DNA from: Gemmataceae bacterium
GTDB taxonomy: Bacteria; Planctomycetota; Planctomycetia; Gemmatales; Gemmataceae
Assembly (NCBI GenBank): GCA_009692005.1
Contig: SHZZ01000021.1
Span: 1-55,467 of the forward strand
DNA length: 55,467 nt
Direction: 5' to 3'
The position numbers and the translations under genes are program-made. Under the pieces are notes generated by a model that was given only the letters and a program-made list of their open reading frames with translations, did no database searches and was not told where the DNA came from. Of the stretch, positions 1 to 55,467 are shown piece after piece (positions within the stretch are counted from its first letter, which is position 1; each line of letters starts with the position of its first letter).

Positions 1-52
1 ACGCTGCAAAGCAGTGGGGGAGAGGGCGGGGTGAGGGGACCAAAAAAAGTAA

Positions 53-97
53 AACCCGGCGCTCACGCTTGCACCCGTGAGGGTGCTTCGGGCTCGG
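53..97. repeat. Dispersed palindromic repeat, family 1, copy 1
   Basis: This copy carries the family core: a (g/c)gctcacgctt segment, the small hairpin gcacccgtgagggtgc, and a ttcgggctcgg end. The same pieces recur at 13945-14034 and 18221-18320, with partial versions at 25948-25978 and 54940-54978. It lies just beyond the 3' end of the CocE-type gene, like the other copies. No gene is visible in bases 1-157. Confidence 0.75.
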
Positions 98-157
98 ATT
101 CCATGCGGACCCATCTTGTTGTTCTTCGCTGGGATCGCCGCGTTCCTGCCTCGCAAG

Positions 158-2014
158 TCAATTGGGCATCTTGCGCAGGGTGATGCCGCTTGGCGTTTCC
201 TTGCCCCGATGGACCTTGTGCGTCTGCAAAGAAAAATCCTCTTCCTTGGCCGAGTAAATGTCGCAGAACTTCTGCGGGTTGCGGTCGACCAGCGGAAACC
301 AGGTGGAATGCACCTGGACCATGATCCGGTGCCCGGGGCGGAAAGCGTGGCAGACATCGGGCAGGGTGAATGTCACGCGGGTGACTTCCCCCGGTGTAAA
401 CGGTTCGGGCTTGGAGAAGCTGTTGCGGAATTTCCCTCGAAAGGGCTCCCCGCGAATCAGCATCTGATAGTTCCCCATTCTCACTCCGGACGGGTTCGGC
501 TCTAGGTCGGGATAATCGGCGGGGAATACATCAATCAGTTTCACCACCCAGTCGGCGTCCGTGCCGGTCGTGCTCACCCACAGGTCCACCGTCATCGGGC
601 CCATGACCGTCAAGTCGTTTTCCAGAGGCGGGGTTTGATAAACAAGAACATCGGGTCGGCGCGAGGCATGGCGCTGGTCGGCGGCCATGTAGTCGTAGTC
701 CATTCGAGTGGTGGTGCGCTCGAAGTAAGGAACGGGCTTGGCCGGGTCGGAAGGGAAAGCGTCGGCGCCAGGTGAAGAGTCCTTTTTATCCAGCCCGCCT
801 TTTTCCTGAAACTGCAACCGCACGGGGAGGGAATTCCTGGGCGGCCAGGCGTCGAACCTGCGCCATTGATTCGTGCCTGTTTCAAAGACCAGGGCCTCGG
901 GCAGTTTCGGGTCGGGCTTATCCTTCAAGTGAAATTCAAAGAAGGGGAACTCCACCTTTTCGCGGTACCATTCGGAAGACTTTTGATGGAAGCGGGCGTT
1001 GCCGAGCAACTCGCCTGTGCCGCGCGACCAGCCGCCGTGGTCCCACGGCCCCATGACCAGAATGTTGTTCCCCTTGGGCGACTGTTTTTCCACCGAGCGG
1101 TAGCATTCCAGGGCGCCGAAGAGATTTTCCGCGTCGAGCCATCCGCCCACCGTCATGACCGCCGGCTGGATGTTCTTCAAATGCGGACGCAAGTTCATGC
1201 CCTGCCACAGTTCGTCGTAAGTGCCGTGCTTCATCATTTCGTTCCAGAAAGAGATCTTGCCCTCGAGGAATTTCCGGTTGGCGTTGGCCAGTGGCCCGAG
1301 GTCGAGGAAGAACTGGTAGCCATCGGGAGTTTGATGCTCGTGGGAAAGTCGTCCGCCCAGTCGCGTGGGTAGGGGGCGCTCCTTGCCGAACCCCGACATG
1401 AAGTTGAAAGCATGCGGCAGGAACAAGCAACCGTTGTGATGGAAGTCGTCGCCGATGAACCAATCGATCACGGGGGCCTGTGGAGAACAGGCTTTCAACG
1501 CGGGGTGGGCGTTGATCATGCCGGCGGCGGTGTAGAAGCCGGGGTAGGAAATGCCCGATTGGCCGGCGCGGCCATTGTGCCCCTTGATATTTTTCAACAG
1601 CCACTCGAGGGTGTCGTAGGTGTCGGTGCTTTCATCGACATCGACGGGCCCCTTGATAGCCTTGTGCGGGCGAACATTGACGAACTCGCCCTCGGACATC
1701 CACCTGCCGCGCACATCCTGGTAGACAAAGATGTAGCCGGACTTTTGGAAAAAGGGAGAAGGGCCGAGGCGGTCACGGAAATTGTCAATGCCATAGGGGC
1801 CGACGCTGTAGGGCGTGCGGTTGAGCAGAATCGGGTGGGTGGTGGAATCGTCCTTGGGAACAAAGACCGAGGTGAAGAGTTTCTTGCCATCGCGCATGGG
1901 GATGAGGAATTCATGCTTGGTGTAGTTGGCTTTGACTTGATCGCGCAGCGCCTTGGCCTCGTCGGGAGTTTGCCCATGCGTCAGGAGAATTTGCAGGAGG
2001 ATGGCATGAATCAT
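158..2014 (-). CDS. CocE/NonD family serine hydrolase (X-Pro dipeptidyl-peptidase S15 type)
   Basis: An alpha/beta hydrolase of 618 residues, the usual length for CocE/NonD esterases and S15-type acyl hydrolases. The N-terminus (MIHAILLQILLTHG) is a short hydrophobic leader, so the enzyme is probably exported. After about residue 35 the typical opening 'IPMRDGKKLFTSVFVPKD' appears. The nucleophile elbow GQSGISYPGF places the catalytic Ser near residue 156, and a GPWDHGG segment probably holds the catalytic His. The C-terminal third has the jelly-roll character of the family (TVDLWVSTTGTDADWVVKLIDV). Family members cleave esters, amides or acylated antibiotics; the substrate cannot be read here. 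The start follows an AAGGA ribosome site, and the gene is divergent from the SGNH/DMFase-like fusion. Confidence 0.9.
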   Translation of the reverse strand: MIHAILLQILLTHGQTPDEAKALRDQVKANYTKHEFLIPMRDGKKLFTSVFVPKDDSTTHPILLNRTPYSVGPYGIDNFRDRLGPSPFFQKSGYIFVYQDVRGRWMSEGEFVNVRPHKAIKGPVDVDESTDTYDTLEWLLKNIKGHNGRAGQSGISYPGFYTAAGMINAHPALKACSPQAPVIDWFIGDDFHHNGCLFLPHAFNFMSGFGKERPLPTRLGGRLSHEHQTPDGYQFFLDLGPLANANRKFLEGKISFWNEMMKHGTYDELWQGMNLRPHLKNIQPAVMTVGGWLDAENLFGALECYRSVEKQSPKGNNILVMGPWDHGGWSRGTGELLGNARFHQKSSEWYREKVEFPFFEFHLKDKPDPKLPEALVFETGTNQWRRFDAWPPRNSLPVRLQFQEKGGLDKKDSSPGADAFPSDPAKPVPYFERTTTRMDYDYMAADQRHASRRPDVLVYQTPPLENDLTVMGPMTVDLWVSTTGTDADWVVKLIDVFPADYPDLEPNPSGVRMGNYQMLIRGEPFRGKFRNSFSKPEPFTPGEVTRVTFTLPDVCHAFRPGHRIMVQVHSTWFPLVDRNPQKFCDIYSAKEEDFSLQTHKVHRGKETPSGITLRKMPN

Positions 2015-2220
2015 GGGTGTTCCTTGGAAAGAGGCACAAGGGCTTTTTTACCGCGGAGGATTTGCCAATGCTGGGTTGTCCGCCATGGTAAGTCCTTGCA
2101 TCCCGGGGTAGGGGAAACGATAATCGGCTGGTCATCATACTCCGGCCGATGGGGAAAATCCATTAGCGAAACACCCCCTTGCACATCCCAGGAGCGCTGG
2201 TCGCAGCAAAGGGTAACAAC

Positions 2221-4629
2221 ATGAAAGTGTCGCTGGCCTTTACAGTAACTTTTCTTCTTGCCTGTTTCCTTCCCCCCGTGGAGGACCTGGATTGGAAGGA
2301 AGCCAAGGATCTCGGACTGGAGAACCAGGGATTCCAAAACATCCTGGCGCCTTACGACCGGCTGCCAGCCGATCTGGAGAAGAAAGCGCGGCCGCCGGTC
2401 TGGTCGCTGTCGCGGCATTCGGCCGGGCTGGCTTCCCGCTTCACCACCGATGCCTCAGAAATCCACGCCGAATGGAAACTGACTTCCGACCGCCTGGCCA
2501 TGCCGCACATGCCCGCCACCGGTGTCAGCGGCCTCGATCTTTATTGGAAAGATGCCAAGGGGAATTGGAAGTGGGTGGCCAATGGCCGGCCGCTGGCCCA
2601 GGCCAACCAGGCCAAGCTGGCCTCGGGTTTGCCCAGGGGAAAGCACGAGTATTTGCTCTACCTGCCGCTTTATAACGGGGTCAAGGAAGTGCGGCTTGGC
2701 GTGAGCAAGGGAGCATTGCTGGCCGCCGCCCCGCCACGCCCCGGCCACCTGCAAAAGCCGGTGGTTTACTACGGCACCAGCATTGCCCAGGGCGGCTGCG
2801 CCTCGCGCCCAGGCATGGCACACACCAATATTTTGCACCGCATGCTCGACCGTCCGGTGGTCAATCTCGGCTTCTCGGGGAGCGGCACGCTCGACCCGGA
2901 AATCGGCGAAGCCATGGCGCGGATCGATGCCGCCGCCTATGTCCTCGACTGTTTACCCAACATGCAACCCGAGGCGATCACGGCCCGGCTGGAACCGTTT
3001 GTCATCGCCTTGAGAAAAGCCCGGCCGAAAACCCCCATCCTTCTGGTGGAAGACCGCACCCTTTCCAACGCCGCCGTGATCGAAGGGGCCAAGAGGACTA
3101 ACGAGGGCAAGCGCAAGGCTCATGGCGAGGCCATGAAACGGCTGCAAGACCGCGGCATCACCGGCCTCTTTTTCCAACCCGGCGAGCCCTTGCTGGGCAA
3201 CGATGGCGAGTCGACTGTCGATGGGTCGCACCCCACCGATCTGGGGTTTCTCCGCTACGCGGAAGCGCTGGCGCCCACTTTGAAGCCGATGCTGGAGAAG
3301 GCGCCCGCCCCCCGGCCAGTGGTCGAAGGGTACACCTCCAAGATCAGCTACGCTCCGGGGGAGAAAGTCTCCTTCCGCATTTCTTGCTCGGCCAAGATGT
3401 TCGACCTGGAAATCGCCCGCCTGGGCGCCAAGCGCGAAGTGGTGTTCACTCAGGGCGGCCTGGCCGGCAAGGAATTTCCCATTCCTGACAACGCCTCTAG
3501 CCATGGCTGCGGCTGGGGCGAGGCCTTTGCCCTCGACATTCCCGCCAATTGGAAAAGCGGCTACTACTCTGTCACCTTGAAGGCCAACTCAATGGAGGGT
3601 AAAGAACAGCGGGCGGAACTCTTCTTCATCCTGCGCAGCGCCAATCCGGGAAAAAACAGCAAGATCCTTTTGCAGCTTTCCAGCAACACTTACAACGCCT
3701 ATTGCAATTGGGGCGGCTACAGCCTCTACGCTTACAACGGCTTGTTCAAGGTGCAAGGAAGAAGGGTGTCCTTCGAGCGGCCGATTCTCGGCCAGTTCCG
3801 CTCGTGGGAACAGCACTTCGTTCAGTGGGCCGAGAGCGCAGGCTACGAGATCGACTACGCCGCCAACAACGATTTGGAATTTCATCCGGCAATGCTGCAA
3901 CACTACAAGCTGGTTTTAAGCGTCGGGCACGATGAATACTGGTCGACGCCAATGCGCGATCATTTGGAAAAGTTCATCAGCAATGGCGGGAATGTGGCGT
4001 TTTTCAGCGGCAACACCTGCTGCTGGCAAGTGCGCAACGAGGAAACAGGGCAGGCTCTGGCCTGCTTCAAACAAGCCTTCCGCGACGACCCCCAGTTTGA
4101 AAATGGCGATCACCGCCTTCTCTCCACCCTCTGGAGCCACCACCTGGTGAAGCGACCGGAAAATTCTCTCACAGGCGTGGGCTTCCTCTGGGGCGGCTAC
4201 CACCGCAGCCATGGACAATACATGGATGGTTCCGGCGCATTCACCATCCACCGGCCTGATCATTGGATTCTTCAAGGCGCGAAGGTAAAAAAGGGGGACG
4301 CCTTTGGCGGCAAGCAGACCATCGTCGGTTATGAATGCGATGGCTGCCAACTGCTTTGGAAAAACGATCTCCCTTTCCCCACAGGTCTGGATGGCACGCC
4401 AGCGGAGTTTACTATTCTGGCCACGGCGCCCGCACGCTGGCATCCCGATGATTGCGAATGGTACGACCGCTGGCAGAAAGGCCGCGAGGGCCACGCCGTC
4501 TTGGGCCTGTACACGCGCAACGGCACCGTGGTGACCGTTGGCTCCACCGACTGGTCGCACGGCCTGGCTGGCAACGACCCCGTCACCGTGCGCGTCACCA
4601 AGAATATTCTCGACCGCCTGGGAAAGTAG
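2221..4629 (+). CDS. Fusion protein: GxDLY + SGNH/GDSL hydrolase + N,N-dimethylformamidase beta-like domain
   Basis: About 802 residues in three parts. After a signal peptide (MKVSLAFTVTFLLACFLPP) comes a jelly-roll segment containing GLDLYWKD, the GxDLY motif that accompanies Lipase_GDSL_3 enzymes. An SGNH hydrolase follows: block I GTSIAQGG with Ser near 187, and the terminal D-x-x-H as DGSHPTD (Asp near 334, His near 337). From about residue 370 to the end the protein resembles the C-terminal domain of the dimethylformamidase large subunit, including SNTYNAYCNWGGYSLY (near 483) and GHDEYWS (near 570). I chose the ATG at 2221 because it begins the signal peptide; the frame also has an in-frame ATG at 2179. 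Exported hydrolase acting on an acetyl, ester or amide substrate is an inference. Confidence 0.85.
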   Translation: MKVSLAFTVTFLLACFLPPVEDLDWKEAKDLGLENQGFQNILAPYDRLPADLEKKARPPVWSLSRHSAGLASRFTTDASEIHAEWKLTSDRLAMPHMPATGVSGLDLYWKDAKGNWKWVANGRPLAQANQAKLASGLPRGKHEYLLYLPLYNGVKEVRLGVSKGALLAAAPPRPGHLQKPVVYYGTSIAQGGCASRPGMAHTNILHRMLDRPVVNLGFSGSGTLDPEIGEAMARIDAAAYVLDCLPNMQPEAITARLEPFVIALRKARPKTPILLVEDRTLSNAAVIEGAKRTNEGKRKAHGEAMKRLQDRGITGLFFQPGEPLLGNDGESTVDGSHPTDLGFLRYAEALAPTLKPMLEKAPAPRPVVEGYTSKISYAPGEKVSFRISCSAKMFDLEIARLGAKREVVFTQGGLAGKEFPIPDNASSHGCGWGEAFALDIPANWKSGYYSVTLKANSMEGKEQRAELFFILRSANPGKNSKILLQLSSNTYNAYCNWGGYSLYAYNGLFKVQGRRVSFERPILGQFRSWEQHFVQWAESAGYEIDYAANNDLEFHPAMLQHYKLVLSVGHDEYWSTPMRDHLEKFISNGGNVAFFSGNTCCWQVRNEETGQALACFKQAFRDDPQFENGDHRLLSTLWSHHLVKRPENSLTGVGFLWGGYHRSHGQYMDGSGAFTIHRPDHWILQGAKVKKGDAFGGKQTIVGYECDGCQLLWKNDLPFPTGLDGTPAEFTILATAPARWHPDDCEWYDRWQKGREGHAVLGLYTRNGTVVTVGSTDWSHGLAGNDPVTVRVTKNILDRLGK

Positions 4630-4723
4630 GCTTTTCATATTTGGAACTCCCGGGCTGCCCATACCCATCGGCCATGGTATAGTTATTTCGGATGCCATCT
4701 CGCCTTTGCTTCAGGTCCCATTC

Positions 4724-6673
<1,950 letters not shown>

Positions 6674-6731
6674 CGAGGCTTTTCGCCGCGCCAGTGAAGT
6701 GCTAATTCCTGGAGTTTATTACTGTTGGAAT

Positions 6732-6802
6732 AGCGGGATACGGGAGTCGAACCCGTCTAGCAGCCTTGGGAAGGCTGTGCACAACCGATATGCCAATCCC
6801 GC
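6732..6802 (-). tRNA. tRNA-Gly (anticodon CCC)
   Basis: On the minus strand the cloverleaf folds completely. The acceptor arm is GCGGGAT with ATCCCGC. The anticodon arm is CAGCC-TTCCCAA-GGCTG, giving anticodon CCC. The T arm is ACGGG-TTCGACT-CCCGT. The discriminator is U, as usual for bacterial tRNA-Gly, and CCA is not encoded. The tRNA reads GGG codons. Confidence 0.95.
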
Positions 6803-6814
6803 CTTAGAGAGTAG

Positions 6815-6843
6815 ATATTACAGTGAAATGGGGGCATCTTCAA
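6815..6843 (-). promoter_or_regulatory. Sigma-70-type promoter of tRNA-Gly
   Basis: Minus-strand TTGAAG (6838-6843), a 17-nt spacer and TAATAT (6815-6820). Each box matches four of six consensus bases and spacing is optimal. The -10 box ends 12 bases before the first base of the mature tRNA. Confidence 0.6.
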
Positions 6844-6912
6844 GGCTGCCGCCGCAGGGGAAATTATTCAATCCCATACGCTCTGATACAGGAGAGTGAA
6901 CGCCAGGGGTTT

Positions 6913-7332
6913 TCACGCACCTGGCTCGGAATGCGCCTCTTCAGAGGAAAAGCGCAAGGCGGCGGAGTTCATGCAGTAGCGCCGTCTGCTGGGGAGCGGG
7001 CCGTCGGGGAAGACATGGCCCAGGTGGCCATCGCAGGCGGCGCAGACAATTTCCACCCGGGTCATGAAGAACCCGCGGTCGACAACTTCTGCCACTCGGG
7101 CCGGATCGACCGGGGTGAAAAAGCTGGGCCAGCCGGTGCCAGATTCGTACTTGGCCGACGAATGAAACAACTCCGCGCCGCAGCAAACGCAGTGGTAAGT
7201 TCCCCTCTCATGATGATTCCAATACATTCCCGTGAAGGCCCGCTCGGTCCCTTTCTTCCTGGAGACTTTGAATTCCTCCTCGGAGAGCAGCGCTTTCCAT
7301 TCGGCTTCGCTTTTCCTCACTTTTTCGCTCAT
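6913..7332 (-). CDS. msrB: Peptide-methionine (R)-S-oxide reductase MsrB
   Basis: A 139-residue enzyme that reduces methionine-R-sulfoxide in proteins. The two structural-zinc CxxC motifs are present as CVCCGAELF and CAACDGHLGHVF, and the catalytic cysteine lies in RRYCMNSAALRF (RYCINSASLRF in most homologues). The signature SGTGWPSFF is intact. I place the start at the ATG at 7332: it overlaps the stop of the upstream pseudokinase-TPR gene as ATGA and follows AAAGG, so translation is coupled. A start eight codons upstream is also open. There is no signal peptide, so it is probably cytoplasmic. Confidence 0.95.
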   Translation of the reverse strand: MSEKVRKSEAEWKALLSEEEFKVSRKKGTERAFTGMYWNHHERGTYHCVCCGAELFHSSAKYESGTGWPSFFTPVDPARVAEVVDRGFFMTRVEIVCAACDGHLGHVFPDGPLPSRRRYCMNSAALRFSSEEAHSEPGA

Positions 7333-9668
7333 GGCCTTTGCGCTTTCCTGCTCCACTCGTCAACGAGTTTGCCAATGGATTGAAAGCTGTAATCGATGTT
7401 AGCCAGGTCGTTGCCATATTCCACCGCCTTGGCAAACTCGCCGACGGCAGCATGGGAATTGGCCAGGAGGAAAAGGATATCTTTTCTGCCCTGCTCCTCG
7501 GACTGGGGCAGATTTTTCAAAGCGTCGTCGAAATTCCTGCGGGCCAGGTTGGCGTTGTTCTTGGCGGCGAAGCACCTTCCCAGGGCCAGGTGCGCCCGCC
7601 AGGCCAGGCGCGGGTCTTTCCTCGCCTGTTGCAGTTGCGCAATGGCGGCGTCAATATCCCCAAGTTCCAAGAGACGGTTGGCCAGTTCCAGCCGGGCCGT
7701 CATGTTTCCAGGCTCGGCATCGATGCGCAAGCGGATGAGGCCGGCGTCTTTGCGGTTCATTTCGGTTTTCAAACAATCTTCCACCTGGCGGAGAAAGGGC
7801 CATTCGGGTTCCTCCCGCGCCAGGGTTTGGAAATCCTCCAGGCGTTTTACCAGCGCCGACCGTTCGATCGATGCCAGCTCCAAAAGCAGTCGCTTGTCGC
7901 CGCCGGCGTTGGCCAGGCCGGTGCGCAAGTTTATCGACGCCTCCATGACCCGCCCCTGCTTTTTCAACAAGTTGGAATACTCGATGTAGTGGGAGGCCCA
8001 GTCAGGCTGCTCGTTGAGGTTTTTTTTCAGCCGCCTTTCCTCGGTTTGCGCCGGCGTTTCCCCGTCCTTGCCCTGGCGGATCGGCCCAGTCGCCATGCGG
8101 TTCATGGTCTCGGCCGCCGCCAGATCCCGCGCCTTCTGCCCCGCTTCATAATCCCCCGGCTGCAAGCGGGCAATCTGCTCCCACATGATCCGCGCCTCTT
8201 TATAGTTCTTCTTCCGCTCCAAATACTGGGCCAGGTCGTGCAGCACTTCCGTGTCGTTGGGCGCCGCCTTTAACGCCGAATGAAACAGCCACAGGGCGGT
8301 GTCGTTCAAGCCCATTTCATCGGCGCTGCGCCCCATGAAACGCATGATGGTGGTGTCCCAGGGGTTGGAAGTCAGGGCGGCTTCCCCGTATTCCAGCGCC
8401 TCGGCATGCTTCTCGGACTTGAACATCGACTGAATGCGTATGCGGGCGGTAGCTCCCCCGAAGGCAGACCAGCTTCCCGGCGGTTTGTTGTTCAACCGCT
8501 TGGCCTGCGCTTTTCGCAACTCTTTGCGCAACGCCAGATTTCCCGGCTGGCGGATGCAGCATTCCTGGTAAAGTTCGATCCCCTCGTCGATTTTGCCGTT
8601 GACGATTTCCATCGCCGCGCTCGATGCCATCTGCATGACAGCCTGAGCCCGGCTTTCCTCCATCTCGTCGATTTCCACTTCCGGCTTTGCTTCCCGGCCC
8701 TGGCGGACTTCTGGCCAGGCGTATTCCCCGCGATCGACGGCGTCGCGCACTTTCTTGATCACCACGGACAAGGACTGCAGCCTGTTCGGCGGGTTCGCCA
8801 GCGCCTCTTGAATTTCCATGGCCAGGCCGCGCAGGGTGCGGTCGGTTTGCCCAAGCAATTCCTTGAGCACCAGGGAATTGCCCGGGTTCTCCAGGTCGTT
8901 TTGTGAAAAAAGGATGCCTCGGCCCTTGTCGTACTTTTTCAAAAAATTCGATCCCAGCACCTGCAGGGCAAGGATGGCGGTGTGCAAGAGGAGGAAAGGA
9001 AAGCGGTCGGCGCGAGGGCCGTAGGGGCCTTCCTTGAAAAAGCCAGGGTGCTGGAAATCGCGGCAAGGCGCTTCCAAACAGTCGAGGTGCGCCAGCGAGG
9101 GGAACCAGAGATTGTCGTAATCGAAAAGAACGAGGCCCCCCTTGTCCTCGGAATCGCTGCTGCCGAGAAATAAATGCCCGGGGTCAAGGCAGCAATGGCT
9201 GAGCCCGGCCCTTGCCATGGCCGCTTCCAAGCGCAGGATCCTGCGCCCGAGTTTTTCGAGAATTTTTGGGTTGCTGGCGGCGCGAGAGAGAAAATCCCGA
9301 AGCGGCATGCCTTCCAGCCAATCCATGCGGACGACGGGAAAAACCCCGCCATCAAGTTCCAGCCCGGTGGAATAGGTTTGGCCAGGAAGAAAAAAGGAGC
9401 TTTTGTTTCCCTCTTGAAATGTGGTCAGCAATTGGTGCCTGGATTCCAGGGCCGCATTCTGCCAGGGGTAGACCTTCAGGGCAAAAAACTTCCCCGTGCC
9501 CTTTTGTTTCCCCTGGTAAATGCGCGCGGTTTCTCCCTCGCGCTGCACCAGCGGACCATCCGGGCTGAAACAAATCTCCAGCTCCCTCAGTTCAGGATTC
9601 GTGAATACTTGTTTCCTGGTTCGAAGGGCCAGTTCCAGGTTTTTGAAAAATTCAGAACTGATACTCAT
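7329..9668 (-). CDS. Pseudokinase-like and TPR-repeat protein
   Basis: A 779-residue protein. Residues of about 25-300 look like a eukaryotic-type Ser/Thr kinase fold: an ATP-site lysine-like segment FFALKVYP (Lys65), VVRMDWLEGMPLRDFL as the hinge, then GLSHCCLDPGHLFLG where an active kinase has HRDLKPxN, and VLFDYDN in place of DFG. The catalytic Asp of HRD is absent, so it is probably a pseudokinase. From about residue 340 to the end the sequence is helical with repeated TPR-type units such as AAPNDTEVLHDLAQYLERKKNYKEA. The gene ends with ATGA overlapping msrB. It could be a scaffold or regulator; no function is assigned. Confidence 0.75.
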   Translation of the reverse strand: MSISSEFFKNLELALRTRKQVFTNPELRELEICFSPDGPLVQREGETARIYQGKQKGTGKFFALKVYPWQNAALESRHQLLTTFQEGNKSSFFLPGQTYSTGLELDGGVFPVVRMDWLEGMPLRDFLSRAASNPKILEKLGRRILRLEAAMARAGLSHCCLDPGHLFLGSSDSEDKGGLVLFDYDNLWFPSLAHLDCLEAPCRDFQHPGFFKEGPYGPRADRFPFLLLHTAILALQVLGSNFLKKYDKGRGILFSQNDLENPGNSLVLKELLGQTDRTLRGLAMEIQEALANPPNRLQSLSVVIKKVRDAVDRGEYAWPEVRQGREAKPEVEIDEMEESRAQAVMQMASSAAMEIVNGKIDEGIELYQECCIRQPGNLALRKELRKAQAKRLNNKPPGSWSAFGGATARIRIQSMFKSEKHAEALEYGEAALTSNPWDTTIMRFMGRSADEMGLNDTALWLFHSALKAAPNDTEVLHDLAQYLERKKNYKEARIMWEQIARLQPGDYEAGQKARDLAAAETMNRMATGPIRQGKDGETPAQTEERRLKKNLNEQPDWASHYIEYSNLLKKQGRVMEASINLRTGLANAGGDKRLLLELASIERSALVKRLEDFQTLAREEPEWPFLRQVEDCLKTEMNRKDAGLIRLRIDAEPGNMTARLELANRLLELGDIDAAIAQLQQARKDPRLAWRAHLALGRCFAAKNNANLARRNFDDALKNLPQSEEQGRKDILFLLANSHAAVGEFAKAVEYGNDLANIDYSFQSIGKLVDEWSRKAQRP

Positions 9669-9780
9669 CCTCGCGGTGAAAAAAAAAATCGTTTAGTAAT
9701 TATAACACCGCCGAGGCCAGTCAGCCAACCTTAGTTCCCCTGACCTGGAATACAGTTAGGTTTTTAAACTTGACCTTTTT

Positions 9781-10665
9781 TCAATACCCCGAAATAACTT
9801 CCCCATCGTTGATGCTGGCCAGCAACCCAAGGGTGTATTCCGGAATGGTTACCGGGATATTGCGCACGCTGCCGTCGCAAAAAGCGAACTGGCAAATGCC
9901 GAAATGGCTGCTGCCAAATTTCCAGGAAGCCTCATCAACGGTGTTCGACAGGCGGTAGAGGTACCCGGCAACGCGAGTCATGCTCATGTAGATGTCGCCG
10001 TTGTAAAGGCTGGAATCGTAGGTGCCAACGCCCCACTTGTTAATCGGCACATGTTTTTCGCCAACCATGAGTGTGTTGGACAGCCCGTCGCGAATCATGT
10101 TGAAGCCGTGGCCTTTGCCACTGGCGGCGGGAAAGGGCCCGTCGTTGTTGAAGTAGGTGGTTCCGCCAGCGGAAGTGGCGCGGGAAACGGTGCCGAGGTT
10201 GACGGCGAAATCGCCCAGGGCGCCCGGGACATGGTTGCCGCCCACCCGTCCGGAAGTGTCGACATCCCCCCGCATGCTGTTTCCCGCCACCTGGGCCGAG
10301 CGCCTTTCCGGGCAGAAGAGCACTTTTACCCCCGTTTCCCGGGCCGTCTGGTTCTGTTGGTAATACGACTTGCCCAAATCCCATTTGCGAAAGAGATTCT
10401 CCTGTTCCACATTCGGCAGGATCATGACCGCCCAGGTCGGCCCCTGGTCGGTCAGGCGAGTGGGGGGCAGGGTTTCATGGGTGTTGTGGTGCAGCCACAT
10501 GGCCAGCGATACTTGCTTGAGATTATTGGCGCAGGAAATGCGGTTGACCGCGCCGCGCGCTTTCTGCACCGCCGGCAGTAGCATCCCCACCAAAATGGAA
10601 ATGATGCTCATGACCACCAGCAGCTCGATCAGCGTGAACCCTTTGGGTTTTAGCGGTGCAACCAT
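9781..10665 (-). CDS. DUF1559 protein with type II pseudopilin N-terminus
   Basis: A 294-residue planctomycete-type major pseudopilin. The N-terminal [21 protein letters not shown] is a class III (prepilin peptidase) signal, cut between Gly9 and Phe10, and is followed by the family's [13 protein letters not shown] segment. The long C-terminal DUF1559 domain ends with the H-x-G type region [21 protein letters not shown]. Such genes occur in large paralogous sets in planctomycetes and their products are presumed to be surface filaments or secreted pilin-like proteins. The start follows AAAGGGG six bases upstream. Confidence 0.92.
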
Positions 10666-10710
10666 GACAAACCCCTTTATAATGTGCCTTCTTTATTATA
10701 CCTCGCTGGC

Positions 10711-11778
10711 CTAGCGGGTAATCAAACTTAATGGGAGAAGAAAAGTGACTTTTCCCTCCTTTTCCCCGAAAGCCTTGGCCGGCAGTTCCAGCTTCAGTTC
10801 AGTAAACTTCTCCTTGGGCGGGTCGAAGATGATTTCCTCATCGACATTCTGCCCGGGGAAGACCGGGCGGGTAGTGACCGTTTTCTCCACCGTGCCCTTG
10901 GGCCTCTCCCACTCCTTTAACTCCAGCCCCGATTGATCGAATAGCTTGATCTCGCCATATTCCTTCCAGGCGGGAAACTCAAAAGCGTTTTCCAGTCCGC
11001 AGTTGTTCACTCGCAAGAGAATATGAATCTTGGGGTCGCGGGTGCGTTTCTTCTGGTTCGCTTGAACATAGTCCGCCACCCGGTAGCGAACATCCCCAAT
11101 CCCCACGCGGATATCGTTCCGTTGAATGTCGTACTGCTTGGCGTTGATCGCCTGGCCCTCTTTTTCCGGCAAGAAGGGCCGGTTCCCAGGCGAGAAAAGA
11201 AGGAACTTATCGCGAGGCAATTCCGCCTCGGTGTCGTAAGGCTTGTTGCGGAACCAATGCGGGTCCTTGACCAGTATCACCAGTGTGGGAATGGCCACCA
11301 GCAGGGCGACCCCGGGCAGAGTCAGCCTTGTCACCAGGCCCCCTTGGCAAAGCACGGCGGCGATAAGCGCCACGATAATGGCGCCGACTGTCAGCGGGCC
11401 CACCAGGTATTCCACGAAGGGAATTTGCGCCGTCCCAAGAGCAACCAACCCCAGGGACAAGGCGATCAAGCCGGGGACATTTTCCAAAGGCTTGCCGCCG
11501 GTGAGCCTTTGGCCTCGGTCCAAATAGGAAGGCGGCTCGGGATGATTAGGCTCTTCAACCGGCTTTTCCCCGCGCATGGCTTGCAGCAGTTCCAGACCGC
11601 TTTCACCAGCGGAGGCTTCTTTTTTCACCACCTCGGCTGGGGAAGCAGCAGACCCTGCCGCGCAAGGGACCACGCGGAATTCCTGAAAACAACCGCTGCA
11701 TTCCATCAACGAGCCCAGCGCCGTCTGCGCCACGCGGAATCTCTTTTGGCATTTCGGACAGATAGAATCAAACGACAT
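10711..11778 (-). CDS. Zinc-ribbon membrane protein, function unknown
   Basis: A 355-residue protein. It starts with a treble-clef-like zinc ribbon, CPKC at residues 7-10 and CSGC at 27-30, in the MJ0042-type style. After a low-complexity linker there are about three transmembrane helices (residues roughly 100-175, for example LVGPLTVGAIIVALIAAVL). The remaining C-terminal half is soluble and beta-rich (IHILLRVNNCGLENAFEFP), reminiscent of an extracytoplasmic interaction domain. I do not recognise a specific family. A second protein with the same kind of N-terminal ribbon is at 40192-41346. Confidence 0.7.
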   Translation of the reverse strand: MSFDSICPKCQKRFRVAQTALGSLMECSGCFQEFRVVPCAAGSAASPAEVVKKEASAGESGLELLQAMRGEKPVEEPNHPEPPSYLDRGQRLTGGKPLENVPGLIALSLGLVALGTAQIPFVEYLVGPLTVGAIIVALIAAVLCQGGLVTRLTLPGVALLVAIPTLVILVKDPHWFRNKPYDTEAELPRDKFLLFSPGNRPFLPEKEGQAINAKQYDIQRNDIRVGIGDVRYRVADYVQANQKKRTRDPKIHILLRVNNCGLENAFEFPAWKEYGEIKLFDQSGLELKEWERPKGTVEKTVTTRPVFPGQNVDEEIIFDPPKEKFTELKLELPAKAFGEKEGKVTFLLPLSLITR

Positions 11779-11828
11779 GGGGATCCTCGCAAGGCTCGTT
11801 TCCCTGTTATTCTATTCCCTTTCCCCCC

Positions 11829-13301
11829 TCAAGACGCAAGAAACCCCAGCATTCGCCGATAGGGTTCCTCCCACCGGCCGGGTTGTATTGGCGAGAAGGA
11901 TTTCACGGGGAGCGACCGCGCCGCCACCTGGCGTAATTCCGCCAGCGACCCCACCAGCCCCAGGCCTCGCGCCTGCAGCAAAATATTCCCCAGCGCAGTC
12001 GCTTCCACCGGCCCGGCCAGCACTTCCCGATTGCAGGCGTCGGCGGTGAACTGGCACAGCAGTTCGTTCTGGCAGCCGCCACCCACCACATGAATCACCT
12101 CGATCCGCTTACCGGTCAACTCCTGCAGCCGTTCCATGACCCAGCGGTATTTGAAGGCCAGGCTTTCCAAAGCGCAGCGGACGAAACCGCCGGCGCTATT
12201 GGGCGCAGCTTGGCCCGTGCGCGAGCAGAAGTCGGCGATGGCCCGGGGCATGTCGTCTGGAATAATAAAGCCCTCATCGTCGGGCTCGATCAGGCTGTGG
12301 AAAGGCGCCGCCTGCCCCGCCATCCTCGTCAGTTCCTCATAACTGTATTCCTGCCCTTGCCTCTGGAACGACCTGCGGCACTCCTGCACCAGCCAAAGCC
12401 CCATGATGTTCTTCAACAAGCGCGTCGTGCCATCGACTCCGCCTTCATTAGTAAAGTTGAAAGCCAGGGCCTGCGGGGTTACTTGCGGGGTTTTCGTTTC
12501 CACACCCATGAGCGACCAAGTGCCGGAACTGATGTAGGCCCAGGAAGCGGTGACGGCTGGCACGGCGGCGACCGCCGACGCCGTGTCGTGGGTTCCCGGA
12601 ACGATCACCGGCGCCGGCCCGGCGCCAGTTTCCTCGCTCACCTGCGGGCAAAGCGGGCCCAGCAGCGTGCCCGGTTGAATCAGCGAGCAAACCAGGTCCT
12701 GGGGAATGTCAAACGCCTGCAGCACCTCCGCCGACCAGCTTCGTGTTCCGGGGTTGATCATCTGGCTGGTGCTGGCATTGGAATACTCGTTGGCCTTTTC
12801 CCCCGTGAGAAAGTAGTGGAACAAATCGGGCATGAAGAGCAGATGGCGAGCTGATTCAAGAATGCTGGAACCGTGACGGCGCAGGGCCAGCAGTTGAAAG
12901 AGGGAATTAAAGCGCATGAACTGAATGCCGGTGTGCCGGTAAAGTTCCTCCTTTTTCATGCGTGAAAAGGCCAGGTCTAAAATCCCTTCCGTGTGCGGGT
13001 CGCGGTACTGCCTGGGGTTGCCAAGCAGCTTCCCATCCTTTCCTAACAAGGCGAAATCGACTCCCCAGGTATCGACGCCCAGGGAATCGATTTTCCCTCC
13101 CTTGCAGGCGGCGCGAATCCCTTGCAGCAGTTCCCGGTAGAGGTGGAGGGGGTCCCAATGCAGTGCGGCGCCAAGGCGAGTGGCCGGGTTGCCAAAGCGG
13201 TGCAGCACTTCCAGGGCGATTTTGGAACCATCAAAGTGGCCCAAAATGGCGCGGCCGCTTTCCGCCCCGTAGTCGATTGCCAGCAGTTTTTTCGTTGCCA
13301 T
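11829..13301 (-). CDS. rhaB: Rhamnulokinase
   Basis: A 490-residue FGGY-family sugar kinase that phosphorylates L-rhamnulose to L-rhamnulose-1-phosphate in the rhamnose pathway. The N-terminal phosphate loop IDYGAESGRAILG and LGVDTWGVDFALLGKDG are those of RhaB. GTHDTASAVAAVPA and the C-terminal HVVGGGCQNELLCQFTADA are the FGGY C-terminal ATPase motifs. Length matches E. coli RhaB closely. No isomerase or aldolase gene is adjacent, so the rest of the pathway must lie elsewhere. Confidence 0.93.
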   Translation of the reverse strand: MATKKLLAIDYGAESGRAILGHFDGSKIALEVLHRFGNPATRLGAALHWDPLHLYRELLQGIRAACKGGKIDSLGVDTWGVDFALLGKDGKLLGNPRQYRDPHTEGILDLAFSRMKKEELYRHTGIQFMRFNSLFQLLALRRHGSSILESARHLLFMPDLFHYFLTGEKANEYSNASTSQMINPGTRSWSAEVLQAFDIPQDLVCSLIQPGTLLGPLCPQVSEETGAGPAPVIVPGTHDTASAVAAVPAVTASWAYISSGTWSLMGVETKTPQVTPQALAFNFTNEGGVDGTTRLLKNIMGLWLVQECRRSFQRQGQEYSYEELTRMAGQAAPFHSLIEPDDEGFIIPDDMPRAIADFCSRTGQAAPNSAGGFVRCALESLAFKYRWVMERLQELTGKRIEVIHVVGGGCQNELLCQFTADACNREVLAGPVEATALGNILLQARGLGLVGSLAELRQVAARSLPVKSFSPIQPGRWEEPYRRMLGFLAS

Positions 13302-13412
13302 GGTGGTTAAATTACGGTTGACCCATTGGATAACGAGGGTTGCCCGGCTCTGCCGGGCCTTACCCCGCGGAATTCTCCCTATATCAGAACCGGGAAAAAA
13401 GGCTAGAATTTA

Positions 13413-13838
13413 ATGAGCTGGCCCATTGTGGAGTCGCTAGGCATGGAAAATCAACTCAAGTCTTTGGTCCTGTACGATGGGCAATGCCCGCTGTGCCAGG
13501 CTTCCATTGCCTGGTTGAAAAGGCTCGATTGGCTGAGAAAGATCGATTGCCGTGATGCCCGAGTCAGCGAGAACATTCCTAACCTCGACCCGCCTCTGAA
13601 ACCCGAACGCCTGCTCGAGGAAATGCACCTGGTGACACCCAGGCAAATGGTCTACCACGGCTTCAAGGCCTTTCGATACATGGCTTGGCGCATGCCCTTG
13701 CTCTTTCCCTTTGCCCCTTTCTTTTACCTTCCTGGCGTTCCCTGGCTGGGGCAAAAGATTTACCTGTGGGTGGCGAGGAACCGTTTCAACCTGGTACCTT
13801 GCAAGGACGGCGCCTGCGAGATCCCCAGAAAAAAATAG
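13413..13838 (+). CDS. DCC-family thiol-disulfide oxidoreductase (DUF393)
   Basis: A 141-residue small protein (131 if the second ATG at 13443 is used). It contains LVLYDGQCPLCQASIAWL, the D-G-x-C-x-x-C motif after which the DCC1-like family is named, followed by the DARV segment and the conserved GFKAFRYMAWRMP. Family members are thioredoxin-fold proteins of presumed redox role, with no established substrate. The 13443 start gives the more typical N-terminus, but neither start has a strong ribosome site. The gene is convergent with the DUF1501 gene downstream, with repeats between them. Confidence 0.85.
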   Translation: MSWPIVESLGMENQLKSLVLYDGQCPLCQASIAWLKRLDWLRKIDCRDARVSENIPNLDPPLKPERLLEEMHLVTPRQMVYHGFKAFRYMAWRMPLLFPFAPFFYLPGVPWLGQKIYLWVARNRFNLVPCKDGACEIPRKK

Positions 13839-13844
13839 AGTTTC

Positions 13845-13907
13845 CTGGGATCGCCAGGCGCCAGCCTGGCAGATTGATTGGCCGCGCTCTCTGCGTGGCG
13901 ATCCCAG
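13845..13907. repeat. Dispersed palindromic repeat, family 2, copy 1
   Basis: A perfect 12-bp inverted repeat (CTGGGATCGCCA at 13845-13856 and its complement at 13896-13907) encloses an inner palindrome GCCAGGCGCCAGCCTGGC. A second, partial copy reading ctgggaacgccaggctccagcctg is at 18351-18374. Both copies sit within about 50 bp of a family 1 repeat and between convergent genes. Confidence 0.7.
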
Positions 13908-13944
13908 TGAAAAACAAACCCCGCACCGAGGCAGCCAAGGCGTT

Positions 13945-14034
13945 CAAGCCCGGAGCACCCGTGAGGGTGCAAGGGTGACCGACGGGTTTTCTTGTTTTTA
14001 AAATGCAACCCGTCGCTGACGCTTCGGGCTCGGA
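13945..14034. repeat. Dispersed palindromic repeat, family 1, copy 2
   Basis: The left arm contains aagcccggagcacccgtgag and gtgaccgacgggtt; the right arm is aacccgtcgctgacgcttcgggctcgg. The arms pair imperfectly around an AT-rich centre (ttcttgtttttaaaatgc). The same element occurs in inverted orientation at 18221-18320, with a matching AT-rich centre. It fills most of the gap between the convergent DCC and DUF1501 genes. Confidence 0.8.
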
Positions 14035-14079
14035 TGATTCCGCGGGCTCCTCTTCCCCTGGGAACGAAAGAAGCCCGAC

Positions 14080-15456
14080 CTAAACAAGCGCTGCGATGGG
14101 CTTCCCCGTAGGCAGGATCGGCACCGGCTTGCCCTGCTTGTCATTCAAGTGCTGCTCCGGATCGATTCCGAGATGACGGTAGAGGGTGGCGAGAACATCC
14201 TGTGGCCCCAGCGGCGTTTCCTTCGGATATTCCCCACGGGCGTTGGTCGAACCAACCACTTGACCCATGCGCAAACCGCCACCGGAGATTAAGGCGCTGT
14301 AGGCATCCGGCCAGTGGTCGCGGCCGATGGAATTATCTGGGGGCCCCTTGCGGATTTGCGGTGTGCGGCCGAATTCACCAATCACCGCAACCATGACTTT
14401 GCGGTCGAGCCCGCGCTCGAACAAATCGCTGATCAGGGCGGAGAGCGCCTGGTCGAAAAAAGGGAGCCGTCGTTTCATGTAATCGCCAAAGTGTCCCGGG
14501 CGCATGGCGTTTCCCGGGTGGTCGTCCCAATTGGTGTAGTCCGGTCCGGACTTGGGGGAATCGAAAGTGACAGAGGTCACGGCGACACCAGCCTCGGCGA
14601 GTCGGCGGGCCAGCAAACAACCCTGGCCCCAAAGATGCCGCCCATAGCGGTCGCGGAGTATTTCCGGTTCCCTGTGCAATTGAAAAGCGCGCGCCACCTC
14701 CGGACTGGTCAAAACATCCATGGCCTGATTTTGGAAAACACCCATGCCTTGACGGGCAGGCGCCTGGTTCATCTCCCCGCGCCATTGGTCCAGCCGACCG
14801 AGTAAACTCCTCCTGGCCGAGAGGGATTGAATATCCATGCCGCGCAAGCTGAGAAATCCTGGCTGGTAGCCAGGGGTGGAAACATCCCCCGTGGCAAACC
14901 CCTGACAGCCAGGCCCAAGGTAGTTCACCCGCGTCATGTGAAAATTATTGGGAATGCTCACATACTGTGGCAAGGCCCGGGGATGCGGCCCGCGCAGATG
15001 ACCAACAATCATTCCCAGGTCAGGGTGTTCGCTCTTACTGGTTGAAGTGGGATCGAGAACCGAGGGTTCCTTCCCCGTCAGGGTCAGGATCGAGCCATCG
15101 TTGTGAATGTTGATTTTATGCCGCAGCGAGCGGATGAGGGAGAAGCGGCTGGCTTGCGCGGCTTGCAAGGGCAGATGCTCGCAGATCGACATGCCAGGCA
15201 CGGCGGTGGGAATCGGTTTGAAAACACTTCGGGAGTTCTCCGGCCCCTCCGGTTTGAGATCGTAGGTTTCCAAATGGCTCGGTCCGCCCCAGCAGAAAAC
15301 CAGGATGAGTGAAGTGTGCGCGCCTTTGCCAGCCGTGGCTTGCAACAGATTCGGCAGGGTAAGCCCGCCAAGCGCCAGGCCCCCGAGGCGGAGAAAATCG
15401 CGCCGGACCAACCGCTGAGGCTTCACTTGAAACAGGTTGTTTTGTCGGCTTGTCAT
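14080..15456 (-). CDS. DUF1501 Tat-exported protein (second of a tandem pair)
   Basis: A 458-residue DUF1501 protein, a planctomycete-abundant family related to the sulfatase/alkaline phosphatase fold. The N-terminus RLVRRDFLRLGGLALGGLTL is a twin-arginine signal. LILVFCWGGPSHLETYDLKP is the family's first metal-loop segment, and the C-terminal half has VAVIGEFGRTPQI and GRDHWPDAYSALISGGG. The open frame extends 78 codons upstream, but that part only overlaps the preceding gene; the ATG at 15456 follows GAGGGAAGA and begins the Tat signal. It lies 7 bp after the first DUF1501 gene, so the two form an operon. Substrate unknown. Confidence 0.9.
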   Translation of the reverse strand: MTSRQNNLFQVKPQRLVRRDFLRLGGLALGGLTLPNLLQATAGKGAHTSLILVFCWGGPSHLETYDLKPEGPENSRSVFKPIPTAVPGMSICEHLPLQAAQASRFSLIRSLRHKINIHNDGSILTLTGKEPSVLDPTSTSKSEHPDLGMIVGHLRGPHPRALPQYVSIPNNFHMTRVNYLGPGCQGFATGDVSTPGYQPGFLSLRGMDIQSLSARRSLLGRLDQWRGEMNQAPARQGMGVFQNQAMDVLTSPEVARAFQLHREPEILRDRYGRHLWGQGCLLARRLAEAGVAVTSVTFDSPKSGPDYTNWDDHPGNAMRPGHFGDYMKRRLPFFDQALSALISDLFERGLDRKVMVAVIGEFGRTPQIRKGPPDNSIGRDHWPDAYSALISGGGLRMGQVVGSTNARGEYPKETPLGPQDVLATLYRHLGIDPEQHLNDKQGKPVPILPTGKPIAALV

Positions 15457-15463
15457 TCTTCCC

Positions 15464-17011
15464 TCAAGCCAGCAGCGCGCGAATCGGTTCGCCCTGGTGA
15501 ACCCGGTACGGCTTCCCCAGAGTATCGTGAAATTCCTCATTGGCGCCGATGCCCATGAGATGAAAGATCGTGGAAGCCAGGTCGGCAGGTGTGAAGGGAT
15601 CAGAAACAGGCGCCCCGCCCTGAGAGTCGGTGCGGCCAATGACTTGCCCGGGCCGAATGCCGCCGCCAGCGAAAAAACAGGGGAAGACATCGCCCCAGTG
15701 ATGTCTTCCAGGGGTGAAGATTTCTCCCGAGGCGTTTTTCCCTCCGGCAGTGATGGGGGAAATGCGCGGGGTGCGCCCCATCTCGCCGCACATCACCACC
15801 AGCGTTTCTTCCAGCAGGCCCCGCTGTTTTAAGTCATCAAGAAAACCGCTCAGGCTGCGGTCGATGGAAGGAAGCAGCTTTCCCTTGAGATCGCGGAAGG
15901 CGTTCTGGTGAGTGTCCCAGCCGCGCAGGTTGACTTGAACCATGCGCACGCCGGCTTCCACCAGCCGCCGCGCCGTCAGAAATCCCTGCCCCCATTCCTC
16001 GTGCCCGTAGAGTTCCCTAATGGCCAGGGGCTCTTGCGAAAGATCAAAGGGGTTGCCCCCGCCGGTGCGAGTAGCGTCAAGCAAGCGCATGGCTTGCGCC
16101 CGCGCTGTTTCCCAGGAACCGCTCAGCCCGGCTTGAGACGATTTCTCCAACAGGCGGAACTGCTCGTCGATTTTGCGCAGCAGCCTGGCCCGGTCTTGCA
16201 ACTCTGCCCAGGAGATTTTCAACCCGTCGATGGCCGGGAGGTGGAAAGAGGGTTCTCTACAACTGGTGTTGTCCCACCAGGCCTTGGGGCCTTTTCCAGC
16301 AGTGCGGGCCGGGTCGTTTGGGTCGTCGTGGGAAAAGCAGTTGGGGCAAGAGCCGGCGGCGTCGGGCGCCTTGCAGGCTGATGCCAGGTCCACTCCCCAG
16401 CGGAAGTAGCGCGGCCCCAGAATCCCGGGCGCCCGCCCCGGGTAACGCATGAGATTGCCCCGCGGAATTTCCACCACGGGGGGAAGACCGCCCTGGCCCG
16501 AAGGAAGCGCGTAGCTCAGCAGCGATCCCATCGACGGCCATTCGATCCGCCCGGGCCGCGGATTGGTGATGCTGGCGTTGGTGTCGCCCTCCGGCAGCGC
16601 CGTGCTACCCGTATGCAACAAATAAGTGCAACTGTTGTGCTCGTTGCGGAATTCCCTTCCAGCGATGTGGTGCAGGGTGCGCAGGATGGAAAACTGGCCG
16701 GCGCGCTGGGCCAGCCTCGGCAGGTATTCGCAAAAGCGCACGCCGGGAAGTTTGGTTTGCGTGGTGGAATACTCGCCGCGAATGCCATCGGGAGCATCGG
16801 GCTTGGGGTCGAAAGTTTCGTGCTGCGAGGGCCCGCCCGATTGAAAGATAAAAACCACTGAACGGGCTTTGGCCTTGCTTCTACTCCGGGCCAGCGCCTG
16901 ACCGAAGCCCAGGCCAAACAAAGGCAGCGCGCCCAGGGTGAGCAATTCCCTTCGATTAAGAAGAGGGTGGTCGGCCGGGTGACAACTTGGATGTCTCATC
17001 GCGCTTCCCAA
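15464..17011 (-). CDS. DUF1501 Tat-exported protein (first of a tandem pair)
   Basis: A 515-residue DUF1501 protein. NRRELLTLGALPLFGLGFG is the Tat signal. SVVFIFQSGGPSQHETFDPKP is the metal-loop segment, MCGEMGRTPRI and GRHHWGDVFPCFFAGGG are the C-terminal signatures, and a short DUF1501-typical end (EFHDTLGKPYRVHQGEPI) follows. An ATG four codons downstream, at 16999, is an alternative start. It is paralogous to its neighbour but diverged, with an insert near DAAGSCPNCFSHDDPNDPAR. In planctomycetes these genes often accompany DUF1549/DUF1553 cytochrome-like genes; none is adjacent here. Confidence 0.9.
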   Translation of the reverse strand: MGSAMRHPSCHPADHPLLNRRELLTLGALPLFGLGFGQALARSRSKAKARSVVFIFQSGGPSQHETFDPKPDAPDGIRGEYSTTQTKLPGVRFCEYLPRLAQRAGQFSILRTLHHIAGREFRNEHNSCTYLLHTGSTALPEGDTNASITNPRPGRIEWPSMGSLLSYALPSGQGGLPPVVEIPRGNLMRYPGRAPGILGPRYFRWGVDLASACKAPDAAGSCPNCFSHDDPNDPARTAGKGPKAWWDNTSCREPSFHLPAIDGLKISWAELQDRARLLRKIDEQFRLLEKSSQAGLSGSWETARAQAMRLLDATRTGGGNPFDLSQEPLAIRELYGHEEWGQGFLTARRLVEAGVRMVQVNLRGWDTHQNAFRDLKGKLLPSIDRSLSGFLDDLKQRGLLEETLVVMCGEMGRTPRISPITAGGKNASGEIFTPGRHHWGDVFPCFFAGGGIRPGQVIGRTDSQGGAPVSDPFTPADLASTIFHLMGIGANEEFHDTLGKPYRVHQGEPIRALLA

Positions 17012-17138
17012 GTTCGGGCGTTGAAGTATCTACAGAACTCTGGCAAGATCTTTCTGGTGGGTTGTTTGACCCTAACCGATCAGTGAACTAGCATCAAGGC
17101 AGTTCTTGAGATAATTGGGCCTTGAAGGGAGAATCAGG

Positions 17139-18257
17139 ATGCACAGGCGGTCTTTTTTGAAACAGAGCGGATTGGCGGCGGTTGCCACGCAAGTACCGGG
17201 CGGAGTCTTCGCTTTAGAAAAACCCCAGCAACGCATCCGCGTCGGGCAGATTGGCGTGAGCCACGCTCATGCCACAAAACTTGAGGCCTACCGCAATTCC
17301 CCCGATTACGAGGTGGTGGGCATTGTTGAACCGAGCGAGGCTCTGCGCCAGCGAGCCGAGAAAACAGAACCGTTTCGAGATTTGAAATGGCTCACCCGGG
17401 AGCAATTGCTGGCCACGCCAGGCTTGCAAGCCGTGCTGGTGGAAACCCGCGTGAAAGATCTCCTCAGCAATGCACTGGCCTGCGTGCGGGCCGGCATGCA
17501 TATCCACATCGACAAACCGGCGGGGGAGTCGCTGGCGCAATTGAAACAGGCGCTGGACACGGCGCGGGAGAAAAAACTGATGGTGCAGATGGGTTACATG
17601 TACCGCTACAACCCGGCGGTGGTGATGCTGCGCGAGTTTTTGCAAAAAGGCTGGCTGGGCGACATCTTCGAGGTCCACGCCGTCATGAGCAAAGTCGTCG
17701 ATGTTAAAGGCCGCAAAGAACTGGCGGAATACCCGGGCGGCATTATGTTCGAAATTGGCTGCCATGTTCTCGACCTGGTGGTGGGAATTCTCGGCAAGCC
17801 GCAAAGCGTCACGCCGTTCAACCTGCATTCCTCTCCGATTCAGGATGGATTGCAGGACAACATGCTGGCCGTGCTGAAATACCCGAAGGCGACTGCAACA
17901 GTGAAGTCCTCGGCCATGGAAGTCGATGGTTTTGCCCGCAGGCACCTGGTGGTTTGCGGCAGCGAGGGGTCATTTCACATTCAGCCGCTGGACAACCCCG
18001 GGGCGAAAATCGCCCTGTCGCAAAAGAGAGAGGCGCACCCAAAGGGAGTCAGCGAGGTGAAGTTTCCCAAGTACACGCGCTATGCGGACGATGCCGCGGA
18101 CATGGCCAAGGTGATCCGCGGAGAGAAGCAGGCGGCATTTTCCTATCAGCATGATTACGATGTGCAGGAGGCCTTGCTGCAAGCCTGCGGGGAAAAAGGG
18201 GATGTAAGGCTGCCAAAACCTCCGAGCCCGGAGGGTGACCGACGGGTTGCATTTTAA
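17139..18257 (+). CDS. Gfo/Idh/MocA-family oxidoreductase, Tat-exported, with repeat-encoded C-terminus
   Basis: A 372-residue NAD(P)-dependent sugar-type dehydrogenase. MHRRSFLKQSGLAAVATQ is a Tat signal. The Rossmann segment RVGQIGVSHAHATKLEAY lacks the usual G-x-G-x-x-G finger. Residues HIDKPAGESL carry the family's EKP-like motif, with D for E. GGIMFEIGCHVLDLVVGILG matches the D-x-x-x-H substrate region. I chose the ATG at 17139 because AAGGGA lies 8 bases upstream and the signal starts there. The last residues (PSPEGDRRVAF) and the stop are encoded by the family 1 repeat at 18221-18320, so the natural C-terminus has been replaced or extended. Confidence 0.88.
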   Translation: MHRRSFLKQSGLAAVATQVPGGVFALEKPQQRIRVGQIGVSHAHATKLEAYRNSPDYEVVGIVEPSEALRQRAEKTEPFRDLKWLTREQLLATPGLQAVLVETRVKDLLSNALACVRAGMHIHIDKPAGESLAQLKQALDTAREKKLMVQMGYMYRYNPAVVMLREFLQKGWLGDIFEVHAVMSKVVDVKGRKELAEYPGGIMFEIGCHVLDLVVGILGKPQSVTPFNLHSSPIQDGLQDNMLAVLKYPKATATVKSSAMEVDGFARRHLVVCGSEGSFHIQPLDNPGAKIALSQKREAHPKGVSEVKFPKYTRYADDAADMAKVIRGEKQAAFSYQHDYDVQEALLQACGEKGDVRLPKPPSPEGDRRVAF

Positions 18258-18320
18258 TAACAAGAAAATCCGTCGCTCACGCTTGCACCCGTGAGGGTGC
18301 TTGGCCCCTTGGGCCTCGGT
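18221..18320. repeat. Dispersed palindromic repeat, family 1, copy 3 (inverted orientation)
   Basis: It contains ccgagcccggagggtgacc, gacgggttgcattttaataa, then ccgtcgctcacgcttgcacc and the gtgagggtgc hairpin. The AT-rich centre reads as the reverse complement of copy 2. The first 37 bases are translated as the end of the Gfo/Idh/MocA gene; the rest lies between convergent genes. Confidence 0.8.
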
Positions 18321-18350
18321 TGTTTCGGCGGACCTGTCTTTTGCCTCATC

Positions 18351-18374
18351 CTGGGAACGCCAGGCTCCAGCCTG
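18351..18374. repeat. Dispersed palindromic repeat, family 2, copy 2 (partial)
   Basis: It reads ctgggaacgccaggctccag followed by cctg, matching the left arm and inner palindrome of 13845-13907 with a few substitutions. It lies between the family 1 copy and the 3' end of the multihaem cytochrome gene. Confidence 0.6.
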
Positions 18375-18399
18375 CCAAATGAAGAAGGCCACGCCCGCC

Positions 18400-20241
18400 T
18401 TACGGCGCTTTCAATTCGTCGGCGATCTGCTCCAGTGTCTTGCGGAACACCTCCGGGTCGTAATCCGCGATACTCTTCAAGCTGATGACATTCTCGTCGT
18501 CGTCTAACTTCTGCAGCGTGTCCACCAAGGGCGACTTGATCATCTCCTGGTTGAAGCGGGAATTATCGAGGCGGATCATGGTAATAAGGAAGTTGGGATT
18601 CTTCTCGAGTTTACGCAGGAGGGAAACCGAAGAGATATCCCCCAGGTAGGCAAAGAAATCGTCCTTGAAGTCGGCCATGGGATTGTCCGCCGCGCGGCCC
18701 AGCGCCGCCAGCACTTCTTTCACCCTGGCCATGCGGTTCTGATAAGGGTGCAGGTTTAAAATCTTCACCAGTTCATCCATCCCCTTGGGCAACTTTGCCT
18801 TGCTGTGGCCGAGGTCGTCGAGGGCGACTTCCAAAAACGCGCCGACTTGCCTGGCGGATTCATAATCCGGGATCACCACTTTGCCGTTGGGCCCCGGCTG
18901 GGTGTAGAGTTTTAACAGTTCAATAGTCAGCTTCCGTCCCGCCGCGGAGTCTATTTTCTTGGTTTTCAAAGCAGCCAGTGCGGTGTCGCAGGCCTGGGCC
19001 ACCTTTATTCCAGCGTTGCGAATAAGGGCCGGGCTGCCAAACGGCCGTTCATTGCAAGCGGCCAGAAGGTCCTTCAGCCCCTCTTCCATTTCCGTGGAAG
19101 GGACCTCGGCGGCGAGTAGGGCGGCGAGGACGAGCGCCGTCGGCCAGGCGCGTAGGATCGGCCGGCCAGGAGAGACGCGCATCGGTTCCTTGCCCGGCAG
19201 ATGGAAGCCAAAGCCGCGCACCTGGCGGAAACCGGGGTATTTTAAATCGTGGTGGCAGGCGAAGCAGTCGTCGTGAGCCATGGCGATCTCGGGCCAGGAG
19301 TTGCGCGCCAAGTTGGCGATGGCGTCCTTATTTGCAGGCGCCTTGCCATCCATGAACAGTTCGGGCCAAAGTTCCGTCGGGCGGGGAGATTGAAAGTCAG
19401 CCCTATCAGCAGCCAGCTTCACGGTTTCTCGCAGGGCCACCAGGGCCCCAGTTAGCGCCAGCTTCGTTTGGAAAAGCTCCACCTCTTCAAGATGGTAGTT
19501 GGCTTTGATTTTGGCAGTGGCATTCTTGAAGTAGGGAACCTGCTTGGGGTCGCGCCAGTGCTGTGGTTGGTTTTTGGAAAACGAGGCGATTTCAATAGGA
19601 GGAAGGGGAGGGTGCCCGGCGGCGAACATGGCGTGGGTGACAATCTTCCCCTGGTCGGCGTTGCCGATGTGGCAGGAAACGCAGAGGGCGGAGCGCACTT
19701 CCGCATCGCGCAAGTCGCGTAGACCGAGGGCGAATTTTTCCTTGGGAGACTTTTCGCGCCAGGAAAGTTCCGCATGGGGCCCCATCCAGTTGGAAGAAGG
19801 GCCGTGGCAGCCGCCACAGCTGACGCCATCCAATTTATCAATCCCACCGGCCTCATACGGCCCCAGGTTGGCCATGGCATGGCAGGTGATGCACCCGGTT
19901 TCCCTCTTCGTCACATCCTGGCCCAGAATTTCACCCATGCGCTTGCCGCGCGGACCCACCAGCACCGCGTAGGCCTGGGCGTGCTTGTCGTGCGTTTTCC
20001 ACACCGAAAACTCCGTAAGCAGCACGACATCCCACGCACGCGGTTCCTTGACATTCGGGTCTTCCGAAGGAAGCTGATTCCCTTTGGGAAGCGAATGGCA
20101 TTCGCTGCACTTGGCAGCCGACTGGTATTTAAGCCCCTCCCAGGGATTCTTTTTTTCCTGGGCGGAGAGAGTGGAACAGGAAATCAAAACCACGGCCAAG
20201 GGCGCCGCCCATAGCCGAGAAAAAGTGAGTGAAGCAAACAT
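18400..20241 (-). CDS. Multihaem c-type cytochrome (five CxxCH), probable lipoprotein
   Basis: A 613-residue exported cytochrome. An N-terminal signal ends with LISC (Cys22), a plausible lipobox. Five haem-binding CxxCH motifs lie in the first half: CSECH 45-49, CITCH 117-121, CGGCH 142-146, CVSCH 187-191 and CFACH 326-330. The spacing and the IDKLDGVSCGGCHGPSSNW region resemble cytochrome c-554-like proteins. The C-terminal 280 residues lack haem motifs and are helical. The gene begins one base after the stop of the upstream paralogous cytochrome, so the two are co-transcribed and may form one electron-transfer complex in the periplasm. Redox partner unknown. Confidence 0.85.
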   Translation of the reverse strand: MFASLTFSRLWAAPLAVVLISCSTLSAQEKKNPWEGLKYQSAAKCSECHSLPKGNQLPSEDPNVKEPRAWDVVLLTEFSVWKTHDKHAQAYAVLVGPRGKRMGEILGQDVTKRETGCITCHAMANLGPYEAGGIDKLDGVSCGGCHGPSSNWMGPHAELSWREKSPKEKFALGLRDLRDAEVRSALCVSCHIGNADQGKIVTHAMFAAGHPPLPPIEIASFSKNQPQHWRDPKQVPYFKNATAKIKANYHLEEVELFQTKLALTGALVALRETVKLAADRADFQSPRPTELWPELFMDGKAPANKDAIANLARNSWPEIAMAHDDCFACHHDLKYPGFRQVRGFGFHLPGKEPMRVSPGRPILRAWPTALVLAALLAAEVPSTEMEEGLKDLLAACNERPFGSPALIRNAGIKVAQACDTALAALKTKKIDSAAGRKLTIELLKLYTQPGPNGKVVIPDYESARQVGAFLEVALDDLGHSKAKLPKGMDELVKILNLHPYQNRMARVKEVLAALGRAADNPMADFKDDFFAYLGDISSVSLLRKLEKNPNFLITMIRLDNSRFNQEMIKSPLVDTLQKLDDDENVISLKSIADYDPEVFRKTLEQIADELKAP

Positions 20242-20242
20242 C

Positions 20243-21643
20243 TCAGGGCCTCCGCTCCGCGCTGAACGATCTTTTCAGTGCTTCGAACCGTGCGGTAAGG
20301 TTTTTTAATGTTCCGGGTCGATCCAGATAGTTTTCCTCGAATTGCCGCGGACTGTCAAAGCCTTTTGGGAAAGAACTTTTCAGGTTTTCTCGAAGCAGGC
20401 GAAGTTCCTTGGTGAAACCAGAGGACCCAAAAGCAGGATCGCGGTCGTTCAAGGAATTGTGCAAGGCCGCCAGGCCGAGCCAGGCTTGCGCCATGTCGTC
20501 CCAATTGGCCGATGGCCGCGACGAGGCCATTTGCATAAGTTCGTTGGTCTTTTGAGCCATGCGGGCGCTGGTCCAGACACCGCCTTTTTCAAGCGCCAGG
20601 GAACTGGTCTCGGCCCGGATCAGCGCTGCCTCGATGGCGGCCAGGGTATTCCTGATCGACGGGGAAGGGGTTTCCATTTCTTTGCGCACCTTGTTCAGCG
20701 CTTGTTCCAGTTGGGAATCGCCCGAGGCAATTTTTAAGGCCGGGCCATTGAACCAGGGGCTCCAGGGAAGTGAACCCGGGTGTCGGCCGCCAAACCCCAG
20801 GCGAAACTTGCGGCTTTCCGGCGCCAGGTCTTTATGGCAAGCGAAGCAGTTGAATTCGCTGAACTCCGGCCAGGGATTTTTAGGCGAGGCGTCGGCGTGC
20901 TGGGCCCGGGCTTGCAACAGATTAAGAATCGCCCGGGATCCTTCCACCTGGCCGATGGCCCAGGCCCGGGCTTGCAAATCCGGATAGCGCGCCAGGTCTT
21001 TTTCAATCGGCCAATGCGCCGGGTACTTGGCCAAATTGGCGGCGAAATCGAAATTCAAGCGCGGATGTCCGGCGACGATCAGGTCGTGGGTCACTTCCAT
21101 TCCCTTGGCCGCGTTGCCGACATGGCAATCGGAGCAGACCCTGGCCCTGCCGGAAAGCGACTTGGTATCGAGAAAACCGAATTGCTTCTCCCGTTCCGCT
21201 GGCGCCAGAGCCAGGAAACTGCTGGTGAAATGCCTGCCGAGATATTTTCCCGACCCGCCATGACAGGACTCGCAACCAACTCCTTCGCTGACGAGAAACC
21301 CCGGACCTGTTCCCTTCCCCGCGGGGTTGGTGGCGTGGCAATTCAAACAGGCCTGGGCGCTGGCAGCCGATCCGGCCGGGGCGCCGTAAAGGTTTTTCAC
21401 GATGCGGTTCGACCGCTCGTTGAACAGAACTTCAAAAGCCTGGTGATGCGGGTCGAAATTGGCCCAGGTGGAATATTCACTCCGGGGCACGCCATGGCCC
21501 AGGTTCTGGTTATGGCAGGAAGCCGAGCCGCAAGAAGGCGACCCTTGAAAGGGCGCCAGTTCCTGACCGGTGGCGCTCAACTGGCCGAGGAAAGGCAATA
21601 AAAGGAGAACAACCCCCAACCGACCGCGATAGGATAGGCACAT
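20243..21643 (-). CDS. Multihaem c-type cytochrome (four CxxCH plus one CX4CH)
   Basis: A 466-residue exported protein with signal LGVVLLLLPFLGQLSATGQ. Canonical haem motifs are CLNCH (99-103), CESCH (124-128), CSDCH (170-174) and CFACH (266-270). The first site reads SPSCGSASCHNQN (Cys38, Cys43, His44), which is CX4CH rather than CX2CH. Motif order and spacing parallel the downstream cytochrome (for example AGHPRLNFDF against AGHPPLPPIE), so the two genes probably arose by duplication. Periplasmic electron transfer is inferred. The promoter should lie in the 242-bp divergent gap upstream, where I see no clear signal. Confidence 0.83.
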   Translation of the reverse strand: MCLSYRGRLGVVLLLLPFLGQLSATGQELAPFQGSPSCGSASCHNQNLGHGVPRSEYSTWANFDPHHQAFEVLFNERSNRIVKNLYGAPAGSAASAQACLNCHATNPAGKGTGPGFLVSEGVGCESCHGGSGKYLGRHFTSSFLALAPAEREKQFGFLDTKSLSGRARVCSDCHVGNAAKGMEVTHDLIVAGHPRLNFDFAANLAKYPAHWPIEKDLARYPDLQARAWAIGQVEGSRAILNLLQARAQHADASPKNPWPEFSEFNCFACHKDLAPESRKFRLGFGGRHPGSLPWSPWFNGPALKIASGDSQLEQALNKVRKEMETPSPSIRNTLAAIEAALIRAETSSLALEKGGVWTSARMAQKTNELMQMASSRPSANWDDMAQAWLGLAALHNSLNDRDPAFGSSGFTKELRLLRENLKSSFPKGFDSPRQFEENYLDRPGTLKNLTARFEALKRSFSAERRP

Positions 21644-21885
21644 GACCCTGCTCGATTTGGCGGAATTGGAAACAACCCCTGGATTAGCCTAACACACGCC
21701 TTGCAGATTGTGCGGCAAAGGGGTTCTGGTTAAGGACCAAAACACCGGCCTCTCCCTTTTCCTTGGCATAACCTGAACAAGCGGGCAGGGATTTTTCGAA
21801 AAGCAGTACAATTGGCTCCATTTTCCTGATAAAACTATACCCAGGGGCGTCCCTCGCCTCGGTTCTTCAAATTGGAAAGCCGTTT

Positions 21886-22371
21886 ATGCAGCCGGACACC
21901 GTCAACCCCCTGGAAGCCGCCTTTTTATGGTACACCCTGGTGGCCATTTGGGTTCTCTTCAGCGTGGTGGTTGGCTCGTTCAGCTTGCAAACCGGGGCCA
22001 TGCGCGATGGCCAACTCGTTTTGGAATTCTGGGATTCCTTCATCAGCATAGCCGCCGCCATGTTCCTGTGCCTTCTGGTTTATTTCGGCAGCTTGATCTT
22101 TATTTACGCTCTCGATTGGAGCGAAGAGGCGGCGCGGCTGGCCAAGTATATTCTTTTGCCGACGCTTTTTCTCATCCTCATGGGAGTCCTGGCCCAGAGG
22201 CACAAGGTGCGTGTTTTGAAAAGTGGCAACATCGCCGCACTTTCCTGCCAGGCCTGGCAGGTTTTAAACGCCAGCATTCTCGGTTATGGCGCGCTCGGCT
22301 GGGTCTTTCTCATGGCCATCATCGGTTTGTTTACCGGCATCCCCACGCAGCCCACCCCCACAGGGCAATAG
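21886..22371 (+). CDS. Small integral membrane protein, function unknown
   Basis: A 161-residue protein with about four transmembrane helices (residues roughly 13-33, 50-75, 85-103 and 128-150), for example FLWYTLVAIWVLFSVVVGSF. It begins MQPDTVNPLEAAFLW. I see no catalytic motif and do not recognise a family. It is divergent from the cytochrome pair and precedes the PPC protein gene by 126 bp. Confidence 0.65.
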   Translation: MQPDTVNPLEAAFLWYTLVAIWVLFSVVVGSFSLQTGAMRDGQLVLEFWDSFISIAAAMFLCLLVYFGSLIFIYALDWSEEAARLAKYILLPTLFLILMGVLAQRHKVRVLKSGNIAALSCQAWQVLNASILGYGALGWVFLMAIIGLFTGIPTQPTPTGQ

Positions 22372-22497
22372 CCAGGCCAGGCTGGTGGTAGAATCGCCGA
22401 CCAAACTCAAGAGGGTATTTTCCTTGGCCTGAGCAGCGAATCCAATTAACATCTGTACCATCTACCTACCCGCGGTTCTTCCCCAAGCGAGGCATTC

Positions 22498-24498
22498 ATG
22501 CGACGGCTCTCCTTCCTCCTTCTCGCCAGTTTGTTGGCGCTGAGTTTCCTTCCCAGTCAGTCAGCAGGGCAGAAAAAAGATGGCTTTCCCGCCAACGCCG
22601 CCGCGCCCAGCTTGAAACCCCTCTTTCCCGCCGGGGCCAAACCGGGCGCCACGGTTGATCTCAAACTCAAAGGCGCCAACCTGGCGGCGCCAATCAAATT
22701 GATCACCAGTTTTCCTGCCAAAGCGGTTTTCCCCACCGAGAACAATAACGGCAAAGACGCCGCCAACCTGCTGGTGAAGCTGGAAATCCCCGCCAACACA
22801 CCCATTGGCTTCCACACCGTCCGCATCGGCACGGCCAAGGGAATTTCCAACGCCCGCATTCTCTGCGTCGATGACCTGCCTGAAGTGGTGGAGGTGGATA
22901 CCAACCGCGGCAAGCAAACGGCACAGAACATTCCCGTGCCTTGCGTGGTGGCCGGCCGCGCCGACGCCGAGGCCAACGATTACTTCAAGTTCACCGCCAA
23001 GGCCGGTCAGAGGATTTCTTTTGAAATACTCGGCCGCCGGCTGGGCAGCGCCATCGATCCGCAACTCACTCTCTTCGATGCCGCCTCCATGCGCGAGTTA
23101 AGCGGCGGGCACAGCAACGACGCGCCCGGCCTGCAGACCGACCCGCGCCTGACCTACACCTTCAAGAAAGACGGCGAGTATGCCATCGAGGTTCGCGATG
23201 TCAGCTACCGAGGCGGAGAGGATTTCTTCTACCGGCTGCGCGTGGGAGACTTTCCTTGCGCCACCTCGCCCATTCCCATGGCGGTCAAACGCGGTGGCAC
23301 AACCAGCGTTTCCTTCAGCGGCCCCCAGGTAGAGGGCGTGCTTCCGGTGACCGTGGCCGTTCCCGAAGGAACCGCCGCAGATTCACTCTGGGTCACACCG
23401 AAAGGCCCCAACGGCCTTTCCGGCTGGCCGGTCTGCCTGCTGCTTTCCGATGTGAAGGAAGAGTTGGAAAAGGAGCCCAACAACACGGCCGCCACGGCGC
23501 AAAAGTTGACCGTTCCTTCAGGAGTGACCGGGCGCCTTTTGGAAAAAGGCGAAGCGGACTATTTCTCCTTCACCGCCAAGAAGGATCAGCGTTTTATCAT
23601 TGAGGTGGTGACCCACGATCTTTACTCCCCCACCGAAGTTTACATGGAAATAAAAGATACTAAGGGTGGCAAGCTGGCCGAGACGAACCCGGCCAACGCC
23701 CCCCGCCTTGATTTCAAGGCCGCTGCCGATGGCGACTACCACATCGCACTTGAGCATTTGCATCTTTGGGGCGGGCCGGCGGAAGTCTACCACCTGTCAA
23801 TCGCCGAGTTTTCACCCGGGTTTGACATCTCCTTGCAAGGCGACCGCATCGACGGCCCGGCGGGAATTCCTTTTTCCCTCCCCATTATGGTGACCCGGCG
23901 GGACTTTGCCGAAGCCATCGAGATTTCCATCGAAGGGCCCAAGGGAGTGAAGGGCAAACTCACCGTGGCCAAAGGTCAGCCGGCGGGCAACCTCGATGTG
24001 ATCGTTGATGAAGAAGTAGCGGTGGGGCCGGAGACGATTCGCGTGGTGGGGACGGCGCAGATCAATGGCAAACCGTACAAGGCGTACGCCAGCGTGCGCG
24101 GCCCGCTGGGAACCTCGCTGGCCGGTTTGCCCATCCCGCCGCGGACGGCCTGGAGGGAAATCGGTCTCGGCATCCAGCCCAGGCCTCCTTTCACCCTGGC
24201 TTTGAAACTCGATCCCGCCACCATTGCTCCTGGGAAAAACACCACCGCCACCGTTACCGCCAGTCGCGCCAAGGGTTTTGATGCCGAGATCGCTCTCACG
24301 ATCAATGGCTTGCCGGCCAATGTGACCGGAAAGGCCGGGCCAATTCCAGCGGGGAAAAGCGAACTAAAGTTCGAGATCACTTCCACCGACAAGGCGGCGC
24401 CCGCCGCTCCCAGCCTGACCGTGACCGGCAAGGCCAAGATGAAGGACAAAGAGGAAACATTTACCTCGCCAGGGGCGGCGCTAACCATCAAAAAGTGA
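22498..24498 (+). CDS. Exported PPC-domain protein
   Basis: A 666-residue secreted protein with a clear signal peptide (RRLSFLLLASLLALSFLPSQSAG). At least two pre-peptidase C-terminal (PPC) domains are visible, one around VAGRADAEANDYFKFTAKAG (near residue 155) and one around VTGRLLEKGEADYFSFTAKK (near 345). The remainder is immunoglobulin-like beta structure. PPC domains bind surfaces or help secretion, and in planctomycetes such proteins often travel with sulfatases. The sulfatase gene follows after 30 bp and has its own strong ribosome site, indicating an operon. No catalytic residues are seen. Confidence 0.85.
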   Translation: MRRLSFLLLASLLALSFLPSQSAGQKKDGFPANAAAPSLKPLFPAGAKPGATVDLKLKGANLAAPIKLITSFPAKAVFPTENNNGKDAANLLVKLEIPANTPIGFHTVRIGTAKGISNARILCVDDLPEVVEVDTNRGKQTAQNIPVPCVVAGRADAEANDYFKFTAKAGQRISFEILGRRLGSAIDPQLTLFDAASMRELSGGHSNDAPGLQTDPRLTYTFKKDGEYAIEVRDVSYRGGEDFFYRLRVGDFPCATSPIPMAVKRGGTTSVSFSGPQVEGVLPVTVAVPEGTAADSLWVTPKGPNGLSGWPVCLLLSDVKEELEKEPNNTAATAQKLTVPSGVTGRLLEKGEADYFSFTAKKDQRFIIEVVTHDLYSPTEVYMEIKDTKGGKLAETNPANAPRLDFKAAADGDYHIALEHLHLWGGPAEVYHLSIAEFSPGFDISLQGDRIDGPAGIPFSLPIMVTRRDFAEAIEISIEGPKGVKGKLTVAKGQPAGNLDVIVDEEVAVGPETIRVVGTAQINGKPYKAYASVRGPLGTSLAGLPIPPRTAWREIGLGIQPRPPFTLALKLDPATIAPGKNTTATVTASRAKGFDAEIALTINGLPANVTGKAGPIPAGKSELKFEITSTDKAAPAAPSLTVTGKAKMKDKEETFTSPGAALTIKK

Positions 24499-24527
24499 TT
24501 GGCCATTTGAGAAATTAGGAGGGGCTC

Positions 24528-25934
24528 ATGTGGGCGGCTTGGTTGTCCGTGTGGCTGGCTTTGGCGCAGGATAATTCCCCCAAGGACGCCCGCCCGAATA
24601 TTGTATTCTTCTTTGCCGACGACCAGCGCGCCGACACCATCGCCGCCCTGGGCAATGGTCAAATCAAAACGCCGCACCTCGATTCCCTGGTCAAAGAAGG
24701 AACCTCGTTTAACCGCGCTTACATCATGGGCGGACTGCAGGGTGCGGTTTGCGTGCCGTCGCGGGCGCAGATGCTTTCAGGCAAAGGCTTGTTCCGCATT
24801 CAAGAACAGCTGAAAAACACCACCACCTGGCCCTTGGTTCTGCGCCAAGCGGGTTACCTGACTTTCGCCACGGGGAAATGGCACAACGGCGCGCCCTCCC
24901 TGGCGCTGGCCTTTCCCAACGCCCGCTCCATTCACCTGGGCGGCATGAGCAACCAGTTTGGCACACCCATGGGCGACATGGGGCCCGAAGGAAAGCTGAT
25001 CAACCAGCGCCAGCCCGAAGCGCACTGCAGCGAGATCTTCGCTGACGAGGCTATTACTTTTCTCAAGCAGGCGCCCCAGGGCAAGCCTCTGGCAATTTAC
25101 ATCGCTTTCAAATCCCCCCACGATCCGCGCCAGGCGCCGAAAAAATTTCAGGATCTCTACGACCCCGCGAAAATTACCCTGCCCGCCAACTACCTTCCCG
25201 AGCATCCCTTTAATAACGGTGAACTGCTGATCCGCGATGAACGGTTGGAGAAGTGGCCCCGCTCCAAGGCTGCTATTCAAAAACACCTGGCTGATTACTA
25301 CGCCATTATCTCGCACCAGGACGCCCAGATTGGCCGGGTGCTGGAAGTGTTGAAAAAAACCGGCCGCTTTGGCAACACCGTCATCGTCTTCGCAGCGGAT
25401 AACGGCCTGGCAATTGGCAGCCATGGCCTCATGGGAAAGCAAAATGTCTATGAACATTCTTCCCGCATCCCGCTGGTGGTGGCCGGGCCGGGCGTGAAGA
25501 AAGGCGCACGCACCGATGCCTTCTGTTACAACTTCGACCTCTATCCCACTTTCGCCGAACTGGCCAACGCCCAGGTCCCCAAGGAAGTGGAAGGTAAAAG
25601 CTTGGTCAGGGTTTTGCGGGGGGAAACCGACGCCCATCGCCAGGTCATCCTGACCTCTTACCGCGGGTTCATGCGTGGAATTCGCGACGGCCGCTGGAAG
25701 CTGATCGTCACCATGGCCATCAATAAGAAGCAGCTCTTCGATTTGCAGAACGATCCGGAGGAAACGAAGGATCTGTCGAGCGACCCGGCGCACGGGGAAA
25801 CCGTGGCCCGCCTGACCGGATTATTGGAACTAGAACAAAAAGAGTTTGGCGACAGCGCGCCTTTAAGAAACGAGAAACCCCTGCCGGCGAAGATTGACTT
25901 GTCCAAAGTCCCGCCGGAAGGGAAGAAAAAATAA
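24528..25934 (+). CDS. Exported type I sulfatase
   Basis: A 468-residue sulfatase that hydrolyses sulfate esters, probably of a polysaccharide. The formylglycine signature is VCVPSRAQMLSG, with the Cys to be oxidised near residue 75. The metal-binding pair is FFFADDQRADT (Asp31, Asp32), and IVFAADNGLAIGSHG carries the later Asp-Asn. A short leader (MWAAWLSVWLALAQ) implies export. AGGAGGGG lies just before the ATG. It is the second gene of the PPC-sulfatase operon. Maturation needs a formylglycine-generating enzyme encoded elsewhere. The C-terminus (PPEGKKK) is lysine-rich and close to a repeat fragment. Confidence 0.93.
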   Translation: MWAAWLSVWLALAQDNSPKDARPNIVFFFADDQRADTIAALGNGQIKTPHLDSLVKEGTSFNRAYIMGGLQGAVCVPSRAQMLSGKGLFRIQEQLKNTTTWPLVLRQAGYLTFATGKWHNGAPSLALAFPNARSIHLGGMSNQFGTPMGDMGPEGKLINQRQPEAHCSEIFADEAITFLKQAPQGKPLAIYIAFKSPHDPRQAPKKFQDLYDPAKITLPANYLPEHPFNNGELLIRDERLEKWPRSKAAIQKHLADYYAIISHQDAQIGRVLEVLKKTGRFGNTVIVFAADNGLAIGSHGLMGKQNVYEHSSRIPLVVAGPGVKKGARTDAFCYNFDLYPTFAELANAQVPKEVEGKSLVRVLRGETDAHRQVILTSYRGFMRGIRDGRWKLIVTMAINKKQLFDLQNDPEETKDLSSDPAHGETVARLTGLLELEQKEFGDSAPLRNEKPLPAKIDLSKVPPEGKKK

Positions 25935-25947
25935 AGCAGGAAAGAAC

Positions 25948-25978
25948 CCGTCGCTGATGCCTGGGGCCTTGCACCCCG
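25948..25978. repeat. Dispersed palindromic repeat, family 1, partial copy 4
   Basis: It reads acccgtcgctgatgcctggg followed by gccttgcaccc, matching the right arm of copy 2 with substitutions. It lies between the convergent sulfatase and HMA-lipoprotein genes. Confidence 0.55.
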
Positions 25979-25999
25979 ATTAATTAGCCCAATTGGCTC

Positions 26000-26323
26000 T
26001 TACTGAATCACCCGGGTGACCTGGTATCTGCTGCCCGCTTTCGCTGATACCACCTTCTTCAACTCTTCCAGGTTGAATTTTTCCTTGTCTTGAACGGCGA
26101 AGCGAACCGTTTCCTTGTCGCGAAGGCCAACGATGGAATTCGGCACCACCCAGGGAATTTGCACAAGTGCGGACCGCACTTTTTCGGGGCAGCTAAATCA
26201 GGTCATTCCCTTCACTTCCACGGTAAATCTTGGCAGGGCCGGGTCGGCCTTGTCCTCACCCGGGCCAGGACAGCCGAGGATCAAGGGCAGGGCCAGCGCC
26301 AAACCGAGAATTGCGTTTCGCAT
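26000..26323 (-). CDS. HMA-domain lipoprotein with in-frame TGA at the metal-site cysteine (candidate selenoprotein)
   Basis: Read through one TGA, this is a 107-residue protein. A perfect AAAGGAG lies six bases before the ATG at 26323. MRNAILGLALALPLILGC is a lipoprotein signal with lipobox Cys18. After a short linker the heavy-metal-associated fold follows: RFTVEVKGMT, then TGA at codon 42 (26198-26200), then FSCPEKVRSALVQIPWV, then a second beta-alpha-beta half ending YQVTRVIQ before TAA. HMA domains have GMTCxxC, so the TGA replaces the first metal-binding Cys while Cys45 remains. The frame is otherwise intact on both sides. Selenocysteine is supported by the hairpin just downstream. A Cys (TGC/TGT) to TGA mutation, making a pseudogene, is the alternative. 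It is convergent with the sulfatase. Confidence 0.7.
26165..26181 (-). promoter_or_regulatory. Candidate bacterial SECIS hairpin
   Basis: On the minus strand AAGTGCG-GTC-CGCACTT forms a perfect 7-bp stem with a three-base loop. The loop's first base is G. It is the 24th base after the TGA at 26198-26200, inside the 16-37 nt window generally described for bacterial SECIS apical loops, and a G in the first loop positions is the described sequence requirement. The hairpin lies within coding sequence, as bacterial SECIS elements do. Confidence 0.5.
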
Positions 26324-26336
26324 AATCATCTCCTTT

Positions 26337-26666
26337 GAAAGAGGAACCTGGCGAGTATTGTAAGGGGAATTTCAAAATGAAGGAATGGAGAAACTGACCC
26401 TGCAACTGTTCCCCTTTTTACAAAAGCGATTGCAAGAATTACCCAAAAGCTTTCTAGCAAGCAAAGTTCCTTCTGGGAAAGGCAGTTAAAATCCTCCTGA
26501 CTTGTCGGGGGAAGGGTTCGAGGTTTGGCGATTTTGAAAAAAAAATATCAAGAACTTTCTCCTGACATGAATGCGAGTGGCATTATTGAGCGGGAAAGAA
26601 GGGTGACAGCCCGCCAGGGCAGGAACTACCTGGAAATCCCGTGGGAAGTTGAATAAAGGCGAGGTT
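26337..26666. other. Intergenic region upstream of two divergent small genes
   Basis: It separates the HMA lipoprotein (minus strand) from the sigma-54-type transcription unit (plus strand). It holds a nine-A tract at 26537-26545, which could bend DNA for an activator or IHF-like protein upstream of the sigma-54 promoter. No open frame with family resemblance and no confident sigma-70 boxes were seen. Confidence 0.4.
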
Positions 26667-26682
26667 TGGCACTAGGATTGCT
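26667..26682 (+). promoter_or_regulatory. Sigma-54 (RpoN) promoter
   Basis: TGGCAC (26667-26672), a 5-nt spacer, then TTGCT (26678-26682), preceded by T. This matches the -24/-12 consensus TGGCAC-N5-TTGCW at every defined position. Transcription would start near 26693, about 35 bases before the ATG of the small downstream gene. Confidence 0.75.
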
Positions 26683-26727
26683 TAACTTTTCCTTGGCAAT
26701 CGAGAAATGGGAGGGTTGGAGGTGATT

Positions 26728-26928
26728 ATGGGTCAGCGCGAATCGAATTTACTTTGGCTCAGGGATATGCTGGATCACATCCTTTCGTGCCAGCAGCAAC
26801 TGGAATGGACAACGGACAGTCAGGCCGTTCATGTCCTGACAGAAGTGATGTTGCGCGATCTGGATCGCTGCCAGCGACTGTGCCAGGGGATTCACCGCCG
26901 GGCGGAACAACACGCCACGGCAGTTTAG
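26728..26928 (+). CDS. Small cytoplasmic protein of unknown function
   Basis: A 66-residue helical protein beginning MGQRESNLLWLRDMLDHIL and containing LTEVMLRDLDRCQRLCQGIH. It has three cysteines, no signal peptide and no membrane segment. I placed the start at 26728 because GGAGGT lies about six bases upstream; a start at 26707 would precede that site. The gene is a monocistronic unit between a consensus sigma-54 promoter and a strong terminator. I do not recognise a named family. Amphipathic helices suggest a small binding or adaptor protein, but that is only an inference. Confidence 0.7.
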   Translation: MGQRESNLLWLRDMLDHILSCQQQLEWTTDSQAVHVLTEVMLRDLDRCQRLCQGIHRRAEQHATAV

Positions 26929-26971
26929 AGAAAAAAATCCACCCGCGACGGGTGTGAGGGAAAAGCGGTTG

Positions 26972-27005
26972 ACCGGCGCTTCTTTGGAGGCGCCGGTTTT
27001 TTTTT
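26972..27005 (+). terminator. Rho-independent terminator
   Basis: The hairpin pairs ACCGGCGC with GCGCCGGT, extended inward by three more pairs around a TTTG loop, and is followed by an uninterrupted run of nine T. It ends the small sigma-54-driven transcription unit. Confidence 0.9.
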
Positions 27006-27318
27006 GTTTTCAGCACAATCGGCACATGCAGAACAGCATGGCCAGCCTCGCCAGGCTTTGCCCGAGGAAAAAATCGGAAGACCCTTCTTTGTGGTAAGAA
27101 AAATTCAAGAACCGTGGGCCCAGCAGGCGGAGAGGTTGATGCAGGCGGAAAATCCTGGCCGATAAAGAGGCGGAATGAGAACCGCCAAGGAAAGCGTCCG
27201 GTTGCAGTGAGCTTGATTTCCGCGTTCCGGCAGGCCCTCGCGTGGAGGGTTTCGCCGCCGCGGCGGGAACTGTCGGCCCACAAGGTTCCCCGCACCTGGA
27301 AAAAACCGAGGAGTCACG
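27006..27318. other. Leader region upstream of the YTV-repeat gene
   Basis: No gene is visible. It must hold the promoter of the YTV gene, but no pair of boxes is convincing. A GC-rich self-complementary stretch (tcgccgccgcggcggg, near 27250-27266) lies about 55 bases before the start codon and could fold in the 5' leader. GAGGAG five bases before the ATG is the ribosome site. Confidence 0.4.
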
Positions 27319-29136
27319 ATGAAGAGGACGAGATTCATAGCGCCGTTGCTGGCCGTGGTTGCCGCCTTGATGGCAGGGCAAACAGCCTCCGCCGCGCATG
27401 GAGGCGCGGTGAAGTACAACGCCACCGGCAAGCCGTGCTGCGAGGCGCAGAGCTGCTTTTCCGCCGCCGCCGGGCAAATGCGGGAAAATTTCCGCCTGGT
27501 GTTCGACAATGTCCTCGGGAAACGCTGGCTGACTTCCTACGCCACCGTGCAAGAAACGGTCATGAAGCAGGTCAGCAAAACCTGCTACAAGGAAGAATCC
27601 CGCACCTGCTACCGCAAGTGCTATGAAACCACTTACAAGAATGTGGAAGAAAAGGTCCAAAGGAATGTTGTCGAGACCGCTTACAAAGATTGCGAATACA
27701 CCGTGTGCAAGCCGGTCAAAAAGACTTCCCTGAAGGAAGTGACCCAGACGGTTTGCAAGCCGGTGTGCGAAACCCATTACAAAGAATGCAAATACACCAT
27801 TTGCAAGCGGGTTCCCGTGCAGTGCGAAAAAGAAATCTGCTTTACGGTGTGCAAGCCAGTGACCGAAGTCCATTGCCACAAAGTCACTTGCCAGGTGCAG
27901 AAGAAAATCTGCGAACAGCACGAAAAGGAATGCAAGTACACGGTGTGCAAGCGGGTGTGCGAAACGCACTACAAGGATGTAAAGTGCGTCAAGCATAACC
28001 GAGTGATAGAGAATTGCGTCAAGGATGTGAAGTGCGTGGAATATAAGACGGTGCAAGAAACCTGCGAGAAGGAAATCGTCAAGACGGTATGGAGGCCTGT
28101 GGAAACGACGAAGACCGTGACCCGCCGGGTGCCTGAATGGGTGGTGGAAAAGTACACTGTGCCGGCCACGACCCGGCACCAGTGGGTGCGCACCGCCGGC
28201 GATTGCAGCTTCGATCCTTGCACTTGCCGCAATGTTTTCAAACCGGGCAAGCTGACCCGTGTGTGCGTGGAAGTGCCGGCCCGCGAATGCTGCCGCAAGG
28301 TCTTCCGCATCAAAACCGTGTGCGAACAGGTCGCCTGCAAATCCTATGTCAAGGAATGCGTGAAGGAAAAGGTTACCGTCACCGTGTGCAAAAAAGTCCC
28401 TGTCTGCACCGTGAAGAAGGTTCCTTACACGGTCTGCAAGATCGTGCCGGAAACCATCATCAAGAAGGTTCCCTACACCGTGACCCGCATGGTGCCGGAA
28501 ACCGTGGTCAAGAAAATCCCCTACACGGTGACCCGCGTGGTCCGCGGCGCCTATATCGATGGCAAAGGCGCCAGCCATGGCCAGGCCGGGTTCGACAAGG
28601 CGGAAATCATCAAGACTGCTTTGCGGGCGGGGGAAGCCCAGGGCAACGCCTGGACCTTTAAAGAAGGCGCCACCTTTGTAAACACCTACACCACCTCGAC
28701 CACCAAAATGGTGAAGGAAACCCAGGTCCGCAAGGTCCCCTACACCGTGTACAAAACGGTGACCGAGGAAGGTGTGCGCCAGGTGCCCTATACCGTCACC
28801 AAGATGGTTCCCCATACGGTGAAAAAGATGGTCCCCGTGACTGTCACCGAGATGGAAACCCACAAGTGCGTGAAGAAAGTCCCCTACAAGGTTTGCAAAA
28901 CGGAAACGGTCACGGTTTGCAAGCGGGTGCCTGAAACTATCTGCAAGATGGTTCCCTACACGGTGAAGGTGAAAGTTCCCTATACCGTGACGGAAACCGT
29001 CCCGGTAACGATCTGCAAACGGGTTGCGGTTTGCGATTCCTCCAAGGAAAGATGGCTGGATAAGATTTTCCGCAATCGGCTGTGCTGCACCGCCCCCTGC
29101 GCCCCCTCGACTTCCGAAGCCAAACCGGCCAAGTAA
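27319..29136 (+). CDS. Exported cysteine-rich YTV-repeat protein
   Basis: A 605-residue secreted protein with signal TRFIAPLLAVVAALMAGQTASA. The body is built of short imperfect repeats in two styles. Residues of about 80-260 are C-K-rich, with units such as CETHYKECKYTICKRVPV. The later part contains the planctomycete YTV signature, for example three successive units of 16 residues around KKVPYTVTRMVPETVV near residues 365-405. I count about 46 cysteines, so the mature protein is probably heavily disulfide-linked. YTV proteins are known from planctomycete cell-wall preparations, so an envelope structural role is likely. A non-repetitive insert (GAYIDGKGASHGQAGFDKAE) splits the YTV region. 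A strong terminator follows. Confidence 0.9.
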   Translation: MKRTRFIAPLLAVVAALMAGQTASAAHGGAVKYNATGKPCCEAQSCFSAAAGQMRENFRLVFDNVLGKRWLTSYATVQETVMKQVSKTCYKEESRTCYRKCYETTYKNVEEKVQRNVVETAYKDCEYTVCKPVKKTSLKEVTQTVCKPVCETHYKECKYTICKRVPVQCEKEICFTVCKPVTEVHCHKVTCQVQKKICEQHEKECKYTVCKRVCETHYKDVKCVKHNRVIENCVKDVKCVEYKTVQETCEKEIVKTVWRPVETTKTVTRRVPEWVVEKYTVPATTRHQWVRTAGDCSFDPCTCRNVFKPGKLTRVCVEVPARECCRKVFRIKTVCEQVACKSYVKECVKEKVTVTVCKKVPVCTVKKVPYTVCKIVPETIIKKVPYTVTRMVPETVVKKIPYTVTRVVRGAYIDGKGASHGQAGFDKAEIIKTALRAGEAQGNAWTFKEGATFVNTYTTSTTKMVKETQVRKVPYTVYKTVTEEGVRQVPYTVTKMVPHTVKKMVPVTVTEMETHKCVKKVPYKVCKTETVTVCKRVPETICKMVPYTVKVKVPYTVTETVPVTICKRVAVCDSSKERWLDKIFRNRLCCTAPCAPSTSEAKPAK

Positions 29137-29160
29137 GTTACAGAGGGCGCCCAACCCCCC

Positions 29161-29195
29161 GGACCCGGGATAACCTCCCGGGTCCGGCCATTTTT
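29161..29195 (+). terminator. Rho-independent terminator of the YTV gene
   Basis: A perfect 10-bp stem, GGACCCGGGA with TCCCGGGTCC around TAACC, followed five bases later by TTTTT. It also separates the YTV gene from the convergent toxin gene. Confidence 0.8.
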
Positions 29196-29243
29196 AACCC
29201 CCTCACCAGGCCATTAACAGCGCCTTGAAACTCTTAAAGCCAC

Positions 29244-29597
29244 TCAAAGGATCCGTGGTTGAATAAGAACCTCAAACCCAGCCACAATCTCTTGCATCCG
29301 TTTTTTTGAAAGCTGCCCGATTTTCTCCCGAAGTTCCCCTTTATCCACGGTCATCACTTGCGAAATATTCACCACACTCGGTTTTGTCAGATTGCCCTCA
29401 CCCTTGTGAAGCGCCACATTTCCCGGCGCTAAAGCTAGCTTTCTGTTGGAGGTCAGGGCGCAGACAACGGTGGTTTTGATTTGGCTTTTGTTGAAGGCAT
29501 CGTTTTGAATGACCACAAAGGGATGCAGGGAACCCGGTTCAGACCCGGCGGGTTCCCCCAGGTCGAGCCAAAAGAGGTCGCCTTGATTGATCACCAT
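29244..29597 (-). CDS. MazF/PemK-type toxin (mRNA endoribonuclease)
   Basis: A 117-residue toxin. INQGDLFWLDLGEP with LHPFVVIQNDAFN is the conserved N-terminal beta structure of PemK/MazF, and TTVVCALTSN followed by KPSVVNISQVMTVDK carries the later conserved strand and T/S-x-x-S region. Such toxins cut mRNA at short sequences, and the antitoxin blocks the active site. The ATG overlaps the antitoxin stop by 7 bases (ATGGTGA), so the two are translated together. Confidence 0.93.
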   Translation of the reverse strand: MVINQGDLFWLDLGEPAGSEPGSLHPFVVIQNDAFNKSQIKTTVVCALTSNRKLALAPGNVALHKGEGNLTKPSVVNISQVMTVDKGELREKIGQLSKKRMQEIVAGFEVLIQPRIL

Positions 29598-29845
29598 TTG
29601 CCAGCGATCCGCCGCATTCTTTTCTTGGCGGCCTGGGCTATTTCCTGGGCCTTGGGCTCGCCCACCTCGTGATCATAAACCTGGTTCAGCTTCTGAACGA
29701 TTTCCAAAGACTCACTACGGTGAATCAAGAATTCCAATGCCTGGGCAAAAACCTGGCTGCGGGAAATGCCAAGGTTCGCCGAGAGCTTCTCGGCTTTTTG
29801 AAAGAGCTTTTCCTCAATGGAGATGGCAGTTTTCTTGTAGGCCAT
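29591..29845 (-). CDS. Ribbon-helix-helix antitoxin of the MazF-type pair
   Basis: An 84-residue antitoxin. MAYKKTAISIEEKLFQKAEKL gives the ribbon strand, and ANLGISRSQVFAQALEFLI the helix-turn-helix of a dimeric RHH DNA-binding domain. The charged C-terminal tail ending KRMRRIAGKW would bind the toxin. I chose the ATG at 29845, after AAGGGGC; the frame is open 37 codons further upstream, but that segment crosses the promoter/operator and does not look like protein. Antitoxin-first order with overlap is typical. Confidence 0.88.
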   Translation of the reverse strand: MAYKKTAISIEEKLFQKAEKLSANLGISRSQVFAQALEFLIHRSESLEIVQKLNQVYDHEVGEPKAQEIAQAAKKRMRRIAGKW

Positions 29846-29864
29846 GGAGCCCCTTCTGGTAATA

Positions 29865-29903
29865 GTTATACCTTTAGTATAACAAGGTTGCGCGGACAGT
29901 AAA
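29865..29903 (-). promoter_or_regulatory. Promoter and operator of the toxin-antitoxin operon
   Basis: A perfect inverted repeat GTTATAC-N5-GTATAAC (29865-29883) overlaps a -10 box TATACT (29876-29881). A -35 box TTTACT (29898-29903) lies 16 bases upstream. The palindrome covers the -10 region, which is where an RHH antitoxin would bind to repress its own operon. Confidence 0.75.
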
Positions 29904-30130
29904 AGGTAATTCTTTCCAGCAAAGGGCCCTGACTGGTTGCCGCCGCGATCGTGCAATAGGATCCTGGAACGAGGCTGATCGTTTATGCTTTGACAACCAT
30001 CCCGAGCTGCCTGACTGTTTGACCGAGACTTGATCCGAGCGGCTCACCAGCAGATCACTCGTGAGTGGTGGGCGTGACGGGTTCGACCTCGTCTCGGCTT
30101 GTCGTAAAGGAGCGCCAGGAGAGCGACCCT

Positions 30131-30440
30131 GTGAAGAAAGAATACCTGCCACTTCTTGGCGTGCTTGCGGCTGGCGCTATTTGCGTTGGCTGCAGCGCGC
30201 TATCCGGGCGGCTATGACTGGACCCACCACTTTGTCTCGGCGCTATTCCAACCAACCGCCCTGAACGGCGATCAGAACCCGGCGAGGCAACCCGCCATCC
30301 TGGCCGTGTTCATGTTTTGCGTCAGCATGGGAGCTGTACTCTGGAATTGTTTCGAGGAAGGCAAAGTCTCGCTTTCATAGGAATACGATTGAAATCGCCG
30401 GCATTGGCTCGATGGTATATGCGTTTCTTGTGGTCACGCC
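30131..30440 (+). pseudogene. Decayed membrane-protein gene with two frameshifts, 3' end missing
   Basis: Three consecutive pieces in different frames read as one protein. A GTG start gives VKKEYLPLLGVLAAGAICV; the next frame gives FALAAARYPGGYDWTHHFVS and PARQPAILAVFMFCVSMGAV; the third gives SRFHRNTIEIAGIGSMVYAF and LVVTP. Together they look like the N-terminal half of a small multi-helix membrane protein, of DUF998-like character as far as I can tell. Homology stops at about 30440, where an unrelated minus-strand remnant begins. The 29904-30130 stretch between it and the toxin-antitoxin promoter shows nothing I recognise. Confidence 0.6.
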
Positions 30441-30612
30441 ATCGGAGGTCTTCAGTACCCCGTCCGGAACCTCGTAGCCGAAGATCGGCGGCATTCCATC
30501 CATGGACGACCCGAACTTCCCGATCTGTTGGTGGAGCTTCCACGGGTCGGCGCCGCTCGCTCGGTGGAAGTCGCAGGTTGTTGGGATCGACCTCCAGGAT
30601 GACCTGGCTCAT
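30432..30612 (-). pseudogene. Decayed small ORF with one frameshift, truncated
   Basis: An ATG at 30612 gives MSQVILEVDPNNLRLPPS. After a +1 shift the next frame continues SGADPWKLHQQIGKFGSSMD and GMPPIFGYEVPDGVLKTSDG. The pattern LEVDP-LPPS-GADP-KLHQQI resembles a ParB-like-fold small protein, but I cannot name the family firmly. It ends at about 30432-30440, the same point where the plus-strand remnant ends. The 30613-30704 stretch holds no gene. Confidence 0.5.
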
Positions 30613-30704
30613 TCATTTAGGATAAACCCCACATTGAATTGTTTCAACGATAGTGGCCCTATCGAAACACACTTAAAAATCGTACTTCTACTGCCAAGCC
30701 CCCC

Positions 30705-31895
<1,191 letters not shown>

Positions 31896-31914
31896 GAAAT
31901 TCTTCTCCCGCCGC

Positions 31915-32940
31915 TTATTCCCAGTCGAGAACCACCTTGCCGCTTTTCCCACTGAGCATGGCATCGAACCCTTGTTGAAACTCGGTGTAAGGCAACTGGT
32001 GGGTGATCACGGGCTTAATATTCAGCCCGCTTTGCAACATGACAGTCATTTTGTACCAGGTTTCATACATTTCGCGGCCGTAAATCCCCTTGATGGTGAG
32101 CATGTTGAAAATGACAAGATCCCAGTTGATGGCGACCGGCTTGGGCGGTATGCCGAGGATGGCGATTTTCCCCCCGTGCGCCATGTTCTCCAGCATGGTT
32201 TCCAGGGCTGCCGGGCTGCCCGACATCTCCATGCCGACATCGAAGCCCTCCTTCATGCCGAGTTCTTCCTGAACTTTTTTCAGGCTGGTTTCCAGGGGAT
32301 TGACAGCCCGTGTAGCGCCCATGGTCATGGCCAGTTGCCGCCGGTAAGGATTGGGGTCGGTAACGGCAATGAAGCGCGCGCCGGCATGGCGAGCCACGGC
32401 CACGGCCATGACTCCAATCGGCCCCGCCCCGGTGATCAGCACATCCTCCCCGAGAAGATCGAAGCTCAGGGCGGTGTGAACGGCGTTGCCCAGCGGGTCG
32501 AAAATAGAGGCGATGTTCAGGTCGATCCCCGGTGCGTGCGTCCAAATGTTGGACATGGGCAGCGAGATCAACTCAGCGAAAGCCCCCGGGCGGTCGACGC
32601 CGACGCCCAGCGTTTTGGCGCACAGGTGTCTGCGGCCAGCCAGGCAGTTTCTACAGCGGCCGCAAACGACATGCCCTTCCCCGCTGACGATTTCGCCTGG
32701 AACGAAGCCGGTGACATTCGAGCCGACAGCGACGATCTCGCCGACGAACTCGTGGCCGACAGCCATGGGCACTGGAATGGTCCGCCGGGCCCAGTCGTCC
32801 CATTGATAAATGTGGACATCGGTGCCGCAGATTCCCGTCTTTTTTACCTTCACCAGAACATCGTTGATGCCAAAGGAAGGTTCAGGAATGTCGTCGAGCC
32901 AGATGCCCTCGCGGGCTTCCCGTTTGATCAAGGCTTTCAT
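31915..32940 (-). CDS. tdh: L-threonine 3-dehydrogenase
   Basis: A 341-residue zinc medium-chain dehydrogenase, the same length as E. coli Tdh. [19 protein letters not shown] is the N-terminus. [19 protein letters not shown] carries the catalytic Cys and the Tdh-specific [17 protein letters not shown] has the catalytic His-Glu. The structural zinc site is [15 protein letters not shown], and the NAD-binding site is [19 protein letters not shown]. It oxidises threonine to 2-amino-3-oxobutanoate for Kbl. The start at 32940 excludes an upstream open extension that overlaps tdk. tdk lies 61 bp upstream in the same direction. Confidence 0.96.
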
Positions 32941-33001
32941 GAGAGGACCTTTGCCAAAAGAAGAAAAACCTGGCGGAGCAAGAGTAGCGGCAAGCCCAAT
33001 C

Positions 33002-33580
33002 TCACCCTGGCAGTGCGCCGCTGGCCATGGCTTGTGAAAAGTGCTTTCTGCACAGAGAAACATAGCGCTCGTTGCCGCCCACCTCAATCTGCTGCCCGAA
33101 GCGTTCCACTTTGCCGTTGGGGCCAACGCGAACGACCATGGTAGCCTTGCGCCCGCAATGGCAGATGGTCTTGATTTCGCTCAGGGTGTCGGCCCAGGCC
33201 AGGAGGGCGGCGCTGCCGGGAAACAACTCTCCCTGAAAATCGGTGCGCAGGCCGTAGCACATGACGGGAATGTTGTCCTCGTCCACCACCTGGGCCAGCT
33301 CGCGCACCTGCGATTGCGTAAGAAATTGGGCTTCATCGATGAGGACGCATTGGGGTTTGACCGCCAGGCACTCGGGGCGGAAGCAGGTTTCCTTGTCAAA
33401 GAGTTTGGCCTGGGCGTGGATGCCGATACGAGAGGCGATTTTCCCGGCGGCGCGGGAATCGAGCCGGGCGGTAAATAGCAAGGCGGCCATGCCTCGCTCG
33501 GCGTAGTTATGCGCCGCCTGCAATAGCGAGGTCGACTTTCCCGCGTTCATGGTGGAATAGTAGAAAAACAATTTTGCCAT
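33002..33580 (-). CDS. tdk: Thymidine kinase
   Basis: A 192-residue type II (TK1-like) thymidine kinase. [20 protein letters not shown] holds the P-loop, [15 protein letters not shown] the Walker-B-like DEAQF with the catalytic Glu, and [13 protein letters not shown] the start of the zinc-binding lasso. It phosphorylates thymidine to dTMP for salvage. It heads the tdk-tdh-kbl run, but tdh has its own start region 61 bp downstream, so co-transcription is not certain. Confidence 0.95.
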
Positions 33581-33644
33581 GGCCTCGCCTCTCGCAGATA
33601 TCCAAGCAACTTAATCGACAGGAAGAAAGTCTTCAAGGACTTCC

Positions 33645-35480
33645 TCAGGCATGCATGGGAGGCAACGGCAGCCCCAGCGACATGGCCGTGGCCCGCAGCA
33701 ACTCCCCCTCCTTCACTTTCACCTTGCCATCCTGGCAGGCGATCTTCAGGCAAGCGTGCAGCACTTTCTCTTTTTTTTCCGCGGGCAACAGGGCCAGCAG
33801 GTCGAAGTAGGAATCGAGACGGGAAAAATCGACGCGAGCCTTGTCCAAAGTCTGGGGAACTTCCGGCCAAGGAATATCACTCCGCCCCGCTGCGTAGGCC
33901 GCGACCGGGTCCTCGCCCGAAGCGTCAGCAAAGGCCGCCAGCAAGCCGCCAATGGCCAGGGGCAGTTCCTTGGTCGATCCCTTGAACTTCACCCGGCCCC
34001 CTACCGCCGAGCAGATTATCCGCCAGACGCAAAATTCAAACAGGTCAATCTGCTGGTCGGCGCGGATCAGGTCCATGGCGTTTTTCAAAAGGTCGGCTGC
34101 CTGGTCGCGGCCGAGCTGGCGCAGAGCCGGCAAAGCCAGAGCCAAGGCGGGAAGGCGCATTTTCCTGGGCAAGGAATCGACCTGATCCGACAACGCCGCC
34201 AGCGACTGGGCCACCGCCGCATCCGTTTTGGCTTGAAGCTGCTGGCGTCCCTGCCTGCGCAAATCGGCTTGGTAGGGAAGGAGCAGTGAATAAACGACAG
34301 CGGCGGCGCCGGCGGGGTGCCTGGCCTCGGCGTCCAAGATTCCTTCCGGCCGAGACACCTTGCTTCCCGAAGCGACTCGCCCCGCCAAGTTCGACACCAG
34401 CCCGGCATTGAGAGAAACCTCCGCTTGCGAATCGGAACCTCCCTCGCCAGTTTCCTCCGGCGGGGGTTGAAAGTTCAATCCTTCAATTCTGCGCACCCGC
34501 TCTTTCAAGGGGGGGTGGGTATCGAAAAGGGTCATGAAGCCGGATACGCCGCTGCCAAAAAGCATGTGGCTGGCCTCGGAGGCGTGGCCGTTTTTCAACC
34601 CACCCTGGCTGGGCCAGCCGGCAATTTTCCTCAGGGCCCCGGCGATGCCATCGGGGTTGCGGGTGAACTGAACAGCGGAAGCGTCGGCGAGAAACTCTCG
34701 CTGGCGCGATACCGCCGCCTGGATCAACCGCCCTACCAGCCAGCCAATCCACCCGAGCAGAAAGAGAAAAACCCCCAGGGCAAAAATCATGAGGACGATC
34801 CCCCCGCCCCCTTTACTGTTTCCTCCCCGAACATTCACCATGACGCGCAGCAGGATGGCGCCAATCACGCTGAGAAAAAAGATGCCAAAGAGAATGCCCA
34901 TCAGGCGGATGTTCATCCGCATGTCGCCATTGAGAATGTGGCTGAATTCGTGGGCGATCACGCCTTGAAGCTCATCGCGGCTGAGGGCCTCGATGCAACC
35001 GCGCGTGACGCCGATAACGGCGCTGTCGCTGGACCAGCCAGCGGCAAAGGCGTTGATGCCTTCTTCCTCAAGGAGGTAAACCTGGGGAACGGGCAGGCCC
35101 GAGGCGATGGCCATTTCTTCCACGATGTTGAGGAGTCGTTTTTCCTTGAGATCGCCGGACCCCGGTTGCAGCAGAGTCCCCCCGAGCATTTCTGCCACAC
35201 TCTTGCCGCCACCGCTGTTCAATTCCGCAAGTTTCCACAGGCTGGCCAGCCCGACCACCAACCCCACCCCAGCAGCCACCACCAGCAGAAGCAAGCTGTT
35301 GTCCGCCACCGTCCCCTGCAGATCGAATGGGCGATGGGTTGCACTGGCCCTGAGAAAGCCCAGAGTGGCAATCAATGCCCCATCGAGGGCTAGGATGATC
35401 CCGCCCACGCCAAGGGTGAACAAAAAGAGCAGGAGAAAAGTGCGGCTGCGAGCTTTTTCCTGGTGCTGGAAGAAGTTCAT
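33645..35480 (-). CDS. M48 family membrane metallopeptidase with C-terminal extension
   Basis: A 611-residue membrane protease. The zinc motif is GVIAHEFSHILNGDMRMN (HEFSH at 177-181), and further hydrophobic segments flank it (near residues 16-40, 62-82, 195-225 and 235-260). The N-terminal region contains NIVEEMAIASGLPVPQVYLL, typical of the HtpX-like group. After about residue 300 there is a long non-catalytic extension of some 300 residues, partly helical, that is not in HtpX itself. It lies 16 bp after lemA, a pairing seen in many bacteria, and probably acts in membrane protein quality control. Confidence 0.9.
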   Translation of the reverse strand: MNFFQHQEKARSRTFLLLFLFTLGVGGIILALDGALIATLGFLRASATHRPFDLQGTVADNSLLLLVVAAGVGLVVGLASLWKLAELNSGGGKSVAEMLGGTLLQPGSGDLKEKRLLNIVEEMAIASGLPVPQVYLLEEEGINAFAAGWSSDSAVIGVTRGCIEALSRDELQGVIAHEFSHILNGDMRMNIRLMGILFGIFFLSVIGAILLRVMVNVRGGNSKGGGGIVLMIFALGVFLFLLGWIGWLVGRLIQAAVSRQREFLADASAVQFTRNPDGIAGALRKIAGWPSQGGLKNGHASEASHMLFGSGVSGFMTLFDTHPPLKERVRRIEGLNFQPPPEETGEGGSDSQAEVSLNAGLVSNLAGRVASGSKVSRPEGILDAEARHPAGAAAVVYSLLLPYQADLRRQGRQQLQAKTDAAVAQSLAALSDQVDSLPRKMRLPALALALPALRQLGRDQAADLLKNAMDLIRADQQIDLFEFCVWRIICSAVGGRVKFKGSTKELPLAIGGLLAAFADASGEDPVAAYAAGRSDIPWPEVPQTLDKARVDFSRLDSYFDLLALLPAEKKEKVLHACLKIACQDGKVKVKEGELLRATAMSLGLPLPPMHA

Positions 35481-35496
35481 GTATTTCCGCCGGGGC

Positions 35497-36108
35497 TTAG
35501 AACTTCACCTTGGGCGCCTCGCGCTCGGCGGCATTGTCCAGGGTAAACTGCTGCGCGGGCAGGGCGCCCATCATCCCGGCCACCATGACATTGGGGAAGA
35601 CTTCGCGATAGATGTTGTAATCCATGACGGCATCGTTGAAGGCTTGCCGCGCGAAACCCACCTTGTTTTCTGTAGAAGTCAGTTCCTCTTGCAACTGCAT
35701 GGCGTTTTGGTTGGCCTTGAGATCGGGATACGCTTCCGACAGAGCGAAGAGCTTGCCCAGGACGCCGGTCAGAGTTCCCTCGGCGGCGCGCAAGGCGTTC
35801 ATGGCCTCCGGGTCGGCGGGGTTGGCAGCCACGCGGGCGCCGGCGCTCGAGGCCATGTTCCTTGCCGAGATAACCGCTTCCAAAGTTCCCCGTTCATGGG
35901 CCATGTACCCTTTCACCGCTTCCACCAAGTTGGGAATCAAGTCGTAACGGCGCTTGAGTTGCACATCGATTTGCCCGTAGCCGTTCTTGAAACGGTTCCG
36001 GCGCGTGACCAGGCCGTTGAAAATGCCAATGAACCACAGGACCAGCACCGCCAAAACGCCCAGGATGATCCACACCCCGTATTGACCCAGGAAATTTTGC
36101 AAGTCCAT
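35497..36108 (-). CDS. LemA family membrane protein
   Basis: A 203-residue LemA protein. An N-terminal transmembrane helix (GVWIILGVLAVLVLWFIGIF) is followed by the family core FNGLVTRRNRFKNGYGQIDV and LKRRYDLIPNLVEAVKGYM. The long helical hairpin region then carries SEAYPDLKANQNAMQLQEEL and ends YREVFPNVMVAGMMG. The start at 36108 begins directly at the membrane helix; the frame is open for 43 more codons upstream, which look like non-coding sequence. It is upstream of and coupled with the M48 peptidase. Confidence 0.93.
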   Translation of the reverse strand: MDLQNFLGQYGVWIILGVLAVLVLWFIGIFNGLVTRRNRFKNGYGQIDVQLKRRYDLIPNLVEAVKGYMAHERGTLEAVISARNMASSAGARVAANPADPEAMNALRAAEGTLTGVLGKLFALSEAYPDLKANQNAMQLQEELTSTENKVGFARQAFNDAVMDYNIYREVFPNVMVAGMMGALPAQQFTLDNAAEREAPKVKF

Positions 36109-36271
36109 TGTGAACCCCGTAAGGTAAGGGAAAGGGAAAGGGAGAAAACAGCAACCCCAGGGAGTATAACCAAGGCCCTGAGGAAAGGGACAAGGAATCC
36201 CAAGAGTCCTGGAATTTCTTCGCTGGGGTAATCGCATTATTTAGGTAAAAGAGTTTTTTATTGGGGTGACC

Positions 36272-36877
36272 ATGCGCGTTGGAGTTTTTGGCGGCTCGTT
36301 CGATCCCGTCCATCTTGGCCATCTGGCCCTGGCGGAAGCCTGCCGGGAAGCCGCCTCCTTGGATGAGGTCTGGTTTATCCCCGCCCATTTTCCCCCGCAC
36401 AAGGGAACTCGCGCCCTGGCCTGGTTTGAACACCGGTTAGAAATGCTGGAGCTGGCCATCGCCGGGCACGAACCGTTCCGCGCCGACCCCTTGGAACGCG
36501 AGCGTCCCGGGCCCAGTTTCACCATGGAAACCTTGCGCTTGCTCAGCCAGCAACATCCTGGAAACGAATGGTTTTTGATCCTGGGGTCGGACTCGGCGCT
36601 GGAGTTTTCCACCTGGAAAGAGCCGGGAAAGATTTTGCAAATGGCCACGCTGGTGGTGCATGGCCGGCGAGGAGGAGAACTGTCCGGGGATTTTTCCTCC
36701 AACCTGGAAAAGGCTGCTGGAGTGGCGCCCCGCCTGATCGAGGTCCACGGGCCCCCCTGGTTCGATATTTCCAGCACCCTGCTGCGCGAAAGAATTTCCC
36801 AGGGGAAAAGCATTCGCTTCCTCGTCCCCCGCGCGCTGGAGGAGTACATCCGTTCGAAAAAGCTGTATTTGAAGTAA
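36272..36877 (+). CDS. nadD: Nicotinate-nucleotide adenylyltransferase
   Basis: A 201-residue nucleotidyltransferase that makes deamido-NAD from nicotinate mononucleotide and ATP. MRVGVFGGSFDPVHLGHL contains the GGSFDPxHxGH ATP motif. FIPAHFPPHKG and WFLILGSDSALEF are conserved substrate segments, and ISSTLLRERISQGKSIRFLV is the C-terminal ISxxxIR-type motif. I use the ATG at 36272; a GTG two codons earlier is also possible. Confidence 0.95.
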   Translation: MRVGVFGGSFDPVHLGHLALAEACREAASLDEVWFIPAHFPPHKGTRALAWFEHRLEMLELAIAGHEPFRADPLERERPGPSFTMETLRLLSQQHPGNEWFLILGSDSALEFSTWKEPGKILQMATLVVHGRRGGELSGDFSSNLEKAAGVAPRLIEVHGPPWFDISSTLLRERISQGKSIRFLVPRALEEYIRSKKLYLK

Positions 36878-36948
36878 GGTCTCATTCTCTCCTGGGAGGG
36901 ATTTGGTTGAACTAAAATCCACAGGCCACTTGAACTCAATTTGCCCGG

Positions 36949-36967
36949 CCTGAGCCTGTCGAAGGGG
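36949..36967. repeat. Short motif cctgagcctgtcgaaggg
   Basis: The intergenic sequence before the YhaM-type gene contains cctgagcctgtcgaaggg flanked by cggc and gccg. It resembles the CTTCGACAGGCTCAGG element that I recall being scattered in many bacterial genomes. Only one copy was noticed in this window. Confidence 0.4.
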
Positions 36968-37024
36968 AGCCGCTCTCGCCGGGATTTTTTCCCCTTCTAT
37001 GCTAATTGAATAAGGGGAACACGC

Positions 37025-38017
37025 ATGACGAGAAAAACTATCCTGTCTCTGAATGACGGTGATTCCGTCGAGGAAGTCTACCTGGCTCAGGAGAAGCAGT
37101 TGCGTGCAAACCGCAACGGCAACAACTATTTACAGGTGGAACTGCGCGATAAAAGCGGAGTGATAACGGCGAGGCAATGGAACGCCGGCGAGCCACAGTA
37201 TAAATCTTTCGAGAACGGCGATTTTCTCCATGTGCGAGGCAAGGTCCAGCTCTTCCAGGGCACCTTGCAGATGATCCTCAACGGTTTCGACAAGGTGCCA
37301 ATCGCCCAGGTCGATCTCGGGGAATTCCTCCCAAGAACCCAGCAAGACATTGTCAAGTTATTGGAGAAAGTGCGCGGCTACCTGCGCCAGATGGCCAACC
37401 CCCACCTGCGAGCCCTGGCCGAGGCTTTCTTCATGGACGAATCCCTCATGGCCGCCTATTGCCAGGCGCCGGCCGGAATCCGCCATCATCACGCCTACCT
37501 GGGCGGGTTGGTCGAGCATGTCGCCAACCTCCTGGATGCCTGGGACCGCCTGGCGCCACTCTACCCATTCGTTGACCGCGACCTGCTGTTCATGGGCCTG
37601 TTCCTGCACGACATTGGCAAGGTGCGCGAGATGGTCTGCGACAAGGCGCTAAGTTATTCCGACGAGGGGCAACTGATCGGCCACATCGTGCAAGGGGTGG
37701 AGATTCTCAACGAGAAAATCCCGGTGGCGACTCAATTGGCGGGCGAACCTTTGAACCCGGAATTGCTGATGCGCCTGAGGCACATGATTCTCAGCCACCA
37801 TGGGACCTACGAATTCGGCTCGCCGCGCGTGCCCATGACCCTGGAAGCGGTGGCGTTGCACCACCTCGACAATCTCGATGCCAAGATCAACGCCTATTAC
37901 AAGGAGCTGGAAGAGGCGGGCAAGGATGCAGTGTGGACGCCGTACAACAATTTGCTGGGGCGCAAGCTGTACAAGGGCGGGAAGTCACCGGTGGAAGGCA
38001 GCGACGGCGAAGTATAA
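37025..38017 (+). CDS. YhaM-type 3'-5' exonuclease (OB + HD domains)
   Basis: A 330-residue protein. An N-terminal OB-fold (YLQVELRDKSGVITARQWNA, residues about 30-90) binds single-stranded nucleic acid. A metal-dependent HD domain follows: HHHAYLGGLVEHVANLLDAW, LFMGLFLHDIGKVREMV (catalytic HD) and MILSHHGTYEFGSP. This order is that of YhaM exoribonucleases. AAGGGG precedes the ATG. RNase R begins 24 bp downstream, so two 3'-5' exoribonuclease genes are probably co-transcribed. Confidence 0.92.
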   Translation: MTRKTILSLNDGDSVEEVYLAQEKQLRANRNGNNYLQVELRDKSGVITARQWNAGEPQYKSFENGDFLHVRGKVQLFQGTLQMILNGFDKVPIAQVDLGEFLPRTQQDIVKLLEKVRGYLRQMANPHLRALAEAFFMDESLMAAYCQAPAGIRHHHAYLGGLVEHVANLLDAWDRLAPLYPFVDRDLLFMGLFLHDIGKVREMVCDKALSYSDEGQLIGHIVQGVEILNEKIPVATQLAGEPLNPELLMRLRHMILSHHGTYEFGSPRVPMTLEAVALHHLDNLDAKINAYYKELEEAGKDAVWTPYNNLLGRKLYKGGKSPVEGSDGEV

Positions 38018-38041
38018 CCCTCTTTTCCAAGGTTAGATGTC

Positions 38042-40189
38042 ATGGGCCGCATTCAAGACAAGATCCTGCATGAGATCAACCGGCCGACCTACACACCCAT
38101 CAAGGCGCGGGTCCTGGCGAGGAAAGTCGGCATGGCGGGGAGTGAGTACCCCGATTTTCTGGCCGCTCTCGAGGATTTGACCCTGCATGGTCGAGTCGAG
38201 GTTACGGCTTCGCACACGGTAAAAAAGTCCGGGCCGCGGGGCACGGTGTCGGGCACCTACCGCGCCGCGGGCAAGGGCGGCGGTTTTGTCCGCCCCCGCG
38301 CCGTCGATGGCCAGCCCATCCAAGAAGTGCGCATCGGGGTCGAAGACACCAGCGACGCCGCCTCTGGCGATGTCGTGGTCGCCGAGATTATGACCAAGGC
38401 CCGCGGCGACAAGCCCGCTCAGGGGCGCATCCTCCGGGTGGTCGAAAGGCAGTCGAGTCATTTCGTCGGGACCTATTGGGAACGCGGGGCCGAGAGTTTC
38501 GTCCGCGTCGATGGCACGATCTTTTCCCATTCCATAGCGGTCGGCGACCCCACGGCCAAGGGCGCCAAGCCAGAGGACAAAGTCGTCTTTGAAATGATCC
38601 GCTTCCCTTCGCCAGAGGACCGCGGCGAAGGCGTCATCACCGAGGTGCTGGGCCAGCAGGGGCAGCCCGGGGTCGACACCCTGGCCATCATGCGCGCCTT
38701 CCACCTGCCCGACGCTTTCCCGCCCGACGCACTCGACGAGGCGCACCGCGCCGCCGCCAATTTCTCGGAAAGCAACCTCGAGGGCCGCAGCGACTTCACC
38801 CACGACCTGACCATCACTATTGATCCGGCCGACGCCCGCGACTTCGACGACGCCATTTCCCTGGAGCATGACGAGAAAACCGGCCACTGGTCTCTGACCG
38901 TGCATATCGCTGATGTGGCGCACTTCGTCAAGCAGGGCGGCCCACTCGACCGCGAGGCCCGCGGCCGCGCCACCAGCATCTACCTGCCGGGCAAAGTCAT
39001 CCCCATGTTTCCCGAGAGCATCTCCAATCATGTGGCCAGCTTGCAGGAAGGCCGGGTGCGCTATGTGCAATCTGTGGTGATGGACTTCGATGGCGAGGGG
39101 AGGCGGACGCACGCGGATTTCCAGCGCGGCGCCATCCGCGTGAACAAGCGCTTCCATTACGAGGAGGTGCAGGCGTTTTTCGAAAACCAGCCCGAGGCCC
39201 CGACCATGGCGCCGGAGGTGGCGGCGCTGTTAAACCGCATTCGGGCCCTGGCCACGCTGCTGCGCGAACGGCGCAAGCGCAAGGGCGCTTTGGAATTGGA
39301 AATGCCCGAGGCCAAGCTTGAATTCAGCCGCGACGGGAAAGTCAGCGGCGCACACTATGAGTATTCAAACCTCAGCCACCAGGTGATCGAGGAGTTCATG
39401 CTGGCGGCCAACATCGCCGTCGCTGAGTTCCTGCGCGACCTCGATGTCAAGTTTCTTCGGCGCATCCACCCCGATCCAGAAATCACCAAGTTGAAAGCCT
39501 TCGCCGCTTTTGCCCGCACCTTGGGTTATGAAACCACCAACCCGGAAGACCGCTTCCGCTTGCAAGCCATCCTGGCGGAATCGCGTGACAAGCCGGAAAG
39601 GCAGGCCATTCACTTCGCCCTGCTGCGCAGCCTGAAGCAAGCGGTTTACAGCCCGCAAGAAGAGGGGCATTACGCGCTGGCGGCGCCCTGCTATGGCCAC
39701 TTCACTTCGCCTATTCGCAGGTATCCGGACCTGACGGTGCACCGTCAGGTGGCGCAATGGCAGCGCACTGGCAAGGCCAGCGCCGAGGAAACCGAGCTGG
39801 CCTTCCTGGGCGAACACTGTTCCGCCATGGAGCGCCGAGCCGAACTCGCCGAGCGCGAACTCACCAAGATCAAGCTCCTGGACTTCCTCTCCACCCGCGT
39901 GGGGGAGAAACACCCGGCGGTGATCACCGGCGTGGCCGAGTACGGCTTCTTCGCGCAATTAACCATCCTGCCGGTCGAGGGGCTTGTGCATATCAGCAAT
40001 CTCAACGATGATTACTACAGGTACGAAGCGGAGTCGCACTCGCTGACGGGAAACCGGCTGGGGCGGCGATTTCGCCTCGGAGACGAAGTTCAGGTGGAAA
40101 TCGCGCGGGTCGACTTGCAAAAAAGGCAGCTCGATTTCCGCCCGGTGTTGGAGGAGATCCGCAAGGGCCGCGCAGGTAAAAAACGCTAA
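38042..40189 (+). CDS. rnr: Ribonuclease R
   Basis: A 715-residue RNase II/R family 3'-5' exoribonuclease. The N-terminal winged-helix and cold-shock regions precede the catalytic RNB domain. That domain has DPADARDFDDAISLEHDE (metal-binding aspartates near residues 260-272), VPLP-like YLPGKVIPMFPE, and YGHFTSPIRRYPDLTVHRQV. A C-terminal S1 domain runs to the end (GVAEYGFFAQLTILPVEGLV). It degrades structured RNA. It is shorter than E. coli RNase R but complete. The zinc-ribbon membrane gene begins 2 bp after its stop. Confidence 0.95.
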   Translation: MGRIQDKILHEINRPTYTPIKARVLARKVGMAGSEYPDFLAALEDLTLHGRVEVTASHTVKKSGPRGTVSGTYRAAGKGGGFVRPRAVDGQPIQEVRIGVEDTSDAASGDVVVAEIMTKARGDKPAQGRILRVVERQSSHFVGTYWERGAESFVRVDGTIFSHSIAVGDPTAKGAKPEDKVVFEMIRFPSPEDRGEGVITEVLGQQGQPGVDTLAIMRAFHLPDAFPPDALDEAHRAAANFSESNLEGRSDFTHDLTITIDPADARDFDDAISLEHDEKTGHWSLTVHIADVAHFVKQGGPLDREARGRATSIYLPGKVIPMFPESISNHVASLQEGRVRYVQSVVMDFDGEGRRTHADFQRGAIRVNKRFHYEEVQAFFENQPEAPTMAPEVAALLNRIRALATLLRERRKRKGALELEMPEAKLEFSRDGKVSGAHYEYSNLSHQVIEEFMLAANIAVAEFLRDLDVKFLRRIHPDPEITKLKAFAAFARTLGYETTNPEDRFRLQAILAESRDKPERQAIHFALLRSLKQAVYSPQEEGHYALAAPCYGHFTSPIRRYPDLTVHRQVAQWQRTGKASAEETELAFLGEHCSAMERRAELAERELTKIKLLDFLSTRVGEKHPAVITGVAEYGFFAQLTILPVEGLVHISNLNDDYYRYEAESHSLTGNRLGRRFRLGDEVQVEIARVDLQKRQLDFRPVLEEIRKGRAGKKR

Positions 40190-40191
40190 GC

Positions 40192-41346
40192 ATGCCATTT
40201 CCAGACCATCCGTGTCCGAAATGCAACTCGTGGATCGATCCCCCCGCGGGAACGGCGACCGGGGAGAAGATCGTCTGCCCGCGGTGCGAAGACCCGATCA
40301 TCTGGCTGGGCCCGGCCATTGCCGGAATCAGGGCAGAGAAAACCGACTTGCCCTCAGCCGGGCTGCCACAGGCCAACCGGCGCGTCGCCTCCTGGGTCGT
40401 GGCGCTGATGGGCGCCATGGCCCTGGCCGCCCTTTTCTTCGCCCTGTACACGCGTGAAACCCGTCGCAACCGCGACCTCGCACGCGCTGTCTCCGACCCC
40501 CGCCAGGCCTATTTGCAATGGCTCCCGGCCGACGCCTCCCTGATTCTGGTCTGCAATTTAGATCTGGTTCGCGCCAGCCAGACCGGCGAGCACTTCCTGG
40601 ATGCCGACGCCTTCACCCAAAAAAATCTCCCCTTGAGAAAGTGGATCGGCCACGACCTGCGCGAGCTGCGCCTGGCTGCGCTCGCTGCCTTGCCCGAACG
40701 ACCACTCGCAAGCTTGCTCTTCCTGCAAGTGAATCATCCGCTGGATGAGCAGCGCCTGGTGCAGAAGATGAAGGCAATACCCTCCGGCAACCGCGGCGGC
40801 AGGGAGACCTTCCGTTTCAGCTTGGAGGGAATGCCTCTTGGCCCTTCCCTGGCACAGGTTGGCGAGAATTCGCTGGCCCTGGTAATTCTCCCAGAGCGTT
40901 TGGAACAGTTGCCAGGCAACGCCCCGGGCAACCTCGACAACCTTCGGCCCGCGGTGCGCGCGCTGGTGGTGGAACGCGTGCCACGGCTGGCGCCAGTCTG
41001 GCTGGCGGGGGAGGGCGCCAAGCTGGAATCGCTCCTGTCAGGTGAGATTATCCCGGGGGTAACGCTAAATCCCAAGTTGCCCGTGGGGCGCGATTTTTTC
41101 AACGGGGTGGAAGCCTTTGCCCTGTGGCTGGAGCTCGATCCCGGAGTGACAGCCCGAGGGGAGTTCTTGTTCAACACTGAGGAGGAGGCCCGACGCTGGG
41201 ACGCGGAACTGGGGAAACAGCCGTGGGCCGCCACCCTGGGCTTGAAAAGCGCGCTCAAGGGCCGCTGGCTAACCGTGCAGGGAACGCTTCCCAAGGCCTG
41301 GCATGACTTGCCCAGGCGTGTGCCAACCCGCGGGAAAAAGGGTTAG
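40192..41346 (+). CDS. Zinc-ribbon single-pass membrane protein, function unknown
   Basis: A 384-residue protein. A zinc ribbon at the N-terminus has CPKC (8-11) and CPRC (29-32), followed by a linker and one transmembrane helix near residues 64-86 (VVALMGAMALAALFFALY). The rest is probably extracytoplasmic, with LPADASLILVCNLDLVRAS resembling planctomycete DUF3352-like exported domains, although I cannot confirm a family. It starts 2 bp after rnr, so it is translated with the two exoribonucleases, an unusual association. Confidence 0.65.
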   Translation: MPFPDHPCPKCNSWIDPPAGTATGEKIVCPRCEDPIIWLGPAIAGIRAEKTDLPSAGLPQANRRVASWVVALMGAMALAALFFALYTRETRRNRDLARAVSDPRQAYLQWLPADASLILVCNLDLVRASQTGEHFLDADAFTQKNLPLRKWIGHDLRELRLAALAALPERPLASLLFLQVNHPLDEQRLVQKMKAIPSGNRGGRETFRFSLEGMPLGPSLAQVGENSLALVILPERLEQLPGNAPGNLDNLRPAVRALVVERVPRLAPVWLAGEGAKLESLLSGEIIPGVTLNPKLPVGRDFFNGVEAFALWLELDPGVTARGEFLFNTEEEARRWDAELGKQPWAATLGLKSALKGRWLTVQGTLPKAWHDLPRRVPTRGKKG

Positions 41347-41438
41347 TTTCTCTGTCGTGATCCGTCTTTAAGTTGGGAGGATGGCCTTGGGCCGGTTCTC
41401 CCCCGCTGGGCTGCCAGGGCAGCCGGTAGGAGTGGCGC

Positions 41439-41957
41439 TTGGAGGAAGAGTTTCACAGCCTGTACAACCAGTTCGGACGGGAAGTCTGGGTTGTGGCGTA
41501 TGCCCGCGGCCTGAACGCCGAGTCCGCCAATGATGTATTGCAGGAAACTTTCCTTCGCCTGTGGAGAGAAATGCTGAGAGGTGAAACGATCCGCCAGCCG
41601 CGGGCTTGGCTGCAACGCGTGGGCCGCAACCTGGCCGAGGACTTTTCCCGCAGCTCATTTCACAAGAACGGCACCGTGCAGCCAGGCGTGTTCGACTCCT
41701 TCAATGGGAAATCGCCTCTGCCGGAAGAGGAAGTGGCTAAAAAGGAACTGCATCAAACCGTGCGCCAGGGTTTAAAGGAAATTGGCAAGCCGGACCGAGA
41801 ACTGTTAACCATGCGCTACGCCCTGGATTACGGAGTAGGTCAAATTGCCGAGGCCCTTGACCTGGCCCCGTCGGCCGTGCATATGCGCCTGACCCGCGCC
41901 CGCCAGCGCTTGGCCGAGGTCTTAAAAGAAAAGGGAATCGTTTCGCTGCCCGATTAG
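41439..41957 (+). CDS. ECF-type RNA polymerase sigma factor
   Basis: A 172-residue sigma-70-family factor with region 2 (NDVLQETFLRLWREM) and region 4 (MRYALDYGVGQIAEALDLAP and SAVHMRLTRARQRLAEVL). I place the start at a TTG at 41439, since TAGGAG lies six bases upstream and MEEEFHSLYNQFGREVW is the natural N-terminus. It is followed after 24 bp by a small single-helix membrane protein that may be its anti-sigma partner. Target promoters are unknown. Confidence 0.9.
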   Translation: MEEEFHSLYNQFGREVWVVAYARGLNAESANDVLQETFLRLWREMLRGETIRQPRAWLQRVGRNLAEDFSRSSFHKNGTVQPGVFDSFNGKSPLPEEEVAKKELHQTVRQGLKEIGKPDRELLTMRYALDYGVGQIAEALDLAPSAVHMRLTRARQRLAEVLKEKGIVSLPD

Positions 41958-41981
41958 ATCTGGACTGCAAAGGAAAGAGCC

Positions 41982-42320
41982 ATGACCTCCAAAAAACTGT
42001 TTGAAGACAGGGAACTCGAAGAGACCTTGAAGGGTTATTTTGCCTCGGAGTTTCCCCGGCCCTTCCCCAAAGCTCCTGCCGTTTACCTTCGGCCCCACCA
42101 GGCCTACGCCTTCAGCGCCCGCCTGGCCTTGGCCGCCAGCCTTTTGGCCATCTTTTCCCTGGCCATCCTCTGGCCGGGCTTGCGGGGGGCCAATAGTTCC
42201 AATGGCCTTCAACTTGATAAAGTTCCCTCCAGCGCTTCCGATGCCAAGCGCCACCGCGTCCCCCCCGTCGTTCCCATGGGGGACATCAAGCCGATGCCCC
42301 GGAGCGATGCCCCGCGGTAA
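41982..42320 (+). CDS. Small single-pass membrane protein, possible anti-sigma partner
   Basis: A 112-residue protein with a charged N-terminus (KLFEDRELEETLKGYFASEF), one transmembrane helix near residues 48-66 (LALAASLLAIFSLAILWPGL) and a short proline-rich exported tail. Size, topology and position directly after the ECF sigma gene suggest a membrane-bound anti-sigma factor, but no HxxxCxxC zinc motif is present. GGAAAGAG precedes the ATG. Confidence 0.6.
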   Translation: MTSKKLFEDRELEETLKGYFASEFPRPFPKAPAVYLRPHQAYAFSARLALAASLLAIFSLAILWPGLRGANSSNGLQLDKVPSSASDAKRHRVPPVVPMGDIKPMPRSDAPR

Positions 42321-42373
42321 GGGTGTAAGGAATAGATTTATTTTCGGATAACAATTGTCCCCTATTGCCAGGG

Positions 42374-43756
42374 TCAAGGGCCGAGCAGGGCTTGGCGGAT
42401 CGCCGCCTGCATCTTTTTTTCTGATCCCTGGTTGACCCAGCACCAGTCGTTCAAATTGCCATCAAGTTCCTGGAAGTGCTGATCCGTGGGAATGTACCCC
42501 GGCCCGCATTCCCCATAGCCCAGGGTCATGACGAACTCGTCGGGAAGCAGGCTTTGCGCAAAGAGCTGGTATTCGACATAGCTTTCGCCGGGCAGCAGCA
42601 GCAATTTAGCGCCTGAAAAATCGGCCACCGGCACGGTAATGGGGTGCTTCTTCTCCACGCGGTTGCGCCAGCTCAATCCCAGGGCGGCCAGACTTCGGCT
42701 CCTGGGATTGCTGGACTCGCGCAGAGTTTTCTCAAGATCTGCGCGGGTAAAACGGGCAGAGTCTCGCGCCTCGAGTTGCAAATCCGCCTGGCGAAAAGCC
42801 ACTTGCCTCAGCGGTTTCCTCACCGTGGTCTGCATGGCTTTTTGCATGGCAGAGGCGAGTCTCTGGGCCAAGACTTTTCGGTTGGCCTGGTTGCCATCGT
42901 TGTATTTTCCCGCCACCGTGTTGCCGCTGGCGCCCGAGCCGTAGATTTGCATCACGCCTGGCGCGGCCTTTTGCCTCTGCTCCCGGGCCAGGCCGACGAA
43001 ATCAACCGACACCCCGCCCTGGCCGTAGTAACTCATCGGGTGGACGGAATAACTGTTCAACACCACCAACGGCGTTTCCCCATTCCAAAAGCTAAGGGCC
43101 CGCAGGCGCGGGTCGATGGTTCCTTCTGGCCGGTCGCGCAAGGTCTTGTCCGCCGTGGCGCTCATGCGGCCGAAAGAGGGTTTGCCATCCGCGCCGATGG
43201 TCTTGCGGTTGGAGGCGACTTGTTCCACCTTTGCCGAGCCTGTGCCCACATGCGTAACCGGCTTGGCATTGCGCAAGGCCTCTGCAATCCCCTGGACAGC
43301 CGACTCCACCGCCCGCAAATGAAATTTTTCGTCGATGATGCGGTCGGCCGGGTGAACAGCTCGGACAAGGCGGTCGGCATCCAAATCGTCGAGCGGGGCG
43401 TCGTGCTGATGGATTGAGGAAAAAAACACGCGGCTGACCTCGGTGCCGGCGGCGCGGGCCATGGCGCCCCGCCATGCATCGTAGGAACCGTTGCGGATTT
43501 CGCACCAGTCAATGCAAGCCACCACCACGGGTTTTTCCTTTCCCGTAAGGACGAAACCGCGCAATTCCAGCGGCTCTTCAACGCGCTCCGCGGGTTTGAC
43601 CAGACCGGCCAGAAGAGGATGCTTCAAGGGCGGAGTCACCTCGCAGCGGAAAACGCCGAGGCGGAACTGGGCGGTTTCCTCCGCACTGGAAGACAAACCC
43701 CAGGCCCCCGCCATTAGGGCCAGCGCCTCACGCCGGGCCATCGTTTTTGCTCCCAT
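42374..43756 (-). CDS. Neutral ceramidase-like exported protein
   Basis: A 460-residue protein. MGAKTMARREALALMAGAWG is an N-terminal signal of Tat character with one RR pair. FRLGVFRCEVTPPLKHPLLAG and LRGFVLTGKEKPVVVACIDW resemble the opening of neutral/alkaline ceramidase-like proteins; SSIHQHDAPLDDLD has metal-binding His residues, and MQIYGSGASGNTVAGKYND resembles their core G-x-x-G-N segment. Such proteins are common in planctomycetes and few are characterised; ceramide cleavage is not proved. GGAGAAGG precedes the ATG. It is divergent from the metallophosphoesterase gene. Confidence 0.75.
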   Translation of the reverse strand: MGAKTMARREALALMAGAWGLSSSAEETAQFRLGVFRCEVTPPLKHPLLAGLVKPAERVEEPLELRGFVLTGKEKPVVVACIDWCEIRNGSYDAWRGAMARAAGTEVSRVFFSSIHQHDAPLDDLDADRLVRAVHPADRIIDEKFHLRAVESAVQGIAEALRNAKPVTHVGTGSAKVEQVASNRKTIGADGKPSFGRMSATADKTLRDRPEGTIDPRLRALSFWNGETPLVVLNSYSVHPMSYYGQGGVSVDFVGLAREQRQKAAPGVMQIYGSGASGNTVAGKYNDGNQANRKVLAQRLASAMQKAMQTTVRKPLRQVAFRQADLQLEARDSARFTRADLEKTLRESSNPRSRSLAALGLSWRNRVEKKHPITVPVADFSGAKLLLLPGESYVEYQLFAQSLLPDEFVMTLGYGECGPGYIPTDQHFQELDGNLNDWCWVNQGSEKKMQAAIRQALLGP

Positions 43757-43866
43757 GTTCCTTCTCCGTTCCAAAAAGGTGATCCGGTGGAAAAAGGGTC
43801 CGGCACTCCTGACACCTCTTTCCCTTTCGGAGTATGATACCCGCACTACCTTGCAAGGGAGAAGAC

Positions 43867-45744
43867 ATGAGCAATGGAAATCGGCGGCGCGGCGTGTTGC
43901 TGGGAATTATGGTTGCTGGCGCCATGCTCTTTCTCGCTTTCGGAGTGGAAAGTCTGCCGGGCCAAGGGGGCGGACCTAAGCCAGCCTCGCACTGGGTTTT
44001 CGACTCCAAAGAAATCAAGAGTTTAACGGTCAAAGATCAGACGGGTAGTTTTCACGGCAAGCTGACCGGATCGCCGCTGGTGAAGAACGGTCCGCCCGCG
44101 AGTTACCTGGAACTCCATGGCAGCGACGGGGTGGTTTTAAAAGAATACGCCACCGGCGCCGAAGCGGGTCTGCCCAGGGAGAAAATGACCGCCGCCGCCT
44201 GGGTCCGCATTGACGAAGGGACAACCCACGGCGGCATTATCGGATGCCTGCAAGACAACGGCGATTTGGAAAAAGGCTGGCTGCTTGGCTACGACCGCGA
44301 AAAATTCACCTTCTCCCTGAGCAGCAAGGGCGCCGACGATGGCGATGGCAAACTGACCACTCTCCGCTCAAAAACCCCATTTTCACGGGGTAAATGGCAG
44401 CATGTCGCCGCCACCTACGATGGCAAATCGATGCGGCTTTTTATCAACGGCAAAGCCGACAGCCAAACCGCCGACCAGAGCGGCCCGATTCTCTACCCCA
44501 ATTCCGCACCCTTTACCCTGGGGCAATTTCGCGACGACGATGAAACCTACGGCATGCGGGGCGCCTTACGCGAGGTGCAACTTTTCAAATCCGCCCTGGC
44601 GCCCGACCTGGTTGCCGCCCTCTTTCAGCAACAAGCCACCCTGGCCGATGAACCCGCCATCTCCTTGCCCCCGGCATTCGTCATCGCTCCGTATTTGCAA
44701 TATCCCACTCGCGATGCCATCACCGTCATGTGGGAAACAACCGAACCCGGCATTTCCACCGTTCGCCATGGCGAGAAACTCCCCCTGGAATTACAGGTGA
44801 AAGGGAAATCTGCCTCAATCCACGAAATCACGCTCAAGGGGCTGAAGCCGAACACCAAGTACTTCTATCAGGTGGAAACCCTGGGGGAAAAAGGCGGCGT
44901 CACCGCGTCCGGCATTCTGACTTTTCAAACCGCAGTCGATGAGGACAAGCCTTTTACCTTTGGCATTATTGGCGACACGCAGAAGAACCCGAGCATGACG
45001 GGCAAAGTCATGCGCCTGATCTGGGAGCGCCGACCGCATTTCCTGATGCATGTGGGCGATGTCGTTGATAACGGCCCGGATAAGAAGGAATGGGTGAATG
45101 AACTCTTCCGCCCTTCCGCTGAACTGCTCTGCCGGGTTCCCGTTCTGCCAACCATTGGCAATCATGAAAAAAACCACGAGCACTATTACCAGTACTTTTC
45201 CCTGCCGGGGAAGGAGTTCTACTACAAGTTGACCTATGGCAACGCCGACTTCTTCTCCATCGACAGCAACAAGCCGCTTCTCCCAGGGTCGGAGCAGTTC
45301 AATTGGCTGAACAAGGAGTTGGGCGAATCCAGGGCGCGCTGGAAGTTCGTTTTCCATCACCACCCGGCTTTTTCCTCAGATGACAACGATTTCGGCGATA
45401 GTTGGAACGGAGCGGCGGGCAACGGCGACAAGAATGTGCGCTGGCTGGTGCCCTTGTATGAGAAGCACGGGGTCGATGTGGTTTTCAACGGCCATGTGCA
45501 TGTTTATGAAAGGACTTTTCCTATCCGCGCCGGCAAAGTTGATCCTGAAAAAGGGGTGATCTATGTGACCAGCGGCGGAGGCGGGGGAAAGCTCGAGGAT
45601 TTTCAGCCCACCCCAGTCTGGTTCAAGGCCGAGGTGCGTTCCGATTTCCATTTCTGCCAGGTGTCGATCGTGGGCGGCCGCTTGAATTTAAAAGCCTTCG
45701 ATCACCAAGGTCGCCTATTCGACAATTTGGATATAAGGAAGTAA
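43867..45744 (+). CDS. LamG + purple-acid-phosphatase-like metallophosphoesterase
   Basis: A 625-residue exported protein with signal RGVLLGIMVAGAMLFLAFGV. Residues of about 40-240 form a LamG/concanavalin-like domain (KMTAAAWVRIDEGTTHGGII and RLFINGKADSQTADQ). A fibronectin-III-like segment follows (APYLQYPTRDAITVMWETTE). The calcineurin-type domain has GIIGDTQKNPS, LMHVGDVVDNG, PTIGNHEKNHE, FHHHPAFSSDDND and VFNGHVHVYERT, so all metal ligands are present. Phosphate release from an extracellular substrate is likely, and the LamG domain may bind carbohydrate. I chose the ATG at 43867, after AGGGAGA. Confidence 0.92.
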   Translation: MSNGNRRRGVLLGIMVAGAMLFLAFGVESLPGQGGGPKPASHWVFDSKEIKSLTVKDQTGSFHGKLTGSPLVKNGPPASYLELHGSDGVVLKEYATGAEAGLPREKMTAAAWVRIDEGTTHGGIIGCLQDNGDLEKGWLLGYDREKFTFSLSSKGADDGDGKLTTLRSKTPFSRGKWQHVAATYDGKSMRLFINGKADSQTADQSGPILYPNSAPFTLGQFRDDDETYGMRGALREVQLFKSALAPDLVAALFQQQATLADEPAISLPPAFVIAPYLQYPTRDAITVMWETTEPGISTVRHGEKLPLELQVKGKSASIHEITLKGLKPNTKYFYQVETLGEKGGVTASGILTFQTAVDEDKPFTFGIIGDTQKNPSMTGKVMRLIWERRPHFLMHVGDVVDNGPDKKEWVNELFRPSAELLCRVPVLPTIGNHEKNHEHYYQYFSLPGKEFYYKLTYGNADFFSIDSNKPLLPGSEQFNWLNKELGESRARWKFVFHHHPAFSSDDNDFGDSWNGAAGNGDKNVRWLVPLYEKHGVDVVFNGHVHVYERTFPIRAGKVDPEKGVIYVTSGGGGGKLEDFQPTPVWFKAEVRSDFHFCQVSIVGGRLNLKAFDHQGRLFDNLDIRK

Positions 45745-45791
45745 GCGGGCCCAATCACTCAATTTTTTCCCTAATCCCTATCCTGTCCCAT

Positions 45792-46439
45792 ATGAAAAAC
45801 TTTCAGGAAGAGATGCCCGGGAAAAGGTTGCGCATCGCCGTCTTACTAAGCGGGTCGGGCACCACATTGCAAAATCTGTTGGACCACATTCGCCAGGAGA
45901 AGTTGGCTGGGAAAATCGTGCTGGCAGTTGCCGACCGAGCCGGCGTGAAGGGCCTTGACCGGGCCCGCGACGCGAATATTCCCGCGGAAACGGTGCTGCG
46001 CAATTCCTGCGCCTCAGTTGAGGATTTTTCCCAGCGCATTTTCGACCTGTGCAGAAAAGCCCAGGTGGAACTGGTCTGCATGGCCGGCTTCCTCCGCCTG
46101 CTGCGCATCCCGCCCGATTACACCAACCGCGTGATGAACATTCACCCGGCTCTGATTCCCGCCTTCTCGGGCAAGGGGTACCATGGCCCGCATGTGCACA
46201 AGGCCGTGGTGGAATCGGGGGTGAAAGTCACCGGCTGCACGGTGCACTTTGCTGACAATCACTACGACCACGGGCCCATCATTCTGCAAAAAATCGTGCC
46301 GGTTCTGGATGACGATTCAGCGGAGCAAGTGGCGGCGCGAGTGTTCGAGGCGGAATGCCAGGCCTACCCCGAGGCCGTCCAGTTGTTTGCCCAGGGAAAA
46401 TTGAAAGTGGAAGGCCGCCGGGTAAGACAACTTCCCTGA
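45792..46439 (+). CDS. purN: Phosphoribosylglycinamide formyltransferase (PurN)
   Basis: A 215-residue folate-dependent GAR transformylase of purine synthesis. RIAVLLSGSGTTLQNLLDHI is the GAR-binding N-terminus. VMNIHPALIPAFSGKGYHGP contains the catalytic Asn-x-His, and KVTGCTVHFADNHYDHGPII contains the catalytic Asp region. An ATG at 45813, closer to an AGGAAG site, is an alternative start. Enolase starts 8 bp downstream, so the two are probably co-transcribed. Confidence 0.95.
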   Translation: MKNFQEEMPGKRLRIAVLLSGSGTTLQNLLDHIRQEKLAGKIVLAVADRAGVKGLDRARDANIPAETVLRNSCASVEDFSQRIFDLCRKAQVELVCMAGFLRLLRIPPDYTNRVMNIHPALIPAFSGKGYHGPHVHKAVVESGVKVTGCTVHFADNHYDHGPIILQKIVPVLDDDSAEQVAARVFEAECQAYPEAVQLFAQGKLKVEGRRVRQLP

Positions 46440-46447
46440 GGTTCGCC

Positions 46448-47686
46448 ATGACCAAAATAACCGCGATCCACGCCCGCGAAATTCTCGACAGCCGCGGCCT
46501 TCCCACCGTGGAGGCGGAGGTTCTCACCGCCAGTGGGGAAAGAGGTCGGGCCAGCGTGCCCTCGGGCGCCAGCACCGGCAAGCATGAGGCAGTGGAATTG
46601 CGCGATGGCGATCCAGCACGACATGGCGGCAAGGGCGTGCGCAAGGCAGTGGCCAATATTCTCAAGGAACTTGCCCCGGCGCTGGCGGGATTTGATTGCG
46701 CCGATCAGCAAACCCTTGACCACCGCATGATTGCCCTGGATGGCACGGGAAACAAATCGCGGCTGGGGGCGAACGCCATCCTGGCGGTTTCCCTGGCCTC
46801 GGCTCGAGCCGCCTCTCTTTGCCGCAAGGTTCCCCTTTGGCGGCACCTCGACCCCGGCGGCTGGGCCAAGATGCCCAGGCCCATGGTCAACATGATCTCC
46901 GGCGGATTGCACGCCGGGGGCAACCTGGATTTCCAGGACTTCCTCTTCATTCCCACCAAGGCGATTTCTTACTCGCAGGCGCTCGAGCAGATCACTGCGG
47001 TTTACCAGGCCCTCGGCCGGGTATTGAAACAAGCCGGGCACGAAGGATCCTTGGTTGGCGATGAGGGCGGCTATGGCCCCAGGCTGCAAGATGAAAAAGA
47101 AGCGCTGGGGTTCCTTCAAGCGGCCATGAACGCGGCCGGCCACGGCGGAGGCATCGCCCTCGATGTGGCTTCCAGCCATTTTTTCCACCAGGGTTGCTAC
47201 CGCCTCCGCGCTGGAAATAAAACCCCTGAGCAAATGGCCGATTACCTTGGCGAACTGGTCCGCGATTACCCCATTATCAGCATTGAAGACGGCTGCGCCG
47301 AGGACGACTGGCCCGGCTGGCGGGAGCTGACGCAAAAACTGAAGATTCAACTGGTGGGCGATGATTTATTTGTGACCAACCCCGGCCGGTTGCAACGGGG
47401 CATTGCCGAAAAAGCCGCCAACGCCGTGCTGGTCAAGGTGAACCAGATCGGCACATTGACCGAAACTTTTGCAGTCCTGCGCCTAGCCCGGGAGAACGGT
47501 TATGGCGCGGTGGTGTCGGCGCGCAGCGGTGAAACGGAAGACGATTTTCTCGCCGATCTGGCGGCCGCCTCCGGCTGCGGCCAGATCAAAGTCGGCAGCG
47601 TGGCGCGCAGTGAACGGCTGGCCAAGTACAACCGCTTGTTGCGGATTGAAGAGGAGATGGGGCAAGCCCCTTTCTCCGGGGGCTAA
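46448..47686 (+). CDS. eno: Enolase-family protein with altered active-site residues
   Basis: A 412-residue enolase-family protein, slightly shorter than the usual 425-435. Present: SVPSGASTGKHEAVELRDGD, the three magnesium aspartate/glutamate sites (GGIALDVASSHFF, PIISIEDGCAEDD, QLVGDDLFVTN), the LVGDEGGYGP loop and the lysines in AVLVKVNQIGT and GQIKVGSVARSERLAKYN. Changed: the SHRSGETED motif reads SARSGETEDDFLAD, losing the histidine that contacts substrate phosphate, and IQEF reads FQDF. It may be the sole glycolytic enolase of the organism, or a divergent second copy. MTKITAIHAREILDSRG at 46448 is the normal N-terminus; an earlier in-frame start overlaps purN. Confidence 0.88.
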   Translation: MTKITAIHAREILDSRGLPTVEAEVLTASGERGRASVPSGASTGKHEAVELRDGDPARHGGKGVRKAVANILKELAPALAGFDCADQQTLDHRMIALDGTGNKSRLGANAILAVSLASARAASLCRKVPLWRHLDPGGWAKMPRPMVNMISGGLHAGGNLDFQDFLFIPTKAISYSQALEQITAVYQALGRVLKQAGHEGSLVGDEGGYGPRLQDEKEALGFLQAAMNAAGHGGGIALDVASSHFFHQGCYRLRAGNKTPEQMADYLGELVRDYPIISIEDGCAEDDWPGWRELTQKLKIQLVGDDLFVTNPGRLQRGIAEKAANAVLVKVNQIGTLTETFAVLRLARENGYGAVVSARSGETEDDFLADLAAASGCGQIKVGSVARSERLAKYNRLLRIEEEMGQAPFSGG

Positions 47687-47709
47687 CACACCCGCTCGCC
47701 AAAAGTGAA

Positions 47710-48738
47710 TTAATACTTGACGGCGAAGCCTGTGCCGGCGAAGAGGTCGGCGGCGTGAGAATTCAAACCGACGCCAGCCCGGATGTCGTACTGAAAATTG
47801 CGCGTGATCTTGTAGGTGAAGCCCCCATCGAGGTAGTATTCCGGCCCGACATCCTCCACTTGCGCGCTCATGGGGAAGAGCCCAAACCATTCCGTAAAAG
47901 CGCCCAGTTTCTTGGTCAAGGTGTAGTTCACGGTAATCGATTGCGCGAATTCCATGTAGGAATGGTTGTCGAATGCAAGGTCGATGACTCCCATGAAAGC
48001 GGGAATAGTAAAATCGCCACGAACTTTATTCCCTTGAGTACTGCCGCCGATCGAAAGAAAATCTTCAATGATATCCCAACTGTAAAGGAAATTAATACCC
48101 GGTAGTACGCCCCCTGATGTGAGGCTATCGTCGCCCGTGGGAACGGTCATTTGCAAAATCATGGCCGTTTCCGGGCGGAAGGCCTTTTGTTCCGTCAGGC
48201 CGAGTTTTACCCCCAGGTAGAGATCGTTTGCGCCATTGGCCTGTTGGCGGCTGCCATCGTTTAAGAAAGACAAATCGCTGACGAAGTTCTGCCCAATGCG
48301 CAGTTCAAACCAGTCGGCGAAACAGCCGATGCGGAAAAGCATTTCCGGGTAGGAATTCCCTTGGAAGCTTTCCCCCTTGCCGTGGTTTTGAAAAAAGGTG
48401 TAACCGGCTTCCAGTTGGAATCGCCCCTTGCCTACGGTGGAACTGGCCTCGGTGAAATCAGGGCGGTCGGTGACGATTTCATCCGGCTCGCTTTCAGTAG
48501 CACGGATTTGGTGTTGTGCTTTGGTCGCTTCCTTATCGTCCTTCCCCACATCATCCTTCCCCACATCATCCTTTCCCACGCCTTCCTTTTTCTCGCCGTT
48601 TTCCTTTTTGGCTTCAGCCCAGGTGAAAAGTGTTTTTGGCCCTTTCTCCTCTTTATCGACCTGGAAAGCGGAACAACCGGCGAAGGCCAAAAGCAAGGCC
48701 GCAGGGACCAACCCATTGGTAAAGAGGTGTTTTTTCAT
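47710..48738 (-). CDS. Outer-membrane transporter-like lipoprotein (phenol-MetA-deg/PF13557 type)
   Basis: A 342-residue protein. MKKHLFTNGLVPAALLLAFA with GCSAFQ is a lipoprotein signal. A charged linker contains three VGKDD units. The rest is beta-barrel-like: DEIVTDRPDFTEASSTVGKG and RFQLEAGYTFFQNH open the domain, and strands such as PETAMILQMTVPTGDD and SYMEFAQSITVNYTLTKKL follow to the end (AADLFAGTGFAVKY). Such proteins are annotated as transporters of unknown substrate. It is convergent with enolase. Confidence 0.8.
   Translation of the reverse strand: MKKHLFTNGLVPAALLLAFAGCSAFQVDKEEKGPKTLFTWAEAKKENGEKKEGVGKDDVGKDDVGKDDKEATKAQHQIRATESEPDEIVTDRPDFTEASSTVGKGRFQLEAGYTFFQNHGKGESFQGNSYPEMLFRIGCFADWFELRIGQNFVSDLSFLNDGSRQQANGANDLYLGVKLGLTEQKAFRPETAMILQMTVPTGDDSLTSGGVLPGINFLYSWDIIEDFLSIGGSTQGNKVRGDFTIPAFMGVIDLAFDNHSYMEFAQSITVNYTLTKKLGAFTEWFGLFPMSAQVEDVGPEYYLDGGFTYKITRNFQYDIRAGVGLNSHAADLFAGTGFAVKY
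48535..48579 (-). repeat. Three tandem 15-bp repeats encoding VGKDD
   Basis: Three consecutive 15-bp units, each encoding Val-Gly-Lys-Asp-Asp, lie in the linker after the lipobox of the transporter-like lipoprotein. They differ from each other by one or two bases. The array could vary in length by slippage. Confidence 0.85.
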
Positions 48739-48860
48739 GTGCGAAAAAACCCAAAGCCGGGCAACCTTAACAAAACTAACAATTGTAGGGATAGTATCGG
48801 ATAGTGGGAGGGGATAAATTGAGGCGAAATGGGGAATAATTAGGCGAGCCTAATTTGGAT

Positions 48861-48895
48861 TAAATGGTGTCAGTTCATTTATTTCTGCTCCGTCT
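48861..48895 (+). repeat. Left 35-bp flanking repeat of the BBP7 segment
   Basis: It reads taaatggtgtcagttcattt followed by atttctgctccgtct. The copy at 50290-50324 differs by one base. The two copies lie on either side of the BBP7 gene in the same orientation. Confidence 0.85.
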
Positions 48896-49022
48896 CCTAT
48901 TCCATTTATTCACGATTCGACTGCAGCGCCCTTTCCGATTCTGCCGATAATTCCAATTGCGTTAGCCGTTGTGCTACGAGACATGGCATCTCGGTCATTT
49001 TTCCTCAAGCTAGGGGCTCTCT

Positions 49023-50279
49023 ATGCGGTTTTCAAACCGTTACTTGGGCGTGATGGCCGCGGCTCTCGGCATGGCAGCCGGTGCCGGCGCACAGGCGCCG
49101 AGATTAAATCCAAACGATTCGGAAAACCGCAGCGAACCAGGAAGTGTGGTTCAAGATTTGGGCCCGAAAAGCTACCAGCCGTCCGCGGTCGCGCCGGTGT
49201 TGGCAGAAGGTCCCGCCCGCGAGGAATTCTAGGCCGAAGCCGAATACCTGTTCTGGTGGATGAAACCCGTCTGCCAGAAAGTGCCCCTCCTGAACTCCGG
49301 GAGCCCCGGCGATACGGTGCCGGGCGCGCTCGGTCAACCGGGCACGGCAACGATTCTGGGAAACGACAAGTTCGAGATGCCGGTGGCGTCCGGCGTGCGC
49401 GCCACCATCGGCTTCTGGTTGCCGGATTGCCCGGATTTGGGCTGGGATGTATCCGGATTTTGGCTGCAGAAAGTCACCAACACCCAATCGATTCAATCGC
49501 AGGACGGCGCAACAGCGACTTTCGTGCCGTTCGTCGATCAGAACAATGTCGCGAAGGCGCTGCCGTTCAGCGTGCCGGGAGTCATCGATGGTAGCGTCGT
49601 GGCCACGGGCAGTAGTGAACTATGGGGCGCGGAGACGAACGCGCTGTGGCGTTTTGCAGAGCAGGGCGGCGACAGTTCCGGCAGGCGCGTGAGTCTCCTC
49701 GTTGGGTTCCGCTATGTCCACCTGCGCGACGAGATTGCCATCGTGCAGACGCAGACCTCGGTGGCCAATCCGGCCCTCACGGCCACGGGCGTGAACAACT
49801 ATGTGACCAAGAACGATTTTTTCGGCCCGCAGATCGGCGCCCGCCTCGAGATCAAGCGCGGCCGATGGAGTATCGAGGCAACGGGCAAGTTCTTCCCAGG
49901 CGAAACGAACCTGCGCTCGGATATCTCCGGCAGTCCGCTCATTGCCGGGGCGCAGTTGCTGCCAGGCAGCGTGCCGGGGCCGTTGCTGGCGTTTCCCTCC
50001 AATATCGGCCAACAAGAAACCTGGGCCTTCTCCTTCGTGGAGGAATTCAACCTAAAGCTGCGCTGCCTGGTGGCGACCAATGTCCACGCCACATTCGGCT
50101 ACAACTTGCTCTACCTGAACCGCATCGCCTGCCCGGGCGACCAGATGCCGCAGATTGTGAACATCTCGCAACTGCCGCAGTTCGGGCCGCTCGTGGGCAA
50201 GGTTTTGCCATCCCCCATTCTGAGGCACACGGATTACTTCGCCCAGGGGCTCAGCGGCGGGTTGGAGTTTCGGTATTGA
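49023..50279 (+). pseudogene. BBP7-type beta-barrel protein gene with an in-frame amber codon
   Basis: Two open frames are in register: 49023-49229 and 49233-50279, joined by TAG at 49230-49232 (codon 70 of about 418). The first part has a signal peptide (RYLGVMAAALGMAAGAGAQA). The junction reads REEF-TAG-AEAEYLFWWMKP, where family members have a tryptophan (EEFWxxAEYLLWW), so TGG to TAG explains it. The rest carries barrel-like strands and ends GLSGGLEFRY. The gene is not otherwise damaged. It is probably a recent nonsense mutation, or a sequencing error; readthrough is possible. The upstream ribosome site is AGGGG. The 285-bp gap before it contains the left flanking repeat. Confidence 0.8.
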
Positions 50280-50403
50280 GGCTGGTAAATAAATGGTGTC
50301 TGTTCATTTATTTCTGCTCCGTCTTCCGCGGCCTGAGGCGGGCAGTACAACTGGGGACGAGGTAATTGGCAGAGGAAATATGAACTGACACCATTTACCA
50401 GCC
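50280..50403. repeat. 124-bp element with inverted ends, right flank of the BBP7 segment
   Basis: The ends are ggctggtaaat (50280-50290) and its exact complement atttaccagcc (50393-50403). Next to them are tggtgtctgttcat and, inverted, atgaactgacacca. The left end contains the second copy (50290-50324) of the flanking repeat. The right end supplies the TGG codon and the TAA stop of the ABC-F gene. It looks like a small non-coding mobile element; no transposase is present. Confidence 0.7.
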
Positions 50404-52176
50404 GCCTAGTTGTTCCTGTATGTGGGCCCAGCGGTCTTGCTCCTCGGACAGCTTTATTTCCAAGGCCGCCAGCTCCTTTTCCACCCGTTCCATCTCGTCC
50501 ACATCGTCGCATTTTTCCAACTGTTTATTCAGATGCCGTTTTTGCGAGTCGAGCTGCGCAATGGTTTTTTCCACCACTTTGATTTCTACCTCCGGATCGA
50601 GAACCACTTTCACCGGCGCGATTACCTCCTTCTCCTTCTGCTTGGGCGCCTTCGACAAAGACTTTTCCTTGGCCAGCTCCCGTTCCCCCGCTTCGATCTC
50701 CTGGTTCACTTTGTAAACATAACTTTCATAATTGCCGGAGTAGTTCACCACCCGGCCGTCGCGGACTTCCACGATGCAAGTGGCCACACGATTCGTGAAA
50801 TGCCGGTCGTGACTGGTGAAAATCACGGTGCCCTGGTATTCCACCAACGCCTCGGCCAGCGACTCCACCGTATCGACATCAAGATGGTTTCCCGGCTCAT
50901 CGAGAATAAGAATGTTATTCTCGCTAAGCATCAATCCTGCCAAGCAAAGCCGGGCTCGTTCACCGCCGGAGAGCACGGCGATGGTTTTTTCGGCGTTGCC
51001 TCCGCGAAAAAGAAAGGTGCCTGCGATTTCCAGGATCTCCTGATCCTTCTTGCCCCGGGCCGCTTTTTGATGCAGGTATTCCAGCACGGTTTGTTTTTCC
51101 GGCAGGCTGGTGTAGGCATGCTGGGCATAGACACCAATCTGGCAGCCATGCCCCCAGCGAACTTCGCCCGCCAGGGGCTTGAGAGAATCAACCAGGGTTC
51201 GAAGAAAAGTGGTTTTGCCCTGGCCGTTATCGCCGACAATGGCGGCGCGAGCGCCATGTTCGATTTCCACATCGACCCCGGAGGCGACGAGTCGCTCGGG
51301 GTAGCCGATGCCCAAGTCCTTGCAGCGGACCGCCGGGCCCTTGCGCGGCGTGATGCGCGGAGCGCGAATGCGTGCGATGGGGCCGGCGTTTTCCAACCGC
51401 GTCAGCTCCAGCCTTTCCAACTGTTTGCTTTTGGACTTGGCCAAAGTGGCGGTGGAAGCGCGGGCGCGGTTCTTGGCAATGAACTCTTCCAGGTGGCGCA
51501 TTTTCGCCAGCACGGTTTCATTGGATCGCTCATCGTGCAGGCGCTTTTCCGCCTGGAACACCAGATAGGCGTCGACCTTGCCGGGAAAGCTGACCAGTTT
51601 CCCGTGGTTCAGGTCAAGAGTGTGTTCACAAGTGGAGCCGAGAAAGGCCCGATCGTGGGAAACGATGAGACAGGCGGCGCGGTGGTTTTGCAAAAAGTGT
51701 TCCAGCAAAATCTGCGTGCGCAAGTCGAGGAAGTTGGTCGGCTCATCGAGAAGAAGAAGGTTGGGTTCGTGCAGCAGCAAGGCGGCAAGTTTGACGCGAG
51801 TCTGCCAGCCGCCGGAAAGTTTGGCAACGGGGCCATCCAAGTAGGGCCCCTTCAGTTCAAATTCCCCCGCGACTTCTCCGCACTTCCAGTCGGGCTGGTC
51901 GCTGTCGCGGCGCAGGAATTCACTCACGGTTTCCCCGGGCAGGAAAGGATCGTGCTGGCGCAAGTAGCCGATGCGCAGGCTCGGATGCCTGATGATCTCG
52001 CCACTGTCGAGTTCCTCTTCCCCCAGAAGAATTCTTAAAAGAGTGCTCTTGCCGGCGCCATTTCGCCCAATGAACCCCACCTTGTAAAGGTCGGTAATGG
52101 AGGCATCGGCAGAGTTCAGAAGTACCTGCTCGCCATAACTTTTGCAGGCCTGATTGATTTGCAACAAGACAGCCAT
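50395..52176 (-). CDS. ABC-F family ATPase
   Basis: A 593-residue soluble protein with two ATP-binding cassettes and no membrane domain. Walker A motifs are VGFIGRNGAGKSTLLRI and AAIVGDNGQGKTTFLRT; signatures are KLSGGWQTRVKLA and VLSGGERARLCLAG; Walker B segments are LLLLDEPTNFLDL and ILILDEPGNHLDV. The linker between cassettes has the charged interdomain helix, and a coiled coil (KEKEVIAPVKVVLDPEVEIK onward) closes the protein, as in the Uup/YheS group. Such ATPases act on ribosomes. The last codons lie in the 50280-50403 repeat. Confidence 0.94.
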   Translation of the reverse strand: MAVLLQINQACKSYGEQVLLNSADASITDLYKVGFIGRNGAGKSTLLRILLGEEELDSGEIIRHPSLRIGYLRQHDPFLPGETVSEFLRRDSDQPDWKCGEVAGEFELKGPYLDGPVAKLSGGWQTRVKLAALLLHEPNLLLLDEPTNFLDLRTQILLEHFLQNHRAACLIVSHDRAFLGSTCEHTLDLNHGKLVSFPGKVDAYLVFQAEKRLHDERSNETVLAKMRHLEEFIAKNRARASTATLAKSKSKQLERLELTRLENAGPIARIRAPRITPRKGPAVRCKDLGIGYPERLVASGVDVEIEHGARAAIVGDNGQGKTTFLRTLVDSLKPLAGEVRWGHGCQIGVYAQHAYTSLPEKQTVLEYLHQKAARGKKDQEILEIAGTFLFRGGNAEKTIAVLSGGERARLCLAGLMLSENNILILDEPGNHLDVDTVESLAEALVEYQGTVIFTSHDRHFTNRVATCIVEVRDGRVVNYSGNYESYVYKVNQEIEAGERELAKEKSLSKAPKQKEKEVIAPVKVVLDPEVEIKVVEKTIAQLDSQKRHLNKQLEKCDDVDEMERVEKELAALEIKLSEEQDRWAHIQEQLGGW

Positions 52177-52325
52177 CGCGAAAGCGCCCTCGAAAACACC
52201 TATTATCGAAGAATTCGTCGACTTTTCAAAGGGTTGCAGACATGAAATTCCCTGGCAAGGGCAAGAAGCGTGTTCGAGGGATATTTCCAGGAGCGCCGAC
52301 GCTCACCAAAATACCGGACAGAATT

Positions 52326-53645
52326 TCACACCCAGCCGGCCAGGCGAAACAGGTAGACCGTGCCCAGGCCGGCCAGGAGAGGCGCCAAGGTCTTTTTCGC
52401 CAGCGACCAGGAATCGCAACCGGTGAGCTGGGAGGTGACGAGGTTGACGGCGGCAAAAGGCGAGGCGGTGCGGCCGCTGCTGGCGCCAAGGGAGATCAAC
52501 GGCGCCACCTGAGGAAATTCCAGGCCCAACACCCGCGCCGGCTCCACGAAAAATGGGAACAAACTCTGCGTCGCCGCTATCCCAGAGCCGCAGGCTATGG
52601 CAAACAGAAAGGGGATGCCCATGCCCAAGGGCAGAAACAGGAAAGGATAATCGACCACGATTTCTTTTAAATACGACGGATAGTCGAGCAGCTCGATCCC
52701 TTTCCCGAACGACACCGCGCACACGATCAGGCTTATGACCGTGGCATAGGCGTGACCGGCGCCTTCAAAAAATGAAACCACCAGAGTGCTTCCCTGGCGC
52801 GGGTGCAGGAACATGGCCGCAGCAGTCCCCAGGAGCATGGCCAGGGCAATGAGCCGGGGATTGGCCGCCGTCGGTTTCTCACCTTCAGCCAACAACCAGC
52901 TTTTATTCAAGGGGATCAGTTCCAGAGGCGGGTTGACCAGGAAGAGAAAAACTAAAGGGAGGATAGGCACCAGGGCTTTTAGAAAGTTGACCTTGAATTC
53001 ACCAGTCTCGGACTGAGCCGCCTCGGCAGTGGCTGGATCTTTTCTACGGGAATCGAGCAGCCAAAAGACCAGGGTCGTCACGACCAGGTGCAGCAGCAAG
53101 GGCCTCGACACATAGCCGACATAAACCGTGGCGGGCATCTGCAAAGAATTGCTAACGATCTGGTTCTCAGGGGAACCGGGGTTCAACAACTCTCCGCCAA
53201 TGGACATCCCAAGAAGCATGGCGGCGCCAATAGTTAAAGCAGGAAGTCCGGCGGCGCGAAGGAGCGGGATGAGCACCGGCCCAAGGGTGACTGCCGTCCC
53301 GGCCTGGCTGATCATGGGAATGTTGACCAAAAAACCTGTGATCACGGCGCCGGGAACCAGAAAAAATCGCGCTTTGCGCAACGGCGCCACCAGCAGGTGA
53401 ACCAGGTGCAGGTCGCAGCCGGTCTTTTTCAACACAAACCCGAAGGCCATGGCGGAACAGATGGGCAAAATGAAAGCTTCGTGCGCCAGTTCTTTGAGGA
53501 AGGTCAGGACGATCTGGTCGGGGCGCCCAGCCAGCAGGCCAAGCACCAGCGCCCCGACGGCCATCGCCAGGCGGACTTCCACCTTTTTCAAAATTGCCAC
53601 GATGGTCAAAAGTAGGACGACAATCCCTAGCAGGGCGGCGAGCAT
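52326..53645 (-). CDS. DcuC-type C4-dicarboxylate/anion transporter
   Basis: A 439-residue membrane protein of about 12 helices. MLAALLGIVVLLLTIVAILK is the first helix. Helical hairpin-type loops occur around MISQAGTAVTLGPVLIPLLR and SIGGELLNPGSPENQIVS, and IACGSGIAATQSLFPFF with LGASSGRTASPFAAVN forms the second half of the inverted repeat. This pattern fits the DcuC family of C4-dicarboxylate exchangers, but substrate is an inference. I start at 53645; the frame is open for 28 more codons upstream that do not look like protein. It lies 1 bp after the PQQ-like gene. The 52177-52325 gap shows nothing recognisable. Confidence 0.85.
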   Translation of the reverse strand: MLAALLGIVVLLLTIVAILKKVEVRLAMAVGALVLGLLAGRPDQIVLTFLKELAHEAFILPICSAMAFGFVLKKTGCDLHLVHLLVAPLRKARFFLVPGAVITGFLVNIPMISQAGTAVTLGPVLIPLLRAAGLPALTIGAAMLLGMSIGGELLNPGSPENQIVSNSLQMPATVYVGYVSRPLLLHLVVTTLVFWLLDSRRKDPATAEAAQSETGEFKVNFLKALVPILPLVFLFLVNPPLELIPLNKSWLLAEGEKPTAANPRLIALAMLLGTAAAMFLHPRQGSTLVVSFFEGAGHAYATVISLIVCAVSFGKGIELLDYPSYLKEIVVDYPFLFLPLGMGIPFLFAIACGSGIAATQSLFPFFVEPARVLGLEFPQVAPLISLGASSGRTASPFAAVNLVTSQLTGCDSWSLAKKTLAPLLAGLGTVYLFRLAGWV

Positions 53646-53646
53646 T

Positions 53647-54882
53647 TCAATTCCTGTTTCCTGTAAGTGGAACCAGGCGCACAGAGACCAGTTCCTTTTC
53701 CGTGCGGGCGAAAACACGGCCGGAGGCAAAAGCGGGATGGGCCCAAGTGAAATCGCACAGGCGTACGCGCCCCAGCGCTTTGAATTCCTTCGGGCTCATC
53801 TCGGCCAGAACCAGTTCACCTTTTTCATTGAAGATCAGCGCCTGCTTCCCCACCCAAACCAGGCTCGCTTGCGGATTCTGACCCCGCACCGTCGCCGACT
53901 CGTTCTCCCACATCACTTTGCCGCTTTTGGCCTCCAGGCACTTGATGCCGCGAAATCGATCGAGCGCGTAAAAATACCCATCGCGCCCCAGCGGCGAGCA
54001 CATCAGCATGTTCAACTGTTTCCCCTCCCAGGCGACTTGCGCCTTCTGATTCTGCAAGCGAATGGCCTTGGTCCCGCTCCAGTAATCGGAGGCGAGGAAA
54101 ACCCCGTCTTCAGCCACGAGGTCGGCGATGGCGACATCGTAATTCATCGAAACCGGCGACTGCCAGAGAATGGCGCCGGTTGCACGATCGAGGCCCAAGG
54201 CATGCTCGGCGCTCCACCAGGCGATCTGGAACTTGCCGTTCACTTTTTCCAGCCGGGCGGACGAATATCCCGGCCTGTCGGCGCAAGTGCGCCAGATTTC
54301 CTTGCCACTTTCCCTATCGAGTGCAATGAAACACCCCTTGGCTCCGCCAATCTGCAACAGCAAGCGGCTTTCATCAATTAAGGGCGAAGAGGAGTAACCC
54401 CATTCGGGGTATTTGCCCTGGAAGTCTTTAACCGCGTGGCGGTGCCAGTGAACCTTTCCCGTGGCGGCGTCAAGGCAATGGATGTCCCCCACCGCGCCAA
54501 AGGTGTAAACCTTCCCCTGGTGAATTGCGGGAGTGGTGCGCGGCCCGTTGCCGTAGTCCAGTTTGTTGTAAGGAGCGGCGTAGGAATGCACCCACAGGGT
54601 TTTACCGCTGAGTGCGTCGAAGGCCAGGAGGCGTTCTTGCTCGGGGGATTTGACGCGGTCCAAAAGGAAGACCCTTCCATCGGCGACGGCGATGCCGCCG
54701 TAGCCTCCTCCGACCGGGGCTTTCCAATCGGGTTGAGGATTATCAGGCAAGCGTCCCGGGAAGGCTGGCTCGTGCCAGACGCCATCGCGGCTGGGTCCGC
54801 GCCATTGCGGCCAGTCGTTGCCAAACCCTTGCCCCGCCAGCAGCGCCGCGCAAAAAACCCAGCTCATCACTGCCCTCGCCAT
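53647..54882 (-). CDS. Exported PQQ-like beta-propeller protein
   Basis: A 411-residue secreted protein with signal AVMSWVFCAALLAGQGFG. It is made of PQQ-like propeller blades with the W-containing motif, for example LLAFDALSGKTLWVHSYAAP, IHCLDAATGKVHWHRHAVKD, FIALDRESGKEIWRTCADRP, ALGLDRATGAILWQSPVSMN and IKCLEAKSGKVMWENESATV. DWPQWRGPSRDGVWHE at the start is typical of planctomycete outer-membrane assembly (BamB-like) or dehydrogenase-like propellers. No PQQ-dehydrogenase active site is visible. It is likely to be co-transcribed with the DcuC-type gene. Confidence 0.9.
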   Translation of the reverse strand: MARAVMSWVFCAALLAGQGFGNDWPQWRGPSRDGVWHEPAFPGRLPDNPQPDWKAPVGGGYGGIAVADGRVFLLDRVKSPEQERLLAFDALSGKTLWVHSYAAPYNKLDYGNGPRTTPAIHQGKVYTFGAVGDIHCLDAATGKVHWHRHAVKDFQGKYPEWGYSSSPLIDESRLLLQIGGAKGCFIALDRESGKEIWRTCADRPGYSSARLEKVNGKFQIAWWSAEHALGLDRATGAILWQSPVSMNYDVAIADLVAEDGVFLASDYWSGTKAIRLQNQKAQVAWEGKQLNMLMCSPLGRDGYFYALDRFRGIKCLEAKSGKVMWENESATVRGQNPQASLVWVGKQALIFNEKGELVLAEMSPKEFKALGRVRLCDFTWAHPAFASGRVFARTEKELVSVRLVPLTGNRN

Positions 54883-54939
54883 TCCCTGTGAATGCTTCCT
54901 TATCCACCATTGAACCTGGATAGTCAAGAATAGGGGAAG

Positions 54940-54978
54940 ACCAGTCGCTCAAGCTTGGCCCCTTGGGGCCTTCGACGG
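54940..54978. repeat. Dispersed palindromic repeat, family 1, partial copy 5
   Basis: It reads accagtcgctcaagcttggc followed by cccttggggcctt, matching the cgtcgctcacgctt and ggccccttgggcc parts of copy 3. Its bases encode the C-terminus (APRGQA) and the TGA stop of the gene that runs off the window. Confidence 0.55.
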
Positions 54979-55467
54979 TGCAACGGGCACGGCGGTGGCG
55001 GGGGGAGCAGGGATTACCTGTTCGTCCACCGTGATTTCGACCCATCGCTGCGCGGATCCTCTGGCATCCTTCTGCAACACGATCTTCACTGGCTTGCGAA
55101 GTTCTACAACTTGAACGGTCTGTAAGCTGTTGCCAAGGACACGGATTTCGCTGACACTGGACTTCTCAAGTTCATTCTTCTGGAATGAAAGAAACAGGCG
55201 CACTTGGTTCCCCCCCAAGCGTTTTACCCGCATGTCCAAGGATATCCCGATCTTGATTTTCTCATCCAGGACGACATTCTCCAGCAAGTTCTGCGGGTTG
55301 TCGATGAGGTGCAGGGGAGCAAGTTGCCCTTCATCGACAGTTATTTTTGGAAGATCAAGTATCACCTTTGGCTCGTCCGCGCCGGCTTCCACCAGCCTCG
55401 AAATGAAGGAGTATTCTCGCTTGTCGCCGACTTTGGGAGGATCCCCTTGAGATGTGGACGCCTTCTT
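54949..55467 (-). CDS. Partial CDS (5' end outside window), function unknown
   Basis: The frame is open from the window edge to a TGA at 54949-54951, giving 172 residues of the C-terminal part. It reads VGDKREYSFISRLVEAGADE near the edge and NQVRLFLSFQKNELEKSSVS further on, with a proline- and alanine-rich end. The beta-strand pattern suggests an extracytoplasmic or secretion-apparatus accessory domain, but I recognise no family. The last residues and the stop come from a family 1 repeat. Confidence 0.7.
   Translation of the reverse strand, partial: KKASTSQGDPPKVGDKREYSFISRLVEAGADEPKVILDLPKITVDEGQLAPLHLIDNPQNLLENVVLDEKIKIGISLDMRVKRLGGNQVRLFLSFQKNELEKSSVSEIRVLGNSLQTVQVVELRKPVKIVLQKDARGSAQRWVEITVDEQVIPAPPATAVPVAPSKAPRGQA

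Follow-up and report, generated by a model that had tools for sequence, protein, structure and literature searches.

Proteins that carry selenocysteine (Sec) in an HMA domain are known in principle. The NCBIfam family NF041115 (UxxU_metal_bind, metal-binding (seleno)protein), which is among the best curated matches to the protein group described here, likewise consists of a small HMA domain whose metal loop contains Sec. NF041115, with its UxxU motif, has been listed together with a UxxC E1-E2 cation-transporting P-type ATPase (PMC13188914). The ATPase resembles our protein in having UxxC at the metal-binding motif, presumably within an HMA domain, but there the domain is part of a large membrane pump, whereas the present protein appears to be a free lipoprotein. 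A MerP selenoprotein was listed from Global Ocean Sampling data with two sequences (PMC2398784); these are MerP-type HMA domains with Sec, as here, but they are isolated metagenomic matches, for which the portion of that report dealing with them lists neither motif nor host. NF045683 (MerT/CopZ fusion-like heavy metal transport selenoprotein) also bears Sec and has an HMA-like segment. Sec machinery is already known in planctomycetes, including Gemmata obscuriglobus (PMC4807772), and no planctomycete HMA selenoprotein was found described in the open-licence literature that we searched.

The gene studied here lies in a window of 55,467 nt (the whole stretch of DNA that was analysed), from a Gemmataceae genome of 4.19 Mb with a completeness of 100. 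It is read on the minus strand, a detail absent from an earlier note on this DNA; a plus-strand reading of the same positions yields no HMA domain and was rejected. The features of the gene, and one of its neighbours, are as follows.

26000..26323, minus strand (read 26323 to 26000): predicted Sec-HMA lipoprotein gene, 107 codons plus TAA, translated with TGA as U
26323 and 26002-26000, minus strand: start codon ATG and stop codon TAA
26330..26336, minus strand: ribosome-binding site AAAGGAG, 6 nt before the ATG
26270..26323, minus strand: predicted signal peptide and lipobox ending LILG-C18, from a 22-sequence alignment
26198..26200 (26200-26198), minus strand: in-frame TGA, codon 42, almost certainly read as Sec; relatives also have TGA in this column
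26189..26191, minus strand: TGC, codon 45, the putative second metal ligand (Cys of UxxC), from the translation
26008..26230, minus strand: HMA domain, residues 32-105, beta-alpha-beta-beta-alpha-beta, from Pfam, AlphaFold and Foldseek
26165..26181, minus strand: candidate SECIS hairpin AAGUGC-GGUCC-GCACUU, coding for K-V-R-S-A-L and fitting the published model
27319-29136, plus strand: YTV-repeat protein rich in Cys (five stretches matching Pfam YTV), lying upstream of the Sec gene and divergent from it

The 107-residue product, with the TGA as U, begins MRNAILGLALALPLILGCPGPGEDKADPALPRFTVEVKGMTUFSCPEKVRSALVQIPWVV, and its metal loop reads KGMT-U42-FS-C45-P. Translation, alignment and predicted fold all confirm what the earlier note had described, namely a lipoprotein signal, a ribosome site and an HMA fold with a single in-frame TGA at the first metal-binding Cys; the second Cys and the natural stop are intact, as it had said. 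In the 22-sequence alignment C18 is invariant and G17 is kept in at least 90%, and a hydrophobic signal precedes the Cys, as is characteristic of bacterial lipoproteins. It is very probable on this pattern that the protein, once exported, is held in the cell envelope by a lipid anchor at Cys18; it may also be exposed at the cell surface, as the earlier note had inferred. With Cys placed at position 42, the Pfam HMA model (PF00403) aligns with residues 34-94 (E 5.3e-5, 24.0 bits; gathering cut-off 24.8). The AlphaFold model, computed with 22 relatives, has pLDDT >90 over the HMA domain and reproduces the HMA order of strands and helices, with the metal loop after strand 1. Foldseek gives MerP (1osd) and CopZ (6ff2) as the best PDB matches of the predicted fold.

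Judged by profile scores, no curated family captures this planctomycete group. Against NF041115, the window protein reaches 21.8 bits and the best group member tested 58, where the cut-off is 95; unlike NF041115, the group has an N-terminal lipobox, with UxxC in the window clade and UxxxU or UxxxC elsewhere. The MerP model TIGR02052 gives 24 bits against a cut-off of 92.55, and no mer operon is present at the window gene. The match to NF045683, which is a membrane MerT fusion, is weak as well, at 13.3 bits against 375 for one relative and up to 48.7 for another.

A family search returned matches in 47 of the 95 genomes of the host's family, most of them with TGA at the same codon. The earlier note had proposed to compare this codon among close relatives, and the result is TGA, rather than TGC or TGT, both in the four genomes of genus g36 that hold the closest relatives (65-74% identity, all UxxC) and in many more distant ones; the TGA is kept at identities of roughly 31-74%. 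When all loci were read, 121 distinct HMA matches were obtained, 79 of the Sec type (TGA at the first ligand) and 42 of the Cys type, from genomes that are mostly drafts and include many MAGs. The Sec-type motifs take the forms UxxC, UxxU (UASUP, UATUP), UxxxC and UxxxU, and the position of codon 45 is Cys in the UxxC relatives and Sec in the UxxU relatives. Cys forms in the family are few (L036 and L041; L027, L038 and L126 of a membrane-anchored type). The locus thus has the pattern sought in an in-frame-TGA selenoprotein, with Cys in some homologues and TGA kept in others.

Several of the relatives are identical in sequence to Gemmataceae records (Fimbriiglobus, Gemmata sp. and Gemmataceae MAGs), and Sec forms extend well beyond the host's family, occurring in planctomycetes from the sea and from groundwater. 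A tree built from the 43 best-scoring rows places the window gene among 11 UxxC genes that form a supported clade (99/99), and at least two independent changes are required to explain the three Cys forms included in the tree. Within a single genus outside the family, the codon is TGT in L056 and TGA in the near-identical L150 and L152, and the hairpin is intact in all three, which by comparison of the sequences is a recent Sec/Cys switch. Taken with its relatives, the window protein very likely belongs to a planctomycete-wide Sec-HMA group that also includes UxxU, UxxxC, UxxxU and, less often, Cys forms.

Some planctomycete loci hold more than one such domain. In L033, L085, L106, L054 and L154 the first Sec-HMA gene is adjoined by another, whose motif (LT/V-U-xx-U-P) is preceded by about 8 additional residues; such a gene also adjoins a Cys-type HMA gene in L050. 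Single frames in L068 and L151 apparently contain two consecutive Sec-HMA domains, each with its own TGA. L046 and L140 show three tandem HMA lipoprotein genes with the motifs UGAAC, UASC and CEAC, a mixed Sec/Cys cluster that lies near genes resembling, by eye, 2-oxoacid:ferredoxin oxidoreductase subunits. A UxxU partner gene was not found in the host genome, where the sole match is a Cys-type HMA on contig C57.

The window gene is solitary, flanked on both sides by unrelated genes. It converges on a sulfatase-like gene (assigned by eye), and PPC-domain and YTV-repeat genes are its other neighbours. On the minus strand at 29244-29956 there is a MazF/PemK-like toxin frame, and a small frame upstream of it resembles a ribbon-helix-helix antitoxin (by eye). 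No conserved operon context was found among the relatives compared: those of g36 have other neighbours, and the g30 relative shares the PPC-domain gene only. Since the neighbourhoods differ in this way, synteny gives no mechanism and names no metal.

Compared with Cys, Sec has a lower pKa and a higher affinity for soft metals. Judging from the HMA fold and from where the two ligands sit, we lean slightly toward binding of a soft metal at the envelope, by a scavenger or chaperone that would be MerP/CopZ-like. The small, ferredoxin-like domain would present the metal loop GMT-Sec-x-x-Cys, and the selenol-thiol pair would bind tightly to a soft metal, for example Cu(I), Hg(II), Cd(II) or Zn(II). 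A less likely but serious alternative is that the same selenoprotein acts in redox chemistry rather than metal transport, its Sec-Cys pair making and breaking a selenylsulfide bond, as an envelope thiol/selenol oxidoreductase or repair partner built on an HMA scaffold. Known Sec is mostly catalytic in redox reactions, and UxxC and UxxU resemble redox motifs, but the UxxxU spacing is unlike that of thioredoxin motifs, and HMA domains have no known oxidoreductase function. UxxU or UxxxU HMA domains are fused to a C-terminal thioredoxin-like domain in L050, whose C-terminus is DsbD-like, and in L062 and L154, and in L095 the same frame contains, further upstream, a stretch that looks thioredoxin-like by eye (without a Pfam match). 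At the window gene, however, no thioredoxin domain or partner is seen, and metal transport genes adjoin some relatives, with ZIP and ArsP-type permease genes next to L079 and a cation efflux gene next to L095. The second UxxU HMA genes and the UxxU HMA-thioredoxin-like fusions of some planctomycetes are the reason that a redox role stays open beside the soft-metal role that we prefer.

Whichever role applies, the gene is almost certainly a selenoprotein gene, in which the stop codon at position 42 encodes Sec at the metal-binding site. The earlier note had proposed a Sec-containing protein and suggested a search for selA, selB, selC and selD, and all four are present in the host genome, so that the Sec machinery expected behind a bacterial selenoprotein is complete. 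The tRNA-Sec is found on contig C72 (65.3 bits, Rfam), where ARAGORN agrees with the anticodon tca; selB is on C84 (360 bits) with selA adjoining it (554 bits), and selD is on C47 (351 bits), all of them scoring above cut-off. selD itself carries an in-frame TGA (SCAG-U-AGKLPP). Directly upstream of selD lies, on the minus strand, a small SelW-like gene (MKVELRYCSK-U-NYEPQ..., locus L044, host G000:C47) with an in-frame TGA. Across the host's family, selB scores above cut-off in 81 of 95 genomes.

That the TGA instead stands for Trp or Cys, through a change of code or leaky read-through, would account for full-length frames being kept past it, but we regard this as very improbable. TGA is the stop of 16 of the 36 large ORFs in the window and is therefore a normal stop elsewhere; homologues have Cys, not Trp, at the aligned site; and the genome has a complete Sec machinery, with a SECIS-type hairpin following the codon.

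The hairpin that follows the TGA is of the bacterial type, adding to the support that the sel genes and the conserved TGA give the Sec reading. The published bacterial SECIS model (bSECIS) calls for a small loop with G followed by G or U, a stem of 4-16 bp and a distance of 16-37 nt from the UGA (PMC13188914). The window hairpin fits in loop, stem and spacing: its stem is perfect, and 22 nt separate the UGA from the loop, which begins 25 nt from the first UGA base. SelB and tRNA-Sec, guided by this hairpin 22 nt downstream, would decode the UGA of codon 42 as Sec. The clade of the window gene (class A) keeps the hairpin with the loops GGUCC, GGUCU, GGUCG or AGUCU, and like loops follow TGAs elsewhere in the host genome, in selD (GGUUC) and in the SelW-like gene (AGUCU, 24 nt from the TGA). 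Among the 1431 TGA triplets on both strands of the window, only 2 places have a hairpin of at least 6 bp with an NGUNN loop 18-40 nt downstream, so that the combination in the Sec-HMA gene is far from chance. The other place, near 29205 on the minus strand, is a terminator-like inverted repeat of 12 perfectly paired bp, with the loop GGUUA, just beyond the end of the YTV gene. Over all loci, an NGUNN hairpin of at least 5 bp follows 65 of the 79 Sec loci and 2 of the 42 Cys loci, by a simple rule under which 14 of the 79 Sec-type loci lack such a hairpin. Comparison of the sequences thus supports the putative decoding signal as well as the lipobox and the HMA fold. The least probable reading of all is that of a pseudogene or assembly error, in which a TGC became TGA by mutation or misreading and the protein truly ends at 41 residues; this is what a lone TGA in a draft assembly most often means when considered by itself, but as we read the conservation it is already refuted, with the same TGA in dozens of separate assemblies, coding kept downstream and a specific hairpin that is mostly missing where the codon is Cys.

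A second hairpin layout is found in other members of the group (class B). Here a near-invariant hairpin, CUCUACCGUGGGUAGAG, is present in 39 relatives, 43-46 nt after the first UGA. In the form CUCUACC-GUG-GGUAGAG it encodes (x)LPWVE, its GU loop lies 43 or 46 nt downstream of the first UGA, and it stands behind another hairpin (hairpin 1) at the class A position. Unlike the window hairpin, it falls outside the bSECIS consensus (PMC13188914), and its spacing exceeds the 16-37 nt of that model. Among the 39 relatives, pair 1-17 changes from C-G to G-C three times, pair 3-15 from C-G to U-A three times, and the A-U of pair 5-13 becomes G-C once and G-U three times; the outermost pair is lost in three sequences and the loop-closing pair in four. 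The changes thus appear to be mostly compensatory. Codon choice is also unusual, the Leu codon being CTA in 33 of 39 (6.2% usage in the same loci) and the Val codon GTA in 37 of 39 (10% usage). Measured against synonymous recodings, hairpin 1 shows unusual stability in both classes, and the second hairpin does so in class B only, although the sequences are related, the codon model is rough, the combined p-values are inexact and the class B list holds a few misfiled loci.

When the 17-nt class B hairpin was scanned over 84,980 genomes, 45 matches were obtained, 24 of them in planctomycetes, and all 24 are Sec-HMA genes with the TGA 40 or 43 nt upstream of the hairpin. The 21 remaining matches (Clostridia, Flavobacteriales and others) have no HMA gene and were taken as chance or unrelated. 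We infer that the far hairpin would be the SelB site in class B, with hairpin 1 taking up the extra distance. More broadly, planctomycetes may carry a second SECIS layout, a proposal that we hold to be evenly balanced: a GU-loop hairpin 43-46 nt after the first UGA, with the gap folded by the first hairpin, would act as one element for either a single UGA or a pair of them spaced by three or four codons (UxxU, UxxxU). The SECIS would then have moved between the near and the far hairpin within the family, the window gene using the near one, and such elements would be used phylum-wide for an expanded Sec-HMA set that includes sites with two Sec.

We agree with the earlier note that an automated pipeline would end this protein at 41 residues, as standard gene finders stop at the TGA of codon 42, and a group of envelope metal proteins is therefore probably missing from planctomycete annotations. 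To our knowledge, few cases have been documented in which Sec serves to bind a metal and not to catalyse redox reactions. A free HMA domain, about 75 residues long and with natural UxxC, UxxU and CxxC forms, would allow this use of Sec to be tested directly. Throughout the planctomycete phylum, dozens of relatives likewise appear to use Sec, many of them with two, and two SECIS positions within one gene family would constitute a natural experiment on the reach of SelB.
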